A stretch of DNA of 64,000 nucleotides from assembly GCF_003144195.1 (NCBI RefSeq), contig NW_020289999.1:379544-443543 (forward strand), in the 5' to 3' direction. The first letter of the stretch is position 1, and the number at the start of each line of letters is the position of its first letter. Of this stretch, positions 1 through 64,000 are shown piece by piece. This DNA comes from Ceraceosorus guamensis. Its lineage: Eukaryota; Basidiomycota; Exobasidiomycetes; Ceraceosorales; Ceraceosoraceae. The position numbers and the translations under genes are program-made. The notes beneath the pieces were generated by a model, which saw only the letters and a program-made list of their open reading frames with translations, was not told the origin of the DNA and searched no databases.

Positions 1-918
1 GGGAGGGGAAGAGGAAGGGGAAGGGGGCATGAAGGTGAGAGGAGAGAACCCGTGCCAGCAGCTATCATGCAGGGACATATTCAGCGCGGGGACGAGTCGT
101 GCGCTCCAGCTTACTCACGACTCACGACTGTACACTCGGCTGTACCTATCCAGTCTACCGCCGCGGTGCCATACCATAGGCGCAGTGCGCGTTTCATATC
201 GCATGGAACACACAGCATCTCACGCCTGCACACTCAATCACACTCTTGACTCTGGCGCGGCTATTGGCATCCGTGCGCGCGCTCCTCCGCGCGAAGCACC
301 ATATGATATCGATCGTCGAGCTAGCAGCAGTCTGCAGTCACAAGTCAACTCAAACTCAAGACTGCTGTGCCTCTTTTATTCCACCCGGCATGGCTGCGCG
401 CTGCATGCATGCTGATGAGCTACAGCCAGCCCCCCGCCGTCGCGAGGGGCCAGTCGCGGTACCGGACTCGAATACGCGCGCGAACAGCTATAAGCTGTGA
501 CTGCGTGAGTCGCGCTGCATCAGGGCCTGCTGTCGCGTAGGGCGCAGCAGTCATGAAACGCAAAGTCGTGAGTAAACTTATCGCTCCACCTCTTCATCCA
601 ATTCCAGCCTCACATCACTCCTACTGACTCGATCGGCCTTCATCTTCGCTCGTCTCCAAACGCTCGCTCTCTTCCTCGCTTCCACACCCACTAATTTGCG
701 ATCCTCACCTTCGCTCGTCTTCTCGGCCACGCAAGTCCCTCGTCCAATCCACCACACTATCAAAAGGCGTTCTCATCCAGAGCCACCGAGACAACTTGTT
801 GCCAAGCTTCTCCAACACGTGACGGTGCTCGTCCGACACTGAGTAAAGCTTATCGCAGCTCGCCAAGAGCTCATCGTTGCGTACAGACGCATTTCGGCTG
901 CACTGCAACGCTATCACC
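1..918. other. Spacer, left edge, no supported gene
   Basis: No reading frame here has a plausible product. The sequence starts purine-rich (1-30). A tandem copy of the motif CACGACT lies at about 113-130 (ACTCACGACTCACGACTG), a motif that recurs in other spacers of this window. The last few hundred bases are pyrimidine-rich and are probably the promoter and 5' leader of the gene starting at 919. Confidence 0.6.
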
Positions 919-1985
919 ATGTCGGCATCGCTTCCTCTTCTCTCCCCCCTCGTAACGCGCATCATTGAGCTGTCAGGCTTCCCACCTCAGCTCAAGACCA
1001 GAGACATTCAGGCCATCTTTGCCCAGTGGGAGGATGATCGCGGCGGCTTCAAGATCAAGTGGGTAGATGACACCACTGCTCTCGTAATCTTTGCCGATGC
1101 TGCTACTGGTGAGTCTTGACTCTAATGCCGATGCCTGTTGTGGGGAGGACCACCCAAGCCCAGCATACACGCTTGCGTTTTGAGCTCCTCGACGCTGTAA
1201 GTTGGAGCACTGCTGGATGTCAGTGTACGCGCGCTGGTGCTATTCTGCGCGGCGCCGCCCCTCGACATTTGTGAACATCACCTAGTCAGGGAGCCTGAAA
1301 GGCTAACGGCAAAACCTGCTCTACCTCATTTGCAGCCAAACGCGCCTACCTGCACACTCTCATGTCACCACCACCTTCGCTCATGAACTCGACGGGTATC
1401 TCGGCCAAGGTGCGCCCTTACGATGGGGACGATGCTTCTTCGATCATCGCGTCAGTTCAAAACAGACCTAGAGGAAGATCTAACGCAGGCGCTGTAGCCG
1501 AGCCAGCATACGGAGGTTCTCCCTCTGCGAGTCCCGCGCAGGCAGTTGCCAGTCCGCGCTCCGCCAATCGAGGTCTTCAGAGTCTCGGACATCGTCGCGC
1601 GGGCAGTGGAAGCAATCCTTCTAGCTTGCCACCTAAGCCCTTGGCCGCTGCCCTGTACGATGCAGCAAACGGCGGTCCAAGTCCCGCTCACCACCTTGCC
1701 AATGCAGTCGCAGCCGAGGAGGAAGCTCACGGCCCGGAGGCTCTTGCTAGCATTCAAGCCGCGGGCGGAGTCCTTCCTGGCGCATCTATCAACCCCAACG
1801 GAAGTAAGAGCACCAGTCCTCGCGCCGCCCCTTCCATTCCAGGAGCACCAGCCTCTCTGCCTCCAAACCCTCTCGCTGCTGCTTCTCAGGCTCGCACCTC
1901 TCCACAAACTTCCAAGTTGGGAGCGGCCGCTGACATTGTTAGCGCAACCCCGTCTGGAAGCTCGGCTGGTCGTGTTGGCGCCTAG
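919..1985 (+). CDS. RRM-like (R3HCC1-type) Ala/Pro/Ser-rich protein
   Basis: Two exons, 919-1108 and 1336-1985, encode 279 aa. The GT donor at 1109 and TTGCAG acceptor at 1334 join in frame to give DAATAKRAYLHTL, which completes a compact N-terminal domain (residues about 10-75). That domain, with LSGFPPQLKTRDIQAIF and FKIKWVDDTTALVIF, resembles the RNA-recognition-like fold of R3HCC1/R3HCC1L proteins. The remaining 200 residues are low-complexity Ala/Pro/Ser/Gly and probably disordered, with repeated SLPPNPLAAA-like segments. An RNA-binding role is inferred from the fold alone. The ATG at 919 is preferred over an in-frame upstream ATG at 877 because it follows the motif ATCACC and starts just before the conserved domain. 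The intron is long for this locus (227 nt). Confidence 0.7.
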
Positions 1986-2965
1986 GCCAGGCCCAGCTCT
2001 AGACTTGTGCGTCGGACTTTACAGTCTTGCAGCACGACCTTGAAACGGCCCCAAGCAACCTTTTGTGGCAGCGCAAGTGCACATTGCGCACCCATCAACA
2101 CTCTTTCATTGTCAAGCTTAGAGTGGTCCGAATCCTCAGGGGCGCGACTGATGAAGACGAGCGCGCGGTGACCCAATATCTCACAGGCTTGACTTCCCCA
2201 CAGATCCTCCCATCCCGCGCATTCTACGCAACATCGCCTGTCCACTTGCTTCGCTGTGACAGACCATCCTTTTCTGTCTTGTATCAATACAGCCGCCAAG
2301 TTCCACAACAACAAGCATTCATCGAAGACGCAGATACGCAAGAGGGCAATACAGCAGATTGAATTGTCGGTCAAGGAATTGAAGCAGACGCACTTTTGAT
2401 CGCGCACTCCGCCAAGCGCATCGTCGCTGCGCTCTTCCGTCTGCTTGCTGATAAGTCGTCAGGGTCATGTGTCAGAAAGCGCGAGTATGAAACTTGACTT
2501 TGCCGGCGCATGCGCGCCTCCTTTCTGCTCGACGTAGAGCTTGCAAGCTGTCCCAAGGAGTGGTTGTGAAAGCATCGTTCCAGACTGCAGCCATCAGTAG
2601 GCTTGAGATGGGGTCACTTGGCAGCTTAGATTTTTGACTTGCATTGCACGTCAAGAGCGATGACCAAGTCGTCTTCAAAGAAAGAGGTCGAGCAGAGAGG
2701 CCTGTGATGGCAGGGCGAGGCAGGAGTCAATGCGCCTGAACGCATGCCTGCAAGAAGATGCACGTGATGCTGCGCAGACCAGTAAGGATGCACCCAGGAT
2801 TAGACTCGTGACTGCGTGCATGGCTCTTGACTTGAGGCGGCCCTCTCTCTCCAAATTACGCCACCATCACCTCTGCTTCCTGATGGTGCATCCACCGTTG
2901 CTAACGATCATCCGTTCAGAGCGAGAAGTCGATCCGCGACTTTCACATCAGAGCTTGACTTCGTC
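1986..2965. other. Spacer between the RRM-like gene and MSH3
   Basis: It holds the 3' end of the upstream transcript and the promoter of MSH3. Short open frames on both strands show no family resemblance and no splice pattern that extends them. Nothing else recognised. Confidence 0.55.
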
Positions 2966-5900
2966 ATGCCTCCGTCAAGCTCATCACAGAGCGGCACCCC
3001 TCTCATCTCGTCCTTCTTTCAGAAGAAAGTGAGCGGTACGGCTCCGTCAGCGAACGGAGGCACGTCTTCCATCGCGTCAGAGCGCTTGCAGGTCAGCAGG
3101 GCCGCAGGACTTGGGCATGGTGGCGGGGCGGAAGAGGAAGAAGGGCCTTCGAAAGTGCCCAGAATCGAGCATGGCCGCAATAGCGCTGGTGCAGCTCACC
3201 GCGCCGCGTCTGCGCAGGCGAAGGCGGCTCAGCGAGAGGCGAATCGCGCAGCTCAGCGTGACCGGTGGTGCTTTGATGCACAGGCCCCTGCTCATCATCA
3301 AGAAGGCGCTGTGGGGGTGCAAAGCGCTTCCAATTCGAATGCCGAGTCCTTCAGAAGGTTGCAGCTGCGCAAGAGGCTTCTAGGTCCGCATGACCCGCTT
3401 AGTCGGCAAGCATCGTACGGCCGTGAACGCGGAAGCCTGAGCGTCGGCGACTCCCGCGAAGACCTCGAAAACGGTTTGGCGGACGAACAGCAGGAAGCCG
3501 TTGATGTATTGGACGATCGGGATGACGAGGACACATCAAGTCGATTGAGCAAGTATGCGGCACCTCAGGCGCAGGCCACTGCGACGGGGAAGAGCGCGTC
3601 GAGAGGCAAGGCGAAAGAAAAACAAGCCCAGGATGGTGTCGTGTACACGCCGCTAGAGAAGCAGATAATTGCACTCAAAGCGCAGTATCCTGGTGTGTTG
3701 CTAATCATAGAGGTGAGTCAAGCTCTACATGGACCCCTGTGCCGGCCATTGGTCTAAAAGAACATGCGCCGGCACTGTTTCTACTCTTGCGCGGCAGGTG
3801 GGCTACAAGGTGGGTCAGCTGCCCGGCTTTCCCGATGTATCTCTACGGAGGTTGACTGACTCCGCCGTCTCAGCTCAAATTCTATGGTGACGACGCCCGC
3901 ATAGCCAGTCGAGAGCTGAGCATCATGTGCTTTCCCGAGAAGAATCTGGTAAGGGATGACCATGCCTGTCGTGCTGGATTGGCGCGGCGCTGATGATTGC
4001 CCGCTCTCAAGTATAGATGACCGCCATGATCCCTGTTCATAGGCTCCATATACACGTAAGGCGCCTCATTTCAGCAGGCTATAAAGTTGGCGTTGTCAGG
4101 CAAGTGAGTCCCAACGTGCAAAGCAGTGTGGTCAAGGGGCCTGATGAGCAAACCTCATTCGCCTTCAGACTGAGACCCGAGCTCTCAAGGCAGCATCCGC
4201 AAACGCTTCTGCACCATTTGCGAGGGAGCTGACCGCTTTGTATACTGCTTCGACGTGGGTGGACGACTTGTCCTCCGATGCGAGCTCTTCTGCTGCCGCG
4301 GTTCATGAGGAGCACGGATTCTCGAATCCTGCAGCACAGAGAAGTCTGCTTGCCATAGTTGAAAAGTCTGAAGGGGGCAACGGACGTGACGACCGCGTCG
4401 CCGTTGGGCTCATCGCCGTCCAAGCTGCGACAGGCAGCGTGACGTACGATCAGTTTCAAGACGGACTGACGCGACAGGAGCTGGAAACAAGACTGGCACA
4501 TTTGCAACCCGCAGAGGTGTTGAGGCCTTCAAGACTTACACACCAGACGGAAAAGATGATTCGCTTCCTTGCATCGACTCAAGTCGGCGGCCCAGCTCAA
4601 ACACGGCTGCGTGTCGAGGAGGTGGAGATGCCACGCACGTATGACGAGGCGTGGCGTACCGTCTCCTCATTCTACGAAGCAGCGCTGTCAACTGAGAGGC
4701 GCAGCACACAAGGCGCGTCGCCCAGCGCTGCTTCGGATTCCGACGCCTTGAATAGAGGAAAGTTATTGAGCTTCGCCAAGACTCTGCCCCACCTCGCCCT
4801 CGTCGCGCTTGCTGGTACGATTGCGCACCTTGAAAAGTTTGGCTTGACCAATGTCTTTCGGATCGTCACAAATTTTTCCTCCTTCGCTTGTAAGTGTGCA
4901 AATGGCAGCGTTGCAACGGAACTGCTCGAAAGCTGATAAAAGTTCTGCATCTGGTAGCTCGAAGTCAGATGCTGTTGACCGGCACCACGCTCCACAATCT
5001 AGAGATCTTCAGAAATTCTGATGATGGCAGAGACAGGGTGAGGCCTAAAATCGTGCGGAGCCTTAGGATACCTGGCCTATTCTGACCCGCTGTATGGTTG
5101 CCTCGTCTTTCGCCTGTCAGGGGTCTCTCATCTGGCTGCTTGACCGGTGCAAAACGGCATTCGGAAAGCGGTTGTTGCGCAAATGGGTCGCACGACCACT
5201 CAATGATCTTGCAGCACTTTCAGACCGCACCGACGCTATCGAAGCCTTGGTGGCCGGGGGAACAGCCGAGCATCCCATCGCGAGTCGTCTGCCCGGCTTA
5301 CTGCAAGGCCTTCCTGACCTCGAAAAAGGCTTGGCAAGGTTGAGCTATGGCCGCTCACAGCCGACCGAGCTAGCGACGGTGCTTCTCTCACTCCTGAGAG
5401 TCTCTCACGAGTTTGAGCAAGTCCAAGACGCCAATGAGCTAGGAATCAAATCTAAGCTGTTAGCGGAGGCTGTGGCTGCACTGCCGCGAGCACGTTCTGC
5501 TGTCAAGGAGGCCACGAACGCCATCTCGCTCACGGCAGCGCGAGCAGACAACAAACAAGACCTCTTCGTTGACCCTGAGCGGTTTCCTATTCTGCAAGAA
5601 TGCAGGGACCTTATCACGAGCTGCGAGGTGCGTTCAGATTGCCTCTCATTGCCGTTCTGTTCTCGTGCAGCTTTCTGATTGCCACTGAGTGCTTCGTTGA
5701 CAGATTGAGTTACGCTCACATCTTCTTGAGGTGGGCAAAGTCTCGTCTTGCCGGTCTATGCATTGTTGCCTCGCTGACGCGAGCGATTCCTGTAGATCCG
5801 CAAAGAAACTCGCATGCCTCGTCTAGAAGTGAGAGTCCCGCTCAGAGTCTAGGTCAAGCTCAGACTGACATACCTTCCACTCCATCTCAATCCGTGTTAG

Positions 5901-7651
5901 TTCGTGACCGTCAGCAACATCTCGAACCTGTTAGAGATCCGGGTAGCTGATGCCAAGAAGATGCCGGCGACATGGCTTCGTATTTCTGCTACCCAGAAAT
6001 TTGTGCGGTTCCACACTCCCCAAACCATCAAGCTTCTCAAGGAGAAAGATCGAGCGACGGAGACATTGGAAAAGGAGGCGAATGCAGCATACGACACCTT
6101 CGTTCGTGAACTGTGTGCCAGGCACTACACTGAGTTGTGGGTGTGGCGGCCCTCATGTCTGGCGCGAGGATTCGCCGTGACGAAGATCGGGCGCGTACTT
6201 ATCCGTTTCGACCCTCGATTGATGCAGACGTAACACCATCAGTGGTCTAGCTACCCTTGACGCGTGTCTCTCTCTCGCCAATGTAGCCGCATTGCCAGGC
6301 TATCGACGGCCGGTGTGAGTCAAGCATTTTTGCGAAGCCAGTATAGCTTTGTACACACTCCTAACACTCTGCTCTCCAGCTTTCACGATGGAGACGGCGA
6401 CCTCGAGCTAAAAGGCTTTCGGCATCCAATGAGCGAGGCCCTGGCAGTCTTGGGAGATTATGGTTCGTTCGCTGCATGGCTCGCGCCGTGAGGAACTCGC
6501 ATGCGACTAATCCAACCTTGCACTCTGCAGTTCCCAACGATGTGTCGCTCGGCGGCAACAGCGCGATGGGAATCCTTTTGACAGGCTCAAACATGGGCGG
6601 CAAATCTTCTACAGTTCGAGCTATCGCTTTGATTGTGAGCGGCTTTCCGCTCGCCCTTCATGAGTAGCTTGAGCTGACGCCAGTATGGCAGATCATCATG
6701 GCACAAATCGGCAGCTATGTTCCAGCAGACTTTGCCCATCTTCCCCTGCACGATGCGGTGCTCACACGCATGGGTGCAAGTGACGAGCTGGCAAAGGGCC
6801 GCTCAACCTTCATGGTCGAAATGGCGGAAACAAAGGAGATCGTCTCCTCTGCCACGAACCGCAGCCTCTGCAGTGAGTCTACTGCGCGGTCGAGTAGACA
6901 TTCTGAGTGTTCTTTTGAATCTTGCTCATGCATGGATCGTGGATGCCAGTCCTCGACGAACTCGGTCGCGGCACTTCGACCTTCGATGGAACAGCGGTGG
7001 CTTACGCAGTCTTGGTGAACTTGATGTCGCGCGAAGCGTCAAGACGTCCCAAGCTTCTCTTTGTCACGCACTTCCATGCACTCGGCAGCTTGGCTGAGCC
7101 ACATTCGGGCCTGAGCATCCGTGCCATGCACATGGCTGTACTCGAGAACGAAGGGGATCGGAGAGGTCGTGGCATCGATGACCCAAGTCCCTCGGACGTC
7201 ACCTTCCTGTACAAGCTGCGAGACGGACTGGCCTCTAAGTCGTGAGCAGCATGCAAAGAAGTGTCGCATGCACACAGAGACACTGACTCGCTTCCTCGCC
7301 TCTGGCTGGTGCGCTTCGTTTGGCTCCTTGCAGCTTCGGCATTGTGAGTTGCTGGACCGGAAGTACGTAACACTTGCGACATGGCTAATCATCCTCGCTT
7401 TCGTGCAGCACTGTGCTGCTCTCGCAGGGCTGCCGAGCTTGCTGCTCGTCAACGCTCAACAGAAGGCTGACGAGCTGGAGCGATGGACGGAAGCACGTAC
7501 ATCTACTTCGCGGAGCGTACGCGCGAGGTTCGCTGTCCGTGACGCTTTTCAGCTCGCGTTCGGGAATGAGGCTGAGCTTCAAGCCAAGCTGAGCAGAGTC
7601 AAGCAGGCTGCAAGCGCTCTCGGCTTCTTCGATCCACGATCTGATACGTAG
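2966..7651 (+). CDS. MSH3: DNA mismatch repair protein MSH3 (MutSbeta subunit)
   Basis: With MSH2 this protein forms MutSbeta, which recognises insertion/deletion loops in the nucleus. The 17-exon model is 2966-3712, 3798-3809, 3874-3948, 4017-4103, 4169-4889, 4958-5037, 5121-5627, 5704-5730, 5796-5828, 5901-6136, 6243-6314, 6380-6462, 6531-6634, 6692-6872, 6950-7241, 7334-7343 and 7409-7651, giving 1169 aa. Residues 11-18 (TPLISSFF) form a degenerate PCNA-binding box. The mismatch-binding domain shows [18 protein letters not shown] and [20 protein letters not shown]3 rather than MSH6 is favoured by [17 protein letters not shown] and the overall length. The Walker A motif reads [10 protein letters not shown], with Ser replacing the usual Pro; Walker B is [14 protein letters not shown]; and [15 protein letters not shown] closes the ATPase domain. 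Exons 2 (12 nt, VGYK) and 16 (10 nt) are microexons needed to keep conserved residues and frame. Confidence 0.93.
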
Positions 7652-8248
7652 TCTTTGCCTTGGGCTGTGGTCGAGAGAGTATGTATGAATGCTGTCAATC
7701 CCACGAGTCAGATGTCTCTACGCCACGCCTCGACCAGCAAGGTCGGTGCACAACTTGTTTGCGTCACTACTAAGATGTCACGCGGAAGATGCTGGGTAGC
7801 CGCACACGTGAGCGTGAATTGTCCTTCAACACCTTTTGGGATGCAGCATGTTGGGGGGTGACTTCCGTTTCTTGTCCGTCATACCGAACATTAGAATTTG
7901 AAACATGCAGCAAGTCCTCTGCTATTTTCGGGGTCGGAGGCGGGCAGGTTGGTTGTAGGCGCAAGGAAAGAAGGGGCCGCCGGGCACGTGGCCTGGCACG
8001 CCTGCATGCCTTCCTGCCCAAGTGCGTGGCTTGTGCGTTGATGCCTTCGCTCACATTCACATTCGTGATTTGCGGTGCGCACGGAGCTCTCTAGCGAGAC
8101 GTGCATGCAGCTGCGAGAAGAACGTTGAGACTGCCTGCCAGCCAACAAGCAATCGCTTGCTCCACTCCCACCACCACCACCACCCACCTGCAAGAGTCCC
8201 GAGCAACTCACTGCTAGCACTTCTCATCACATCTCGATATTGCCCATT
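7652..8248. other. Spacer and ADK promoter with CCA repeat
   Basis: It contains the MSH3 3' end and the adenosine kinase promoter. A short (CCA)5 run lies at 8168-8182, within a pyrimidine-rich leader that runs to the ATG at 8249. No gene is supported. Confidence 0.6.
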
Positions 8249-9443
8249 ATGCCTGGTCAATACGATCTCGTCGCCTTTGGCAACCCGCTGCTGGATATGT
8301 CCATTCGCGATGGTGAGGAAGTGCTGAAGAAGTACAACCTCAAGTCCAACGATGCCATTCTGGTAGAGCCTCAGCACGAGAGCATCTACGAGTACATTGT
8401 GCAGAATTACAAGGTTCAATATGTGGCTGGAGGTGCAGCTCAAAACACTGCTCGAGCTGCCCAATACATTCTCCCCGAGAAGTCCACCGCTTACCTCGGA
8501 GCTGTTGGCAACGACGATCTGGCTCAACAACTCAGAGCTGCCAATGACCGCGAGGGCCTCAGAAGCGCTTACCAAGTTACCCCTGACCACCCTACTGGCT
8601 CTTGCGCCGTCGTCATCACGGGCCACGATAGGAGCCTCGTCACGCGTCTCGGAGCAGCCGAGAAGTTCGACAAGGCTCACCTCGAGACGCCAGAGGTCAA
8701 GCAGCTCACCGACAATGCCAAATTCTTTTACATGGGCGGCTTCTTCGTCACTCACGGTGCCGAGGTTGGTCTGATTGTGGCCAAGAAGGCAAAGGAGATC
8801 GGTGTGGTGAGTGACATTTTGCAGCACCTGCGCTCTCGTGGTGCATCTCCCCTACACACGCCCCCACAACGCTTGCTAATCGATCACTCTTGCATTTTTC
8901 TAGCCCTTCTCCTTGAACCTTTCAGCCCCTTTTATCCCGCAATTCTTCACTCAGCAGCTTGATAGCATCATTCCTTACGCCTCGTTGGTCATCGGCAACG
9001 AGTCTGAGGCTGTCGCCTACGCCGAGGCTCACAAGCTGGGCACGACGGACCTGTCAGCCATCGCAGAGGCGATTGCCAATTCTCCATCCGAGATCTCCAA
9101 GCCTCGCACGGTGGTCATCACCCACGGATCTGAGCCCACCATTCTGGTCGAGGGAGGCAACAAGCCAAGAACCATCCCGACCAAGCAGATTCCCGCTTCG
9201 GAGATCGTGGACACCAACGGCGCTGGTGATGCCTTTGCGGGGGGCGTTGTCGGCGCTTTGATCCTCGGAAAGAGCATCGACGAGGCTGTGCAGATCGGAC
9301 AGAAGCTTGGTGGTATGTGCATCGGTCAAGACGGTCCTCGTCTCAAGTTCCGTGAGTGCCATGATCGGTCTGCTTTCACCATTGTTGTCCCGCACGCTGA
9401 TCTCGCGCTCATTGCTTCTCCAGCTAAGGAGCAGGTCGTCTAG
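8249..9443 (+). CDS. ADK1: Adenosine kinase (PfkB family)
   Basis: This cytosolic enzyme phosphorylates adenosine to AMP with ATP, so it works in purine salvage and removes the adenosine left by the S-adenosylhomocysteine cycle. Exons 8249-8806, 8904-9351 and 9424-9443 encode 341 aa, normal for the family. Visible motifs are the N-terminal GNPLLDM, the substrate motif VAGGAAQNTARAAQ with GAVGNDD, and near the C-terminus the PfkB signature VDTNGAGDAFAGG, which holds the catalytic Asp and anion hole. The last exon adds only KEQVV and the stop. The ATG at 8249 is chosen because MPGQYDLVAFGNPLLD matches the usual start of the family. Nothing in the sequence looks damaged. Confidence 0.95.
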
Positions 9444-9818
9444 GCCGTGGCACTTACAATTTGGTCCCGCCTCCCGAGAACCTTCCCACATGCGTAAACA
9501 CTTGTAACAGTATTCAACATACCGCTGTTAGACACTTCAATGCTCAGCTGTCCTGTCCCAACCTCGCAAACCCCATCACGTATTCACGAGCTCAACGCAC
9601 GTTTCCCAAAACAATGTCAATGTTCAGGCAAGTAGCACAGACTCATCGCACTGTCGTGGTGATTCACTAGCACATATATTCGGTCGTGGGCAGGTAAGGC
9701 GCAACATGGCAGTACAGTAAGGATGGTAAGGTGATATGGATAATGCGTCTGGTCCGAGATCAGTCGTACTTCGTGCGGTTCATCGATATACTGGGCTACA
9801 AACTAGAGTCGAGTAGCA
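9444..9818. other. Convergent 3' spacer
   Basis: Tail-to-tail spacer between adenosine kinase (+) and the long membrane protein (-). It contains only presumed 3' untranslated sequence. Confidence 0.6.
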
Positions 9819-12800
9819 TCAAGCAGTGACGCTTTGTATGCTATCCGGAAAGCTTCGGACGGGGGGGACAGAAGAATTTGGAGAGCGAGCTCCGATCGTG
9901 CTCGATGGGGTGGGGCTAGCAAACGCTGGCGGGCCGTTCGGATCATCGCGAGGGAAGAATGTGGAAGGAGGCCTGGGCGAAGATTCGGACCTGTTGGAGA
10001 AGAAGCTAGGGGAAGCGGCGTCGGTTGCAACGGGAAGCACACCACCTCGACTTCCGGTGCGCTTGGCTACGGGCATCGAGGTGATCTGAGAAGACAGGGA
10101 GCCGCTAGAGGAAGATGCAGAGGTAACGCCTGCCGGGAACGATGCGGGCATGCCGAAATTGCTAAAGGAGGTCGCGTCCAACACCGAGGCTGTGGCCATC
10201 AGGCTCAATGGGCGCAGTTTGCTGCTCTTTGTCCCACCTCCACTGGCGCTTGACCAGTCTGTCGCGGGGCTGTTGCTTGCGCGTGATCCGTGCAGATGCG
10301 CAGGCTCGGGAAGAGACGGCACTGGTGGCGGTCCTGAAGGCTTCATCGTCGATGCCGACGTGCTCGTAGTCAGCGGGTCTTGTGGTGTGAGTGGTGGTGT
10401 CAAGGGCGCGACCAGGGTGTTGGTAGGCAAAGCGCTGCTCGACACTGCGACACTGAGATGATATGGTTTACGAGATGACAACGACGATTGAGACGGGGGC
10501 ATCGACGTGGCAACATTGCGGAGTGCCAAGCTGGTGGAGGCATTCTTGCGATCCAGCGCAGCATTCTGCTGCACCCGTTGCAAAAGACGTGCACGGTGAT
10601 GCTGTGCATCTTCGAGCGCCTCTCCAATAGCGTCCGTTCCACCTGTCACACAAGAGCTGGTGATGGATATGGTGTCTGCATTATAATCGGAACGAGGGCT
10701 CGCGAGAAGGGCGCTCTGTCGCGATGTCGTATTCTGCTGAGGACTGGAGCTCCATGTCGCGCCGTTGGTCGCAGTGCGTGGCGAGAGCGCTGACGATGAC
10801 ATGTTTGGTGAAGTGGCCGAGACCGGCGTAGCGGCGACAAGACTGGGACGGCGCGAGAGCGAGTCCGAGAAGCGTGATTGAAAGGTAGCCAGGGGGCTCA
10901 TGCGGCCCGTACTAGGATGCTCTGCAGCTAAACTAACACTCAGCTCCGACGGAGAGATCGCTGGAAGTGGTCTTTGAATGCCAGTAATTCCCTGCTCTGC
11001 CTCCCACTTAGCCGGCTGCATGATGGGCGACGCCGTTGAAATGACTTCGCTTTCTGGCCTGGCCCGGGACGTGCTAGAGGTGCGCCCGGAGTGGACACTG
11101 GACCTGGATACTGCAAGCTCATCAATGCCCAAGCCCGCCCGTTCGAGCACGTTCGCGTCGTGGCGTGAAAAGCTGGATCTCTGCTGAGCTCTCGTCCGAT
11201 TCAGACTTTCGATGGAGGGACGGAGCATGAAGGAGACCGCGGCTGCTCGAGCATCCGGGGAGTCGCTCGTCGATACAGCCCACTCTTCGCGAGTGTAGGG
11301 GCTGCTATTTGCTGGTGAGAAGTCGGGCTTGGGCGAGAGTTTCGGAGTGCAGACCACGGCGCTGCTTAGCCTTGCTTCCTCCTGCGCTCTTGCTTGCTGC
11401 TCCATCACCTTGCTGATGCTTGGAGCGACATTGATGCTCTCACGAGGTTGAGGAGGTGGGCAACTGGAAGGTGCTCGGCCTCGCTTGAGACGCGCAACCA
11501 AGGAACTGCCAAAGGATTGCTTTTCATTGGCTGGACTCGTTGGTAGGAAGCCTTCATTTCCAAGCTGAGCCAAGAGCGGACTAGCAGGGGGCGAGATGGA
11601 GCTGCTAAAGCTAGAACGAGAAGCACTTGCCTCGCCAGAATGGTGAACTTTCAGAGCATTGACGTCGACTGAGCTCGACGAAGCAGCGGATGCTTCCGTG
11701 GGCTCGTCGGGGAAGAATGCCCGATGATACGGCGTCATGAAGGGTACCATGTTCGGCAGAGCGCTGGGTTGCGGGGCGCTGATACTGGTTCTACTGCGTG
11801 TATCCAAGCTCGATCGAGCATCGTCGCTGTTGGAGATGATGATCGCTGATGGCCTCTTCGCAGATAAATTGACAGGCTCCGGGTCTTCGCAAATCAGCGG
11901 CAAAGGTTTCCGAGGGTCAGCTGCAGGTACAGGTACACGTCGAGGACCTCCGGACGGTGCGATCTTGGAGATGGCAACGCTCTTGGCCGCTTGTGTTACG
12001 ACTGCACCGTTCAGATCGTTCTCCTCATCGGAATCCGAGCTTGCTGAGTGCGTCGAGCTCGGGGGAGTGCTGTAGAACGTATTTGCATGCGCGGTGGTGC
12101 TTCCGCTGATGTCTTCGCTCGGTCTGGTCTCGACGCTGGAAAGCGTAGCAGAGTTGTCAGATTCGGATCGCGCGATTGTCGCTACACCACCCATGGTGGG
12201 TACCACCGTCAGGCTCGCATCGACGAGACTTCCCTCGCTGCCGCTCGCATTTGAGCCGTGCCAGACAGATGATCGAGCTTCTGAAAAGATGGCAGCGCCT
12301 AGGGAGAGGCTTGACTTGCTGCTGCTGCTCTTGCCAAGGCCGAGACTTAATGGTCGGAAGGCTCCAGGCACGTGCGCCACGCTAGAGCTACCATTCGAGG
12401 TCAAGGATGGCAGCTTTGTCATGGGCAGGCCGATAGCAGACACACCTTGTCCTGCAGCAGATCGAGCATAATTGCCCTGGTGCGGACCACGGACGCCAAA
12501 TTGGGATGTGGAGAGCGAAGGGAGAGGCGGAAGAGCTTCCGGGTTGGAGTCGTGACGGAAAGTTCTGTTAGATTCGCCCGCGGACATGTAGACACTGCTT
12601 CCCGTAGACGTGGTTCCACCGCGAGACGTGCGCGAGTCGATCGAGGGCCTGAATGGTGCTTCTGCCATTGGTGTCAGACTCATGTCTGAACGGCTTGGCA
12701 TCGGTGGGAGAGCATCTCTAGATGGCGCGAGGCTGGTCATTGACATGACAGGCGGCTTGCTTGAATCAAAGTGCCCGGTGATCTGTTGGAAAATGACGGA

Positions 12801-14228
12801 TGTGCGGCTGCGAGACAGGGCGCTGGACGCTGCTACAGATGTGCGGGACGGCTGTCTCGCAGCTTCCATGTCTGGAGACGAGCGGGTGTTGCGACCAGAG
12901 AATGCATTCTGCAGCGTGGTCGCAAGCCACATTGACCGTTCGATCTCAAAGTCCAGCTCATCTTCGAGGTCCAGCTTGATACCACCCTTTGCGATGCCGC
13001 CTTCCGGGCTCTCGCGCTTCTCGAGATCCGCCGCAAGGGCCAAGACTGGAGTGTAGCTGCCCTCGTCGGCTCGATTCTGCTCCCCGAGTGCCTGCGCGCC
13101 AGGTTCACGGTCAAATTCGGCGTCGGAAGAGATGTCCAGTGCAGGGCGAGGTAGCGTGGGCAGGTCGCCCAGCGAACGTATGAGCGTGCTAGGAATGGCG
13201 ACCCTGTTGACTCGTGCTGTCCGCATATGTGCGGGCACCTCTCCCATCTGATTCTTGACAATGGCGATAGGCAGCTCGGGCAGAGCGGGCGGAGGGCTCT
13301 CCGTGTCTCTACGGCGCGGTGCGCTGTGTGAGCGTCGGCGTGTCCCTGCGGACGAGCTGGCCGGCATAGGACCCGAGCTGCCGCCGGAGCTGGTACTGGT
13401 AGAGTATCCTCCCAAATCCCACCGACTGCTGTCTGGCCCATGCACCGAGGGACCAAGTGGCTCTACAACAGCCATCGGTCTGACCCCACGCGTTCCAATC
13501 ACCCTTCGCTGGTTCTCTGAGATGTCCTTGAGATCCACGCCGTTGGCTACGGCATGACGAGGCGCAAACTTTAGTGTCGGCGCGCTAACATTCAACTTGC
13601 TCTTGGTAGTGCCACGTGCTAATCTTCGCTTGCGGTACTGAATGAGAACGTAGCCTCCCAGGCCAAGCGCAACTATCAAGGCTCCCAAGCCGACGGCGAG
13701 AATGGCCAAGCTGGATGTAGACGCGCCACTAAGGGTGGTATTTGACGAGGCACTGGCCGCGGTGCCTGCCGTGGCTGACCGACGAGAGAGGGGATGAATG
13801 GAGTAGACATTGTCGAAGAAGTGCTTGGCGTCGAGGAGCCATAACGGCCCGTTTGGTTGGACCATCGGAAGTTCACTGCGAGCGCGATCGGGTTGTCTGA
13901 CTGTTGAGCCAGTCTGGGCGTAGAAGACCTGGATTTGTGTGGATATAGCAGACTTACAATGCATAAAAGTCGTCGGGGGGATACTGCGCTTGTGAAGAGT
14001 TGAAAGAGTGTCGTGACTTGGTCGATCGTGATATGAGTTTGAGCAAGCGGCGACGTCGGTCGAGGTGATTGGCTTCGTCGATCTGCGGCTAAGAGGATAT
14101 GGATGAGAAGAAGAGACCGGATGAGTTGGGCAAGAGCAGTGAGCACCAAGGGACAACGAAGAAGACCGAATGCGATCGAGAGGGCGGAGAAGGTGGTGAG
14201 AGAGTAGGTCAGGAAATGGTGTGGGCAT
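9819..14228 (-). CDS. Single-pass membrane protein with very long Ser/Pro-rich tail
   Basis: I do not recognise the family. The clear part is 13875 down to 9819: a short extracellular stretch, a Ser/Thr-rich linker (SASSNTTLSGASTSSL), one membrane segment (SLAILAVGLGALIVALGLGG), a basic stop-transfer YRKRR, then about 1,300 residues of low-complexity Ser/Pro/Ala tail. The topology resembles fungal wall-stress sensors or signalling mucins, but no Wsc or mucin repeat is seen. The N-terminus is uncertain. The frame stays open up to an ATG at 14228, but that stretch looks non-coding. A good GTAAGT donor at 13957 and a CTCGCAG acceptor ending at 13876 define an 82-nt intron; splicing it joins a different upstream frame and gives YPPDDFYAFELPMVQPNG, which looks like an ectodomain. 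No signal-peptide exon was found with confidence, so the true start may lie upstream of 14228. Confidence 0.6.
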   Translation of the reverse strand: MPTPFPDLLSHHLLRPLDRIRSSSLSLGAHCSCPTHPVSSSHPYPLSRRSTKPITSTDVAACSNSYHDRPSHDTLSTLHKRSIPPTTFMHCKSAISTQIQVFYAQTGSTVRQPDRARSELPMVQPNGPLWLLDAKHFFDNVYSIHPLSRRSATAGTAASASSNTTLSGASTSSLAILAVGLGALIVALGLGGYVLIQYRKRRLARGTTKSKLNVSAPTLKFAPRHAVANGVDLKDISENQRRVIGTRGVRPMAVVEPLGPSVHGPDSSRWDLGGYSTSTSSGGSSGPMPASSSAGTRRRSHSAPRRRDTESPPPALPELPIAIVKNQMGEVPAHMRTARVNRVAIPSTLIRSLGDLPTLPRPALDISSDAEFDREPGAQALGEQNRADEGSYTPVLALAADLEKRESPEGGIAKGGIKLDLEDELDFEIERSMWLATTLQNAFSGRNTRSSPDMEAARQPSRTSVAASSALSRSRTSVIFQQITGHFDSSKPPVMSMTSLAPSRDALPPMPSRSDMSLTPMAEAPFRPSIDSRTSRGGTTSTGSSVYMSAGESNRTFRHDSNPEALPPLPSLSTSQFGVRGPHQGNYARSAAGQGVSAIGLPMTKLPSLTSNGSSSVAHVPGAFRPLSLGLGKSSSSKSSLSLGAAIFSEARSSVWHGSNASGSEGSLVDASLTVVPTMGGVATIARSESDNSATLSSVETRPSEDISGSTTAHANTFYSTPPSSTHSASSDSDEENDLNGAVVTQAAKSVAISKIAPSGGPRRVPVPAADPRKPLPLICEDPEPVNLSAKRPSAIIISNSDDARSSLDTRSRTSISAPQPSALPNMVPFMTPYHRAFFPDEPTEASAASSSSVDVNALKVHHSGEASASRSSFSSSISPPASPLLAQLGNEGFLPTSPANEKQSFGSSLVARLKRGRAPSSCPPPQPRESINVAPSISKVMEQQARAQEEARLSSAVVCTPKLSPKPDFSPANSSPYTREEWAVSTSDSPDARAAAVSFMLRPSIESLNRTRAQQRSSFSRHDANVLERAGLGIDELAVSRSSVHSGRTSSTSRARPESEVISTASPIMQPAKWEAEQGITGIQRPLPAISPSELSVSLAAEHPSTGRMSPLATFQSRFSDSLSRRPSLVAATPVSATSPNMSSSALSPRTATNGATWSSSPQQNTTSRQSALLASPRSDYNADTISITSSCVTGGTDAIGEALEDAQHHRARLLQRVQQNAALDRKNASTSLALRNVATSMPPSQSSLSSRKPYHLSVAVSSSALPTNTLVAPLTPPLTPQDPLTTSTSASTMKPSGPPPVPSLPEPAHLHGSRASNSPATDWSSASGGGTKSSKLRPLSLMATASVLDATSFSNFGMPASFPAGVTSASSSSGSLSSQITSMPVAKRTGSRGGVLPVATDAASPSFFSNRSESSPRPPSTFFPRDDPNGPPAFASPTPSSTIGARSPNSSVPPVRSFPDSIQSVTA

Positions 14229-15810
14229 GGATAAAGACGATGGTGATCCTCGACCTCGTGTATGTGCGCAAATAACAGACTCTCGGCGCTTGCTAAAGGG
14301 TGCGAGACGGCAAGAGCATTGACGATTGCCGATGCTGAGTGTCTAGTGTGCATGCTACTGCATTGTAGCGCATTCAAGCATTGTTCGCATCTTGTTCGAG
14401 TCGAGCGAGATCATCAACATGCCTGCTGAAGGTAGACCGGTAGGGTCAGCGGTCAAGGCGTCACAGGTGAAGAGGCTCTCTCACTACCGCTGCTCGCCTC
14501 GACGGGCGACGGCACCTCATCCAGATCTTGTTTGTCCTCGTGCAGTCTGCATACCAACGCCGTCCCGAGTCCAAGATTTGCTTTCGGACAGCCGGAGGCG
14601 GGGAGCGGCGTGCCTAGTTCGCATCTTGTCTCAAGAACGCATCAGTGGACCTCATCATGCTTCGGTGACTACGCGATCGACAGACAGCTTTTGGCTGACC
14701 ATCATGCGGCAGCTCGCGCTTGGCGGTACGCGGTCGACTGCAGGGAGGTGGTCTCTCGGCGCTGGCGAACGGTAGACCGACACCTCGGCACGGTCACGGT
14801 CGATGAGTGCGAGCGAAAGAAGCTGTTGTGGTGCTCGTGACTGTGCTGGCCGTTTCAAGTGGCGTTCCGAACGGGTCTGCCTGTCGTGCAAAGGCAATCA
14901 TGAGTTCAAAATTGCCTGCGGGCTGGGGCTGCGTATCTGCATGGGTGCGCCTGGCTCCCACATCTTGCGCGTACGCCCACGAGCGAAAGCGGTGCCTGAT
15001 CAACGATGGAGCGCTGTACACGATCAGATCAGCAGGCCGTAAGCGTCAAGCGAATGATGGGCATCATGCACGCCGGTGGGTGATGATCGTCGACGCCCAG
15101 CAGGTGAAGCCGTCGTCCGTTAGACGCGTGATGCGTCTCCAGCCTCGCCCCCTTGCTTGAGGCGCGCTGCAAACATACAAGCGTGGCGCGCCGCACCCGC
15201 GAGAACAACACTGTGACTCGCGACGGCAGCAGCACGCGCGGCAAACGCAGCCAACTCTTGACTATTCTCGACTTTTATCGGACTTCGGGGCCGGATTCGC
15301 CGCGCAACAATCAAATCGCCCTCCACATGCAACGATCGGCCGGGCGGCATCCGGGGCTTATTCTTAATTGCACGCAGTCAACATTCACAATGAATTCAAG
15401 ATGCTGCATGGGCACAAACTCGTCAATTCCTCGCAATTATCAGCCAGTGGATCGCAATGGATCACCTTTGTAGAGTGGAGGCGTGTGCGAGAGAGAGCGG
15501 CGCCAGGAAGTCAACGGTGTGAGCTCAAGCTTCCTCTTCTGAGGTCTTGTCGCGTTCGACAGCGGAGGGTCGAGGGGAGGGTGTCAGCTGACGTTTAGTC
15601 CTCATCGCTCTTGCAACGCATACAATGGGGCCTTGCGGGCACAAGGTGAATACATTAAGCCCATCTGTCACGTTCTCAACCATCGCAGCCCCCATCCGTT
15701 TCCAGCAAAGATCTTTCCGAGCCTCACCCTCGTCGGCTGAACTTGGCCATTCCTCATCGCAAATCATTCGAAGCGATCACCTCCTCTTGACCCACCAAGA
15801 ACATCTCACA
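14229..15810. other. 1.6-kb spacer, no supported gene
   Basis: Short open frames occur on both strands but are unrelated to known families and lack extending splice sites. The first exon of the leftward membrane protein may be hidden here. The last 200 bases are the promoter and leader of the aldo/keto reductase gene. Confidence 0.5.
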
Positions 15811-17190
15811 ATGTCATCTCAAACCCGAGTCAAAGTCGTTTTCGGCGCCATGACATTCGGCGCCGCGGGTCAAGAACAAGCGCGGGTGCACGGCCTCCAG
15901 GACCAACAAGCCATTCTCGACGTCTTCGCAAAGCACGGACACAAGGAGGTGGACACTGCGCGCGTGTATGGCAACGGCACCAGCGAGGAGAACCTGGGTC
16001 GATTGAAGGCTTCTTCCCATTTTCAAATCGCTACGAAAAACTTTCCTTCCAGACGTCGACCTTTGCACAAGGATGGCGCAGCTTACGACCACACGGCGCC
16101 AGAGGTGTGAGCGCAGCAGTCGCGGAGCAGCGATGTCAAAGTGTGCTAGCGGGGCAGTCACGTGAATGCTGACAGCCCATACCTTTCCTCTGACGCCCCG
16201 ATCACTCAGCCATCGTTGCCTGGCAGACTCGCTCAAAGCTCTTCAAACAGATTGTGTCGACCTATACTACCTGCACAGTCCAGACCGCGATGTTCCCTTC
16301 GCCGAGACGCTAGGTGCGTTGAACGAAGAGTACAAAGCGGGCAAATTCAAAAGGCTCGGTATCTCCAACTACACCGCGCAAGAGGTCGAGGAGATCATTG
16401 CCATTTGCGAAAAGAATGGGTTCGTCAAGCCCAGCGTGTACCAGGTGAGTGATGCGCCTCGCATGTTTACCCTTGCTGACGTGTGAAGAACGCTTCAATC
16501 TGACTCTCTATTTCTATTCGCAGGGCATCTACAACTCTGTTGTTCGTTCGCCAGAACAGCCGCTATTCCCTGTGTTGCGCAAGCATGGTATTGCCTGTGA
16601 GTATGTCGTGGCAGCTGCCAACGCACAATCTGATTGTGACAAGCATGAGCGCCTATCGCTTTGATGTTGTACAGTCTACGCTTTCAATCCACTGGGCGGT
16701 GGGCTCTACACTGGAAACCTGAAGTGGGAGGACAGCGATGACAAAGAGAGTCAGGAGCACAAGATCGAAAAGGGGTCTCGCTTCGATGCCAACACCAAGC
16801 AGGGAGAGATGTACCGGAAGCGATACTTCAAGAAGCCCTTCTTTGATGCGTTGGAAGTTCTGCGACCCGCCGCGGACAAGCACAACTTTTCCTTGGCCGA
16901 GGTGGCCCTGCGCTGGATGCAGCACCACTCCAAGCTGACGCCCGACCATGGAGACGCAATGTGAGTCCAGATCGATGCTGGTCTTCATTCTTCAGACGCA
17001 GGAACCCGTGCTGACCTGGCTTAATGTTCGTTCGACATGCACCTCCAGCATCATTGGCGCGTCGAGCTTGAAGCATATCGAGCAGAATCTGCTCGACTTT
17101 GAGAAGGGTCCTCTGCCTCAAGATGTGCTGGATGCCGTGGAGAAGGCAAACCAGCTCGTGTCTGAAGTTACTCCTCCATACCATCACTAG
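15811..17190 (+). CDS. Aldo/keto reductase, AKR7 (aflatoxin-aldehyde reductase) type
   Basis: A probably cytosolic NADPH-dependent carbonyl reductase. Exons 15811-16106, 16210-16444, 16524-16596, 16675-16960 and 17049-17190 give 343 aa. The catalytic tetrad is visible: Asp and Tyr in VDTARVYGNGTSEENLG, Lys in IATKNFP and His in YYLHSPDRDV. The AKR7-type signatures FNPLGGGLYTGNLK and the C-terminal HGDAIIIGASSLKHIEQNL, which belongs to the cofactor pocket, are present. The fungal AKR7 family reduces dialdehydes and other reactive carbonyls; the substrate here cannot be read from sequence. The ATG at 15811 is chosen because FGAMTFG of the first beta strand follows closely. Confidence 0.92.
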
Positions 17191-17269
17191 GCGAGGAGCT
17201 AGTCTCGTCTGCATCCATCTGATATTACCTGAGAGCATCTTTATGCCAAGAAGCAACGCAACGTGCAAT

Positions 17270-18957
17270 TCATGCAGCTGTTGACAAAGTGTTCGTCTCC
17301 GTCGCTTGTTGTATTTGAGCATGGTCCCTCTTGACGCCCAAGTCGGGGAAGACTTCGTTCCATCGCTTCTGATACGGGCTCTCTTGCTGGGACTGAGCAG
17401 GCAGCGGCACGCCCACAAGCGTACGAGTGTAGCCAATGACTGTCCTAAACATCTGTGTAGGCTCATCTTTGCGTTCCGCAGGCGTTCGCAGACCGGATCT
17501 TGAACCTGCATTTGCGCCTGTGTCATCAGGGTCTTCTTCGTCTTTAGAGCTAGCATTGCGAGCTACTTGACGCTTCAAAAGGCGATTGATGGTCTGGGAA
17601 CGTACGGTGCAGAACAATTGGTTCAGCTTCTACAGCGCTACATCACACGAGTTCGTGAGTGGGGCCGTCACTGACCTCAATCTTTTCATCCTCGAGCTTC
17701 CGCTCGCTCTGATTCTTTCTTCTGCGATTGATCTCGCTCTTTCGGAGCGCTTCCTCTGCTTCAGTTCTTCTTTTTCTCAAAGGATGATTCTCATCCTCTG
17801 CCAACGTGGCATTGTATCGGACGAAGACGTTTGTGAGCGCTCTCCCAACGCAGCAAGGCATATTGCCGACAGACTACTTACCCATCGGCAAGCTCATCAA
17901 TTCTTCTGCAGGCTCCCCGCCGAGTTCAGGAGGAGGAGTCCAGCTTCCTTCTCGGCCTTCCGCCCCGGCCTCCGCTTGCGCTGCTTTTTGGGCATTCGCT
18001 CTGGCCAGCTGGCGGGCGGTCTTTGGGAGTCCGTCGCCCAAGCCTGCGATGGAGGTATCAAAGTCGGACTCCGATCCTGACTCTGCATCTGTCGAAGCGC
18101 ATGAATGGAGGTGTAAGCATAGGCTGAAGGTAGACGCTAGTGGAGCTTTGGCTAGATCGTTCAGACGTGTACTTACCACGCTTGCGCTTCTTGGGATCCG
18201 CTTCTTTGCCAGCTTTGAAACGCAGCTTGGAGCCTCCACTGCTGCTGCTCGACGATTTCGTCTTGGGTTTGGCACCGCTTGAGGCCGTGCTTGCGGGTCT
18301 GGAGGGGCTCATCTTGAGTCTAATGCGGAGAGCCTTACTTGCACCGCTTTGCTGCACATCCTGCTTGGAAGCATCCGCTTTGGACTTGGATTGGCGTGAA
18401 GGGACAGGGCTGTCCGCCGCCATGTCATCCTCTAATTCGTCTTCCTCGCCGTCTTGATCCTCTTCGTCTTCCTCTTCCAACAGCACCTCCTCTTCCTCTT
18501 CTTCCTCCTCCTGCTCCTCTTCTTCCTCGTCATCATCTTCACCATAGTCACCAGAGTCGATGACAGGCTTCCGAACAGCCGCTCGAGCAGGTCTGCCGCT
18601 CTGCGTGCGAGGAGTAGGCGTATCCGCCGGAGTGCTCACCACTCTCTTCTCTCGCCGAATTGTGCGAGGACGCTGCGGAGCGGAACTCGCGGAGTCTTCG
18701 TCATCATCCGAAATCATTGCCGCCCTGCCGTTTTCTCTTGCATCGTCCTCCTCATCCGGTTCGCCGTCCTCCACTTCCATGGCCTCATCCACCTCGTCCT
18801 TGTCGTTCTCATCTCCTTCTTCTCCTTCTCCATCCACGCTCTCCTCATCCTCGGGTGGCATGGAGAGCGACGAGCCATCTGATCGTCCCTCCTCGTCGCT
18901 CATTCTGTCATTTCTGGACGCGCTGCGAGATTGTTCTCTCGCTTGCGTTGCGGACAT
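17270..18957 (-). CDS. IES2: INO80 chromatin-remodelling complex subunit Ies2 (PAPA-1 domain)
   Basis: Ies2 (INO80B in animals) activates the ATPase of the INO80 nucleosome-sliding complex. Exons on the minus strand are 18957-18177, 18088-17882, 17797-17676 and 17593-17270, giving 477 aa. The N-terminal 180 residues are extremely acidic (runs of Glu/Asp at about 130-165), followed by a basic Ser-rich linker with KKRKR. The PAPA-1-like domain emerges only after splicing: KTARQLARANAQ, then ELMSLPMEDENHPLRKRR, then EINRRRKNQSERKLEDEK and TINRLLKRQ, the hallmark order of Ies2/INO80B. No C-terminal HIT zinc finger is present, as in other fungi. The INO80 ATPase itself lies at the right end of this window. 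Confidence 0.88.
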
Positions 18958-19351
18958 TGTTGTTTCCCATGAGCACCGCTTTCAGCAGCAGGCGTGGGAT
19001 AGCGATACGTCAGCAGCAATACGAGAGCGTTTGAGGGGATGGGGTTGTTGATTACTTTGCTGAGTCGCTTGACTCGAGAGATTGACGATGCAGCACGGCG
19101 AGCACGTCGAGAAACGTGAATGTAAATGTTGCCCGCTTTTGCCTGGCCTTGCTGCGAACCTTGAACGTCTGGAACGACGTCCTCGCAAATTCACGATTAC
19201 GCGGGGTTGGATTCAAGATTCGAGCGTGCGGCACGCTTGGCACCTTCGACGATCACGTGAGTCTTATGCACAGGATCACTCACGTGAGCTCACCTTTTGC
19301 CGCCTCCCCCTTTAGCGTGCGCCGATGACGCGCAGCAGCGATGCGTGTGTG

Positions 19352-19375
19352 CAGCAGCAGCAGCAGCAGCAGCAG
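19352..19375. repeat. (CAG)8 microsatellite
   Basis: Eight perfect CAG units in the spacer upstream of IES2 and the four-TM gene. It is not in a supported coding frame. Confidence 0.9.
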
Positions 19376-19575
19376 TCAGAGTGAGTGGTCGAGTGCGCTG
19401 CTCATTTGGCGCAAGCTAGGTCACACTCAGGGGCTCGAACCCGAAATTTGGGCTCGCCCGCTACAAGCGCGGTGGGCAAACGTGCGCGCGATTTCGTGCT
19501 GTACCGGAAGGAGGAGTCACGACTCACAACTTTTGACTCGCAGCATGAAGGGTGGGCCCTCGGGCGCCTTTGGTA

Positions 19576-19591
19576 GGATGGATGGATGGAT
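19576..19591. repeat. (GGAT)4 microsatellite
   Basis: Four perfect GGAT units followed by a partial unit, in the same spacer. Confidence 0.85.
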
Positions 19592-20041
19592 GGAAGCGCT
19601 GCAGGCAGCAGGCGTGCATCCCACCAGAGAGGTCGACCCTGGCGTCTGGCGTCGGCGGCGGGTGGGATGACGGGCGATGGACGACGGCAATGAACGTGAA
19701 GTGAATACATTCATCGATCAGGACGAACAATCCACGCGTAGTTCCGACCTTCACCACACCCCACACCCACCCAACGTCCCCCCTTTCCCCTCTCAAGTCC
19801 TTTTACGACCCACCATCTCACGATATCTCACGAGCTTGTCACGTATCTACGACACGACATCTGACGCACCCAGAGTACTCTAACGTGCTCTTTCACGACC
19901 TGTTCAATACTCCTTGTTTAGGGAAATTGACGAAGCATTCGTTTGTGGGCCTACATTACTCAGCGGCGCGACGAGACAACCTGGAGCCTCGGCTGAGCAG
20001 CACCGCAGCATAACACTCAGCAAAGCGTCACTTTGGCAACC

Positions 20042-21296
20042 ATGTGGTGCGTCGAGGGGCTGCGTCCACAAAATCGCAGCATCGCCCGCTGAACCGACGG
20101 ACTGACCGCATTTGCGCCTTTATCGCCCTTTCCTCCGCTCACAGGTGTGACAATTGTTTGCTTAGTGAGTCCAGGATCCCAAAGCGGAGGCACTGTCCAC
20201 CACAGCAGTCACTGACGGCCATGCATTCTGAACGCCTCAGTCTTCCCGTTACGTGAGTAGACGCATGTCAGGAACGCGAATAATGCGGCAGCCACGGGCC
20301 CTCGCTCATGTGGATGGAATGATGTCGAGATGGTGGGAAAGCCTGATACTCGACAAAGACGAGAGTAGCAGTGGCGATGCCTTGCGGCAGGTGGAACATG
20401 GTGGAAGCGCACGAGGACGTAGATCTCGAGCCTTGTGTCAGCCTGCACGTGGAAGATTGGACAATGGACGTGTGGACCCTAATTATATCAAGCTCGCGAT
20501 AGAAAGAACAGTCGTTGGGCCATAACGGGGCTCTACGGAGTAACTGCCACACACTTGAAGAGGCATTCGTCGCTGATTTAACCTTGACGCACACCATCTG
20601 CATACAGGGGCGGGAGGTATTGCTCTCTTCGTGTTCATTGCTGTGAGTCTTCTGTAAAATGTATTCTCCTCTGGCGAGCGTGCGCTGACGCACTCAACGA
20701 CTTGGTGGTGGCGGTGCAGCTATACAACTTGGCTGGCTCTATCTTGCTCTTCAACTCTGGAATGTACCTCTTCTTCAACTTCCCTGAGTGAGTCAACTAG
20801 AACGAATGGGCCAGACGAGTCTAAGCTGACTTCGCCACCATTGCGGATGCTATATAGATGGCAAATTTACGGTGGTATCGGAATGGCGATCATGTCCATC
20901 TGCATCATCTGCATCATCGGCTTCTCCAACAACTCCTACATGTTCAGCCGACTATGCTTCTTCTTGTGGCCGTTGCTGCTGATTGTCACCGCTGTTCGCG
21001 CCGGCTTTATGATCTTCCAGCTGGATCGTCAGCAGAACAAGATCATCTGGGAGTGCAACAATGGCGGGCAGTTGTGGGGCGAGTCGGTGGAAGCGGGCTA
21101 CGGTTCGGCAGACTCCAAAGGCATGCCAACCGGAATGTGCTCGGCTGGATTTCACAGCCTCTACGTTGCCTTTGTGCTCAGCTTGCTGGCCGACTTCGCA
21201 TTGCAGGTCTACGCCTACTTCCTCACTTGGCGGTTCAAGAGCAGAATCGAGCACTGGTACACGCGCGTCAAGACCAACAACATCTACACTGCCTAG
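20042..21296 (+). CDS. Conserved-looking four-TM protein built from six exons, four of them tiny
   Basis: Six exons, 20042-20046, 20145-20164, 20241-20252, 20608-20642, 20720-20787 and 20858-21296, encode 192 aa. The first four exons are 5, 20, 12 and 35 nt, yet they join with correct phase and good splice signals into MWCDNCLLIFPLRAGGIALF, a coherent Cys-containing start followed by the first membrane segment. Four hydrophobic segments lie at about residues 14-36, 50-69, 79-100 and 146-169. A Cys-containing loop with WECNNGGQLW lies between segments 3 and 4, and the tail is short and basic (RIEHWYTRVKTNNIYTA). The topology is MARVEL- or tetraspanin-like, but I cannot name a family. The large exon alone would start at an internal Met and lose segment 1 and part of the following region. 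Function unknown, possibly a plasma-membrane or secretory-pathway organiser. Confidence 0.8.
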
Positions 21297-24200
21297 AGCC
21301 CACACTTTGCTCGAGGTTAGTGGACGCGTACGAAGTCTGTTCCAACCGCAATGGAGCCTGTGCGCTTGCTGCATTCTGCCGCAGTCGCTTCTGGACACTT
21401 TCAACAGCCCCCTCCCATCTGTACAGCTTCTGATGCCTTTGCTTTCCACTTTGACGAAACTCGACTCGTCGCCAATACCTCTTCAGCGTCTACAAGCGCG
21501 CCTCTTGGAACCGCACTTGCGTCTATTTCGCCTTGAATCGGATCGTATCAAACTTTCGTCTGATAATATCGTCCCTTTGAATGTTGCGCGATTCAATTCC
21601 TGATCAGTGAGAGACGTTTCTGGCTACGACAATCCTTCCCGTGCCGTGCGGGCTGCAATGTCCAACAAGCACACCTGAGTCGAACTTTACCCCCTTCGGC
21701 TTCGCGGTCATCGACAGAAAAGGCTCACGCCTGCGTCGAAGTCCCTTTCACACCCTGCTCTGTTCACGGCCAGAGGAAAGGCAAAATTTCGACGAGGCAA
21801 GTTAAAACTCTTCGCTCATGTGAGTCAAGCGGCCGATCAACTGCCCCAGACGTCCAAATCTGTCCCGGTTTGTTTTCCCTTTCCCTATTATCTCGCCATG
21901 CAGAATGCCCGCTGACGCCTCGGCAAAAGCCAAATGCGAGGTGACTAGCCTCCCTTTTGCCCTGCTTCGTTGTGACTGTGAAGCACGCCATGGCGAACGA
22001 GAGCGAGGAGCATCAATTGGAAGCCTGATCGGATTTGATTGAAGAGGGAATCGCTTTCTGCATTTGCAACTGCTACGTCGTCTTTGTCCTTCGCCCACGT
22101 CTTCCTCCCTTTGCTCGTCCTCCGTTCTCACCAAACGACCAAGCATGATAACGTCGAGCCTGGCATCTCAGCTCTCCACTGTATGCGTGTTCCTTGTCGC
22201 ATGCGCAACGGAAAGCCGAATCCTATTCTTCGTCTTCGTTGAGCGCGCCATTCATTGATCTAGCGCAAGAGCTTGCCGATGTAGTGAAAGATGTAGGGAG
22301 CTATGTGGGGTGAATTTGTCGCCTGCTCAGCTACCTCCATGCCCAGAATCCGAGGGCGGCATCACATCACGTCGAGAACACTCACTGGCATAGAGGCCGG
22401 CGGCGTATGTGACGAAGCTTTTGAGGGTTGCATGCGCACGCGCTCTCATTGCTGCCACTTCCAGCGCGCTTGGTGGGGGTGGAGGACCTGGACGAAGCAA
22501 GATTGAATGTCATGAGCATAGTCCAAGTGCGGGTGGAAACGTGGAGTAATGCAAATATGACTGCGCCACAAGCGTGCTCATTTGACCATGAACGTACCTC
22601 CGAACATGTTGTTCTATTTCGCTATTCGTTCGAGACTGATGAAATCACCAGGATGCTGATAGCTGATAGCCTTGTATATGGTGGAGATGATGGAAAGGTG
22701 AGCAACGGCAGACCTTGTGCGGATCGGCCTGAGCAAGTGGAGCCCCTCCTTCGCTGCGTCGGCCCCAAATTTGGCGTCGGACGACGGACGAGAACCGGTG
22801 CGAGTCACGTGGTACGAATCTGGCAATCAGAATTTGAATTCAAGATTTTGACTATGACTGAAGACTTGCGACTCAAGACCCAAGACTCAAGCAAGACTCA
22901 TGCATCTGACTCGTAACTCAACTTCCTTTTGACGCACGACGCGCTTTCGCACAAAACTCTCTTGGTCGTCAAACGTCGAGGCTCAGTAAAGCTCAATTTT
23001 GAATGGAAGGACCAACCTCACAAGCGCTGCTTACGCCCAAGCCACCGGCAACCTGTACCGTCAGCGATCTGCGCCACTCTTCAGAGGCGATGTGAATCCC
23101 TCGCTTTCACATTCTCTCTCTTGCATAAGAAATCTGATGAGACTCGAGAGTCAAGACTGTCCAAGGGGAGCGATCAAAAACACTTTCACGCGAACCATGA
23201 AGCCAATTGAAGAATTGAAATTCAATGTTGAACCTGAATCTTGAATGTGAATTTTGAACGCCTCGATCCCGCCGTCTCAAGGAGCGCTCAAACCATCTCG
23301 ATTTGTTCCAAGTCTGCGCGCAAAGAGCTCCCCGCTGCTGCAGCATCAGCTTGATGAGGCCTTGATCTCCTCGCATCTGCATTCAGATTGCGACAGCCAC
23401 CGCGGTAGCTGACTCGGGAAGAATTCACCCTCCGGCGCCCGCGAGAGCGCATGGATTGGTTCGCAGCCAAGAAAGAGGCACGAGTCTCGAGCAACCGTGA
23501 ATAGCCCAGCCCAGCCCAAGTTGCCATGCGAATCCTTGACATGCATCGCCAAAGCGACGCTGTTCAGGAGAGTATTCACGATTGACATGCAAGACTGAAA
23601 TTGGGCGTCTTGAGCAGTCACGAGTCTTTTTAGTTTTGAGCTTAGAAGCTGTCGACCTGCCGAGCATGCATGCATGCCATGGCTGTTCCCTGGCATGTAT
23701 ACAGCACCTACATACCTGACTTGTCTCGTCGATGCACCTGATTCTCATGAGTCTCACGAGCGCGCATCCAGCAGCAATGCTGCTGCATGCCATGGTGTTT
23801 CCCGCGGCGCAGGCTGAACAAGGATTACATGCATGTAGAGCATTTCAACCATGCACCTCCTGTGTCCACGTCGTGCAGCAAAAGCCCATGCAGCACCCCT
23901 TACGAGCTCTCTTCTGGGGCCGAACGCGCCTCCGCGTCGCGTCGGCATCAGCTTCTGCTGCTTTTACCAGCACTGAGCAGATGCACGCTTATTGCGCCCT
24001 ATCGGCGGTCAGCCGTGTTGCATTCAATTTCTGATTAATCGCGCTACCTTCGATTCAAAGGTGCAAAATCGATTGTAACAAGTCGTGAATGACACTTTTG
24101 GTTCCCTGATGGCTGCCGTGATGCCGCTCGTTTCCTGCACATCTCCTCTCTGCCTTGCGATAGCCGCTGCTGCGTGGAAATCTTGCGCGCTAGCGCCTGT

Positions 24201-24608
24201 CGCGAATTGGAACCAATGAAGGCAGACAGCAGGTCACCACAACAATGAACGGCCGTGCAGTGCGAAATGAATTCAAGATTGAATGATTGAATGACCGACC
24301 GTTGCAGCTCGGTCTTGATGGTCTGAGAAACAGGTTGATGCTGCATTTCGCACGCGTTCGTGTTTCGTCACTCCTTCCATCTTCCACCGCTTCGCTGTCA
24401 GCTTTCACCATCTCTTCGTTGTGTCTTACCTCCTCTCTCAGCTCCACACTGCGCGCAACAGAGCGTCGCGACTAGCGACATCATCACACTCCCAGGGCAA
24501 CTCTTCGTCGCGCAGGGCCGTCTCCTATTGCCATTTTGGTCTTTTCGACCCGCCCCCTCCCTTCGCTCTTCTGCCACAGCATCTCGACTGCCTCGCATTT
24601 AGAACACC
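21297..24608. other. 3.3-kb spacer without a recognisable gene
   Basis: This is the longest gene-free stretch in the window. Several open frames of 60-160 codons exist on both strands but none has family resemblance or extending splice sites. The part at 22800-23260 and 24250-24300 is locally AT-rich and full of the motifs GAATTCAAGATT, GACTCAAGACC and TTGAATGTGAATTTTG. It could hold a non-coding transcript or a fast-evolving gene; nothing seen decides this. Confidence 0.5.
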
Positions 24609-25195
24609 ATGTCGTACGCCAGACCGCCTGAGCAGCCTTATGCTCACTCCAATGCGTCCCAGTACGAGCAAGCCAGCGCCTACTATCAGCAGCAGCAACA
24701 TGGCTCTGATGGCTACGGCCACGGCTCTCAGGGAACATACGGTCACTCGCAAGGCGGCTACGGTGGAGGCGTATCTGGAGGCAGCTATGGAGGAGGCTAC
24801 AAGTACGATGATCAGCAATCCAGCATGTTTGCTCCTTCCGAGGCGCACCACTACGGCCAGTCCAGCGCTGCGCTCAACACTCCTTACAGCGACTTTCCTC
24901 CCACACCCGGTCAACCTCGCGCAAATGCAGGTGAGTACGACTTGTTCGCAGCATAGACGACTGGGATGGTGCACGTGGACAAGAAGAGAGCCAGCTTCAG
25001 TGGAGAGTGGTGGTGTCATCTCTAGGGCAAGGCTCAAAGTCAGCCTGGAATTCGACCCAGCCTATCGGCTTTGGGAATCGAAGCCCAGCGCTTCGAGGTC
25101 ATTCTGGCCGCTGCTCTGGCTCCAAAGATGAGATAAATCTTGTACCCAGGCGACCGGAGCGGATCATCTACAGCGCCCTATGCTTGACCGCTTGA
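24609..25195 (+). CDS. Gln/Gly/Tyr-rich protein, uncertain two-exon model
   Basis: The first exon (24609-24930) is a convincing coding start: a long pyrimidine-rich leader, then MSYARPPEQPYAHSNASQYE and Gln-, Gly-, Tyr- and His-rich sequence ending NTPYSDFPPTPGQPRANA. Such segments are typical cytosolic N-termini of fungal membrane synthases and RNA-associated proteins. A GTGAGT donor follows at 24931. The best downstream partner is an acceptor at 25025 opening 25026-25195, for a total of about 164 aa, but that second exon shows no recognisable domain. The gene may be truncated, a fast-evolving small protein, or the 5' end of something I failed to splice. Function not assignable. Confidence 0.4.
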
Positions 25196-26248
25196 GCAGC
25201 GTGGCCATATGCTCTCAATCCATCAACGGAAGCATTTAGGCTTGGCCCGCCGACTTCATGTGCAGAGCCAAGCTTTTCAGCGGCCGCGCAAGTCCGCCGA
25301 TTCAGAGGCAAGATGGTGCCGCGATTGGCCTCTGTGCTGGTCAGATAAGCACATCGTTCGCTAGTCAGGTGTGGGTCGACGGGCCTCACACTCTTAGGCG
25401 AGTCCCTTCAACCCTGATCACCCTTCGGATGTTCGCTGGGCGGGACTGGGTGGCCAAGTTTGCCACATGTCGCCTGATTTTATTCAGATTCGGTTTCAAA
25501 TCGCAAAGTTTGGCGGCCGGCCGGCGTGACAGGGCAGCCCCTGTCGGGCGCACGCACGCTGTGCCGAGCCATGCAGGCGCGCAGCGTCGAATGCATCATG
25601 CGCGATGCAGACCGCGCGGCTGGGCGCGACACCCACGCCGCGGCGCTTCTAGCAGCTGCACCTGCAGTGCATGCATGCCCGTGATCCGAGCGGGTCTTGA
25701 ACTTCCGCTCGTCTCATGCACGACTTGGTCATGCAAAGCCACGGAGCTGCAGGGACTGGCACCTGCCAAGGCATTGCGACAGTCTGCTCGCAAAGGGCAA
25801 GGTTGATGGCGACGGAGTTCTCCTCCGTTCGCGGCCTTCCAGTTCAACGGGCTGGCACCAGCGGCACGGCCTTTGCAAGGTCGTCATCGCATCGCATGAC
25901 CTTGAACCCTTTTCAGTAGGCGAGCATATACAGCACCTCATCAAGGGCGCCGGCAACCTGACTGCTGGCGGGAAATGTCAGCAGAGCATGCTTGGGGAGG
26001 TTGGTGGGCCAATTCGAGATTCGCTGAGGATAGGCCGCCTCATTGTGCCTGCCGTTCGGCCGTTCGACATGTTCGGCTCATCGAGAATGTGCGGAGTATA
26101 GTTGCTTGGCCCAAAACGATTGCGCGCCTGTCTTTTGGCAGCTCTTGTGGGATGTACAGCCTCGCAAACTCCTTTTCACTCGGGTTGCCCACAGCAATCT
26201 TCTTCACCGTATCTCCATTGTAGCCCGCCCTACCTTATCGAGATCACA
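25196..26248. other. Spacer upstream of the heparinase-like gene
   Basis: No gene is supported. The frame of the following CDS stays open upstream of its ATG back to about 26102, but without plausible coding content. A promoter function for the rightward gene is likely. Confidence 0.5.
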
Positions 26249-28762
26249 ATGGCTCACGAAGACGATTCCCTCCTCCCGCAATCGCGCGGCGCTCCAGCCT
26301 CTGCCGCAGCCCAAAAATACTCGTACGCACCGCAGAAGAAGGGTGTGAGCAAATGGATCAAGATCGGTATTCCGCTCCTGCTCCTCATCATTGCTGGTGC
26401 TGTTCTCGGCGGCATCTTCGGTTCGCGCGCTGCCAATAAGGATAGTTCGGCGAGCTCTTCCAAGTCTGGATGGACTGATTCTACCAGCGGCGACAAGCCC
26501 TCCTTCGTCGGCAGCGATGTTCTGCAAAGAGCCAGTGCTGCTGCCGCCAGTGGCAACGTGGACGACCTTCAATATCACGGTACCGATGCGTATGGTAATC
26601 CCTCCTTCAAGAGCAGCGCCACTCAGGGCTCTCCCTCGGCGTCGAACGGCTACCAGGTTGACTCCTTCAATGGCGGCTCCCTTCAAAATCTGCGCTCTCA
26701 TCCTCGTATCATGACCACCCAGCAACAATGGCAAGACCTCCCCGGCAAGATCAGCAAGGATGCTTACCTGACCGTCTGGAACGACACGATTTTCAAGAAC
26801 GCCACCGCGTGGTTCCCTATTCCTCCTACCAACTACAGCATTGACGGTGGTTTCACAGGAAGTGGTATCCTTGACCCTGCTCGTGAGCTTCAGCAGCGCG
26901 TCAAGACTTTTGCCTACGCATACCACATGAGTGGCGGCGACACCAAGTGGCGTGACCGCGCTTGGTCCGAGCTGAACACGGCTGCAGGCAACAATCCTCA
27001 ATACCCTTGGGGTGAAGGCGCCCCCGATGGCTCGATTTGGAATGCCAACCACTTCTTGGATCTTGCTGAGGCCACTACTGCATTTGCCATCGGTTACGAC
27101 TGGCTCTACGATGCTTGGACGGACGACCAAAGAGCCACTCTCCGCAACGCGATAGCAACCAATGGCCTCGTCTTCGGTAACAATGCTTACACTGGACAGA
27201 ACGATGGCGGTAACTACGGTTGGTGGCATTTGCCCGCGAATGGATTCGGCAATTGGAATTGCGTTTCTAACTCTGGCTTGCTGCTTGGAGCTCTTGCCAT
27301 TGCTGGCGACGATGGTGGCAACACTACGATCTCGACCTTGGTGTCCCAGACTTTCAACAATGTGCTCGACAACATGAAGCAGAATTGCATGCAGGGTGTA
27401 TACTCGGATGGAACTTGGAGCGAGACGCCCAACTACTGGTATTTCGGTACCAATGCTCAGGCTCGTGCAGTCTCAGCCCTGACTACTGCTACAGGAAGCG
27501 ATCAGGGCTTGATGGCTGCCAACAACAACTGGTCCAAGACGGGTTACTTCCACATGTACGTCTCGGGCATGGCTTCCATGTTCTTCTACGGTGACAATGG
27601 ACCCAACAAATTCTCGACCAATGCCAACGGCATGTTCCTGTGGGGCGCCTTGTCAAACAATCCTCTCTACGCCCTCTTCCAACGCGACCGCGCAGATGCA
27701 GCTGATCCGCTCAGCATGTTCTGGTACGATCCGTCCACCAAGGGAGCATTCTGGAACGGCCTGGACCTTGACAGGTACTTTGACGACGGACGCGGTTCTT
27801 GGGCTTCGATGCGCTCTTCGTGGACTGACTTTACTGGCATGTATGCGGCCATCAAGTCGTCCAATTTGACTGGACACCAGACTCATGGAGATCTCGATGC
27901 TGGTACTTTTGTCATCGACGCACTTGGCACCAGATGGGCCGGTGAGCTTGGCAATGGCAACTACCTCTCCACCGACTACTTCAGGGAGGAGGTGCCTACC
28001 GCACTGCGTTGGGGGTACTACAAGAAGGCCACTCAGGGTCAGAATACGCTGGTGATCAATGACCAGAACCAGATGCCAGATTGCCAACCCATCAACAAGT
28101 TTGAGACTACTGGTGCCAAGCAGTCCAACAGCGTCAGCTACACGCCGGGCACCAACGATGTCGCATACTTTTCCACGGACATGAGCTCTGCATACAACAA
28201 CTCCGGCTCAGCATTCCCGGCTAACACCGTCAAGCGAGGAATCCGGATGCTCAACGGCAGACGGCAAGTCCTGGTCCAGGATGACATTGGCGCGAACGGC
28301 GGCATCCAAAAGATCCAGTGGCGCGTTCAGACCAATGCGACTATCACGTTGTCCGCTGATCGCCGCACCGCAACTCTCACCTTGGAGAACGCTACTGACC
28401 CCAACGCATGGGGAGGCAACACTGTCGCTGGACCTGCTCCGCTCATCGCCCGCTTCGACAAGCAGACGATGATCGTCAAAATTCTTTCGCCTGCCACCGC
28501 CACTTTCGGCGTCACTTCGTTCAGTGGCAACCCGGAGCAAAAGCCCACGCGTATCTACGGCACAGATCCAAACACTACACCCGGAGAGCAAGGTGATCAG
28601 CCCATGCCCGGGAGATCCGTTCTGACAATCACTCTGGATGGCGGTGATGCTCAGTCGATCCAGGTCTTGTGGCAGCCTCAGTGGTCGAACTTGAACGATG
28701 CTGACAATAAGGAGCCACCCAATGTCCCCATCGACAACTGGAGCCTGACAAGTCACAACTAG
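26249..28762 (+). CDS. Membrane-anchored heparinase II/III- or alginate-lyase-like protein
   Basis: An intronless gene of 837 aa. A short polar N-terminus is followed by KKGVSKWIKIG and one membrane segment at residues about 38-58, giving a type II orientation with the large domain in the secretory lumen or outside the cell. A Ser-rich stalk leads to an alpha/alpha-toroid region (HPRIMTTQQQWQDLPGKIS, NANHFLDLAEATTAFAIGYDWLYD and the strongly conserved-looking GNWNCVSNSG). A C-terminal beta-sandwich region follows with GHQTHGDLDAGTFVIDALG, matching the layout of heparinase II/III proteins (polysaccharide lyases). The HGDLDAGTF motif with its His/Asp is the usual active-site or metal region of this group. 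Possible substrates are acidic polysaccharides of the fungal wall or capsule, or plant or bacterial uronides; the sequence does not decide. The ATG at 26249 follows GATCACA and immediately precedes a normal polar start. Confidence 0.85.
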   Translation: MAHEDDSLLPQSRGAPASAAAQKYSYAPQKKGVSKWIKIGIPLLLLIIAGAVLGGIFGSRAANKDSSASSSKSGWTDSTSGDKPSFVGSDVLQRASAAAASGNVDDLQYHGTDAYGNPSFKSSATQGSPSASNGYQVDSFNGGSLQNLRSHPRIMTTQQQWQDLPGKISKDAYLTVWNDTIFKNATAWFPIPPTNYSIDGGFTGSGILDPARELQQRVKTFAYAYHMSGGDTKWRDRAWSELNTAAGNNPQYPWGEGAPDGSIWNANHFLDLAEATTAFAIGYDWLYDAWTDDQRATLRNAIATNGLVFGNNAYTGQNDGGNYGWWHLPANGFGNWNCVSNSGLLLGALAIAGDDGGNTTISTLVSQTFNNVLDNMKQNCMQGVYSDGTWSETPNYWYFGTNAQARAVSALTTATGSDQGLMAANNNWSKTGYFHMYVSGMASMFFYGDNGPNKFSTNANGMFLWGALSNNPLYALFQRDRADAADPLSMFWYDPSTKGAFWNGLDLDRYFDDGRGSWASMRSSWTDFTGMYAAIKSSNLTGHQTHGDLDAGTFVIDALGTRWAGELGNGNYLSTDYFREEVPTALRWGYYKKATQGQNTLVINDQNQMPDCQPINKFETTGAKQSNSVSYTPGTNDVAYFSTDMSSAYNNSGSAFPANTVKRGIRMLNGRRQVLVQDDIGANGGIQKIQWRVQTNATITLSADRRTATLTLENATDPNAWGGNTVAGPAPLIARFDKQTMIVKILSPATATFGVTSFSGNPEQKPTRIYGTDPNTTPGEQGDQPMPGRSVLTITLDGGDAQSIQVLWQPQWSNLNDADNKEPPNVPIDNWSLTSHN

Positions 28763-29719
28763 ATCATTATAAGGTGCCGTGGCCGAACAATCAAGTCTCT
28801 TACCCAAGCAAGCCCCTGGCGCTGGCCGCATTTCAATCATCTCACAGATCCGCATTCGCAGTGGGCGGCGAGCCTTTTCCAGGCCGCATTGCCGATCCGA
28901 TCGCATCCATTCACTCATTCAATCACTCGCTGTGGTCTACTTCAACCACTACGGACATTTTTCTCCCACCTCCACCCTCGTGACTGTCTTGCCAATGTGT
29001 CGCGCGTGCCAATCCTCGCGATTCCGAAGTCTTCCCCAGCGCCGCCGCCATATCTCCATTTCAGGCCCATTCTCGTATTCGAGAAAGTAATTCTAGCTTC
29101 TACCTCGCCTGTGCTTTTGCGTGCCCTCTTTAGCTGCACGAGTCGATCGAGAATCAATGAATGTCATTATTTCTGCTGCGGATGATCCTTGATTTTGCGC
29201 TAGCTGCCGTGGTGGTGATGAAGCGTCTCGAATTGCGTGCAAGTGCGCCGCATGTTGGGGCCGGTCACGTGCCCCTCCACCTGCCCCCCCGTCCTGGTTG
29301 AGTCAGCTCGACAAGCAGCCGAGTCAGATCGCAAGTTGACACCAGCAGCTAGCATGTGACAAGGCGCTCGCTCACTTCATCAATCACAATCACTGCCTCA
29401 CTGTTGCCCACGGGACATCTCGATTCTCAAAACAATCCAAGGAAGCGTGCAAAGAGCGCTCATACAGCATCACTGTAGAGTGCCTAGTCCGCCAAAAGGG
29501 CGCCCGAGATTGGCTACCCACGTCCCTCCTCCTTGTCCGGCCAGGAACGACCTTCGCAATCGCCGGTGTTGCACGCCCGATTACGTTATCCTCATTCGCG
29601 ATCTGCGAGTCAGCAAACGCAATCGAAGGGCGCCACATTTTGAAAGCGCGCAATCCTCATCCCTCGACCCCTCCGCGCATTCGCTCCATAAGGACAGGTG
29701 ACCCTTGTGTGCGCGGACC
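28763..29719. other. Spacer upstream of a small membrane-protein gene
   Basis: It holds the 3' end of the heparinase-like transcript and the promoter of the gene at 29720. No coding frame is supported. Confidence 0.55.
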
Positions 29720-30332
29720 ATGTCGTTTCAACAAAGGGTGACGCCCATCTTGTTGGCAACGCTGGTAGGCGTAGTATCGGGCGCGTACCTCTTCGGACCA
29801 CCCCTGCAACAATTCAAAGTCGACTCTAGAGGCACTTTTGATCCTGATATCGCTAATGCTGCTGCTCACGGCGGTGCGGGAGGTGCGGTAGCGGATCCGA
29901 AAGAGATGGACAAGGGTGTGTTTAACAAGGGTGAGTGGAGTTTAGCAGCGAGTTGGTGGAGTTGGTGGTGCTAGCAAAGATGGAGCGCGCCTCTGGAAAG
30001 AAAAGGGTGCGGGATGAATGGAGCTCGAAAGAACTTGTCATGCTCGGTCATTGCGTAGCCACGCTGATGACCGAGCTCGGCGCGCAATAAAGTCACGAGT
30101 CTCTTCCTGTGCGAGACGCACGCACCGACGCGCACTCATCCTCTTTGCACCCGCCGTTGCTAACGCCCAAGCTCACGCTCACGCTGCCCTTACGTTCCTG
30201 TCACATATGATTTGCGTCGATTCAGATTCAAGACCGACGATCGCAGATGAAGGCAGGGCCGCACTAGTGGACGCCAAAGACCAGGCAAAGGATCTCAAGG
30301 AGCAGGTCAAAGCCAAAGCCAAAGCGACGTGA
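29720..30332 (+). CDS. Small single-pass membrane protein, 105 aa
   Basis: Two exons, 29720-29930 and 30226-30332, are joined by a GTGAGT donor at 29931 and an ATTCAG acceptor ending at 30225. The N-terminus MSFQQRVTPILLATLVGVVS is one hydrophobic segment preceded by a basic residue, followed by GAYLFGPPLQQFK and an acidic/polar region. The C-terminus is a charged helix rich in Lys/Ala (DAKDQAKDLKEQVKAKAKAT). The pattern resembles small mitochondrial inner-membrane proteins with a short N-terminal anchor, but I cannot name a family. It converges with the eL22 gene. Confidence 0.65.
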
Positions 30333-30663
30333 TCAATGCATCGCAATGCGATGAAATCATTTCACCACGTGTCTCGAACGTCCATCTGAATGTGATTTTG
30401 CGAGCTTGAGTCTGATGAGTGGACGAACTGCAGTACGCCATCCGTCTCAATCTCTCTCACGTCTTCCACCAAAGCTTGGTCAGCACATTCAAAATGCCAT
30501 GACGTGCGAAAGAATGGGCTGCCGCAGGTATCTAATCATTTGCGGCTTTGGATCGAACAGAGCCAGCCGAGTGAGCACGAGTATGAGCAGAAAGACGAGC
30601 TTCACAGCGTGGTGCTGCAAGACGATGAAGACATCACATTGCTAGGGCAGATTGATCACCATT
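30333..30663. other. Convergent 3' spacer
   Basis: Tail-to-tail spacer between the small membrane-protein gene and eL22. It contains presumed 3' untranslated sequence only. Confidence 0.6.
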
Positions 30664-31383
30664 TTACTCCTCCTCGTCGGCGTCGACACCGGCCACGTTG
30701 AAGAACTGTGAAACGCGAGAAGGAGAGAGTAGTGATCAGCACGCAAGGCCCAAAGATGTGAACCAAAAATGCGAGCCATTCAACCTTAGGCCATGTGCGA
30801 GTGCTCTAGAGCTGGTCCACACAACCCGCGATCCGCTAGGCCAGCAACGCCAGCTTTGCCAATTGACTCACCTTGATCTCAAAGCCCTGCTTGGAGGTAG
30901 CAACAACGCGGAGCCAGTCACGGAGCTGGTTGCGCTTCAGGTATCTCTTGGTGAGGTACTTGAGGTAACGCTTGGAGAAGGGAATAGTGGTGGTGACCCA
31001 AATCTTGCCTTCGCCCTCACGAGCCACCTTGACCACATCTCCAAGCTGTCCGGCCTTGCCCTCCACCTTGATGCGATCGTGAAGGTACTTCTCGAAAGTA
31101 GCAGCGTCCAGAATGCCGTCAGCAGCGGGGCCGGAGAAGTCCTGTGAGGGCAGAATAGATTTACACGTGTGAGCCCTGCCCTGGTCAACGTGCGAACATT
31201 CTGCGGCCGACCGCAATGCGCGCATGTACGCACAACAAAGTACTTCTCGCCCACGCTCTTCTTAGCGACCTTGGGTGCAGCAGGCTAGAGGTGAACAGAT
31301 AGAGAGCGGGGGGAAGGCAGTGGATCAGCTAACGTGTCGCTGGGCGAGATGAAAAGCCTCGACTCGCCCCGATTGCTCACCAT
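30664..31383 (-). CDS. RPL22: Large ribosomal subunit protein eL22
   Basis: A structural protein of the cytosolic 60S subunit. Exons on the minus strand are 31383-31381, 31284-31234, 31141-30872 and 30705-30664, giving 121 aa. Exon 1 contributes only the ATG, directly followed by a GTGAGC donor. The chain then reads [17 protein letters not shown], then [36 protein letters not shown]-like sequence (here [18 protein letters not shown]) and [18 protein letters not shown]. It ends with an acidic tail (DADEEE), as in other eL22 proteins. The start codon is immediately preceded by an A-tract, the complement of 31383-31397. Confidence 0.95.
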
Positions 31384-31397
31384 TTTTTTTTTTTTTT
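31383..31397 (-). promoter_or_regulatory. Poly(A) leader immediately before the RPL22 start codon
   Basis: In transcript sense there are 15 consecutive A residues, the last being the A of the ATG. A-rich leaders just before the start codon are known to influence initiation in yeasts; such a role here is inference. Confidence 0.5.
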
Positions 31398-32371
31398 GCA
31401 AAGTTCAGTCGGTGACGTTAGAATGATGGATTCGGTGTGGAGAAGAGCCTACACGGTTGAAACCTCTGGTCCCGTTGTGCAAAGCAGAGCAGAACTTGAT
31501 GCTAGGTGATTGTTTTGTGGTGTTGAATGTGAAGGCAAGGCCCGTTTGACCGAAGTCGTGACTGGTTTCTAGCTCTGCAGCATGTATGCACGGCCAAGAA
31601 GCAAGAGAAATCCGCAGGCTCTCGAGCCGCGGGAGTGCCAACCACGTGGCTTTGCCATAGCGTCCAGATTCGGCACGCTTGAAACCTGATGTCGTTTGCT
31701 CATCAGCCGTGAACGCGCCGCGTGATGGTCATGCACGCTGCAGGGTTCGTGCTGCGTGCGCCGATTCAACAATTTTGATTTCGACAGAGCCCCCCTTGAC
31801 CTTTGTATCTGCATGGTCGAATTCTCGATTCATTCTGTATGTACGCGACAGTCGATCGCAATTCAAGATTTGGAGTTCCGCTCAGTAATCGCGGGGAGAC
31901 AAATGAAGTGTTCAAGATTCAGTTGTGAGAGAATCGAATGTCACACATCACAATATTTGTGGTACTTGATTCAAGATTGTATTCTAATGAGCATCCAAAA
32001 TCACTCAAGATCAGTACGCGCGCCGCGTGCACGCATCCACGCGCCGGGAGCACTTTTGAGCCTTGAGCTGTTGTCGCCTCCACAACGAAGTCACGAAAGG
32101 TGAGTGAATCTGGGAATGCGCAACCAACCCGTCCATCACGATCACCGATGTTGACACGACTCTCAAGCTGATACGCGGCCCGCTGCTTTGACCTATCACC
32201 TGCTCCCAGGTGGCAAGCATCGAACCCGCTGGCCCTCCCTCGCAGGCCCGTTGGAAGCTCAAGAGATCGTCACGACAAACTTGCACAGCCACGGTCACCC
32301 TACCTTCAGACGCGACACCAGACTGCAGCTGGATCGCTGTCGGTTTATTTGAGCGTCTAAAGCGGCCAGGC
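31398..32371. other. Divergent spacer between eL22 and the JmjC gene
   Basis: Promoters for both genes are expected here. The region 31790-32010 is AT-rich and carries several copies of TTCAAGATT/CAATTCAAGATTTGG-like motifs. No gene is supported. Confidence 0.55.
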
Positions 32372-35300
32372 ATGATGCAACCGAGGCGTGGAGAGCGCCA
32401 TCCTCCGTCAGCGTGGACTTATGAGCCCAAACATCGTCGCAATTACAGAGGTGAGTGGACGTAGGCCAGCGGAGCGGGTCGCCATGCAGGCGCGTATTCC
32501 CAAGCCCTGCCCCTCTACTGCTCTTGATAGCTTGACTCATCCAGCGTAGTATCGCTCTGTCGCCCATCATGCAGGCTACGTTCCGGATCCCGGAGACGAG
32601 GTGGCGCACGTGCCCGCTGGCATCTCACCAGATCAGCTATGGGAAGGCTTCATTTCGCAGAGGAGACCATGCGTCATCGATGGGCCTATCCAGGATGCCG
32701 AATTCAAAGCTGTCGATTGGGTGAGTAGGCGCCCAACCGCACCACGCCGCCCAGCACGGAGGACGACGGGCGATGCTGACATCGCAAGGCCTGTCCATCA
32801 CAGACTGACTTGGACAGACTCAAGCAGAGAGCTGGGTCCAGCAGAGTCAAGATTGAGCCCATCCATCCTTCCGGCAGATTCGGCACCGCGATGGAGAGAC
32901 AAAAGGTGCCGTTTGGATTGTACCTGGACATGATGCAGGACCCGGAGCTAGCAGGCAGCTACTATCTCACCACCCAGTACGAGAGCGAAGATGGCGAGGA
33001 TAGCCAGGACGAGGAGGATGAGGCAAGCCGAGAGGCAGTAGAGGATGCAACGCGATTGCTAGGAGCAAAGTCTAGCAATGATGAGCGAGCCGGCAGGCTC
33101 AAACGGCCCAGGTCGGCCAGTGCTGAGTCAGAGCGTGATAGTGATGTCGACCATCGGCCGACCAAAGTGCGCAATCGCACAGATTCTGTCCCCGCCAGGC
33201 GGACATCGCACACCTCAGCTTCGTCAGCACTTCAGACCTTGTCACCTGCCTCCGAGACCTCGTCGAGCTCAAGCTCGTCTGCGCCGACCTCTTACACTGC
33301 GGATGAATCCGTCGAAGACTTGGATCCGCCCTTGCCACCTCCAATGTCCGCACTGGCCGGTGGTCTACCACTGCCTGTACCCAAGATCTTGGGAGGGCTG
33401 GTCTTGCAGCAGTGCAACATGTGGATGGGCGCTTGTACTAAGCCAAAAAGTTCTGGGCTGCATCATGACCATCACGATAATCTCTACATGCTAGTGAGTC
33501 GAACACGCGCAACACGACCGCTATAATGCTGCATGCTTGATGCAGGCTTGCTGATGCGAGTCTTGGCCGCCGGCAGCTCTCGGGTAGGAAGCGCTTTTTG
33601 CTCTGGCCACCTATTGCACACTTTTGGCTGCAACCAAGGGGTCGCCTAGAGGGCATGCACCAGAACGGTCTGTTGACATACGTGCCTCGCGGCGAGCTGC
33701 CAAGCTGGCATGCTGCCTCCAACAGACAACAGCTTCGCGCTGATGGCTTGCCAGAAGCGGAATCTGCTCACTGGAGGATCAAAGCGCGTGAAAGAGCGCT
33801 TGAAGAGGCAAATGACAGAGCAGCGCAATTGTCTGGCGAAGCGCACAGACCGGCGAGCAGACGCAAGGGAAAGGGCAAACAGACCCCTGAGCAGGTATTG
33901 GCGATGGAGCGACTTGCTGCTGCGAGGTTGCATCAGGAGTACATTCGACATCTAGAAAGCGGCGACAGCTTTGTGAGCAGAGAGGATGAGAGGGACATGG
34001 AAAGCGATCTGGAGGAAGACGAGGTGGTTTCGCAGATTATATCGCCGACGGTCGCTAGGCGGGCCTTGGCAGCGCGTGCTGACGCGGAACTGGATGATGC
34101 AAGTGATGACGACGGAGGAGAGCACCTACTTGCGCAAGCTGCGCGTCTCGGAGCGCAAGAGAATATCGAGAAGATGCACTACGACGCAATAGCCGTCCCT
34201 TTCATTGCGCATGCTCTGGCACCAGCGGAGGAGCGCATTGGTCTGCCTCCTCTTATCCCACAGGAGGTCAGAAAATCGGACGGGACACGAGACGACTCTT
34301 CAGATATATCAGACGCATCGATAGATCAACGAGAGCTCAACGCAGCCTTCTTGGAACCGTTGCTCGAAGCAGTTCGTCGCGCTGGCAACAATGCTTTGGA
34401 TCTTGACACTGCAATGATAGCCATTAGACAAGGCTATCAAGCAGTAGGACTCAGTGCCGAGGGGCTTGCGCTAGAGGACGTCAGCGACGAGTCGGGATCG
34501 GATGACGGCGCCTCCCAGATGTCTGAACGTAGGCGCTGCCGCTCCTCGCCACTCCGCATTCCGCCGGGCATGCTTCCAGGCGGGCTATTAGGGCGACCCG
34601 ATGGGACTGGTGGCGATGAAGAACACGAATTTGAGGAGTATGACGACTATCTCGCTGAGGCACAAGAAACCGTCCATCCACGAGACATTGAAGCCATGCT
34701 TGGAAGGGAGCTAGGCTCGGGACCTGAGCAGGGCCTCCTCGATGCGGACGACTTAGATGATACAGCGCTCGAGCAAGCGCTGTTTGCGGAAGTGCAAGCT
34801 CGCCCTGAACGACGCGAAGCTCTCGTTGCCAGAATACACGAGATAGCCACCGAGCAATCGGCGAGTGTTGCTGAGTCCCGTTCAGATCCAGGAAGCTCGG
34901 AAGGGGAAAGTGAGGAGTCTGAGATAGGCTATGACATCGCAGAAGAAGGGGATGATGAAGGTGCTGTGTTGGGCATAGCGTCAGAGCAGCAAGACGCGAT
35001 CAGGGAGCAGCACCTTGTCCAGCAGCTCAAGTATGGGCTTGCGAAGTCCGACTTTGCTTTCCTGGACGAGGTCATGGACGATGCGCAAGCTTTCTGCATT
35101 GCACGGACTTCTGCGCGGCTGCCTATTACGGACGATCTGCGTATCTTGGTTGCTGCGGTGCTGCAGATAGGCGCGATGGCGGATGCCACTGATGAAGACG
35201 AAAGGGGGGCAGAGACTACATCCGAAGCGTCTGCCGAGTCAGACGACGACTTGCGAAATGGACCCAACAGCTTCAGCTCTATAGATCCGGGCGCTCTTCA

Positions 35301-35889
35301 CGCATACTTTGGAATTCCCGATGACCCAAAGGGAGTAGTCTCACCTTCAAACGTACCTCCTGAGGCGCTGGGTCCAAGAGCTGGCTGTCCGGCCCCCCTC
35401 GTTGTCGACTTGAAGCCAGGTCAGATGCTATATCTGCCCGTCAGCTGGTGGCATGAAGTTACAAGCTGGTCTGACGAGGTATCAAACGAGTCGACAGACG
35501 CGCCGAGTGGAGATGGCCAGGATGACGAACGACGCATCGTGCCGCATCAAGCCGTCTCATGGTGGGTTCATCCCCCTACTGCACTGAAAGAAGGGATCGC
35601 TATGCCACCTCTTTGGACCGACGAGACGCAAGATGCAGGCGCTACAGATCACAAGGAGGCGGACGGCAAGGCCACCGGTGGTGCGGGATCTGCAGGAGCG
35701 GCACAAGCTAGCAATGCGCCATCACCTGCAAGCAGGACGGTCGGGACTTCAGCACAACCATATGTGGACTTTGAAGTGTGGGATGAGATCAGACGAGCCG
35801 TAAATGCCCTCATCAAGAAATCTCGCGCAGACGCCGAAAGAGAGGCGATCAGGGCGAAAGCGGAAGACGAAGAAGACGTTGTGTTCTAG
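32372..35889 (+). CDS. JmjC/cupin-8 Fe(II)/2-oxoglutarate oxygenase with giant acidic insertion
   Basis: Exons 32372-32450, 32575-32720, 32804-33493 and 33577-35889 give 1075 aa. N-terminal ISPDQLWEGFISQRRPCVID is the typical entry to JmjC/cupin-8 domains. The iron site shows HHDHHDNLYMLLSGRKRFLL (His-x-Asp, residues about 295-297), and the distal His lies in MLYLPVSWWHEVTSW at residue 931. In ordinary family members these ligands are under about 120 residues apart; here about 630 intervene, rich in Glu/Asp/Ser and predicted disordered. The conserved fold resumes at SFSSIDPGALHAYFGIP. A second acidic segment precedes the iron site at residues about 125-155. Family members hydroxylate or demethylate proteins (JMJD7-like and relatives); the substrate is unknown. 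No subcellular signal is evident. The gene ends 144 bp from a second 2OG oxygenase on the other strand. Confidence 0.85.
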
Positions 35890-36033
35890 CTTTGTTGACA
35901 TGTTTCGCCATTTTTTGCTGCCTGAAGCGATGTCACTTTCCATTCCATGCACAATGTCTTCGACAAGGCAGTCCGCATCAAATTGCAAGCCCGACGTGTT
36001 ACCAGTGTTGTTACAGATGAGAGACGTGGGCGA

Positions 36034-37498
36034 CTAAGATGCAGTAGGAGGAACTACGTCTCGATGCCATCGATCCACGACTTGAGCTGCGAGGGACGTT
36101 TGCAAGTGTTCACAACGTTAGAGAGCCAGATCGGGCAACACCTTACGGGGGCATCGCCGCTTCGCACTCACAATGACTTCGCGTAATGCCTCGCCAAGCG
36201 AGCTCACCGAACGGCTCCTCTTCGCCACCCCACAAATCTCCTCGTGGGACGTCGCTCTTGACGTCGTCGCCGCCTCTGGCTGCTTTGGCAGCTTCGAAAG
36301 CGGCTCTGAACTGAGGAGAGAGCGAGTCTAGAGGTAGCGGTCGTACTACTTTGGATAGCGCGGGCATGCTGAAGAAGGGAGCCTTTTGAACGTGTATCAA
36401 AAGGGCCTGGTCAGTCATCGCTTGAATCAAGTATGTATCCATCTCGAAGAGCGCAGCACTCACCGAGAGGCGTTCGCCCACGGTGGGATCTGCGAAGACG
36501 CGATGGGTCGCTGCTACTAGAAGCCCTCGCGTCACTCGCTCGATCTGTTGACCGGCATTCACGATGATTGCGCCAGTCCTGTGCGGCACGTCCACCCAGT
36601 CTCCCGATGCTAGTTGGACTTGCAGTCCTTTGGCTGGCATCGTGGCGAGCAGAGTTAACCAGCCTCCGTCTTTGTGCGCTCCTGCGACGGTGCAGGGGTG
36701 GCAGCATGTGAGCACAGACCGTTCCCACAGGGCAGATTTGCGAAACACGACTTCGAAACTGAGATGGCGCTCACCTACTCCCTGATCACCGCCGCCTCGG
36801 GCATTTGGATACCTGATGGTCTTCATTCTGAAGTACGAATCGTCCTGCTCGCTCTTCATGAACTGGTGCAGAGCATTCTGTGGCGCTCCGAGGGCAAGCT
36901 CGAGAGCGGTTGTGAGCTGATCGGACAGCTCTTGAGCTCTCCTCGTGTACTGCAGGATGACGGACTGATGGCCAGGAAGGACGTGGTCTGGGAGGAACTG
37001 ATTGGGGCCCAACAGGCGATGAGGCGCAAACTCCGCCTTGGGTCTACCTTCAACCTGAGGTCCATAGTCGATCTGGTCTCTCTGATCCGCTTTGCCCTGC
37101 GTTTGCTCCTCATACAGGGGAGAGTAGCCCCTAAAGTGCGGCGAGTCCACCATGAGGATCTGACTCCGTTCTGATTCGGGCGACGCGAAGACGGCTGCCG
37201 TTACGCGGAAAAGCTCTTCCCTGAGCGACTCGAGGGGAGAGCCGTCGAGGTAGAAGAAACCAGTGCTGGTCATGCACCGTCTCAGAGATGCCAGGAACAC
37301 CTCCCTCCTGCTTTCGCTTGTTGCTGCACTGCTGCTGGAGCTACTGCTGCCAGCGCTCCAGTCTGACCAGTGCAGAATGTGAGAACCATCATCATGCGTC
37401 TCGAGCGAGCCGGTCGAGAACCAATTCGGCTTCTTTGGCGCTGCGCCGCTTGCTGTAGTGTGCGCAATGGCGCTGCTGAGCTCTGCAACAGGTGCCAT
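36034..37498 (-). CDS. Isopenicillin-N-synthase-type Fe(II)/2OG dioxygenase
   Basis: Model on the minus strand: 37498-36775, 36681-36464, 36406-36172 and 36086-36034, 409 aa. The N-terminal DIOX_N-like part has GFFYLDGSPLESL and HFRGYSPLYEEQTQGKADQ. The catalytic core becomes coherent only after removing the first intron, giving QGVGAHKDGGWLTLLAT with the His244-x-Asp246 ligands. His301 in ATHRVFADP and the 2OG-binding Arg312-Leu-Ser complete the site. A final spliced exon replaces an early stop and yields GITRSHSQVVDRWHRDVV, matching the usual RSHxxV end of fungal members. The 57-nt intron 36463-36407 is a multiple of three and stop-free, so retention would give a 428-aa form; splicing is favoured but not certain. 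Substrate unknown; the family includes biosynthetic and catabolic oxygenases. Confidence 0.85.
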
Positions 37499-37794
37499 GA
37501 TTGTGGATGTCGATGACAATTGGCTGAAGTAATCGGCTGACAACAATCGTGAATGTTGACAAGAAAGACTTGAGGATCTTGAGGAGCAAAGGGCAAGATT
37601 TACCTCAGTGAGCCAGACTGTTGCCTGCGTGAGGCAAAGGGTGCTCATGAGGGGACGTGAGTCTGGCACGCATATGTACGCGCTCCATGCCGGGCGCAGA
37701 CATTGGCGTAAGGTGGAGGTGAATGGCGTGCTATCACGTGCACGCTCAACTTTCTCGCCGCAGGTGTATGCTCATGGTCAACAGCATCGTCTGA

Positions 37795-38098
37795 CTACTC
37801 GCTCATGCCTCTTCGCTTCCTCATGCCCTCCAGCAAGTGCCGAACATTCGACAAGAGTGTATGAATCAAGTATCCACCAATCATAGCTGCGCCGCCGCAA
37901 AGGGCTTTCGTTGCCGTGGTGCGCAAGCTGATAGCCGAGGTCGCATGAATGAGGTCTTGTAGGAATGCGGCCGTGGCCAGAGAGTCGGTCCTCACAGACG
38001 TCACCACTGCTCGTCAGAAATCGTAGCTGAGAAGAGAGCCCCAGCGTTCGTGACTGCAAGCGCTGTCTGTCAACACTGGCCTTCCAGATTGCTCACAT
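37795..38098 (-). CDS. Possible 65-aa protein whose start codon is split by an intron
   Basis: The frame 37990-37795 reads TDSLATAAFLQDLIHATSAI, a hydrophobic stretch (ALCGGAAMIGGYLIHTLL) and a basic end (EGMRKRRGMSE), with codon use like its neighbours, but it has no usable internal start. The only upstream ATG on this strand (38098-38096) overlaps a GTGAGC donor. Splicing AT (38098-38097) to an acceptor ending TGTGAG at 37991 restores ATG and the frame. That acceptor is weaker than CAG sites within the same 106-nt intron. It would be a small membrane protein. Low confidence. Confidence 0.3.
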
Positions 38099-38226
38099 TC
38101 GCCTGCGCTCCGTGGCGCTAGGGACCAAGTTCCTCTCGACTTGGGTGTACAACACGTCTACCAAGCTCGGCTGCGACCCAACAATCCCCAATCGACCTTG
38201 CTCTCGCTTCCCCTGTCACGAACGAG

Positions 38227-40510
38227 ATGCAGCGTTCAGAAGTCTTCAAGGCAACAGCTGGGTCGTGTCGCGTCGTTGCCGATACGAGGGCCACTTATCA
38301 ACAAGCCGCGATCGAGTCGGCACCTCGTGACGCTTTCGTCTCTCCTACAGTGCTGCTCACACTCTCTGTGACGATCCTTCATCCGCCCAGAGCGCACCGT
38401 CGAAGGGCTCGTGCGGCTGCAGACAACGAGGCGTATGATGCTCAAGAGCTCGAGCGGGATACCTTGGAAGCCGGCCCTCGTGTAGAAGCGCTGTCAGCGT
38501 CTGAGCTTGGACCAAGCGGCATTGTGCGAGCGATCAAAGTCTACATCGAGCATGTACGTCGCACACAAGCCCGTTGACGGGCACCTTCTAACGTGAAATG
38601 ATTGCCCCTGGCAGAATGCAGCGGCACTCTGCCTTCGACCATCCGTGGAGCTGGTGCAGGATGAGCCTGGAGACGTGTCCGCGCTACGTCGTCAGGGTTG
38701 TGACAAGGCCCGGGCAGTGACGTGTGCGTCTGCGCTTACATCGCCTTCGCTGGCACTCCTATTGACAGTGCCCGGTCGCCTCTCCTTAGTGAAGCTCAGC
38801 TCGGCAGCACCACAGTGGGCAAGCGACACAACACAGAGCTTCCTCACGTCAGCCGACACGCATATTACGTGGAACGGACCACGACGAAGGAGACCTGATC
38901 GAGGTGAGCGGGCTACGTAACGCTGGCTACAAACAGGCATGCTCACCTTGCTGTGGTTGAAGACCTGAAGCAGAGCCTTTGCCGGCCCACGCTGGGCCCA
39001 GTGGACGCAAGCGCAATTCATAGACTGCTCGAGCAGGTGCTGCTTCGTTTCGTGTCGGCTTGTCCGAGTGGCAGATTTTGCGCGCCGTACATTGAGGTGA
39101 GAGTGCCGGGCGTTCGGTAGGTGCGAGGCTTGAAGGCTAAGACCGTCTTTGCCTACCCTCAGCGGCTCGAGACTGTCTTGCCTGCACTGTCATTCGTCGC
39201 GACACCATTCGATCGCTTGGTAGCCAAGGCTAAGGAGCGCAACGAGGATGGACCTCTGTTCCGAGCAATTGCCGTAAGCACGCATCGCCTCCAACGAGGA
39301 GTGCTGAAGACTAACCTGTCATGGTCCATGGTCAGACTCTTAAACAGAACTTGCCGCAAGCGTTCCAGTCTAATGGTGGTCGATCAGCAACCATTCGCGT
39401 TCTGCAGCCTGTTCGTGCAGAAGTGCCCTTCAAACGAACACGCTCACAAGACGCCGGCTCGCGTCATCCAAAGCTCCTTCTCCGCCGAGTGGCCACATGC
39501 AGAGCTTTTCGTCAGACACGCACTGTTCGACGTCCGGCTACGTCACGCAGCCGTTCTAGAGCTCCTCCCAGCTTGGCGCTTGCAGTCATACCTCGCCGTG
39601 ACTCGGCAGCTGCCATTCGCAATGGTCTGTTGGCAGCTTTGCGTAAGAGAGATCATCAAGCCTTTCCGCCGAGCTCTTTCCATGTGAGTAGGCGGTCCTG
39701 CATTTCCCACACGTGGTACGTGTACGAATTGATGCAGGCAGATCGACCCGCATACCTCCTTTCAAGCTTCGTTTGCGCCGCCCGAGACTTGGCAGCGAAC
39801 CATCAGTGCGCTCGTCACCTCCGGTCGCGCAACATCAGGAACAGGACGGAGGAGATATCGTCGATGACCTGCACTCAAAACAGGCACCCTCACATCAAAA
39901 TATCGTCCCAAACGAGCCCGTTCGAGTTCGACAGACACAGTGTAGCTCGGAGGATGCAGATGCAGATGCCTTGCCAGATCGATTGGAGCCCCTGCCAACC
40001 CGACGTCGAGGACGAGAGCCCGAAACCAGGATCAACAATCGCGACGGCGCAGCCTTCACAGGTACGAGCACCAATGGAGATTTGGATTTGACTTTCAGGG
40101 AGACGAATACAAACGTATCGCTGCCTTGCGCAGCAGCGTATGCCTCAGGCCAACTTGTAGCTTCGCCCGAAGCTGAGGCTGACGATCAGGAGGACACTGT
40201 GCTTCTTGTGGAGATCGAGCTTGACGAAGACCAGCTCAGTCAGTGCTATCCACCAGCCGTGGATTCGGCATGGGAGATAAATTTGACAAATGCCGAACAG
40301 GCGGAGGTCAAAGACACCATCTTGCACATCTATGCTGACGATGACGACATCGACTACGATGCGCATGGATTACATCTTCAGGATCCTCGGTGCGAGGGAA
40401 GTACAGAGGATGGGGAATGCGAAAGCGAGGAGGTTGCGATGGACATCGGCGAGCTTGATGGGTCAATCGATCTGCTCGATGAGTGTATCTTGCTACTGAT
40501 GGACGAGTAA
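38227..40510 (+). CDS. Unrecognised multi-exon protein with acidic C-terminus
   Basis: Best partial model: 38227-38553, 38615-38868, 38937-39096, 39163-39273, 39336-39683, then a last exon ending at 40510. Coding quality is clear in THAHLAVVEDLKQSL, IHRLLEQVLLRFVSACPSG and LETVLPALSFVATPFDRLV (helical, hydrophobic heptads). It is also clear in the acidic C-terminal 200 residues (VLLVEIELDEDQLSQCYPP, then many Asp/Glu). The join into the last exon is unresolved: after the CTAAC-type intron 39274-39335, phase 0 leads into a frame that soon stops, whereas the acidic exon is in another frame. Retaining that intron would fix the phase. No domain is recognised. An adaptor or regulatory subunit is a guess; function not assigned. 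Confidence 0.5.
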
Positions 40511-40697
40511 AGAATGAAGAGCGATCTCGCAGATCATCGAAGCTTGGACGGCGCGCTTTGATTGACAGCATGCGCGCACATCAGATTTGGCTGCGAGGTG
40601 CCTTCGCAATCATATCCCCTATTCTTTGGTGTGCCGGATGTGCGGCAGAAGTCAATTTGACATATGTTGAAAGCGAATCACCCTTTCCCTTCACATT

Positions 40698-41803
40698 TTA
40701 TGGAGAGGGCGAGCGAGGGTCTCTGGTGGACGCAGAAGCCGTCGAACCTCTGCGATGACGTTTGCGATCAGGTGGAGCACTTCGACTGGATGAGCGTGAG
40801 CGCGAGGAATCGCTATCGAAGCTTCTCGAGCGTCGTCTAGGCTCGACGTAAGGAGATCTGGAGTACGAACGATCTCTGCCAGATCGCAGAGACGCCGATC
40901 GACGATCGTTTCTTTTTCGTTCGGGACTGCGACTGACTGAGCGAGATCGACTGGATGTTGATGAAAACGATCCGGACTCGGATCTTGAGCCAGATCGAGA
41001 CCGAGATCGACCAGGGGTGCTCATACTCTCATAAGAGCTCCTTCTTCGCCTTTTGCTCCTCGACTGCTGCCTTGCCGAATCCGAATCAGAGTCGCTGGAG
41101 TCTGAACTTCGAGATCGGCTGGATAGGGATGCGGATCTCCTGCGCGACTTTCTTTTGCTCGATCGATCGCGTGAGAAAGAGGATCTGGATGAGGATGAAG
41201 AGTGAGAAGATGAACCTGATGAAGAGACGGAGCTGGAACGAGCTCTCCTGGATTTGCGCGGTGGAGGGGTGGTCGAACGCTCCTTGGCTGGATCAGCACG
41301 CGCACGAGCTGCGGCTCTTGCGGCCAGAATGGCATCCGCAGTGCCCGAGCTGTGTGCATCGCGGAGAGAAAAAGGGAGCGCATTCAGTCAGCTCTTGGAT
41401 TCCTGTAGCATTGTGACATCCTTCAAACCACTTACGGATTTGCTTCTGGAGGGGGTTTCACGTCGGCCGTGCTTCTGAGCTTCTTTTGAATCTTGGGATC
41501 CAGAAACGCTTGAGACCTCGTAGGTCTTGCTATGTAAGGTCTTGCATTCTTGCACTCGAACGTGGCTGTGAGACGGTCGAGAGAGTCATTGGGAAGAGGG
41601 ATACCGCGAAGGTGTTATTTCTGCCCCTCGAACCTGCACTTCTGATGTACGCGGATGATCCCTCGCACCACGACGATGCAAAGCAAAGACTCACCGTGAC
41701 CAGGCTGAAGACACTTTTGACACTTCCTTCCCGCTGTGCTTCCACTTCCACCGCTGCTGCTGCCTCCTCCGCCCGCCTTACTACCGATCCTGGAAGGAAA
41801 CAT
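40698..41803 (-). CDS. ZCCHC10-like zinc-knuckle protein with Arg/Ser-rich tail
   Basis: Exons on the minus strand, 41803-41695, 41565-41436 and 41349-40698, give 296 aa. The zinc knuckle straddles the first intron: CQKCLQPGH joined to ATFEC makes a perfect C-x2-C-x4-H-x4-C, followed by KNARPYIARPTRSQAFLDPK. This matches the ZCCHC10 pattern of a knuckle plus a short basic motif. The C-terminal two thirds is an RS-type domain with SRSRS and SSDSDS repeats and basic clusters (KRRRRSS), suggesting a nuclear, splicing-associated RNA-binding protein. That role is inferred from composition. It converges with the acidic protein gene 188 bp away. Confidence 0.85.
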
Positions 41804-42487
41804 GGCACATGTAGAGCAGCAGTAAAGTCACAGTGATAGGCGTGCTTTCTTCCGACGGCACGTCTGGCTGATACTTCAAAAGACTGTCGTTCTCTGCTGA
41901 AGATTCGCAGGGATGGGCGAGGAGCACTTGTGTATGGAAGGCCTTTTTGGTGTTTGAGAAGAGTATGACCAATCAAGCTTAGCTCGTGTTGGGCGATCGC
42001 GTCGCAGATCGAGTCGTGACTTCACGATTCACGATTGTGATTGGTGATTGGAATTCACGATCAGGATTCAAATTCTGGTTGAACCTGAGTCAAGACAGCA
42101 AGAGTCGCGTGACGATTCGTGATGTCGAAGCGCGCGCTCGCGCTCGCGCAGCCCGACTCCACATGCAATCACATCACGTGAAGCAAGTCACGCGAAGCTG
42201 CTCCCTCGCGATCCATCCACCTCCTGATGCATCTCGCAGCTGGGCATGTGGCGGTGGAGGCTACTCCCACCCGCGTCCAGCGCCTCATAGTAGTGATAGC
42301 ATAGATTATCCTACCGGGTCGAAGCGCGCGCAACTTTGATTCGATTTATCATCACCTGTCCGCAGTCGACAGAACGAGAGTCAAGGCCTCTGCTGGCTGA
42401 TGAAAGCAGGCGGAGCAAGCTGTCACTAAGCACTCGGTACTGTGAAGAGCACAAGCACCATTGCATCGACTCGGACACGCGCGGAAG
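41804..42487. other. Divergent spacer with direct-repeat motifs
   Basis: Promoters for ZCCHC10-like and prenylcysteine lyase genes are expected here. Positions 42010-42110 hold tandem ACGATTCACGATT/GGAATTCACGAT motifs, part of the spacer motif family. No gene is supported. Confidence 0.55.
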
Positions 42488-44974
42488 ATGTTGGCGTATC
42501 ATGGCAGGCTCAGCGTGAGCATCGTCTTGTTCGCGGTGCTGAGTGCGCTCCAAGTTCGTCTGGCAATGTCGACGAGCGCCAGCTCCTGCGCATCCGATGC
42601 CGAGTTCACCGTCATCGGGGCATCGTCAGGTCACATCTATCGCGACCCGCCATCCCTGCCCACCTCTCGAGCTCATCGGGTGGCCATCATAGGAGCGGGC
42701 CCCGGTGGCACATCAGCAGCGTACTTTTTGTCAAAGGCAAACCAGCGCCTCCGTCGAGATGGCAAAGAAGAACAAGGCTTTGAGATTGATGTGTACGAGA
42801 GGAATAGAGTGGGCGGTAGAACTAGCGTGGTCAAGGCTTGGGCTGACCAAGAGGGTCCTATCCAGCCTGATGTGGGCATCAGCTTGGAGGATCAGGATGC
42901 ACTGCCGCAGTACATCGAGCTGGGCGCCAGTATCTTTGCCGACGTCAATCGCAATCTCAAACGCAGCGCAAAGGTGAGTCTCGCCGCTTGGGTCATCATT
43001 CTGCGGCACAGGGTTCGAACACACCGCCTCCCCTCTTCGACTAGTCATTTGGCTTGCATGCGAACGCCTCTCTGGGAGAGCCGGACGGATTGATGGGCAT
43101 CTGGGACGGGCAGCAGTTCGTCATCGAAGGCCTGGATGACGGCTGGTGGAACTCTGCCCGCATGCTCTGGAGGTATGGCTACAGCCCCGTCACGACCAAG
43201 AAGATGTGAGTGGAGAGCAGAGGTCAGCCTTTTGATTCACTTGCACGATCGCTGCGTGTCCGGACTTCACTCTCATGACTGCCGCTTCGCCCATCTGCGC
43301 ATGCCGTAGCGTCGGCAAACTCGTCAGCCGCTTCTTGCGCCTGTACGATCCTGTGTATCTCCACAAGCCTGGCGCACAACAGCGCACGCAGCCGAATTCG
43401 ACCGTCAGCGGGTTTCCTTGGAGCAACTTGCAATCGCTGAGCGATGCATTGGGCTTGACTGATTTGGTGGCGGATAATGCAGGTGACAATCTCTACGCTC
43501 AAGGGGTGAGCAAGCTCTTTGTAAGTGTCAGGAGTCCTACGACGACTGAGAAGCTTTGGGAAGATCTGACATGGCTCCTGCGTACAAATCGTGGCTGCAC
43601 TGGTCAACAGGTCGAGGAAGTCGTAGAAGCCGCCACGCTGGTCAACTATGGCCAAGAGATCTACTCGATTCACGCATTGGGAGGTGGAGTGTCTCTCGCA
43701 GCGTCAGGAGCGACTGGCATCATGGGAGGAAATTACCAAATCTTTTCGGAAATGTTAAAGCGCAGCTCGTCGAGATTACGCCTGGGAGCGTCGGGGGAAG
43801 TGACGGGAATAGTCAAATTTGGAAGTCTGGCCGAAGTGGTCGACGCTGGGTACCTATCGTCGACTCAAGCTGAGAAGCACTCCAAGTGGATCCAGGAGGC
43901 TGGGACCAAGTGGTGGGTCGGCACCAAGACGGGAGGAGGAGGACTCTATGATAGCGTCTTCATCGCTACGCCTTGGCACAATGCAGACATCTCTCTGATC
44001 AACACTCACGCGACCATTCCAACGCCGCCGTATGTGCACCTGCACGTAACGCTGCTCATCACAAACGCAAGTCACCCGAATCCTGCCTACTTTGGAAGAG
44101 GAAAGAGCGATGCGGTACCTACGAGCATCCTGACTACGCACGCAGCGGTTCGTAAGGCGCAGAAGCAGAACAAGGAGAAGCAAGACGAGAACAACTTCTC
44201 CGGTAGCTACTTACACTTGGTGGATGATGCTGGCCTCGCTTGGCCATTGCGCATCTACAGATACGCCAGGTCATTCTTTGCTGGCTTGATACTCGGTTGG
44301 TGGCCTGGTGGCGATGATAAAGATAGTGGACTGCTACTCGAGGTGACTTATCGTTGCGCAAATCCTTCCTTTGGGGGGCACCACAAAAGGTTGCTGACTC
44401 TTTCGCCACATGCCCCGTGCAGTTCAACAGCCTTTCGTACCTCAAGAAACTGCCAGAGCGCAGATTGGCTGACGGAACGTTGACGGGTGAAGAACATATC
44501 GTCAAGGTGCGACCAAGCTCAATGTTTGCCATGAACGCACTGTATCAGGGAGCGCCTGATTGATGATAGTCCAATTTTGACAAGCAGATCTTTTCCAAAG
44601 CTGCGCTCAACGACACGCAGCTGGAATCCATCATGGGTGCCAACAATCTTCGTTGGGTGTTCCGGAAACAATGGGACGCTTATCCGGAGCTACGTCCTAC
44701 GCGCGACTTTCCACCTCTACAAGTGGATGAAGGAGGTCTGTATTTTTTGAATTCTTTCGAGACCCTCATCAGTACGATGGAGACGTCAACTGTGAGCGCC
44801 AGGAACGCGGTCGCGCTCCTCCTGCAAAAGACGTTTGGATGGGACTTTGTGCATGGCGGGAAGAAGTGCGATTGGCAGAAGGGTGATCAGGAATTGACGA
44901 GCGACACGAATAGCCGAAGGAAGGAGGACGACGATCAAGAGGCGTGGGCTGGATGGGGTTGCAACAGCGGCTGA
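42488..44974 (+). CDS. Prenylcysteine lyase/oxidase (FAD-dependent)
   Basis: It oxidatively cleaves the thioether of farnesyl- or geranylgeranyl-cysteine left from degraded prenylated proteins; the animal enzyme is lysosomal. Exons 42488-42973, 43045-43205, 43310-43520, 43611-44342, 44423-44506 and 44588-44974 give 686 aa. An N-terminal signal peptide (LSVSIVLFAVLSALQVRLA) is followed by the FAD dinucleotide-binding motif VAIIGAGPGGTSAAYFL and EIDVYERNRVGGRTS. The family core shows EAATLVNYGQEIYSIHALGG and GIMGGNYQIFSEMLKRS. The 90-nt intron 43521-43610 is a multiple of three without stops; removing it gives GVSKLFVEEVVEAATLVNYG, which fits the family, while retention adds 30 residues. The protein is longer than animal homologues because of a C-terminal extension. 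Confidence 0.9.
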
Positions 44975-46981
44975 GACTATCTGCACAGCCTCGCAGTGAC
45001 CCCGACGACCTCTGCTGTTTGCCCGAGCCGCTCCGACTGCGCCTTCCGCGCGTCGCCGATCTCTTCTCCTTTTTGTACCATAAAGATCAGCGGATTCTTG
45101 GACTGTTTTCATTCGACGAGCGATGAGCAATCCAGCGCCGTGACGGCATCTCTTCGATTCTGCTGCTGTCTCTTCTGATGATCGTCGGCATGGCTTGCAG
45201 CTTACGCGTCGTGATCACGAACAATCACGAATCGTAAATCAAAATGTGAATTGTGAATATCAATGTTGCTTGTCGCGCGCCAAACAAGGGAAATGTTTCG
45301 AGCAGCGCGCTGAGTTGCTTAATTGCTAATGCGCACATGCAATTAGCCGTTCAAACCAGCAGAGGTCGTGGCTGTGCACAGTCGCCACGCCTCGCGGTGG
45401 AGGCAGATTTTGAACACTCGGCGTCCCTCATCTGGATGGTGAATGTCTGGTGCGCGGGTCACCGCGTCCCACCCAGCAGCATTTCCGCATGACAGCATCA
45501 GCTTCCCCATGTCGGATGGCCTCTCTTCAGTCTTTCTGTGATGCGCTAGGCAGCGCGGCTTTCGGGTCAACATGGGCCTTCGCGTTGCCAGCAGTCGCGA
45601 GGCTTCCTGCGTCAAAGCCACGCAAGAAAGGTGGGGAGTGCCAGCAACCTCTCAAGCCAAACATGCATGTACAGTCGCTCTTCAGCGCGGAAGGTGTATA
45701 TGTCCACTGTACACTACGCTACGCTATCTCAATCGCCTCCTCCATTGTATAGCTATAGGAACGTGATTCTGACAAGAGAGAAACGCAGGACAGGTCATGC
45801 GTGTGGGCGTGGGCAAAGCACGAATGTCAAAGATTCATAGCCATCAGCGCCGCCGACTGGTCAGCATGATGGTGGCTCACGTTGTGATGCGCGGCGTGCT
45901 GTGCTCAGGCGCGCCATCAAGCATCCTCATCACGGCGGCCCTGCTATCGCTATACATGGCTGCTCGCGTACTGTATGCTTCGCGATATGCGGTACCTGGT
46001 ACTCGTTTGGACAGCTGAATCTATTGGATGGCCAATGTGAATGTGCGTGATGCTGATGAGCCTCGCAAGCCGAGGCGCGGGTGCGAAGGCTGCAGAAAGA
46101 TGAGTGCACGGCATCTGCATGCATGAGCTGCTGCTCATGCTGCTGCTCATGCTGCCGGGCGGACTTGCACGCAGCAGCACGCGCGCACGCGTATAGCCGC
46201 GCGCCTGCTGAGCCGTGCGCAGGTGCTGCTGGTTGCCGCTGCTGCATGCTGCTGGCTATACACACCCAGCATGGCTGCAGCGCAGCGCAGGAGAAAAGAC
46301 AAGACGTACACGCGAGCGAGCTGCAAGCAGGCGGGCGGGCCGCGTGCTAAAGGAGCTGCCCAAAGCCGATCTCCAGCAGCGGGCGCGAGCGCGAGCGAGA
46401 GTCGGGAGTGCAATGTGTCGTGCATCACACCACCAGCATACACATCAGACCGCAACAGCCTGGCCTGGCTCACAAAATCACCAAATCGCGCCAAACGGTC
46501 ACGAGCACCGCCTGGACCATTGATTTGATTTGTTGGGATCTCGAGGACAGCTTTGGTCGCCTCCGCCTTCGCTTCATCCATCCCTCACTCACAGTCCCGT
46601 TGCTCCTCGCGCCGCATCCGTTTGGCTCGCTGTACACCTTTTCATCACCAGTTCAATCGGCCCAGCACAGTGCGAGGTGTCGCCATCACACTTACTTTCC
46701 TTTGCACCTATTTGTCCATCCCGACATCTCTGGCGAGCTGACACCCAACACCAAGCACTTCGGAGGTACCTGAGAGAGAGGGGACAGCAGAGGAAGGAGC
46801 CTTCCCAACGCAACGCAGAGCTCCTCTGACCAGTGCTGGACAAGTGCCTCTACTCCTGCGACCCGGCGATCATTGATCTCCGCTCTCCTTACAGCAGAAC
46901 ACCCAGCCGTGTGGGTCTGCACAGCCAACTTCAACGCTGCGTAGTAAAGACCGACTGTTCCACATATCGCCTCTGCCACTC
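44975..46981. other. 2-kb spacer upstream of PKC1
   Basis: No coding frame is supported. The part 45210-45270 holds AATCACGAATCGTAAATC-like motifs. A short GCTGCTGCTCAT tandem occurs near 46125-46155. The segment 46450-46981 is a pyrimidine-rich probable PKC1 promoter and leader. Confidence 0.55.
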
Positions 46982-49900
46982 ATGGCGGTAAGTCAATCCG
47001 TCATTCCTAGCCCAGTATTTCGTAAAGCTGACGGATGAGTGTGTGTGCGCAGGACTCGACGGATTCGCACATCGCCGATGTGCTGGCGCGTGTGCAAGTG
47101 CAACGCAAGCACATGGAAGCAGCGCAAGCTGTGCGAGGCCTGACATCAAATCAAGATGTCATCCGCAACGCCGAGGCCCAAATACGAGACGCTCAGCGCA
47201 ACATCTCATACCTCGAAGAGAGCTTGCGCCAATTGCAAGATAGGCGCGCAAGCTCTGGCACGCCTGGCAGGACGGATAGCCCTGGTGGCGTGAGGCCAGG
47301 CGCTGGCACTTCGCAAGGCGGGCAGCCAGGTGGCCCTCAGCAAGGATATGCGTCCAGCACCCATTCGACTGGGAACAACAGCAATTCATCCTTCACCTCG
47401 CCCTACGCAGCCGGTCCTGAATCACGAAGACCATATCCCGGAGACAGCAGCAGCAGCTACGTCTCGTCCGCCAGCTCAGGCGGGTGGAATCGCTTCGAGG
47501 ACAGGCCCCTGCCTGCAGCTCCCGGCCACTCGGAAGGTGAGGGCTTTGGCTCTCCTGGTGGACAAGGAGAGTGGCGACCTGCGCCGATCGGTCGCATGGG
47601 CACCAGCGCAAAGAAGCAATACACAAATCTCGGTGAGTTAGTCAAGCTTGCCTCTGATTCCGGACGCTGCAGAGCGGCAGACAGACCTGACTCTCCGCTG
47701 ACGCTTCTTCGTCCTTCATCGATTTCAAAGACCTCATCAAGTACGACACGCCCCACACCACGGCCAAGATCTCTAGAATGCTTCATCAGCTCGAGTTCAA
47801 GCTTCAGATCGAAAAGCAAATGAAAGTTGGTATCGACAAGATGGCCAAACTCTATTCTATGGAAGGTGATCGCAAGAGCAAAAATGACGCCGAGAGCAAG
47901 AGAGTGGAAAGTGAGAAGAAGCTGGTTCTACTCCAGCAAAGCCTGAAGCGCTACAAGCAACTGCACGTCATGGAGGAGAGCGGGGAGGACGAGATGCGTG
48001 CGTGACTGATCGCCGAAGCAAGGCTGTGCTATTGCGCTGCGCGATCGTTCTTGTCCTCAACTGACGAAGGTTCTTGCCCCATCGCAGCCGGCTCCATCGA
48101 AGACCGTAGGCAAAAGCTCCGAAAACCCCTTTCTGGTACGCTCCAAGTGTCCGTGCGCAGCGCACGAGACATTGATCATGCGCCCAACGCGCGAATGGGA
48201 AGAAGTGTACGGGAATCGACTGTCGTGATCAAGGTCGAAGATACGCCACGAGCACGAACACATCCAAGCCGCACGGACCGCTGGCAAGAAGACTTTGAAG
48301 TAGCGGTCGACAACGCCAACGAAATCGAAGTGACGGTTTATGACAGAGTTGGCTCTGCGCATCCAGTCCCCGTTGGTATGCTGTGGATCAGGATCAGTGA
48401 CATCGTGGAGGAGCTGCGCAAAAAGAAGTTTGGTCAAGTCTCGACCATTGATGGCGGCACGAATGCGCCGGGAGGTTGGGGCACCGCAGAGGATGTTGCA
48501 GCGGAAGGACCCGGTGCCAGAGGCTTTGGTGGTGTTGCCGGAGGCGGTGCAGGTAGCCTTCAGGATGCCAGCTTCCATCTAGGACCTGCCGGTGCCCAAG
48601 TGCCACTCGGCCCAACTCAGGATGGTGTGGAAGCGTGGTTTGCGGTCGAACCTGCAGGCGCTATCTTCTTGCGCCTGAACTTCATCAAGCAAAACGTGCG
48701 CAAGCGTCCTTATGATGCGCGCCTAGGTCGTCAAGGTGCCGTGCGCAAACGAAAGGAGGACGTCGCAGAGATCAATGGACACAAGTTCATCTCTAGACAG
48801 TTCTATCAAATTGTTCGTTGCGCTCTTTGCGGCGAGCTCCTCCTGAACGCCACCGGCTCGCAGTGTGAAGACTGTCGCTACACTTGCCACAAGAAGTGCG
48901 CACAGAAGGTCGTTACCAAGTGCATCAGCAAGAGCAATGCAGAGACGGAGCGCGATGAGGTCAAGATCAAGCATCGCATCCCTCATCGATTTGTGCCGTT
49001 GACAAATATCAGCGCGAACTGGTGTTGCCACTGCGGTTACATCTTACCCCTGGGCCGCAAAAATGCTCGCAAGTGCGCTGGTGAGTAGACGCGTACGGGG
49101 GGAGAAGAGTTCAAAATCCGTCTGTCACAGTCGCTTACATGGCTTTCTGAATGGCAGAATGCGACATCACCGCCCACAGTGACTGTGCGCACCTGGTCCC
49201 CGATCTGTGCGGCATGTCAATGGAGCTGGCCAACCAGCTTTTGGCAGACATGGAAGCTATCGACCGCGTCAAGTCCTCAGCCAAGACGCAGCTGCCCTCA
49301 TCTCAACAGCAATTTGGCGGTGGTCAGGCCAACGGAGGCCGCATCGGAGCACCCAGACCCACCTTTGGTGGACCTGGCGCGCCTGATGGACGCCTCACAG
49401 GCCTCGAGCAGCAGACAGCTCAGATGGGACTTGGAGGCAGTCCTTACCCACAAGGCGCTGGCTACGGTGATACCCCAGTGCATGCCCAGCATGCACAGGC
49501 GCAGTCGCAACAACCGACTCAAGCTGCGGCCTCGTTGCATTCTCAGCACTTGGGCGTATCACAGGCGGACGGTGGCCGCCCACCACAAAAAGCACAACAG
49601 CAGCCCCAAAGCTACCCCCAGCAAGCTCGACCACCTCAGGACGGGGTGCGTCCCCAGCCTTACGCCTCAGAGCAACCCGCTCAGGGTGTCAAGCCGCCAC
49701 GTCCCCTACCTCAGCAGCCGCCGACCGGCGATGGCAGGGTGCAGTCTATTGCGCAGTCAGCATCTTCTACGCAGGTCGCTGCTCCTGCGGCTGCCGGCGC
49801 CCACGCTCCCCGCCCTGTCATCGCCCAAACGCCGTCTCAAGCGTCCATCGCGACCATCGGAGCCGCGCCAGCCCAAGCACCAGCATACCCGCCTTCCTCC

Positions 49901-51338
49901 AAGCGCAAGATTGGCCTCAATGACTTCAACTTCTTGGCTGTGCTGGGTAAGGGTAACTTTGGTAAGGTCATGCTGGCAGAAGAGAAGAGGAGCGGCTACC
50001 TTTACGCCATCAAGGTGCTCAAGAAGGAATTCATCATTGAGAACGATGAAGTCGAAAGGTGAGTAGACGATGCCAAGACAACCTTGAAATCAGATGTGTT
50101 GACCCGAGAGCGATGTGCTTGCCCAAAATAGCACCAAGTCAGAGAAGCGCGTATTTTTGGCAGCAGCCCGCGAGCGCCATCCATTCTTGCTGGGTCTTCA
50201 CTCGTGCTTCCAGACAGAAACCCGCGTGTACTTCGTCATGGAGTACGTCAGCGGTGGTGACTTGATGCTTCACATTCAGCGTGAACAGTTCACGCCAAGG
50301 CGGGCCAAGTTCTACGCTGCGGAGGTCCTTCTGGCGTTAGAATACTTCCATAAGCAAGGCATCATCTACCGGTGAGTATGGCTGAAGGCGACTGCACGTC
50401 ATCATCGAGACTCATTGCCCCAATATTGGCCCACAGTGATCTCAAGCTTGACAACATCTTGCTCACACTCGACGGTCACATCAAGGTGGCGGACTATGGT
50501 CTGTGCAAGGAAGACATGTGGTACGGCAAGACAACCAGCACGTTCTGTGGTACCCCAGAATTCATGGCGCCAGAGGTGAGACTTGGCGTTTCGGCATCTC
50601 GGTGCGCGTTCGAATTGCTAAGTCATGCTGGGCCGCCCCTTCAGATCTTGCTCGAGCAAAGATACGGACGCGCCGTCGATTGGTGGGCCTTCGGTATTCT
50701 CATCTACGAGATGCTGTTGGGACAAGCCCCCTTCCGTGGAGATGATGAGGATGAAATCTTTGACGCAATTCTGGAAGACGAACCTTTGTATCCGATCCAC
50801 ATGCCTCCCGACTCTGTGTCGATTTTGCACAAGGTAAGATCTGCGGACTGCTTTCGGAATCCTACCTTCGCCCTTTGCTGACCCTGCTTGATCGGCTCGT
50901 AGCTGCTCACGCGCGACCCTGCAAGGCGCCTCGGTTCTGGCGCAACGGACGCCGAAGAGATCAAAGCGCACCCCTTCTTCCGTGACATCAATTGGGACGA
51001 CATGTTCCACAAGCGTGTGCCACCACCCTTCTGCCCCACGCTCAAAAATCCAAGCGATACGTCTTGGTTCGACTCCGAGGTGAGGACTCTGCGGTCTCGA
51101 GGACCATCTTGGTCCTCCCCACTGACCGAAACAATCCCCTGCATGCGCGTGTGTTCATACAGTTTACGAGCGAGAAGCCGACGCTCACGCCAGTACACAG
51201 CGTCCTCAGCACTCAGGACCAAGCCGAATTCAAGAGCTTTTCTTGGTGAGTGGGAGCGGCGCGCGCGACGATGGGAAGGCTCACATGCTGATCTCGCGGC
51301 CGTTTCATCTTTACAGGACCGCTCCGCACGTTATGTGA
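46982..51338 (+). CDS. PKC1: Protein kinase C, fungal Pkc1 type
   Basis: The Rho1-activated kinase at the head of the cell-wall-integrity MAP kinase pathway. Exons 46982-46987, 47053-47632, 47731-47997, 48088-49080, 49158-50058, 50132-50371, 50437-50575, 50645-50833, 50903-51079, 51163-51245 and 51317-51338 give 1198 aa. In order: two HR1 Rho-binding coiled coils (about 10-75 and 195-270), a C2-like domain from [14 protein letters not shown], and two C1 zinc domains (about 513-562 and 584-635; [20 protein letters not shown] and [19 protein letters not shown]). A Pro/Gln-rich linker follows, then a kinase domain from 871 ([36 protein letters not shown]) and an AGC C-tail ending FKSFSW. This domain set is specific to fungal Pkc1. 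Exon 1 codes only Met-Ala. It is tail to tail with RAD17, 206 bp apart. Confidence 0.95.
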
Positions 51339-51544
51339 TCCCACCTCTGCTCTTCAAACATCGCGGGCTGGGCGCCTCTTCCTACGCGCAAGCCTCTTAC
51401 GCCTAGCAATAGCCGAATGTAGCTACGTACCTCCCTTTCGTACTCTCATGCTTGATCTGAATTACGAGTACCTTGTGAAGTGCGGCGTCTAGGCTACATG
51501 AAGGAATGATGAATGCGGGGTCCGGGCAACGAGGGTGGGTGCGA

Positions 51545-54500
51545 TCAAGGCTCATCTGCATCGTCGATGTCTTCGAAATCTGAGTCAAGATCAGTGGCAG
51601 GCTGATCTGATGATGGTGCGAGACGCGTGCTTGAAAACGTCTTCTGACGCTGAACGCCCCTCGGCAGTGCTGGCGCGTCTATGAACTCGTCCTTGTCCTC
51701 CTCTGCAACGTCTGCTTCGTCAAGCTGTTCCCCCTGCCAGCTTGAAGTGCTGGAACTCTCCAGCCGCATTTCGCCAATGCTTCTGATGCACGGCGGCACC
51801 GTGTGTGCTGCCTCTCCAAGAGCGCCGTGGGAGGTCTGCGTTGCGAGCAGTCTCGTCTCGCCGTCGCGCACTCTGGAACCTTTAATGCGCCAGATATAGG
51901 GCACGATCTCTGTGAGCAGCTCCGGATCGCTGACATGGCCAGAGGTTGTGCGCGGTCCGAGCCATGCTCTCGCATCCTCGAGCGCTCCCTGTAACTCTAA
52001 ATTGCGTGACCGCATCTCAAAGAAGCACGACTTTGAGAACTTTTGGCCGCGTCGAGTAACGGGTGACGGAAGAGCAAGTAGTGTCGCATGCACCGTCGTC
52101 AAGAAGGAGTAGTGCGAGCTGAGATTTGCGTGCAGCCACTGAAGAGAGGGCCGCACAGGTTAGCGCTGCTCTGCATACCTGGAAATGATACCTTAATTGA
52201 GCTCACCTCCTCGCTCTCTGTCTTCAAGCCAGTGTCAGCAAAGCTCAGACCTTCCAAAATCAAGTCGCACTGCTCCACATCGTCGCAGAATGGCGGATAA
52301 TTTTGATGCAAGTAGAGCTGAAGCATCGACGTATCAACGGGGACCTCCGTCCACAACGCCTGTCGTAAAGGGAAAAGCGACTTGCAAGTCAGAGCGGCCG
52401 GTCAATGAATGCGATGCACCCGGGCGGGCTGCTCACATTTACATCGACCTTGCTTGGCGCTCGTTCGCGGCAGGCAAGGCTTGCAGGGAGCTCCCAACTC
52501 TCGCACATAGATCTTGAATTTTCCGTCGCAAGCGTCGTGCTCCGCCCGCCCTGAGATGAGGGGTATGCGGTCTTGGAGAGGCCAGACGTTTCGCCGGGAT
52601 CGCCAATGCCTGCAACGTCGGTCCAGCAAGTCAAACTTGAGAGACACACAGAGGTTGGCGTGGCAGGCCCGGCTACACTCACGCTTGTTGTAGAGTATCC
52701 TACCCAAAGCGTGAAAAAGCGCCAATGAGTGCTCTCTCCCAGTGACTGCTGAAATACTGTATGGTTGCATTGTTGAATGGCTACGTCAATATCTCCGGGT
52801 CTGGAGCACAGACACGGACGCACGCACCGATACTCTTGGCTCTCGCGGTCATTGCTCGCTCGTTGAGGACTAGATGTCGATACCTCGCTGCCGTCCGAAT
52901 GACGCTTGGTGCCACGCTGTAATAGCGACGGAAGTACATAGTCCGAGCTGCCAGCAAGCTGTACGAGATTCCACGCAGTTCGTATGTCTCCGCCCGCCTC
53001 TTGGGCTATCGTATCCGCAAACTGCTTTCTTGCCGTCTTGACCTGCGTCTTACGTCCCTTGCGCGGGCTGGGGCCCGCATCAAGATGTCGTGAGATGACT
53101 TGTGCAAGCAGAGTCTTGGCTATCGGGTTGAAACTATCGAAGGTCTGTGTGATGTGAGTAGATCGACCGTCTCGGGCGGTGCATCACAACTCACCGTATC
53201 TCGGCAAAAGCCGAATTAAGTCTGACCTGTTCGTTAAGTAAATCACGCAGGCCAAGGGTAGCAGATGATCTGTCCTTCCAGCTTGTGTTTCCAGATGTAA
53301 GCCAAGCCTCGGCATCCAGTCGCGGAGTCACGTCGCTGACAATCAGTATTAGCGGTATGTGTTGACCAGCGGGTAGCGGGCGATAGATAAACATTTCGAG
53401 TGCTGCCCGAAATGCCTGCTTGGTCGCCGACTGCGTAATGTTTGGCAAATCTTCTACCAAGATGACGCGTCGTCTGCAGGGTGCCGCCTGTGCTGAACTT
53501 TGCAAAGAGGTGCTCGAAGCTCCGTCAGGCGTTTGTGAGAAGCTCAGGGAGCTGAATCGCGCAGCTTTGGTCAGAAATTCTTCGAATCGGCGTATCAAGG
53601 GCACTGTACCGTCAACGAGATGGCGTGTGAGCTCAGTGGACTTTATCAAGTTTGACAGACAATTCGAATTCCTGATTCTGGCCCTGCGCACCGTATCCTT
53701 CCATGAAGGAGATTTGATCCGAATTGGGATCGAAGGCGGGCTGTGATCCATCGGAGACCCACTCGATGATCTCAAAATCGAGTTGATCCTTTTCGGACAG
53801 GGTCCGTACGACTTGCGTCTTTCCGGAGCCCGAAGGGCCGGTCAAGGCCAGCATTCGCTATCGATCGTACAGATGCTGAGGTCAGCACCTCGTTCGAAAT
53901 ATGGGCATGTATGCTACAAACATGTACGTATAAATAGTTCTGAGCACTCACCCTGTGCCTCTTCGTGACTGGCGACCCTTCGAATGCGTCTCTTAGCCAG
54001 CCCTCGACGTCAGCAACCTTGCGGGGTTGGACGGCAAGCTCTTCCTTCGCGGCGTCAGTCGAGCGAGTGCGGGACATCCACATCAGCACATGTACCTCCA
54101 CAAGACTTTGTATCTCTCGAGAAGACGCCCGTAATCTCTTTGTTCACTGCACTCACTCTGCTCTTCGGGCCGTACCGCTCCGACCACAAGCTCTCGGCTG
54201 CTTCGAACTGTTCCCTCGGCTCTGCGGGTGCCTTGCCCTTGAGGTCTTGCTGGTTGCCATTTCGTTCTTGCAAGGGCTTGCTGTCCTTCAAGCCTTCTGT
54301 GGGACTAGACTGGTGTCTGCTTATATCAGCAGCTGACAAAGATGCTCCCAGATCCACCAAGGTGCTGGACGAAGCTCCATTACTGGACCTTTGATTGGAT
54401 GCGGAAGAAGAAGCAGTCCAGCCGCTGTGTCTTGGTGCGCTTGTGAACGAAAGACGTGGCTGCTTTCGATCCAGATCGTCACTGCGAACTTCAGAAAGAG

Positions 54501-54591
54501 GATCACTGCGCCGGCTGTAAGCCTTCTTGACTGGCTTGTTTGTCGTTTGAGCCTGTCGCTTCGACCTGGGACTTTGTCGAGGTGGAACCAT
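51545..54591 (-). CDS. RAD17: Checkpoint clamp loader Rad17 (Rad24 in yeast)
   Basis: It replaces RFC1 in the loader that places the 9-1-1 clamp on damaged DNA. Nine exons on the minus strand, 54591-54157, 54044-53952, 53857-53692, 53603-53195, 53133-52828, 52756-52683, 52609-52437, 52359-52207 and 52138-51545, give 800 aa. After a disordered basic N-terminus comes LWSERYGPKSREELAVQPRK, the Rad17 entry motif, then Walker A TGPSGSGKTQVVRTL (about 183-190), FEIIEWVSDG and the Walker B variant VILVEDLPN. Later come FNPIAKTLLAQVI, GGDIRTAWNLVQLA, the segment VTGREHSLALFHALGRILYN typical of Rad17, and YPPFCDDVEQ. The C-terminus is an acidic tail (DLDSDFEDIDDADEP), as in other Rad17 proteins. Each splice restores a conserved join. 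An exon upstream of 54591 cannot be excluded. Confidence 0.92.
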
Positions 54592-55588
54592 ATTACCGCC
54601 CCTCAACGCGAGCCTGTCACAAGCAATGCTTAGCTCATCGCCTAGCTCATAATCGCTACAAGACCTTGCGCGGCGCAATGTGTACTGTCAGCTGAGTGGG
54701 TGATGGATGGAAGAGGTAGAAGCTTGGAAGTCGCAACGAAGTGCTGTGATCGAATCACGCGCGATCAAGAAGCGCATTCAAGCGCCGCTTCTTGGCGGAG
54801 CATCTCGCAGCGCGCCCTTTCCGCGGCATCCATCTCGCCGTGACGCAGTCAAACAAACATCGGCGCATAGGTGCTGTGTGCGGTCTACACATGAAGGATT
54901 CCTCCATCAAAAGGCGCTCAAGTGCTCGCGCGTTGATGGTGAAAGCACTGATCAGCCGGAGGGCGTCACATGGACAATCACAGTCAGTCAGTAAGCCATT
55001 CTGTCAGTGAGCGTATGTGCGCGCGGAGGCAAGACCATCTCTAGGTAGCCGGGCTCGCCATTGTCGACGTGGGCACGCACACACACGCTCCTCCAGGTCG
55101 ACAACTGCTATGGTCACGCCCCGCGTAGCCGCGCAATGTAAGCTCATCGCCGAAGCTGCATCTCGAGAGAAGCGTCCTGGCTCTCGGACCGCTGAGCTGG
55201 CCACTCGAAGCGGCTCCGCGCACGTTTCGATAGCAAGCAGCGCCCGTACAACACTTCCTGAGTGTGCTTCACATAGACGAAGGTACGGGGACAACAGCGC
55301 TACGTTGCCGCGCCATCCCTGTGATGTGCGCAACTCGCGGCAGCGCGCTCAGAAAGCTGTCGCACCCAGACTCTCGGATGCTGACAACGGGCGCAGCACA
55401 GTACGCTGAACATCCTGATGTGATTCATTGCATCCGAAATCTGTCCCAAGCTTCTTCATCACTTGGGCAAGATGCCACGCTCGTTGCAACTGCAAATGCT
55501 CTAGCTACCTCGGGCGTGAAGAGATCGTTGAAGCATGTCGAGGTTGAGGGAGGGTGACAGGCAGGTAGTAGGTACTGTTGCTTGGCGC
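54592..55588. other. Spacer between cofilin 3' end and RAD17 promoter
   Basis: Open frames of about 110-130 codons overlap on opposite strands at 55004-55409, but neither has family resemblance or a convincing start context. No gene is called. Confidence 0.45.
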
Positions 55589-56415
55589 TTAGTAGCCTCG
55601 AGAGCACTTCTCCTGCGTGCGCCCAGGCGTGTATGATTGTTAGCGTAGTATTCACATCAGGGGAAACGCACGTGGGAGAAGGTCAACTTACCAGGACTAG
55701 CGTCGAATAGCCATCAGGTGAGAGGCACAGGAGACAGATCTGTCAGCGCCAAGCCTTTGCTGATGGAAATGCAGCTCGCCACCTAGCCTGCTTTGTCCCT
55801 TGCCAGCTTCTACACCAATTTTGAGTTTACAAGGTCGCTTTGTTTGATTCGCTTGTCACGCGAAATGCCACAACTTACCGGCATCGTAAGTGATCTCGTC
55901 CAGATCGGTACCCTGGACTTCGACAGCTACACCAACGAGAGATCTGCGCAGAGGTTCTTTTGAGGATGCGGCAAGCATCTTTGACTTGATCCTGGCATCG
56001 TCGGGAGACCTGTAGCGCGACAATACCTCTGGGGTTAGCCATTGAGTCGAGGCGAATCTGCTCAAAGAAGCGCTCACCAGGCAATAAAGACGATCTTACT
56101 GCGCTTTCCATCATCGCCCTTGCTGAACTCGAAGTCGTAGACGGCCCAGAGGCAGTCATCAGCGGGGAGCTCCTTCAGGAATTCCTCATACTTGTCCGAG
56201 GTGCTGGTCTTGAGCACAACAATTTCGGTCTTGTCCTCGCTCAAACCATAGATGATGTACTTGGTCTTGTGTCCCAGCTTCAGCGCTTGGAACTCTTCCA
56301 AGCACTTGGGGTTGACTTTCACTCCGGATGCCTAAGGACGCAAGCACCGACACAACCACATTCACTTTGTCAGTAAGCTGACCTCCAGAGCGCTAAGTTT
56401 CTCTGCGCACGCACC
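55589..56415 (-). CDS. COF1: Cofilin (actin-depolymerising factor) with a 5-nt microexon
   Basis: It binds and severs actin filaments in the cytosol. Exons on the minus strand are 56415-56413 (ATG only), 56331-56078, 56009-55879, 55696-55692 (5 nt) and 55612-55589, giving 138 aa, the normal ADF/cofilin length. Motifs seen are [36 protein letters not shown], the long-helix region [18 protein letters not shown] and the end [20 protein letters not shown]. The last motif, which matches the usual cofilin C-terminus, needs the 5-nt exon TCCTG between a CTAG acceptor and a GTAAGT donor. Skipping it would give a different frame and an unrelated extension of about 70 residues. No other model yields the family ending. 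Confidence 0.92.
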
Positions 56416-57425
56416 ATTCTGGAGGGGTTGCTTCTGGATGCGAGCTCGTTTGCTGTGAACGCAAATGGCCAAAGAGTTTCGGAGGCGAAGGCGAGATCGA
56501 TGCTAATCACTGGACTCTAAAGCCCTTACGGATACGGAGGCTGACGAGCAAGCGCAATCGCGAATGTGTTATGGATGAAATGGGTGGTGTTATCTTTGTG
56601 CGTTCGTGTGATCAAAGCAGTGTGTGTATTTGGCGTCTTCTATCAAAGGCTCGCCCTGTATGTACAACAGCTATAGGGATGAGTTCATGCCCGTGCGGCG
56701 GGATTCACTCATCAAACGCCTCGGTTCTCATCACGAGCGCGGTGATGCGCGCAAGCCTGCAACGTCGCGTGCATGCTGGCTGAGCGCTCTGAGCATCTTT
56801 CGCGGAGAGGGGCGGTCGGGCCCAGCCACTCTGACTCACTTACTGTATAACGCATGGCGGCATACAGCAGCTGTATCATCCTGGCTGTGCGGAGGGCTGA
56901 GCGTGCGCCATTTCAGCTGGCTGATCTTGGCTCCGCGTTGCCGCGTGGCGCGTCAATCCAAAAGCAGCGGCACGTGACCAGCTGTTTCTGTCGTGGATCT
57001 GGCTCCTGCGTGCCTTGCCCTTTTTGTGGAACCTGGTCTGGCATGTGTCGAATGCGTGCATCACTCCTCATCTCTCGTAGGTGCAACAACGGGAACAAGT
57101 CAGTGGTCAAGAGTGCGACTAGATTCAGTATCATAACAACTTGCATGGCAAATTCCACGAATGAAAACATAAGTAGCGTTGGTGGACACTAGGAGGCCAC
57201 CTTCACCAGCGACAAGCCAAGCCAACCAGGCGACCGGTCTTCTTGCAAGAGTGGGAGCACATGATGAGGCGTAGTAGGCGATCACCAGAGCAGCGCGAGG
57301 TGCGAATCATGGTGTGATGGCGTCGAAGGCATTGAGCGAGCAGGGCAAGCAGGCTTTCACAGTACATACGACCAAAACATGCACATTGAGTCTTACGAAA
57401 GCCGCGTCTCGTGTTACTGATGTAT
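56416..57425. other. Spacer upstream of cofilin
   Basis: It lies between the NDUFV1 3' end and the cofilin promoter. On the minus strand, frame 57170-56913 starts MFSFVEFAMQVVMILNLVAL, which is hydrophobic but otherwise has no supporting feature. No gene is called. Confidence 0.45.
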
Positions 57426-59219
57426 CTAAGAAGCCAGGGGGTTTGGGAGCGATCGGGATGCCTGTGGGGAGCCAATCTCGGGCATGGCAAGGTCTGAAGG
57501 GTACTCGCTGGCGAGCCTTCCACCGTAGAGAACTTTGCCGTCTGTAGACGAAGACGCGACGCTTGGTGTCAGCTGATACTCTAGGGACGTACTAATCACA
57601 ATCGCTAGTCGGCGCACTCACGTTCAGCCTGGTAGGCAGCAATGCGCGCCTCGACCTCGGGGCGGAAGTGGCGCAACAGCCCTTGGACAGGCCAAGCAGC
57701 TGCATCTGCCAAAGCACAGATCGTATGGCCTTCCATTGCGCGCGTAAGTTCCCAGATTTGGTCGATCTCGCGCATGTCACCTCGGCCGGATTCCATCCTC
57801 TCCATCATGTTCGCAATCCACGTGGTGCCCTCGCGGCAAGGTGTGCACTGACCGCAAGACTCGTGCTTGTAGAACTTCGCGAACCTAGAGATTGCCTTGA
57901 TAACATCGGTCGACTTGTCCATGACAATGACGGCACCTGTACCGAGGGAGCTACCTGCATCCTTCAAGCCGTCGAAGTCCATAAGGGCGTCGTCGCACTT
58001 GTTCTTTGGCAAAATGGGGACTGATGATCCGCCAGGCACAATGCCTAGGAGGTTGTCCCAGCCACCTCGAACTCCGCCACAGTGGCGCTCGATGAGTTCC
58101 TTGAGGGGAATGCCCATCTCTTCCTCTACAACGCAAGGCGTGTTGACGTGCCCGCTAATTGCGAACAGCTTGGTGCCTTGGTTCTTGTCACGGCCAAAGC
58201 CGGCGAACCACTCCGGACCGCGTCGGATGATCGTTGGTGCAGCGGCAACAGTCTCGACGTTGGCCACTGTGGTAGGGCAGCCGAACACACCGACATCGGC
58301 AGGGAAAGGAGGCTTCAATCTGGGCTTGCCTTGCTTGCCTTCCAGGGACTCGATGAGGGCCGTCTCCTCGCCGCAGATGTATGCTCCAGCACCTTTGTGA
58401 ACGTAGACGTCAAAGTCATATCCACTGCCGCACGCGTTCTTGCCGATCAATCCAGCCTTGTATGCTTCGTTAACCGCCTGCTGAACATGCGCCGCTTCGA
58501 GGTAGAATTCACCACGAATGTAGATGTAGGCAGCATTAGCACCCATTGCTCTTCCAGCAACGAGGCAGCCCTCGATGAGCTTATGCGGATCTCCGCGCAT
58601 GATCTCGCGATCCTTGCAAGTACCCGGCTCCCCCTCATCAGCGTTGATGACCAGATATCTGGGGCGAGGATCCTTCTCCCATCCTGGCTTGAGCATGAAT
58701 GACCACTTGAGTCCAGAAGGAAAGCCTGCACCGCCACGGCCGCGCATGCCTGATGCTTTCATTTGGGAGATGATCCAATCGTGGCCTTTTAGGACGATGT
58801 CCTTAGTGCGGTGCCAGTCACCTCTCGCCTGCGGTAGAGTTGCGCAATAAAGCGTCAGCAGGATGTATTAAACTTAGGTTGGAGCGAGGCGCAGGATTCA
58901 GCTAGCCCTGCATGGCTCCTCCTACTCACCTGAGCTCCTTTGAGGGTGTGGTCATGGCGCATGTAGGCGTTTTGGAAAATGCGATCCTGGTCACGGAGAC
59001 CTCCGTGACTGCGTTTGGGAGCATCCTGCACAGTAGCGAAGCCTCGAGCAGCGGTCGAGGTTGCAACTGAAGCAGCGGAGGTACCGGCAACAGGGCGGGC
59101 AGCCAAAGCTGTCTGGCGGGCGAGGGGAGCTGAGCACACCAGGCAGATAGCAAGTTTAGCCAACAATCCATCCGATTGACTCGCTTCAGCACCCTCTGCA
59201 ACTTACCAGCCCGATGCAT
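57426..59219 (-). CDS. NUO51: Mitochondrial complex I 51-kDa flavoprotein subunit (NDUFV1)
   Basis: It accepts electrons from NADH through FMN and the N3 iron-sulfur cluster. Exons on the minus strand, 59219-59207, 59129-58930, 58828-57622 and 57541-57426, give 511 aa. A basic, Ala-rich mitochondrial presequence ([14 protein letters not shown] through RGFATVQ) precedes the mature protein. FMN- and NADH-binding glycine-rich segments [18 protein letters not shown] and [17 protein letters not shown] are intact. The 4Fe-4S motif is [13 protein letters not shown], with the distal Cys in [17 protein letters not shown]. The last exon supplies [17 protein letters not shown] and an Ala/Pro/Ser tail. 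Exon 1 codes only MHRA plus one base. Confidence 0.96.
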
Positions 59220-59767
59220 TGTAGCGCAGTAGCGTCGGCTCAATGTTTGTACGCCAAAGGTGAAGGGTCGCTACGTGAGCGGGAAAGAGATCGGTGGACA
59301 GTATCAATCAAGTGTGTGGTGTCCGGTCAGGCGTGAGGTGAAGCTCAAAGCAGCGGTAAGACTTGCACAGCAGTACGTTCGCGCGCGAGGCAGGTCAACA
59401 AAGCCAGATGCGTGCTACGCCTGCCTCGATGCTCTGCGCTCTGCATGCCCGTGGCGAATCAGAGGCCGCATGAGCTAAGCCGCCTGCCCAGCTGGGGCGC
59501 GTCTGGCCGCCCTGAGTCACCGAAGGAAGTCGGTCAATTTGAGTCACGTGATGTTCTTCAAAACCGCTTACAAAGGCGGGCAGCCGAGTCGTGAATCTTG
59601 AGTGCGCGGTACGCCGCGTGTCGAGGCCAGCATGCACTTCAAATCAAGATATATGCGCACAGATGACCCAACACCAGCAAGGCAGACTGGAACAAAGAGT
59701 CAAAGCAGTGAACTCGAGATCAACCCACGACTCGTGACTGTAGTCGGCGGTAACATCGATTAGCATC
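59220..59767. other. Spacer between SURF1 3' end and NDUFV1 promoter
   Basis: No gene is supported. Copies of the CACGACTCGTGACT motif lie near 59726-59740, and a small AT-rich run with AAATCAAGATATATG is at about 59640. Confidence 0.55.
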
Positions 59768-61106
59768 TTAGCGCCCCCTTCTGGCTAGCACTGCAAACAT
59801 GATCGTGGTGGCAGCAGACAATGAGAACCTTTGGACAAGCAGCCATTTTGAACAAGTCAGTGGTCCAGGTCTTGAGTCGTCAAAAGCGGCACGTTCGAAC
59901 TTACCAGGTGCCTGCGTAAACCGCATGTTGATTGCGCAACTCGATACTGGGAGCGCGGCCTACTGGCAGACCTTGCATCAATCGGAGCCCAGCCTGGGTC
60001 GCATCGCCAGCTGCGGTTGATGGGCAGACGGTTCCTTCAGTGAACACGTCTTGATCAACGACGAAGTCTACTGTACTCACTGAAAATCTCGTCGAAAAGC
60101 GCCGGTAATACGCGAGACTCTCCTTTTGGACCCAAACCTAGCAAGCCCTTGACGCTTTCTGTAACGCCTCCACTCGGAGTGTACAGGTCCTCTGACTCGG
60201 CTGCGAATGTGTCCGCCTGACCCGCAAGCGGAAGCGCTCCGGCAGGACCAGACATCCAATCTGCCATTGCCTTGGGGTCTCCATGATACCAAGCTCCCTT
60301 CTGACCATCGTTCTCAGGAGTGAAGAAGTTGGGTGGGTATATGCGTGGATACATGGCCGTGATGGTTGCCTTGGTCTCCCGCTGAGGCGCATACTTTCAC
60401 GTCAGTACTTTGCGCTGCATTTCCGCCACCTCAGCACAACGTATTGACTTACCGTAGCTGCATCCTTGAGCCTCCTTGAGATACCTTTGCCCTCAATGTC
60501 TCTGTCGGAAACAAAACCTCGATTCACCAGCACTTCACCACCTCCACCCGAGCGAGCAAAAGGAACAATGATGTTGCACCCGACCTGGCCTTCTCTGACC
60601 CTCGGGCCCAGAAAGATTGCCCTGGAGTAATCAAAAGTGCCCGAGATGTTTACGAGCCTAAAAGTCAAAGACTCTAGCAGCTCCAAGCTCAGATCCTTGG
60701 GCAGATTGACTGGCTGTTTCTTGAGCTTGTCTTCCAGCTCCTCGATCAATTCGACTTTCCACTTTAATCTGCGCAGCTGCCAAACCCCAAGAAAGCCAGT
60801 GAAAACTGGGATGATGGCCAGCACGACCATCGCAGGGCTCTTGTACCAGGCGGGCCGTTCAGGCTTTGCTCCTTGCCCGTGATAATTCGAAGAGTAGAGC
60901 TCCTCATACTGTTCTGCGGATCGTGAGCCTTGGCGTCGAGGACTCGTCGCAAACGAGCGACGCGAAATGCACCCTCTTTGCAAGGCAGAGCCGAACGAGA
61001 TGTGCGCGTGATGCTGCTGGTAAGGCCAGACCAGTGTGCGCTTTGGAGAGACCAACAGCTCTTGCGCCGGCCTCAAGCTCGAAATGACAGCTCGCGAAGA
61101 GCACAT
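59768..61106 (-). CDS. SHY1: Cytochrome c oxidase assembly factor SURF1/Shy1 with a 7-nt microexon
   Basis: A mitochondrial inner-membrane protein that helps mature Cox1. Exons on the minus strand, 61106-60453, 60381-60081, 59911-59905 (7 nt) and 59828-59768, give 340 aa. A presequence rich in Arg/Ser (RGCISRRSFATSPRRQ) is followed by the first membrane segment VVLAIIPVFTGFLGVWQLRR, which includes the SURF1 signature. Then come SLTFRLVNISGTFDYSR and VNRGFVSD and, after splicing, ATRETKATITAMYPRIY with FFTPENDGQKGAWYHGD. The 7-nt exon GCACCTG joins IFS to a final exon, giving IFSTWFSLSAATTIMFAVLA, the expected C-terminal membrane segment (Shy1-like TWYSLSAAT). Reading through instead ends at EYSRLRR without it. 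Confidence 0.92.
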
Positions 61107-61819
61107 TGAATGGGGGAGCGACGGGACGGCTTTAGATCTGAAGAGTCGCGGGTTGGAGGATGAACCAGAAGCAATGTCTCGCTGAGTCGAAGCCGAGAGT
61201 GCGATCGACGAGGGCTTTGCGAATCGATCGATGGGCGTATAGTGGAGTATTCTCGAGACAGTGGCTCTGTTGCTGTAGAATCTTCCAAGCTCGATGATGG
61301 CGGGAACCGGAAATCAATCAATCAAGAATCCACGACTCGATCAAGAATCACGAATTCCTAATCCTCACAACTCGCGATTGACGTGCCCGGAAGCGTGAAT
61401 CCCGCTATTGGTGCGCGAGGCGAGTTGTGTTGTGGAGGGCAGTGTCACGTGAGTTTGCAATTTGCCAACACATTTTGATTCACATCTTCATATGTAATTG
61501 CGTGTTAGGCGCTCGCATCCGCAAAGAGTCGAAAAAAGTTGATGAGTCCGAATCGTGATTTTAATTAAAGGTTACCCGCTGATTCTCTCATTCTTGATTA
61601 GCTGAGTCGTCGCACACAGGCCAATGCTGCCAGATCGCGCAGCTATTGGTGTTTGCGGTCCAGTCGCAATGATCAGGGCGTCAAGTGTTGATTGTCGGCA
61701 CAGCTAAATTGTGAGGGGAGGAGTAGAGGCATCATGATGCTCATTGAAAGTGTGGTTGGTCGGGCCGCACTCAGAGTTGCAATACATGAGGTGAACGAAG
61801 AGGTACAAATTCGACAGGA
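61107..61819. other. Spacer with dense short AT-rich motifs
   Basis: Positions 61310-61400 contain several near-copies of AATCAAGAATC/ACGACTC/CACGAATTC, and 61540-61570 is AT-rich. It lies between INO80 (3' end) and the SURF1 promoter. No gene is supported. Confidence 0.55.
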
Positions 61820-64000
61820 TCAGTAAGCGTCGGGATCGTCTATGGACATCATCGTAGAAGCTTGCTCTGAAGGATGTTCGACGTCTACATCGGAATCGGC
61901 TTCCCCGTTCATCTTCTGAGGAGCCACGTCGCCCGAAGCATCTGCCCCAGCTTTCTTACGAGCTAGAGTGACGTGAACGGAGTTTGCAGTCAGCATTTGC
62001 TTTCATGCTGCGGCAGGCAAAGGCGCATGACACTCACACTTCTTTGATGGCTTAGCTGAAGGCGCAGTGGCACCGTCCTCTGCTCCAGCGCCTTCGTCTG
62101 TCGTCTTAGACTTTCGTGGCTTCTTTGGAGCTCCGTTGGGAACAGGGCTAGCAGTTGCATCGGCATTCTTTGAAGGTCTGCCCTTCTTGGGCGCAGATGC
62201 AGGCACTTCGACAATTGGCGGTCTTGTAGGTGGCTTGGCTCCGAAAAAGTCGTCCTCGTCCTCGTCCCACACAGCCCAGGAAGGACCGGCCGGTGCTGGG
62301 GCAGCTGTAGCAGCAGCATTGGCTTGAGCTGTCTTCAGCTTTCGTTTGGCATGCAAATTGCGCATATGATCTGCTTTGTCCTGCGCCAATTGCGCTTCTT
62401 CTTGTTGCTTTCGCCGCAGCATCTGATCGGCTAGCTCCTCGTCATCAAGGAGCAAAGAGACGATCTCTTGCGGTTTGGCCATGCCTGTCTCAGAGTATGC
62501 CTTGTTGCCGACGACAATATCTTGTACCTCCTTTTTGTTGCGCGCAAGCTTGACAATACGCTCATCGATGGTACCCTTGGTTATGAGTCTGTACACGGTC
62601 ACCTGCTTCGTCTGGCCAAGACGGTGGGCACGGTCCATCGCCTGCGAATCGTTCGATGGGTTCCAGTCATGGTCATAGAAGATCACAGCTGAAAAGGCCA
62701 GTGTGTATCAGCGAGCGCTCTGGGACGGACGAAGGCATCTCAACTCACTGTCTGCTGCTGTAAGATTGATGCCTAGTCCACCTGCCCGAGTTGACAGCAA
62801 GAAGATGAAGATTTCTGGCTTGGTTTGCCAGTCTGTCACCATGTCTCGCCTGTCGGAGATCTTTGACGAGCCATCCAGGCGCAAGTACTTGTAGTTCCTA
62901 AAGATGAGGTACTCTTCCATGAGGTCAATCATGCGAGTCATTTGGAAGTAGATGAGGCAACGGTGTCCGTTTGCCTTCAGCTCGCGGAGGAGACCGTCGA
63001 GATGTGCAAGCTTGCTTGAGTCGATGATAAGCTTGTTCATCTGTGGCACCTGCATGCCTGCACCAGGCAGCTGGTGGGCAGGAGACGCATCTAGCAGGCC
63101 TTTGGGAGGCAGACCAGGAAGCGCAGACCGCGCCAGAGCAACGGCATCCTCAGACTCGCGGAGCGCGGGCGTTGGCAAGCCGAACAGCATCTGTTGCACG
63201 AGAGTGTCTCGCTTGCGCCTTTCTTGTTTCTCTACGAAGCGCCGATCGGAGCCAAACGCTTGTACAGGCGGCGCGACTGCTGATGCAGGCACGAAACGAG
63301 CGTCTGGACCGGCGAGAATTGACTTGGCGCCGTAATCCGAGGCAACAGAATGAAGTGGCACCACCTGCGACGGCACGAAAGCGGAGTTGGCCGGAAGAGC
63401 TTTGGATACAAGGCCAAAGGGGCGTCTGGCAGAAAGGGCAAAGTCATCGTCTTGCGAGAAGGCGGTACCATCTCTGAGGTCACTTTCGTAGCCCGAGCTA
63501 AGCATCGCGTTCGTTACTGCGGCGCCATGGAAAGCACGCTCGCCATCGCTCGCGGCCAGCCCGAGCAGTCGCAAAGCAGCAAAAGCCGACGTAGAGGTGT
63601 CTAGCGAGCGGTGAATATACTCGGTCCGCCAGATATTTAACAAGTTGCCCAGGTAGTGAGTGTCGAAGCCGGCGCGACTCCCTTCTGCAGGTGTCGAGAG
63701 AAAGCCTCCGCCACTGCAAATCAGCTTGGGCAGCTCGTACGTGATGAGACTCTGCGTCGAGTCAGGACAGTCGAGCACATCTCCTTCCCTTGAAAGCGCT
63801 CCTGATTGAGCGAACCGAGCGAAAGCGAATGGGGAAAGCACGTCTGCCCTCTCGAACAGTTCCGGATGGTTGCACACTTTTCGGAATTGCATGACCAGAT
63901 TCATCAAGCTCTTCATGCCTGCTTCGTCTTGAGAAGATGCCTTGTCCATGAGCTCTGCGATGGAGACGCGCTCTCGCAGACCTCGGTAGAGCATCCTCTG
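61820..64000 (-). CDS. INO80: INO80 chromatin-remodelling ATPase, C-terminal part (cut by window edge)
   Basis: The catalytic SNF2-family subunit of the INO80 nucleosome-remodelling complex; only the 3' portion lies in the window. Exons seen on the minus strand are 64000-62749 (5' end outside), 62688-62038 and 61962-61820. Visible are the INO80-type motif [20 protein letters not shown], the long insertion typical of INO80, and helicase motif IV-VI elements: [70 protein letters not shown] and [14 protein letters not shown]. The tail is Lys/Ala/Pro-rich with AT-hook-like KKGRPSK and KKPRKSK, then an acidic end. INO80 rather than SWR1 is favoured by the [14 protein letters not shown] context and [12 protein letters not shown]; this is an inference from memory of the family. 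Confidence 0.88.

What the first reader, a model, noticed from the sequence alone, without database searches (positions are those of the whole stretch)
55589..55880. 5-nt microexon in the cofilin gene
The cofilin C-terminus YDAVLEKCSRGY can be read only if the five bases at 55696-55692 are an exon between two introns (upstream intron 55878-55697, downstream 55691-55613). The upstream exon ends in phase 1, the microexon adds exactly 2+3 bases, and the last exon resumes in phase 0 with the expected ending. Skipping it yields a frame with an unrelated 70-residue tail. Exons this short are rare and are usually missed by annotation software.
Basis: partly seen in the sequence, partly recalled or inferred. 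Interest (0 to 1): 0.8.

Follow-up and report, generated by a model that had tools for sequence, protein, structure and literature searches.

The report
Five-base exon in fungal cofilin gene
The cofilin gene of this smut-related fungus needs a five-base exon between two ordinary introns to make a normal protein end; the reading holds up well on sequence, but the public protein already contains it and even shorter fungal exons are in print.

Summary
On the minus strand a complete cofilin gene (417-nt CDS, 138 aa) runs 56417-55589, and its reading needs TCCTG (55696-55692) as an exon between introns 55878-55697 (182 nt) and 55691-55613 (79 nt), both starting GTAAGT. Among 11,565 enumerated gene models it scores best against a cofilin profile (230.1 bits; next 222.7; best one-intron model 221.3). 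Homology alone is not overwhelming: 4 of 200 shuffles of the intervening sequence also allow the same score. A Val-Leu microexon before a GTRAG donor occurs in 0.03% of 20,000 shuffles. The spliced protein equals, letter for letter, a deposited Ceraceosorus cofilin, so annotators already made this join. Of 193 listed cofilins, 10 break exactly at the upstream junction, 9 of them with Gly, as expected if a phase-1 GT intron there is left unspliced: the upstream intron is probably old and shared. Whether the 5-nt exon itself is shared could not be tested, and there is no RNA evidence. Verdict: a real, probably constitutive microexon by inference; a new example of a known kind; modest interest.

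The parts
56415..56417 (-). cofilin exon 1: coding part is the start codon ATG alone
   Evidence: joins to GCATCCGGA to give MASG, a start also seen in homologues
56332..56414 (-). intron 1, 83 nt, GTGCGT...CTTAG; branch-like CTGAC about 38 nt before the acceptor
56078..56331 (-). cofilin exon 2, 254 nt
   Evidence: PF00241 match
56010..56077 (-). intron 2, 68 nt, GTGAGC...TACAG; CTAAC about 25 nt before the acceptor
55879..56009 (-). cofilin exon 3, 131 nt, ends in phase 1 (...TYDA + G)
55697..55878 (-). intron 3, 182 nt, GTAAGT...GCTAG; branch-like CTGAC (about 46 nt) and CTGAT (about 17 nt) before the acceptor
   Evidence: position probably shared with other fungi, judged by 10 of 193 listed proteins that break there
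55692..55696 (-). exon 4, the 5-nt microexon TCCTG: completes Val (G+TC) and encodes Leu (CTG)
   Evidence: protein identical to P0001
55613..55691 (-). intron 4, 79 nt, GTAAGT...CGCAG; CTAAC about 27 nt before the acceptor
55589..55612 (-). exon 5: EKCSRGY and stop; counterparts of yeast cofilin E134, R135 and R138 lie here

Best explanation
This is the ordinary cofilin (ADF/cofilin, PF00241) gene of a Ceraceosorus species, most likely C. guamensis. Its fourth coding exon is five bases long. Two complete GT-AG introns, each with its own strong donor GTAAGT and branch-like site, are removed on either side, most likely each recognised across the intron rather than across the exon, so that no exon-defining contacts are needed on five bases (inferred). 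Inclusion is probably constitutive: 5 is not a multiple of 3, skipping gives a 62-residue foreign tail, and keeping the downstream intron gives ...YDAVLVS-stop; both forms lose the C-terminal end whose yeast counterparts E134, R135 and R138 lie at the F-actin interface. The upstream intron appears old and shared with other basidiomycetes; the microexon probably arose when a second intron was gained five bases downstream of it (inferred, not tested).
For: Exact frame closure and canonical sites. Best of 11,565 models by 7.4 bits, and the runner-up also contains the same 5-nt exon; still best by 4.6 bits when GC donors are allowed. Val-Leu plus GTRAG donor in 0.03% of 20,000 shuffles. Only two GTRAGT sites in the gene, both used. 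Letter-for-letter identity with P0001, named for C. bombacis and in a UniRef cluster titled 'Cofilin n=2 Tax=Ceraceosorus'. P0002 from Tilletiopsis washingtonensis, another genus, ends in the same VLEKCSRGY; it is the only other one of 193 that does. Yeast cofilin aligns without a gap through SYDSVLERVSRG. 183 of 193 listed homologues carry the usual pair (mostly Val-Leu) followed by (E/D/A)(K/R) at this place (181 parsed by script, 2 by eye). cof1-22 = E134A, R135A, R138A, with reduced F-actin binding (PMC2572843, passages).
Against: No RNA evidence. In 4 of 200 shuffles some model gives the same top score and ending, and 29 of 200 reach 226 bits, so the homology argument alone is weak at about 2%. 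The deposited gene model may itself be a homology prediction, so its agreement may not be independent. A shared 5-nt exon in other fungi is untested: no fungal DNA other than the window's own genome was reached.
Confidence: 0.93

Rival explanations
1. A single intron 55878-55607 is removed instead, giving ...[14 protein letters not shown]... and a long foreign tail (189 aa in all, 60 residues after YDA); the microexon is a coincidence.
For: Best-scoring one-intron model, 221.3 bits; by chance it also begins with Val-Leu.
Against: 8.8 bits worse than the microexon model; uses a GAAG acceptor six bases downstream of a CGCAG one; loses EKCSRGY, which a Tilletiopsis cofilin has letter for letter.
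Confidence: 0.03
2. The microexon is real but regulated: skipping or downstream intron retention is a physiological switch that makes cofilin with an altered, weaker F-actin-binding end.
For: The frame-breaking length makes inclusion decisive for the C-terminus; the retained form YDAVLVS-stop is a nearly full-length cofilin. A 20-nt glucose-responsive microexon is described in Trichoderma virens Xlr2 (PMC11121469, passages).
Against: No transcript data; strong donors on both introns argue for constitutive use (inferred); in 55579-55930 no direct repeat and only one 10-nt inverted repeat were found.
Confidence: 0.05
3. The interval is a nested (twin) intron, with one intron splitting a splice signal of another and nothing kept between them.
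For: Two introns lie back to back with only five bases between them.
Against: Both introns have complete donor, branch-like and acceptor signals, and removing everything between 55878 and 55613 gives the frame-shifted 191-aa product.
Confidence: 0.01
4. The gene copy is decayed or misassembled here, so no functional ending exists.
For: None found.
Against: Every exon is intact and the spliced product equals a deposited protein from Ceraceosorus. The own-genome search scored four PF00241 places: two are exons of this gene, one is an Abp1-like gene (by eye), one is a partial match on contig C18 that I did not examine.
Confidence: 0.01

Closest known systems
One-nucleotide exon in CYP621A of Fusarium (PMC12940212; passages plus the Introduction and Discussion sections read)
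   Same: Frame-restoring ultra-short exon inside a conserved motif of a fungal gene, inferred first from phase mismatch and homology
   Different: 1 nt rather than 5; confirmed there with SRA reads; a P450, not cofilin. The authors cite exons of 2-5 bp in Arabidopsis, Drosophila and humans
Microexons in P450 genes of Phanerochaete chrysosporium (PMC1184071, passages)
   Same: Very short coding exons and small introns in a basidiomycete; shortest there 6 bp
   Different: In P450 genes; lengths 6 bp and up; there linked to possible alternative splicing
Xlr2 microexon of Trichoderma virens (PMC11121469, passages)
   Same: Fungal microexon that breaks the frame if left out; there absent from the JGI consensus model
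   Different: 20 nt, glucose-responsive switch with RNA evidence; here 5 nt, no evidence of regulation, and the ending already present in the deposited protein
Yeast cofilin Cof1 (PDB 1cfy, 1cof)
   Same: The protein aligns over residues 3-137 of 138 with yeast 4-139, including VLERVSRG
   Different: Exon structure: I know of no introns at this place in yeast COF1 (recalled, not looked up)

Membership tests
Internal coding microexon | Exon of 30 nt or less flanked by spliceosomal introns with canonical ends | tested here: met
   5 nt, CTAG before and GTAAGT after; introns 182 and 79 nt with GT-AG ends
Internal coding microexon | Needed to restore frame and a conserved motif | tested here: met
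   Best of 11,565 models; omission shifts frame
Internal coding microexon | Presence in mature mRNA | not testable with these tools
   No reads or cDNA available; indirect support from the identical deposited protein
Internal coding microexon | Conservation of the exon in related species | tested here: inconclusive
   No relative's fungal DNA found in viral contigs or genome contigs. Protein evidence supports a shared upstream intron only (10 of 193 listed)
ADF/cofilin (PF00241) | Full-length Cofilin_ADF domain above the curated cut-off | tested here: met
   137.6 bits against a cut-off of 22.4, residues 11-133, profile 1-125 of 125 (on P0001, which is identical)
ADF/cofilin (PF00241) | C-terminal charged residues matching yeast E134, R135, R138 | tested here: met
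   E132, K133, R136 align with them; role from PMC2572843 passages
ADF/cofilin (PF00241) | Actin binding and severing | not tested
   Bench assay needed
Twin (nested) intron | An inner intron interrupts a splice signal of an outer one and no sequence is kept between (definition recalled) | tested here: not met
   Both introns complete; removing the five bases breaks the frame

The most novel reading that the evidence does not exclude
The 5-nt exon is not peculiar to Ceraceosorus but an old feature of basidiomycete cofilin genes, and is the reason why annotated cofilins from Pleurotus, Tephrocybe, Fomitopsis, Gloeophyllum, Mixia and Tilletiaria fail at exactly this codon: a conserved ultra-short exon that has been silently misread in many genomes.
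Probability: 0.15. Interest if true: 0.5.

Novelty: new member of a known kind. Interest (0 to 1): 0.27.

Why it matters
It is a clean, checkable example of an exon far too short for exon definition in an actin regulator that is essential in yeast (recalled), and so a handy test case for spliced aligners and gene finders in compact fungal genomes. The codon-exact failures in 10 of 193 listed cofilins point to a recurrent annotation weak spot at this junction. It does not change what is known about the limits of exon length, since 1-nt exons are already reported in a fungus and in Arabidopsis (PMC12940212).

Tried and rejected
Searching for fungal DNA of relatives to see the exon elsewhere: two scans of viral contigs gave none, and the one scan of genome contigs gave only a bacterial, intronless cofilin from Embleya hyalina. 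The own genome has no held relatives and gives no file. Metagenome scans are capped at zero and were not tried.

One-intron, no-intron and GC-donor readings were enumerated and rejected on score. Other 2-mod-3 microexons up to 30 nt between the outer sites were listed: GCTAG at 55787-55783 gives a stop; the 8- and 29-nt options give stops; the 11- and 26-nt options ([13 protein letters not shown]) use a weaker GTGCCT donor and do not fit the family.

A duplicated donor as the origin of the second intron was considered because both introns begin GTAAGTTG; no direct repeat of 10 nt or more was found in 55579-55930, so it stays unsupported.

Protein letters of the broken homologues were looked at for traces of a microexon in retained introns; they do not decide it.

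Paper searches for a cofilin microexon: 'microexon + fungi + cofilin' 0 papers; 'cofilin gene + introns + basidiomycet' 0 papers; 'cofilin + microexon' 21 papers, 18 listed, none on a fungal cofilin microexon by title or start of abstract. Broader searches showed none either by title or start of abstract, in capped lists where many papers matched: 3 of 3 listed; 5 of 5; 10 of 10; 20 of 455; 12 of 1,175. The library holds open-licence papers only.

Dropped rows: the profile used 114 of 120 homologues; P0001 was left out as the answer itself, P0069, P0098 and P0108 for broken C-termini, P0080 and P0111 for odd N-termini. In one search candidate proteins under 120 aa were not scored. The 193 proteins are the union of two lists of the best 120 (of 236 and of 878 hits); they include P0001 itself, some bacterial sequences, non-basidiomycete fungi and unnamed metagenomic sequences. 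An earlier script pattern left further rows unmatched; by eye their ends are intact, and one search gives the final count (181 parsed intact, 2 intact by eye, 10 broken).

Full report
What is there. The minus strand of 56417-55589 holds a complete ADF/cofilin gene. Exons are 56417-56415 (ATG alone), 56331-56078, 56009-55879, 55696-55692 (TCCTG) and 55612-55589; the introns are 83, 68, 182 and 79 nt, each with GT-AG ends. The joined 417 nt translate to 138 residues ending ITYDAVLEKCSRGY. The product matches PF00241 at 137.6 bits and aligns over residues 3-137 with yeast cofilin, VLEKCSRG lying on VLERVSRG without a gap. Skipping the exon gives 191 aa with a 62-residue foreign tail, not 70; keeping the downstream intron gives YDAVLVS and a stop; keeping the upstream one gives [10 protein letters not shown] and a stop.

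Is it more than chance? All models with no, one or two GT-AG introns (35 nt or longer) and donors and acceptors in 55950-55560 were enumerated: 11,565 models, 3,004 distinct proteins. Each was scored against a profile of 114 of 120 homologues (the Ceraceosorus protein itself, three with broken C-termini and two with odd N-termini left out). The 5-nt exon model is best at 230.1 bits. The runner-up (222.7) has the same microexon with an acceptor three bases later; the best one-intron model (55878-55607) has 221.3 and the unspliced reading 216.8. Allowing GC donors gives 49,647 models and the same winner, the next at 225.5. Against my reading: in 4 of 200 dinucleotide shuffles of the intervening sequence some model reaches the same 230.1 bits, and 29 of 200 reach 226, so the fit to the family alone is about a 2% event. 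The splice signal adds the rest: a five-base exon reading Val-Leu occurs in 1.4% of 20,000 shuffles, and one followed by GTRAG in 0.03%. The gene has only two GTRAGT hexamers on its strand, exactly the two donors used. GTRAGT is more frequent in the window than in shuffles (83 against a mean of 46.8), which fits a genome with many introns using that donor (inferred). Branch-like sites stand about 17 and 46 nt (CTGAT, CTGAC) and 27 nt (CTAAC) before the two acceptors; introns 1 and 2 of the same gene have CTGAC at 38 and CTAAC at 25 nt.

Deposited data. The spliced protein is identical over all 138 residues to P0001, named actin depolymerizing factor of Ceraceosorus bombacis, whose UniRef title begins 'Cofilin n=2 Tax=Ceraceosorus' and which sits on two contigs, the longest 838,088 bases. 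A fast-evolving 1469-aa window protein is 95% identical over 79% of its length to C. bombacis CBOM_04989 on a contig of the same 838,088 bases, while the window's own copy sits on a 674,758-base contig, the length of the window's contig C4. The window is therefore not the deposited C. bombacis. A 2024 paper says that C. bombacis and C. guamensis are the two Ceraceosorus species with genomic data (PMC11687029, passages), so C. guamensis is the likely source (inferred). The public annotation therefore already contains this ending, and the remark that such exons are usually missed does not apply to it. Whether the depositors had RNA support is unknown to me: the two genome papers I tried by recalled DOI are not held.

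Homologues. Two protein searches listed 193 distinct cofilins (the best 120 of 236 hits and the best 120 of 878 hits). At the residues encoded by the microexon 183 of 193 have the usual pair followed by (E/D/A)(K/R) (181 by script, 2 by eye); of the 181 parsed, 145 have Val-Leu. Ten of 193 break exactly at the codon split by the upstream intron: P0069 Pleurotus djamor, P0098 Tephrocybe rancida, P0108 Mixia osmundae, P0157 Fomitopsis betulina (partial), P0180 Gloeophyllum trabeum (partial), P0187 Tilletiaria anomala, and four unnamed sequences (P0122, P0148, P0150, P0190). In 9 of the 10 the next residue is Gly, which is what exon-final G plus an unspliced GT gives; P0098 has Asp. None of the 193 breaks between the pair and the next two residues. 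The upstream intron position is thus probably shared across basidiomycetes, and it is hard for gene finders because what follows is short (inferred). This does not show that the next exon is five bases elsewhere; a last coding exon of about 29 nt would do the same. Tilletiopsis washingtonensis (P0002) ends in the identical VLEKCSRGY, a check from another genus on the last nine residues.

How it most likely works. Shown: canonical signals, frame closure, best fit, identity with a deposited protein. Inferred: both introns are recognised across the intron, since five bases cannot hold two sets of exon-bridging contacts; inclusion is constitutive; the microexon came about when a second intron was gained five bases downstream of an old one. 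Consequence of failure: the last exon carries the counterparts of yeast E134, R135 and R138 (window E132, K133, R136), the residues changed in cof1-22, which reduces F-actin binding and actin turnover (PMC2572843, passages; PMC5014199, passages on patch lifetime). Mis-spliced messages would therefore give cofilin without its normal filament-binding end.

Known context. Ultra-short exons are a known kind: a 1-nt exon in Fusarium CYP621A with read support, 2-5 bp exons cited there for Arabidopsis, Drosophila and humans, and an 8-nt one in Phanerochaete (PMC12940212, passages and two sections); 6-bp exons in P. chrysosporium P450 genes (PMC1184071, passages); a regulated 20-nt one in T. virens (PMC11121469, passages). 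I found no paper on a cofilin microexon in fungi in the open-licence library with the searches. This is a new, well-supported example, not a new kind.

Noticed in passing
window 56417-56415 and 56414-56332 (minus strand): The first coding exon of the same gene is just the start codon ATG, followed by an intron; several listed homologues have odd N-termini (for example P0080, P0111, P0109), perhaps for the same reason.
   Followed up: partly
P0042, P0064, P0074, P0094, P0100, P0103, P0110; L005:3001-3417 (+): Cofilins of 57-60% identity to this fungal one are annotated in Streptomyces and Embleya. The Embleya hyalina copy is an intronless 138-aa ORF on a 765-kb contig; 137 of its residues score 141.4 bits for PF00241. 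This may be gene transfer from a fungus; no tree was made.
   Followed up: partly
G000:C26:50385-50738 (L001): A second gene with a full ADF-H domain in one exon followed by a proline/alanine-rich stretch, looking like actin-binding protein Abp1 (by eye; no family search of the whole gene).
   Followed up: partly
window 55580-55589 and 55745-55754: A perfect 10-nt inverted repeat could pair intron 3 with the stop-codon region, flanking the microexon and the downstream intron; about 0.06 expected by a rough estimate of my own, not from a call, so perhaps chance.
   Followed up: no
window 9819-14228 (minus): A 1469-aa ORF without Pfam match at E 0.001. Five proteins were listed for it: itself, C. 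bombacis CBOM_04989 at 95%, and three others at 29-42% identity over 7-88% of its length.
   Followed up: no
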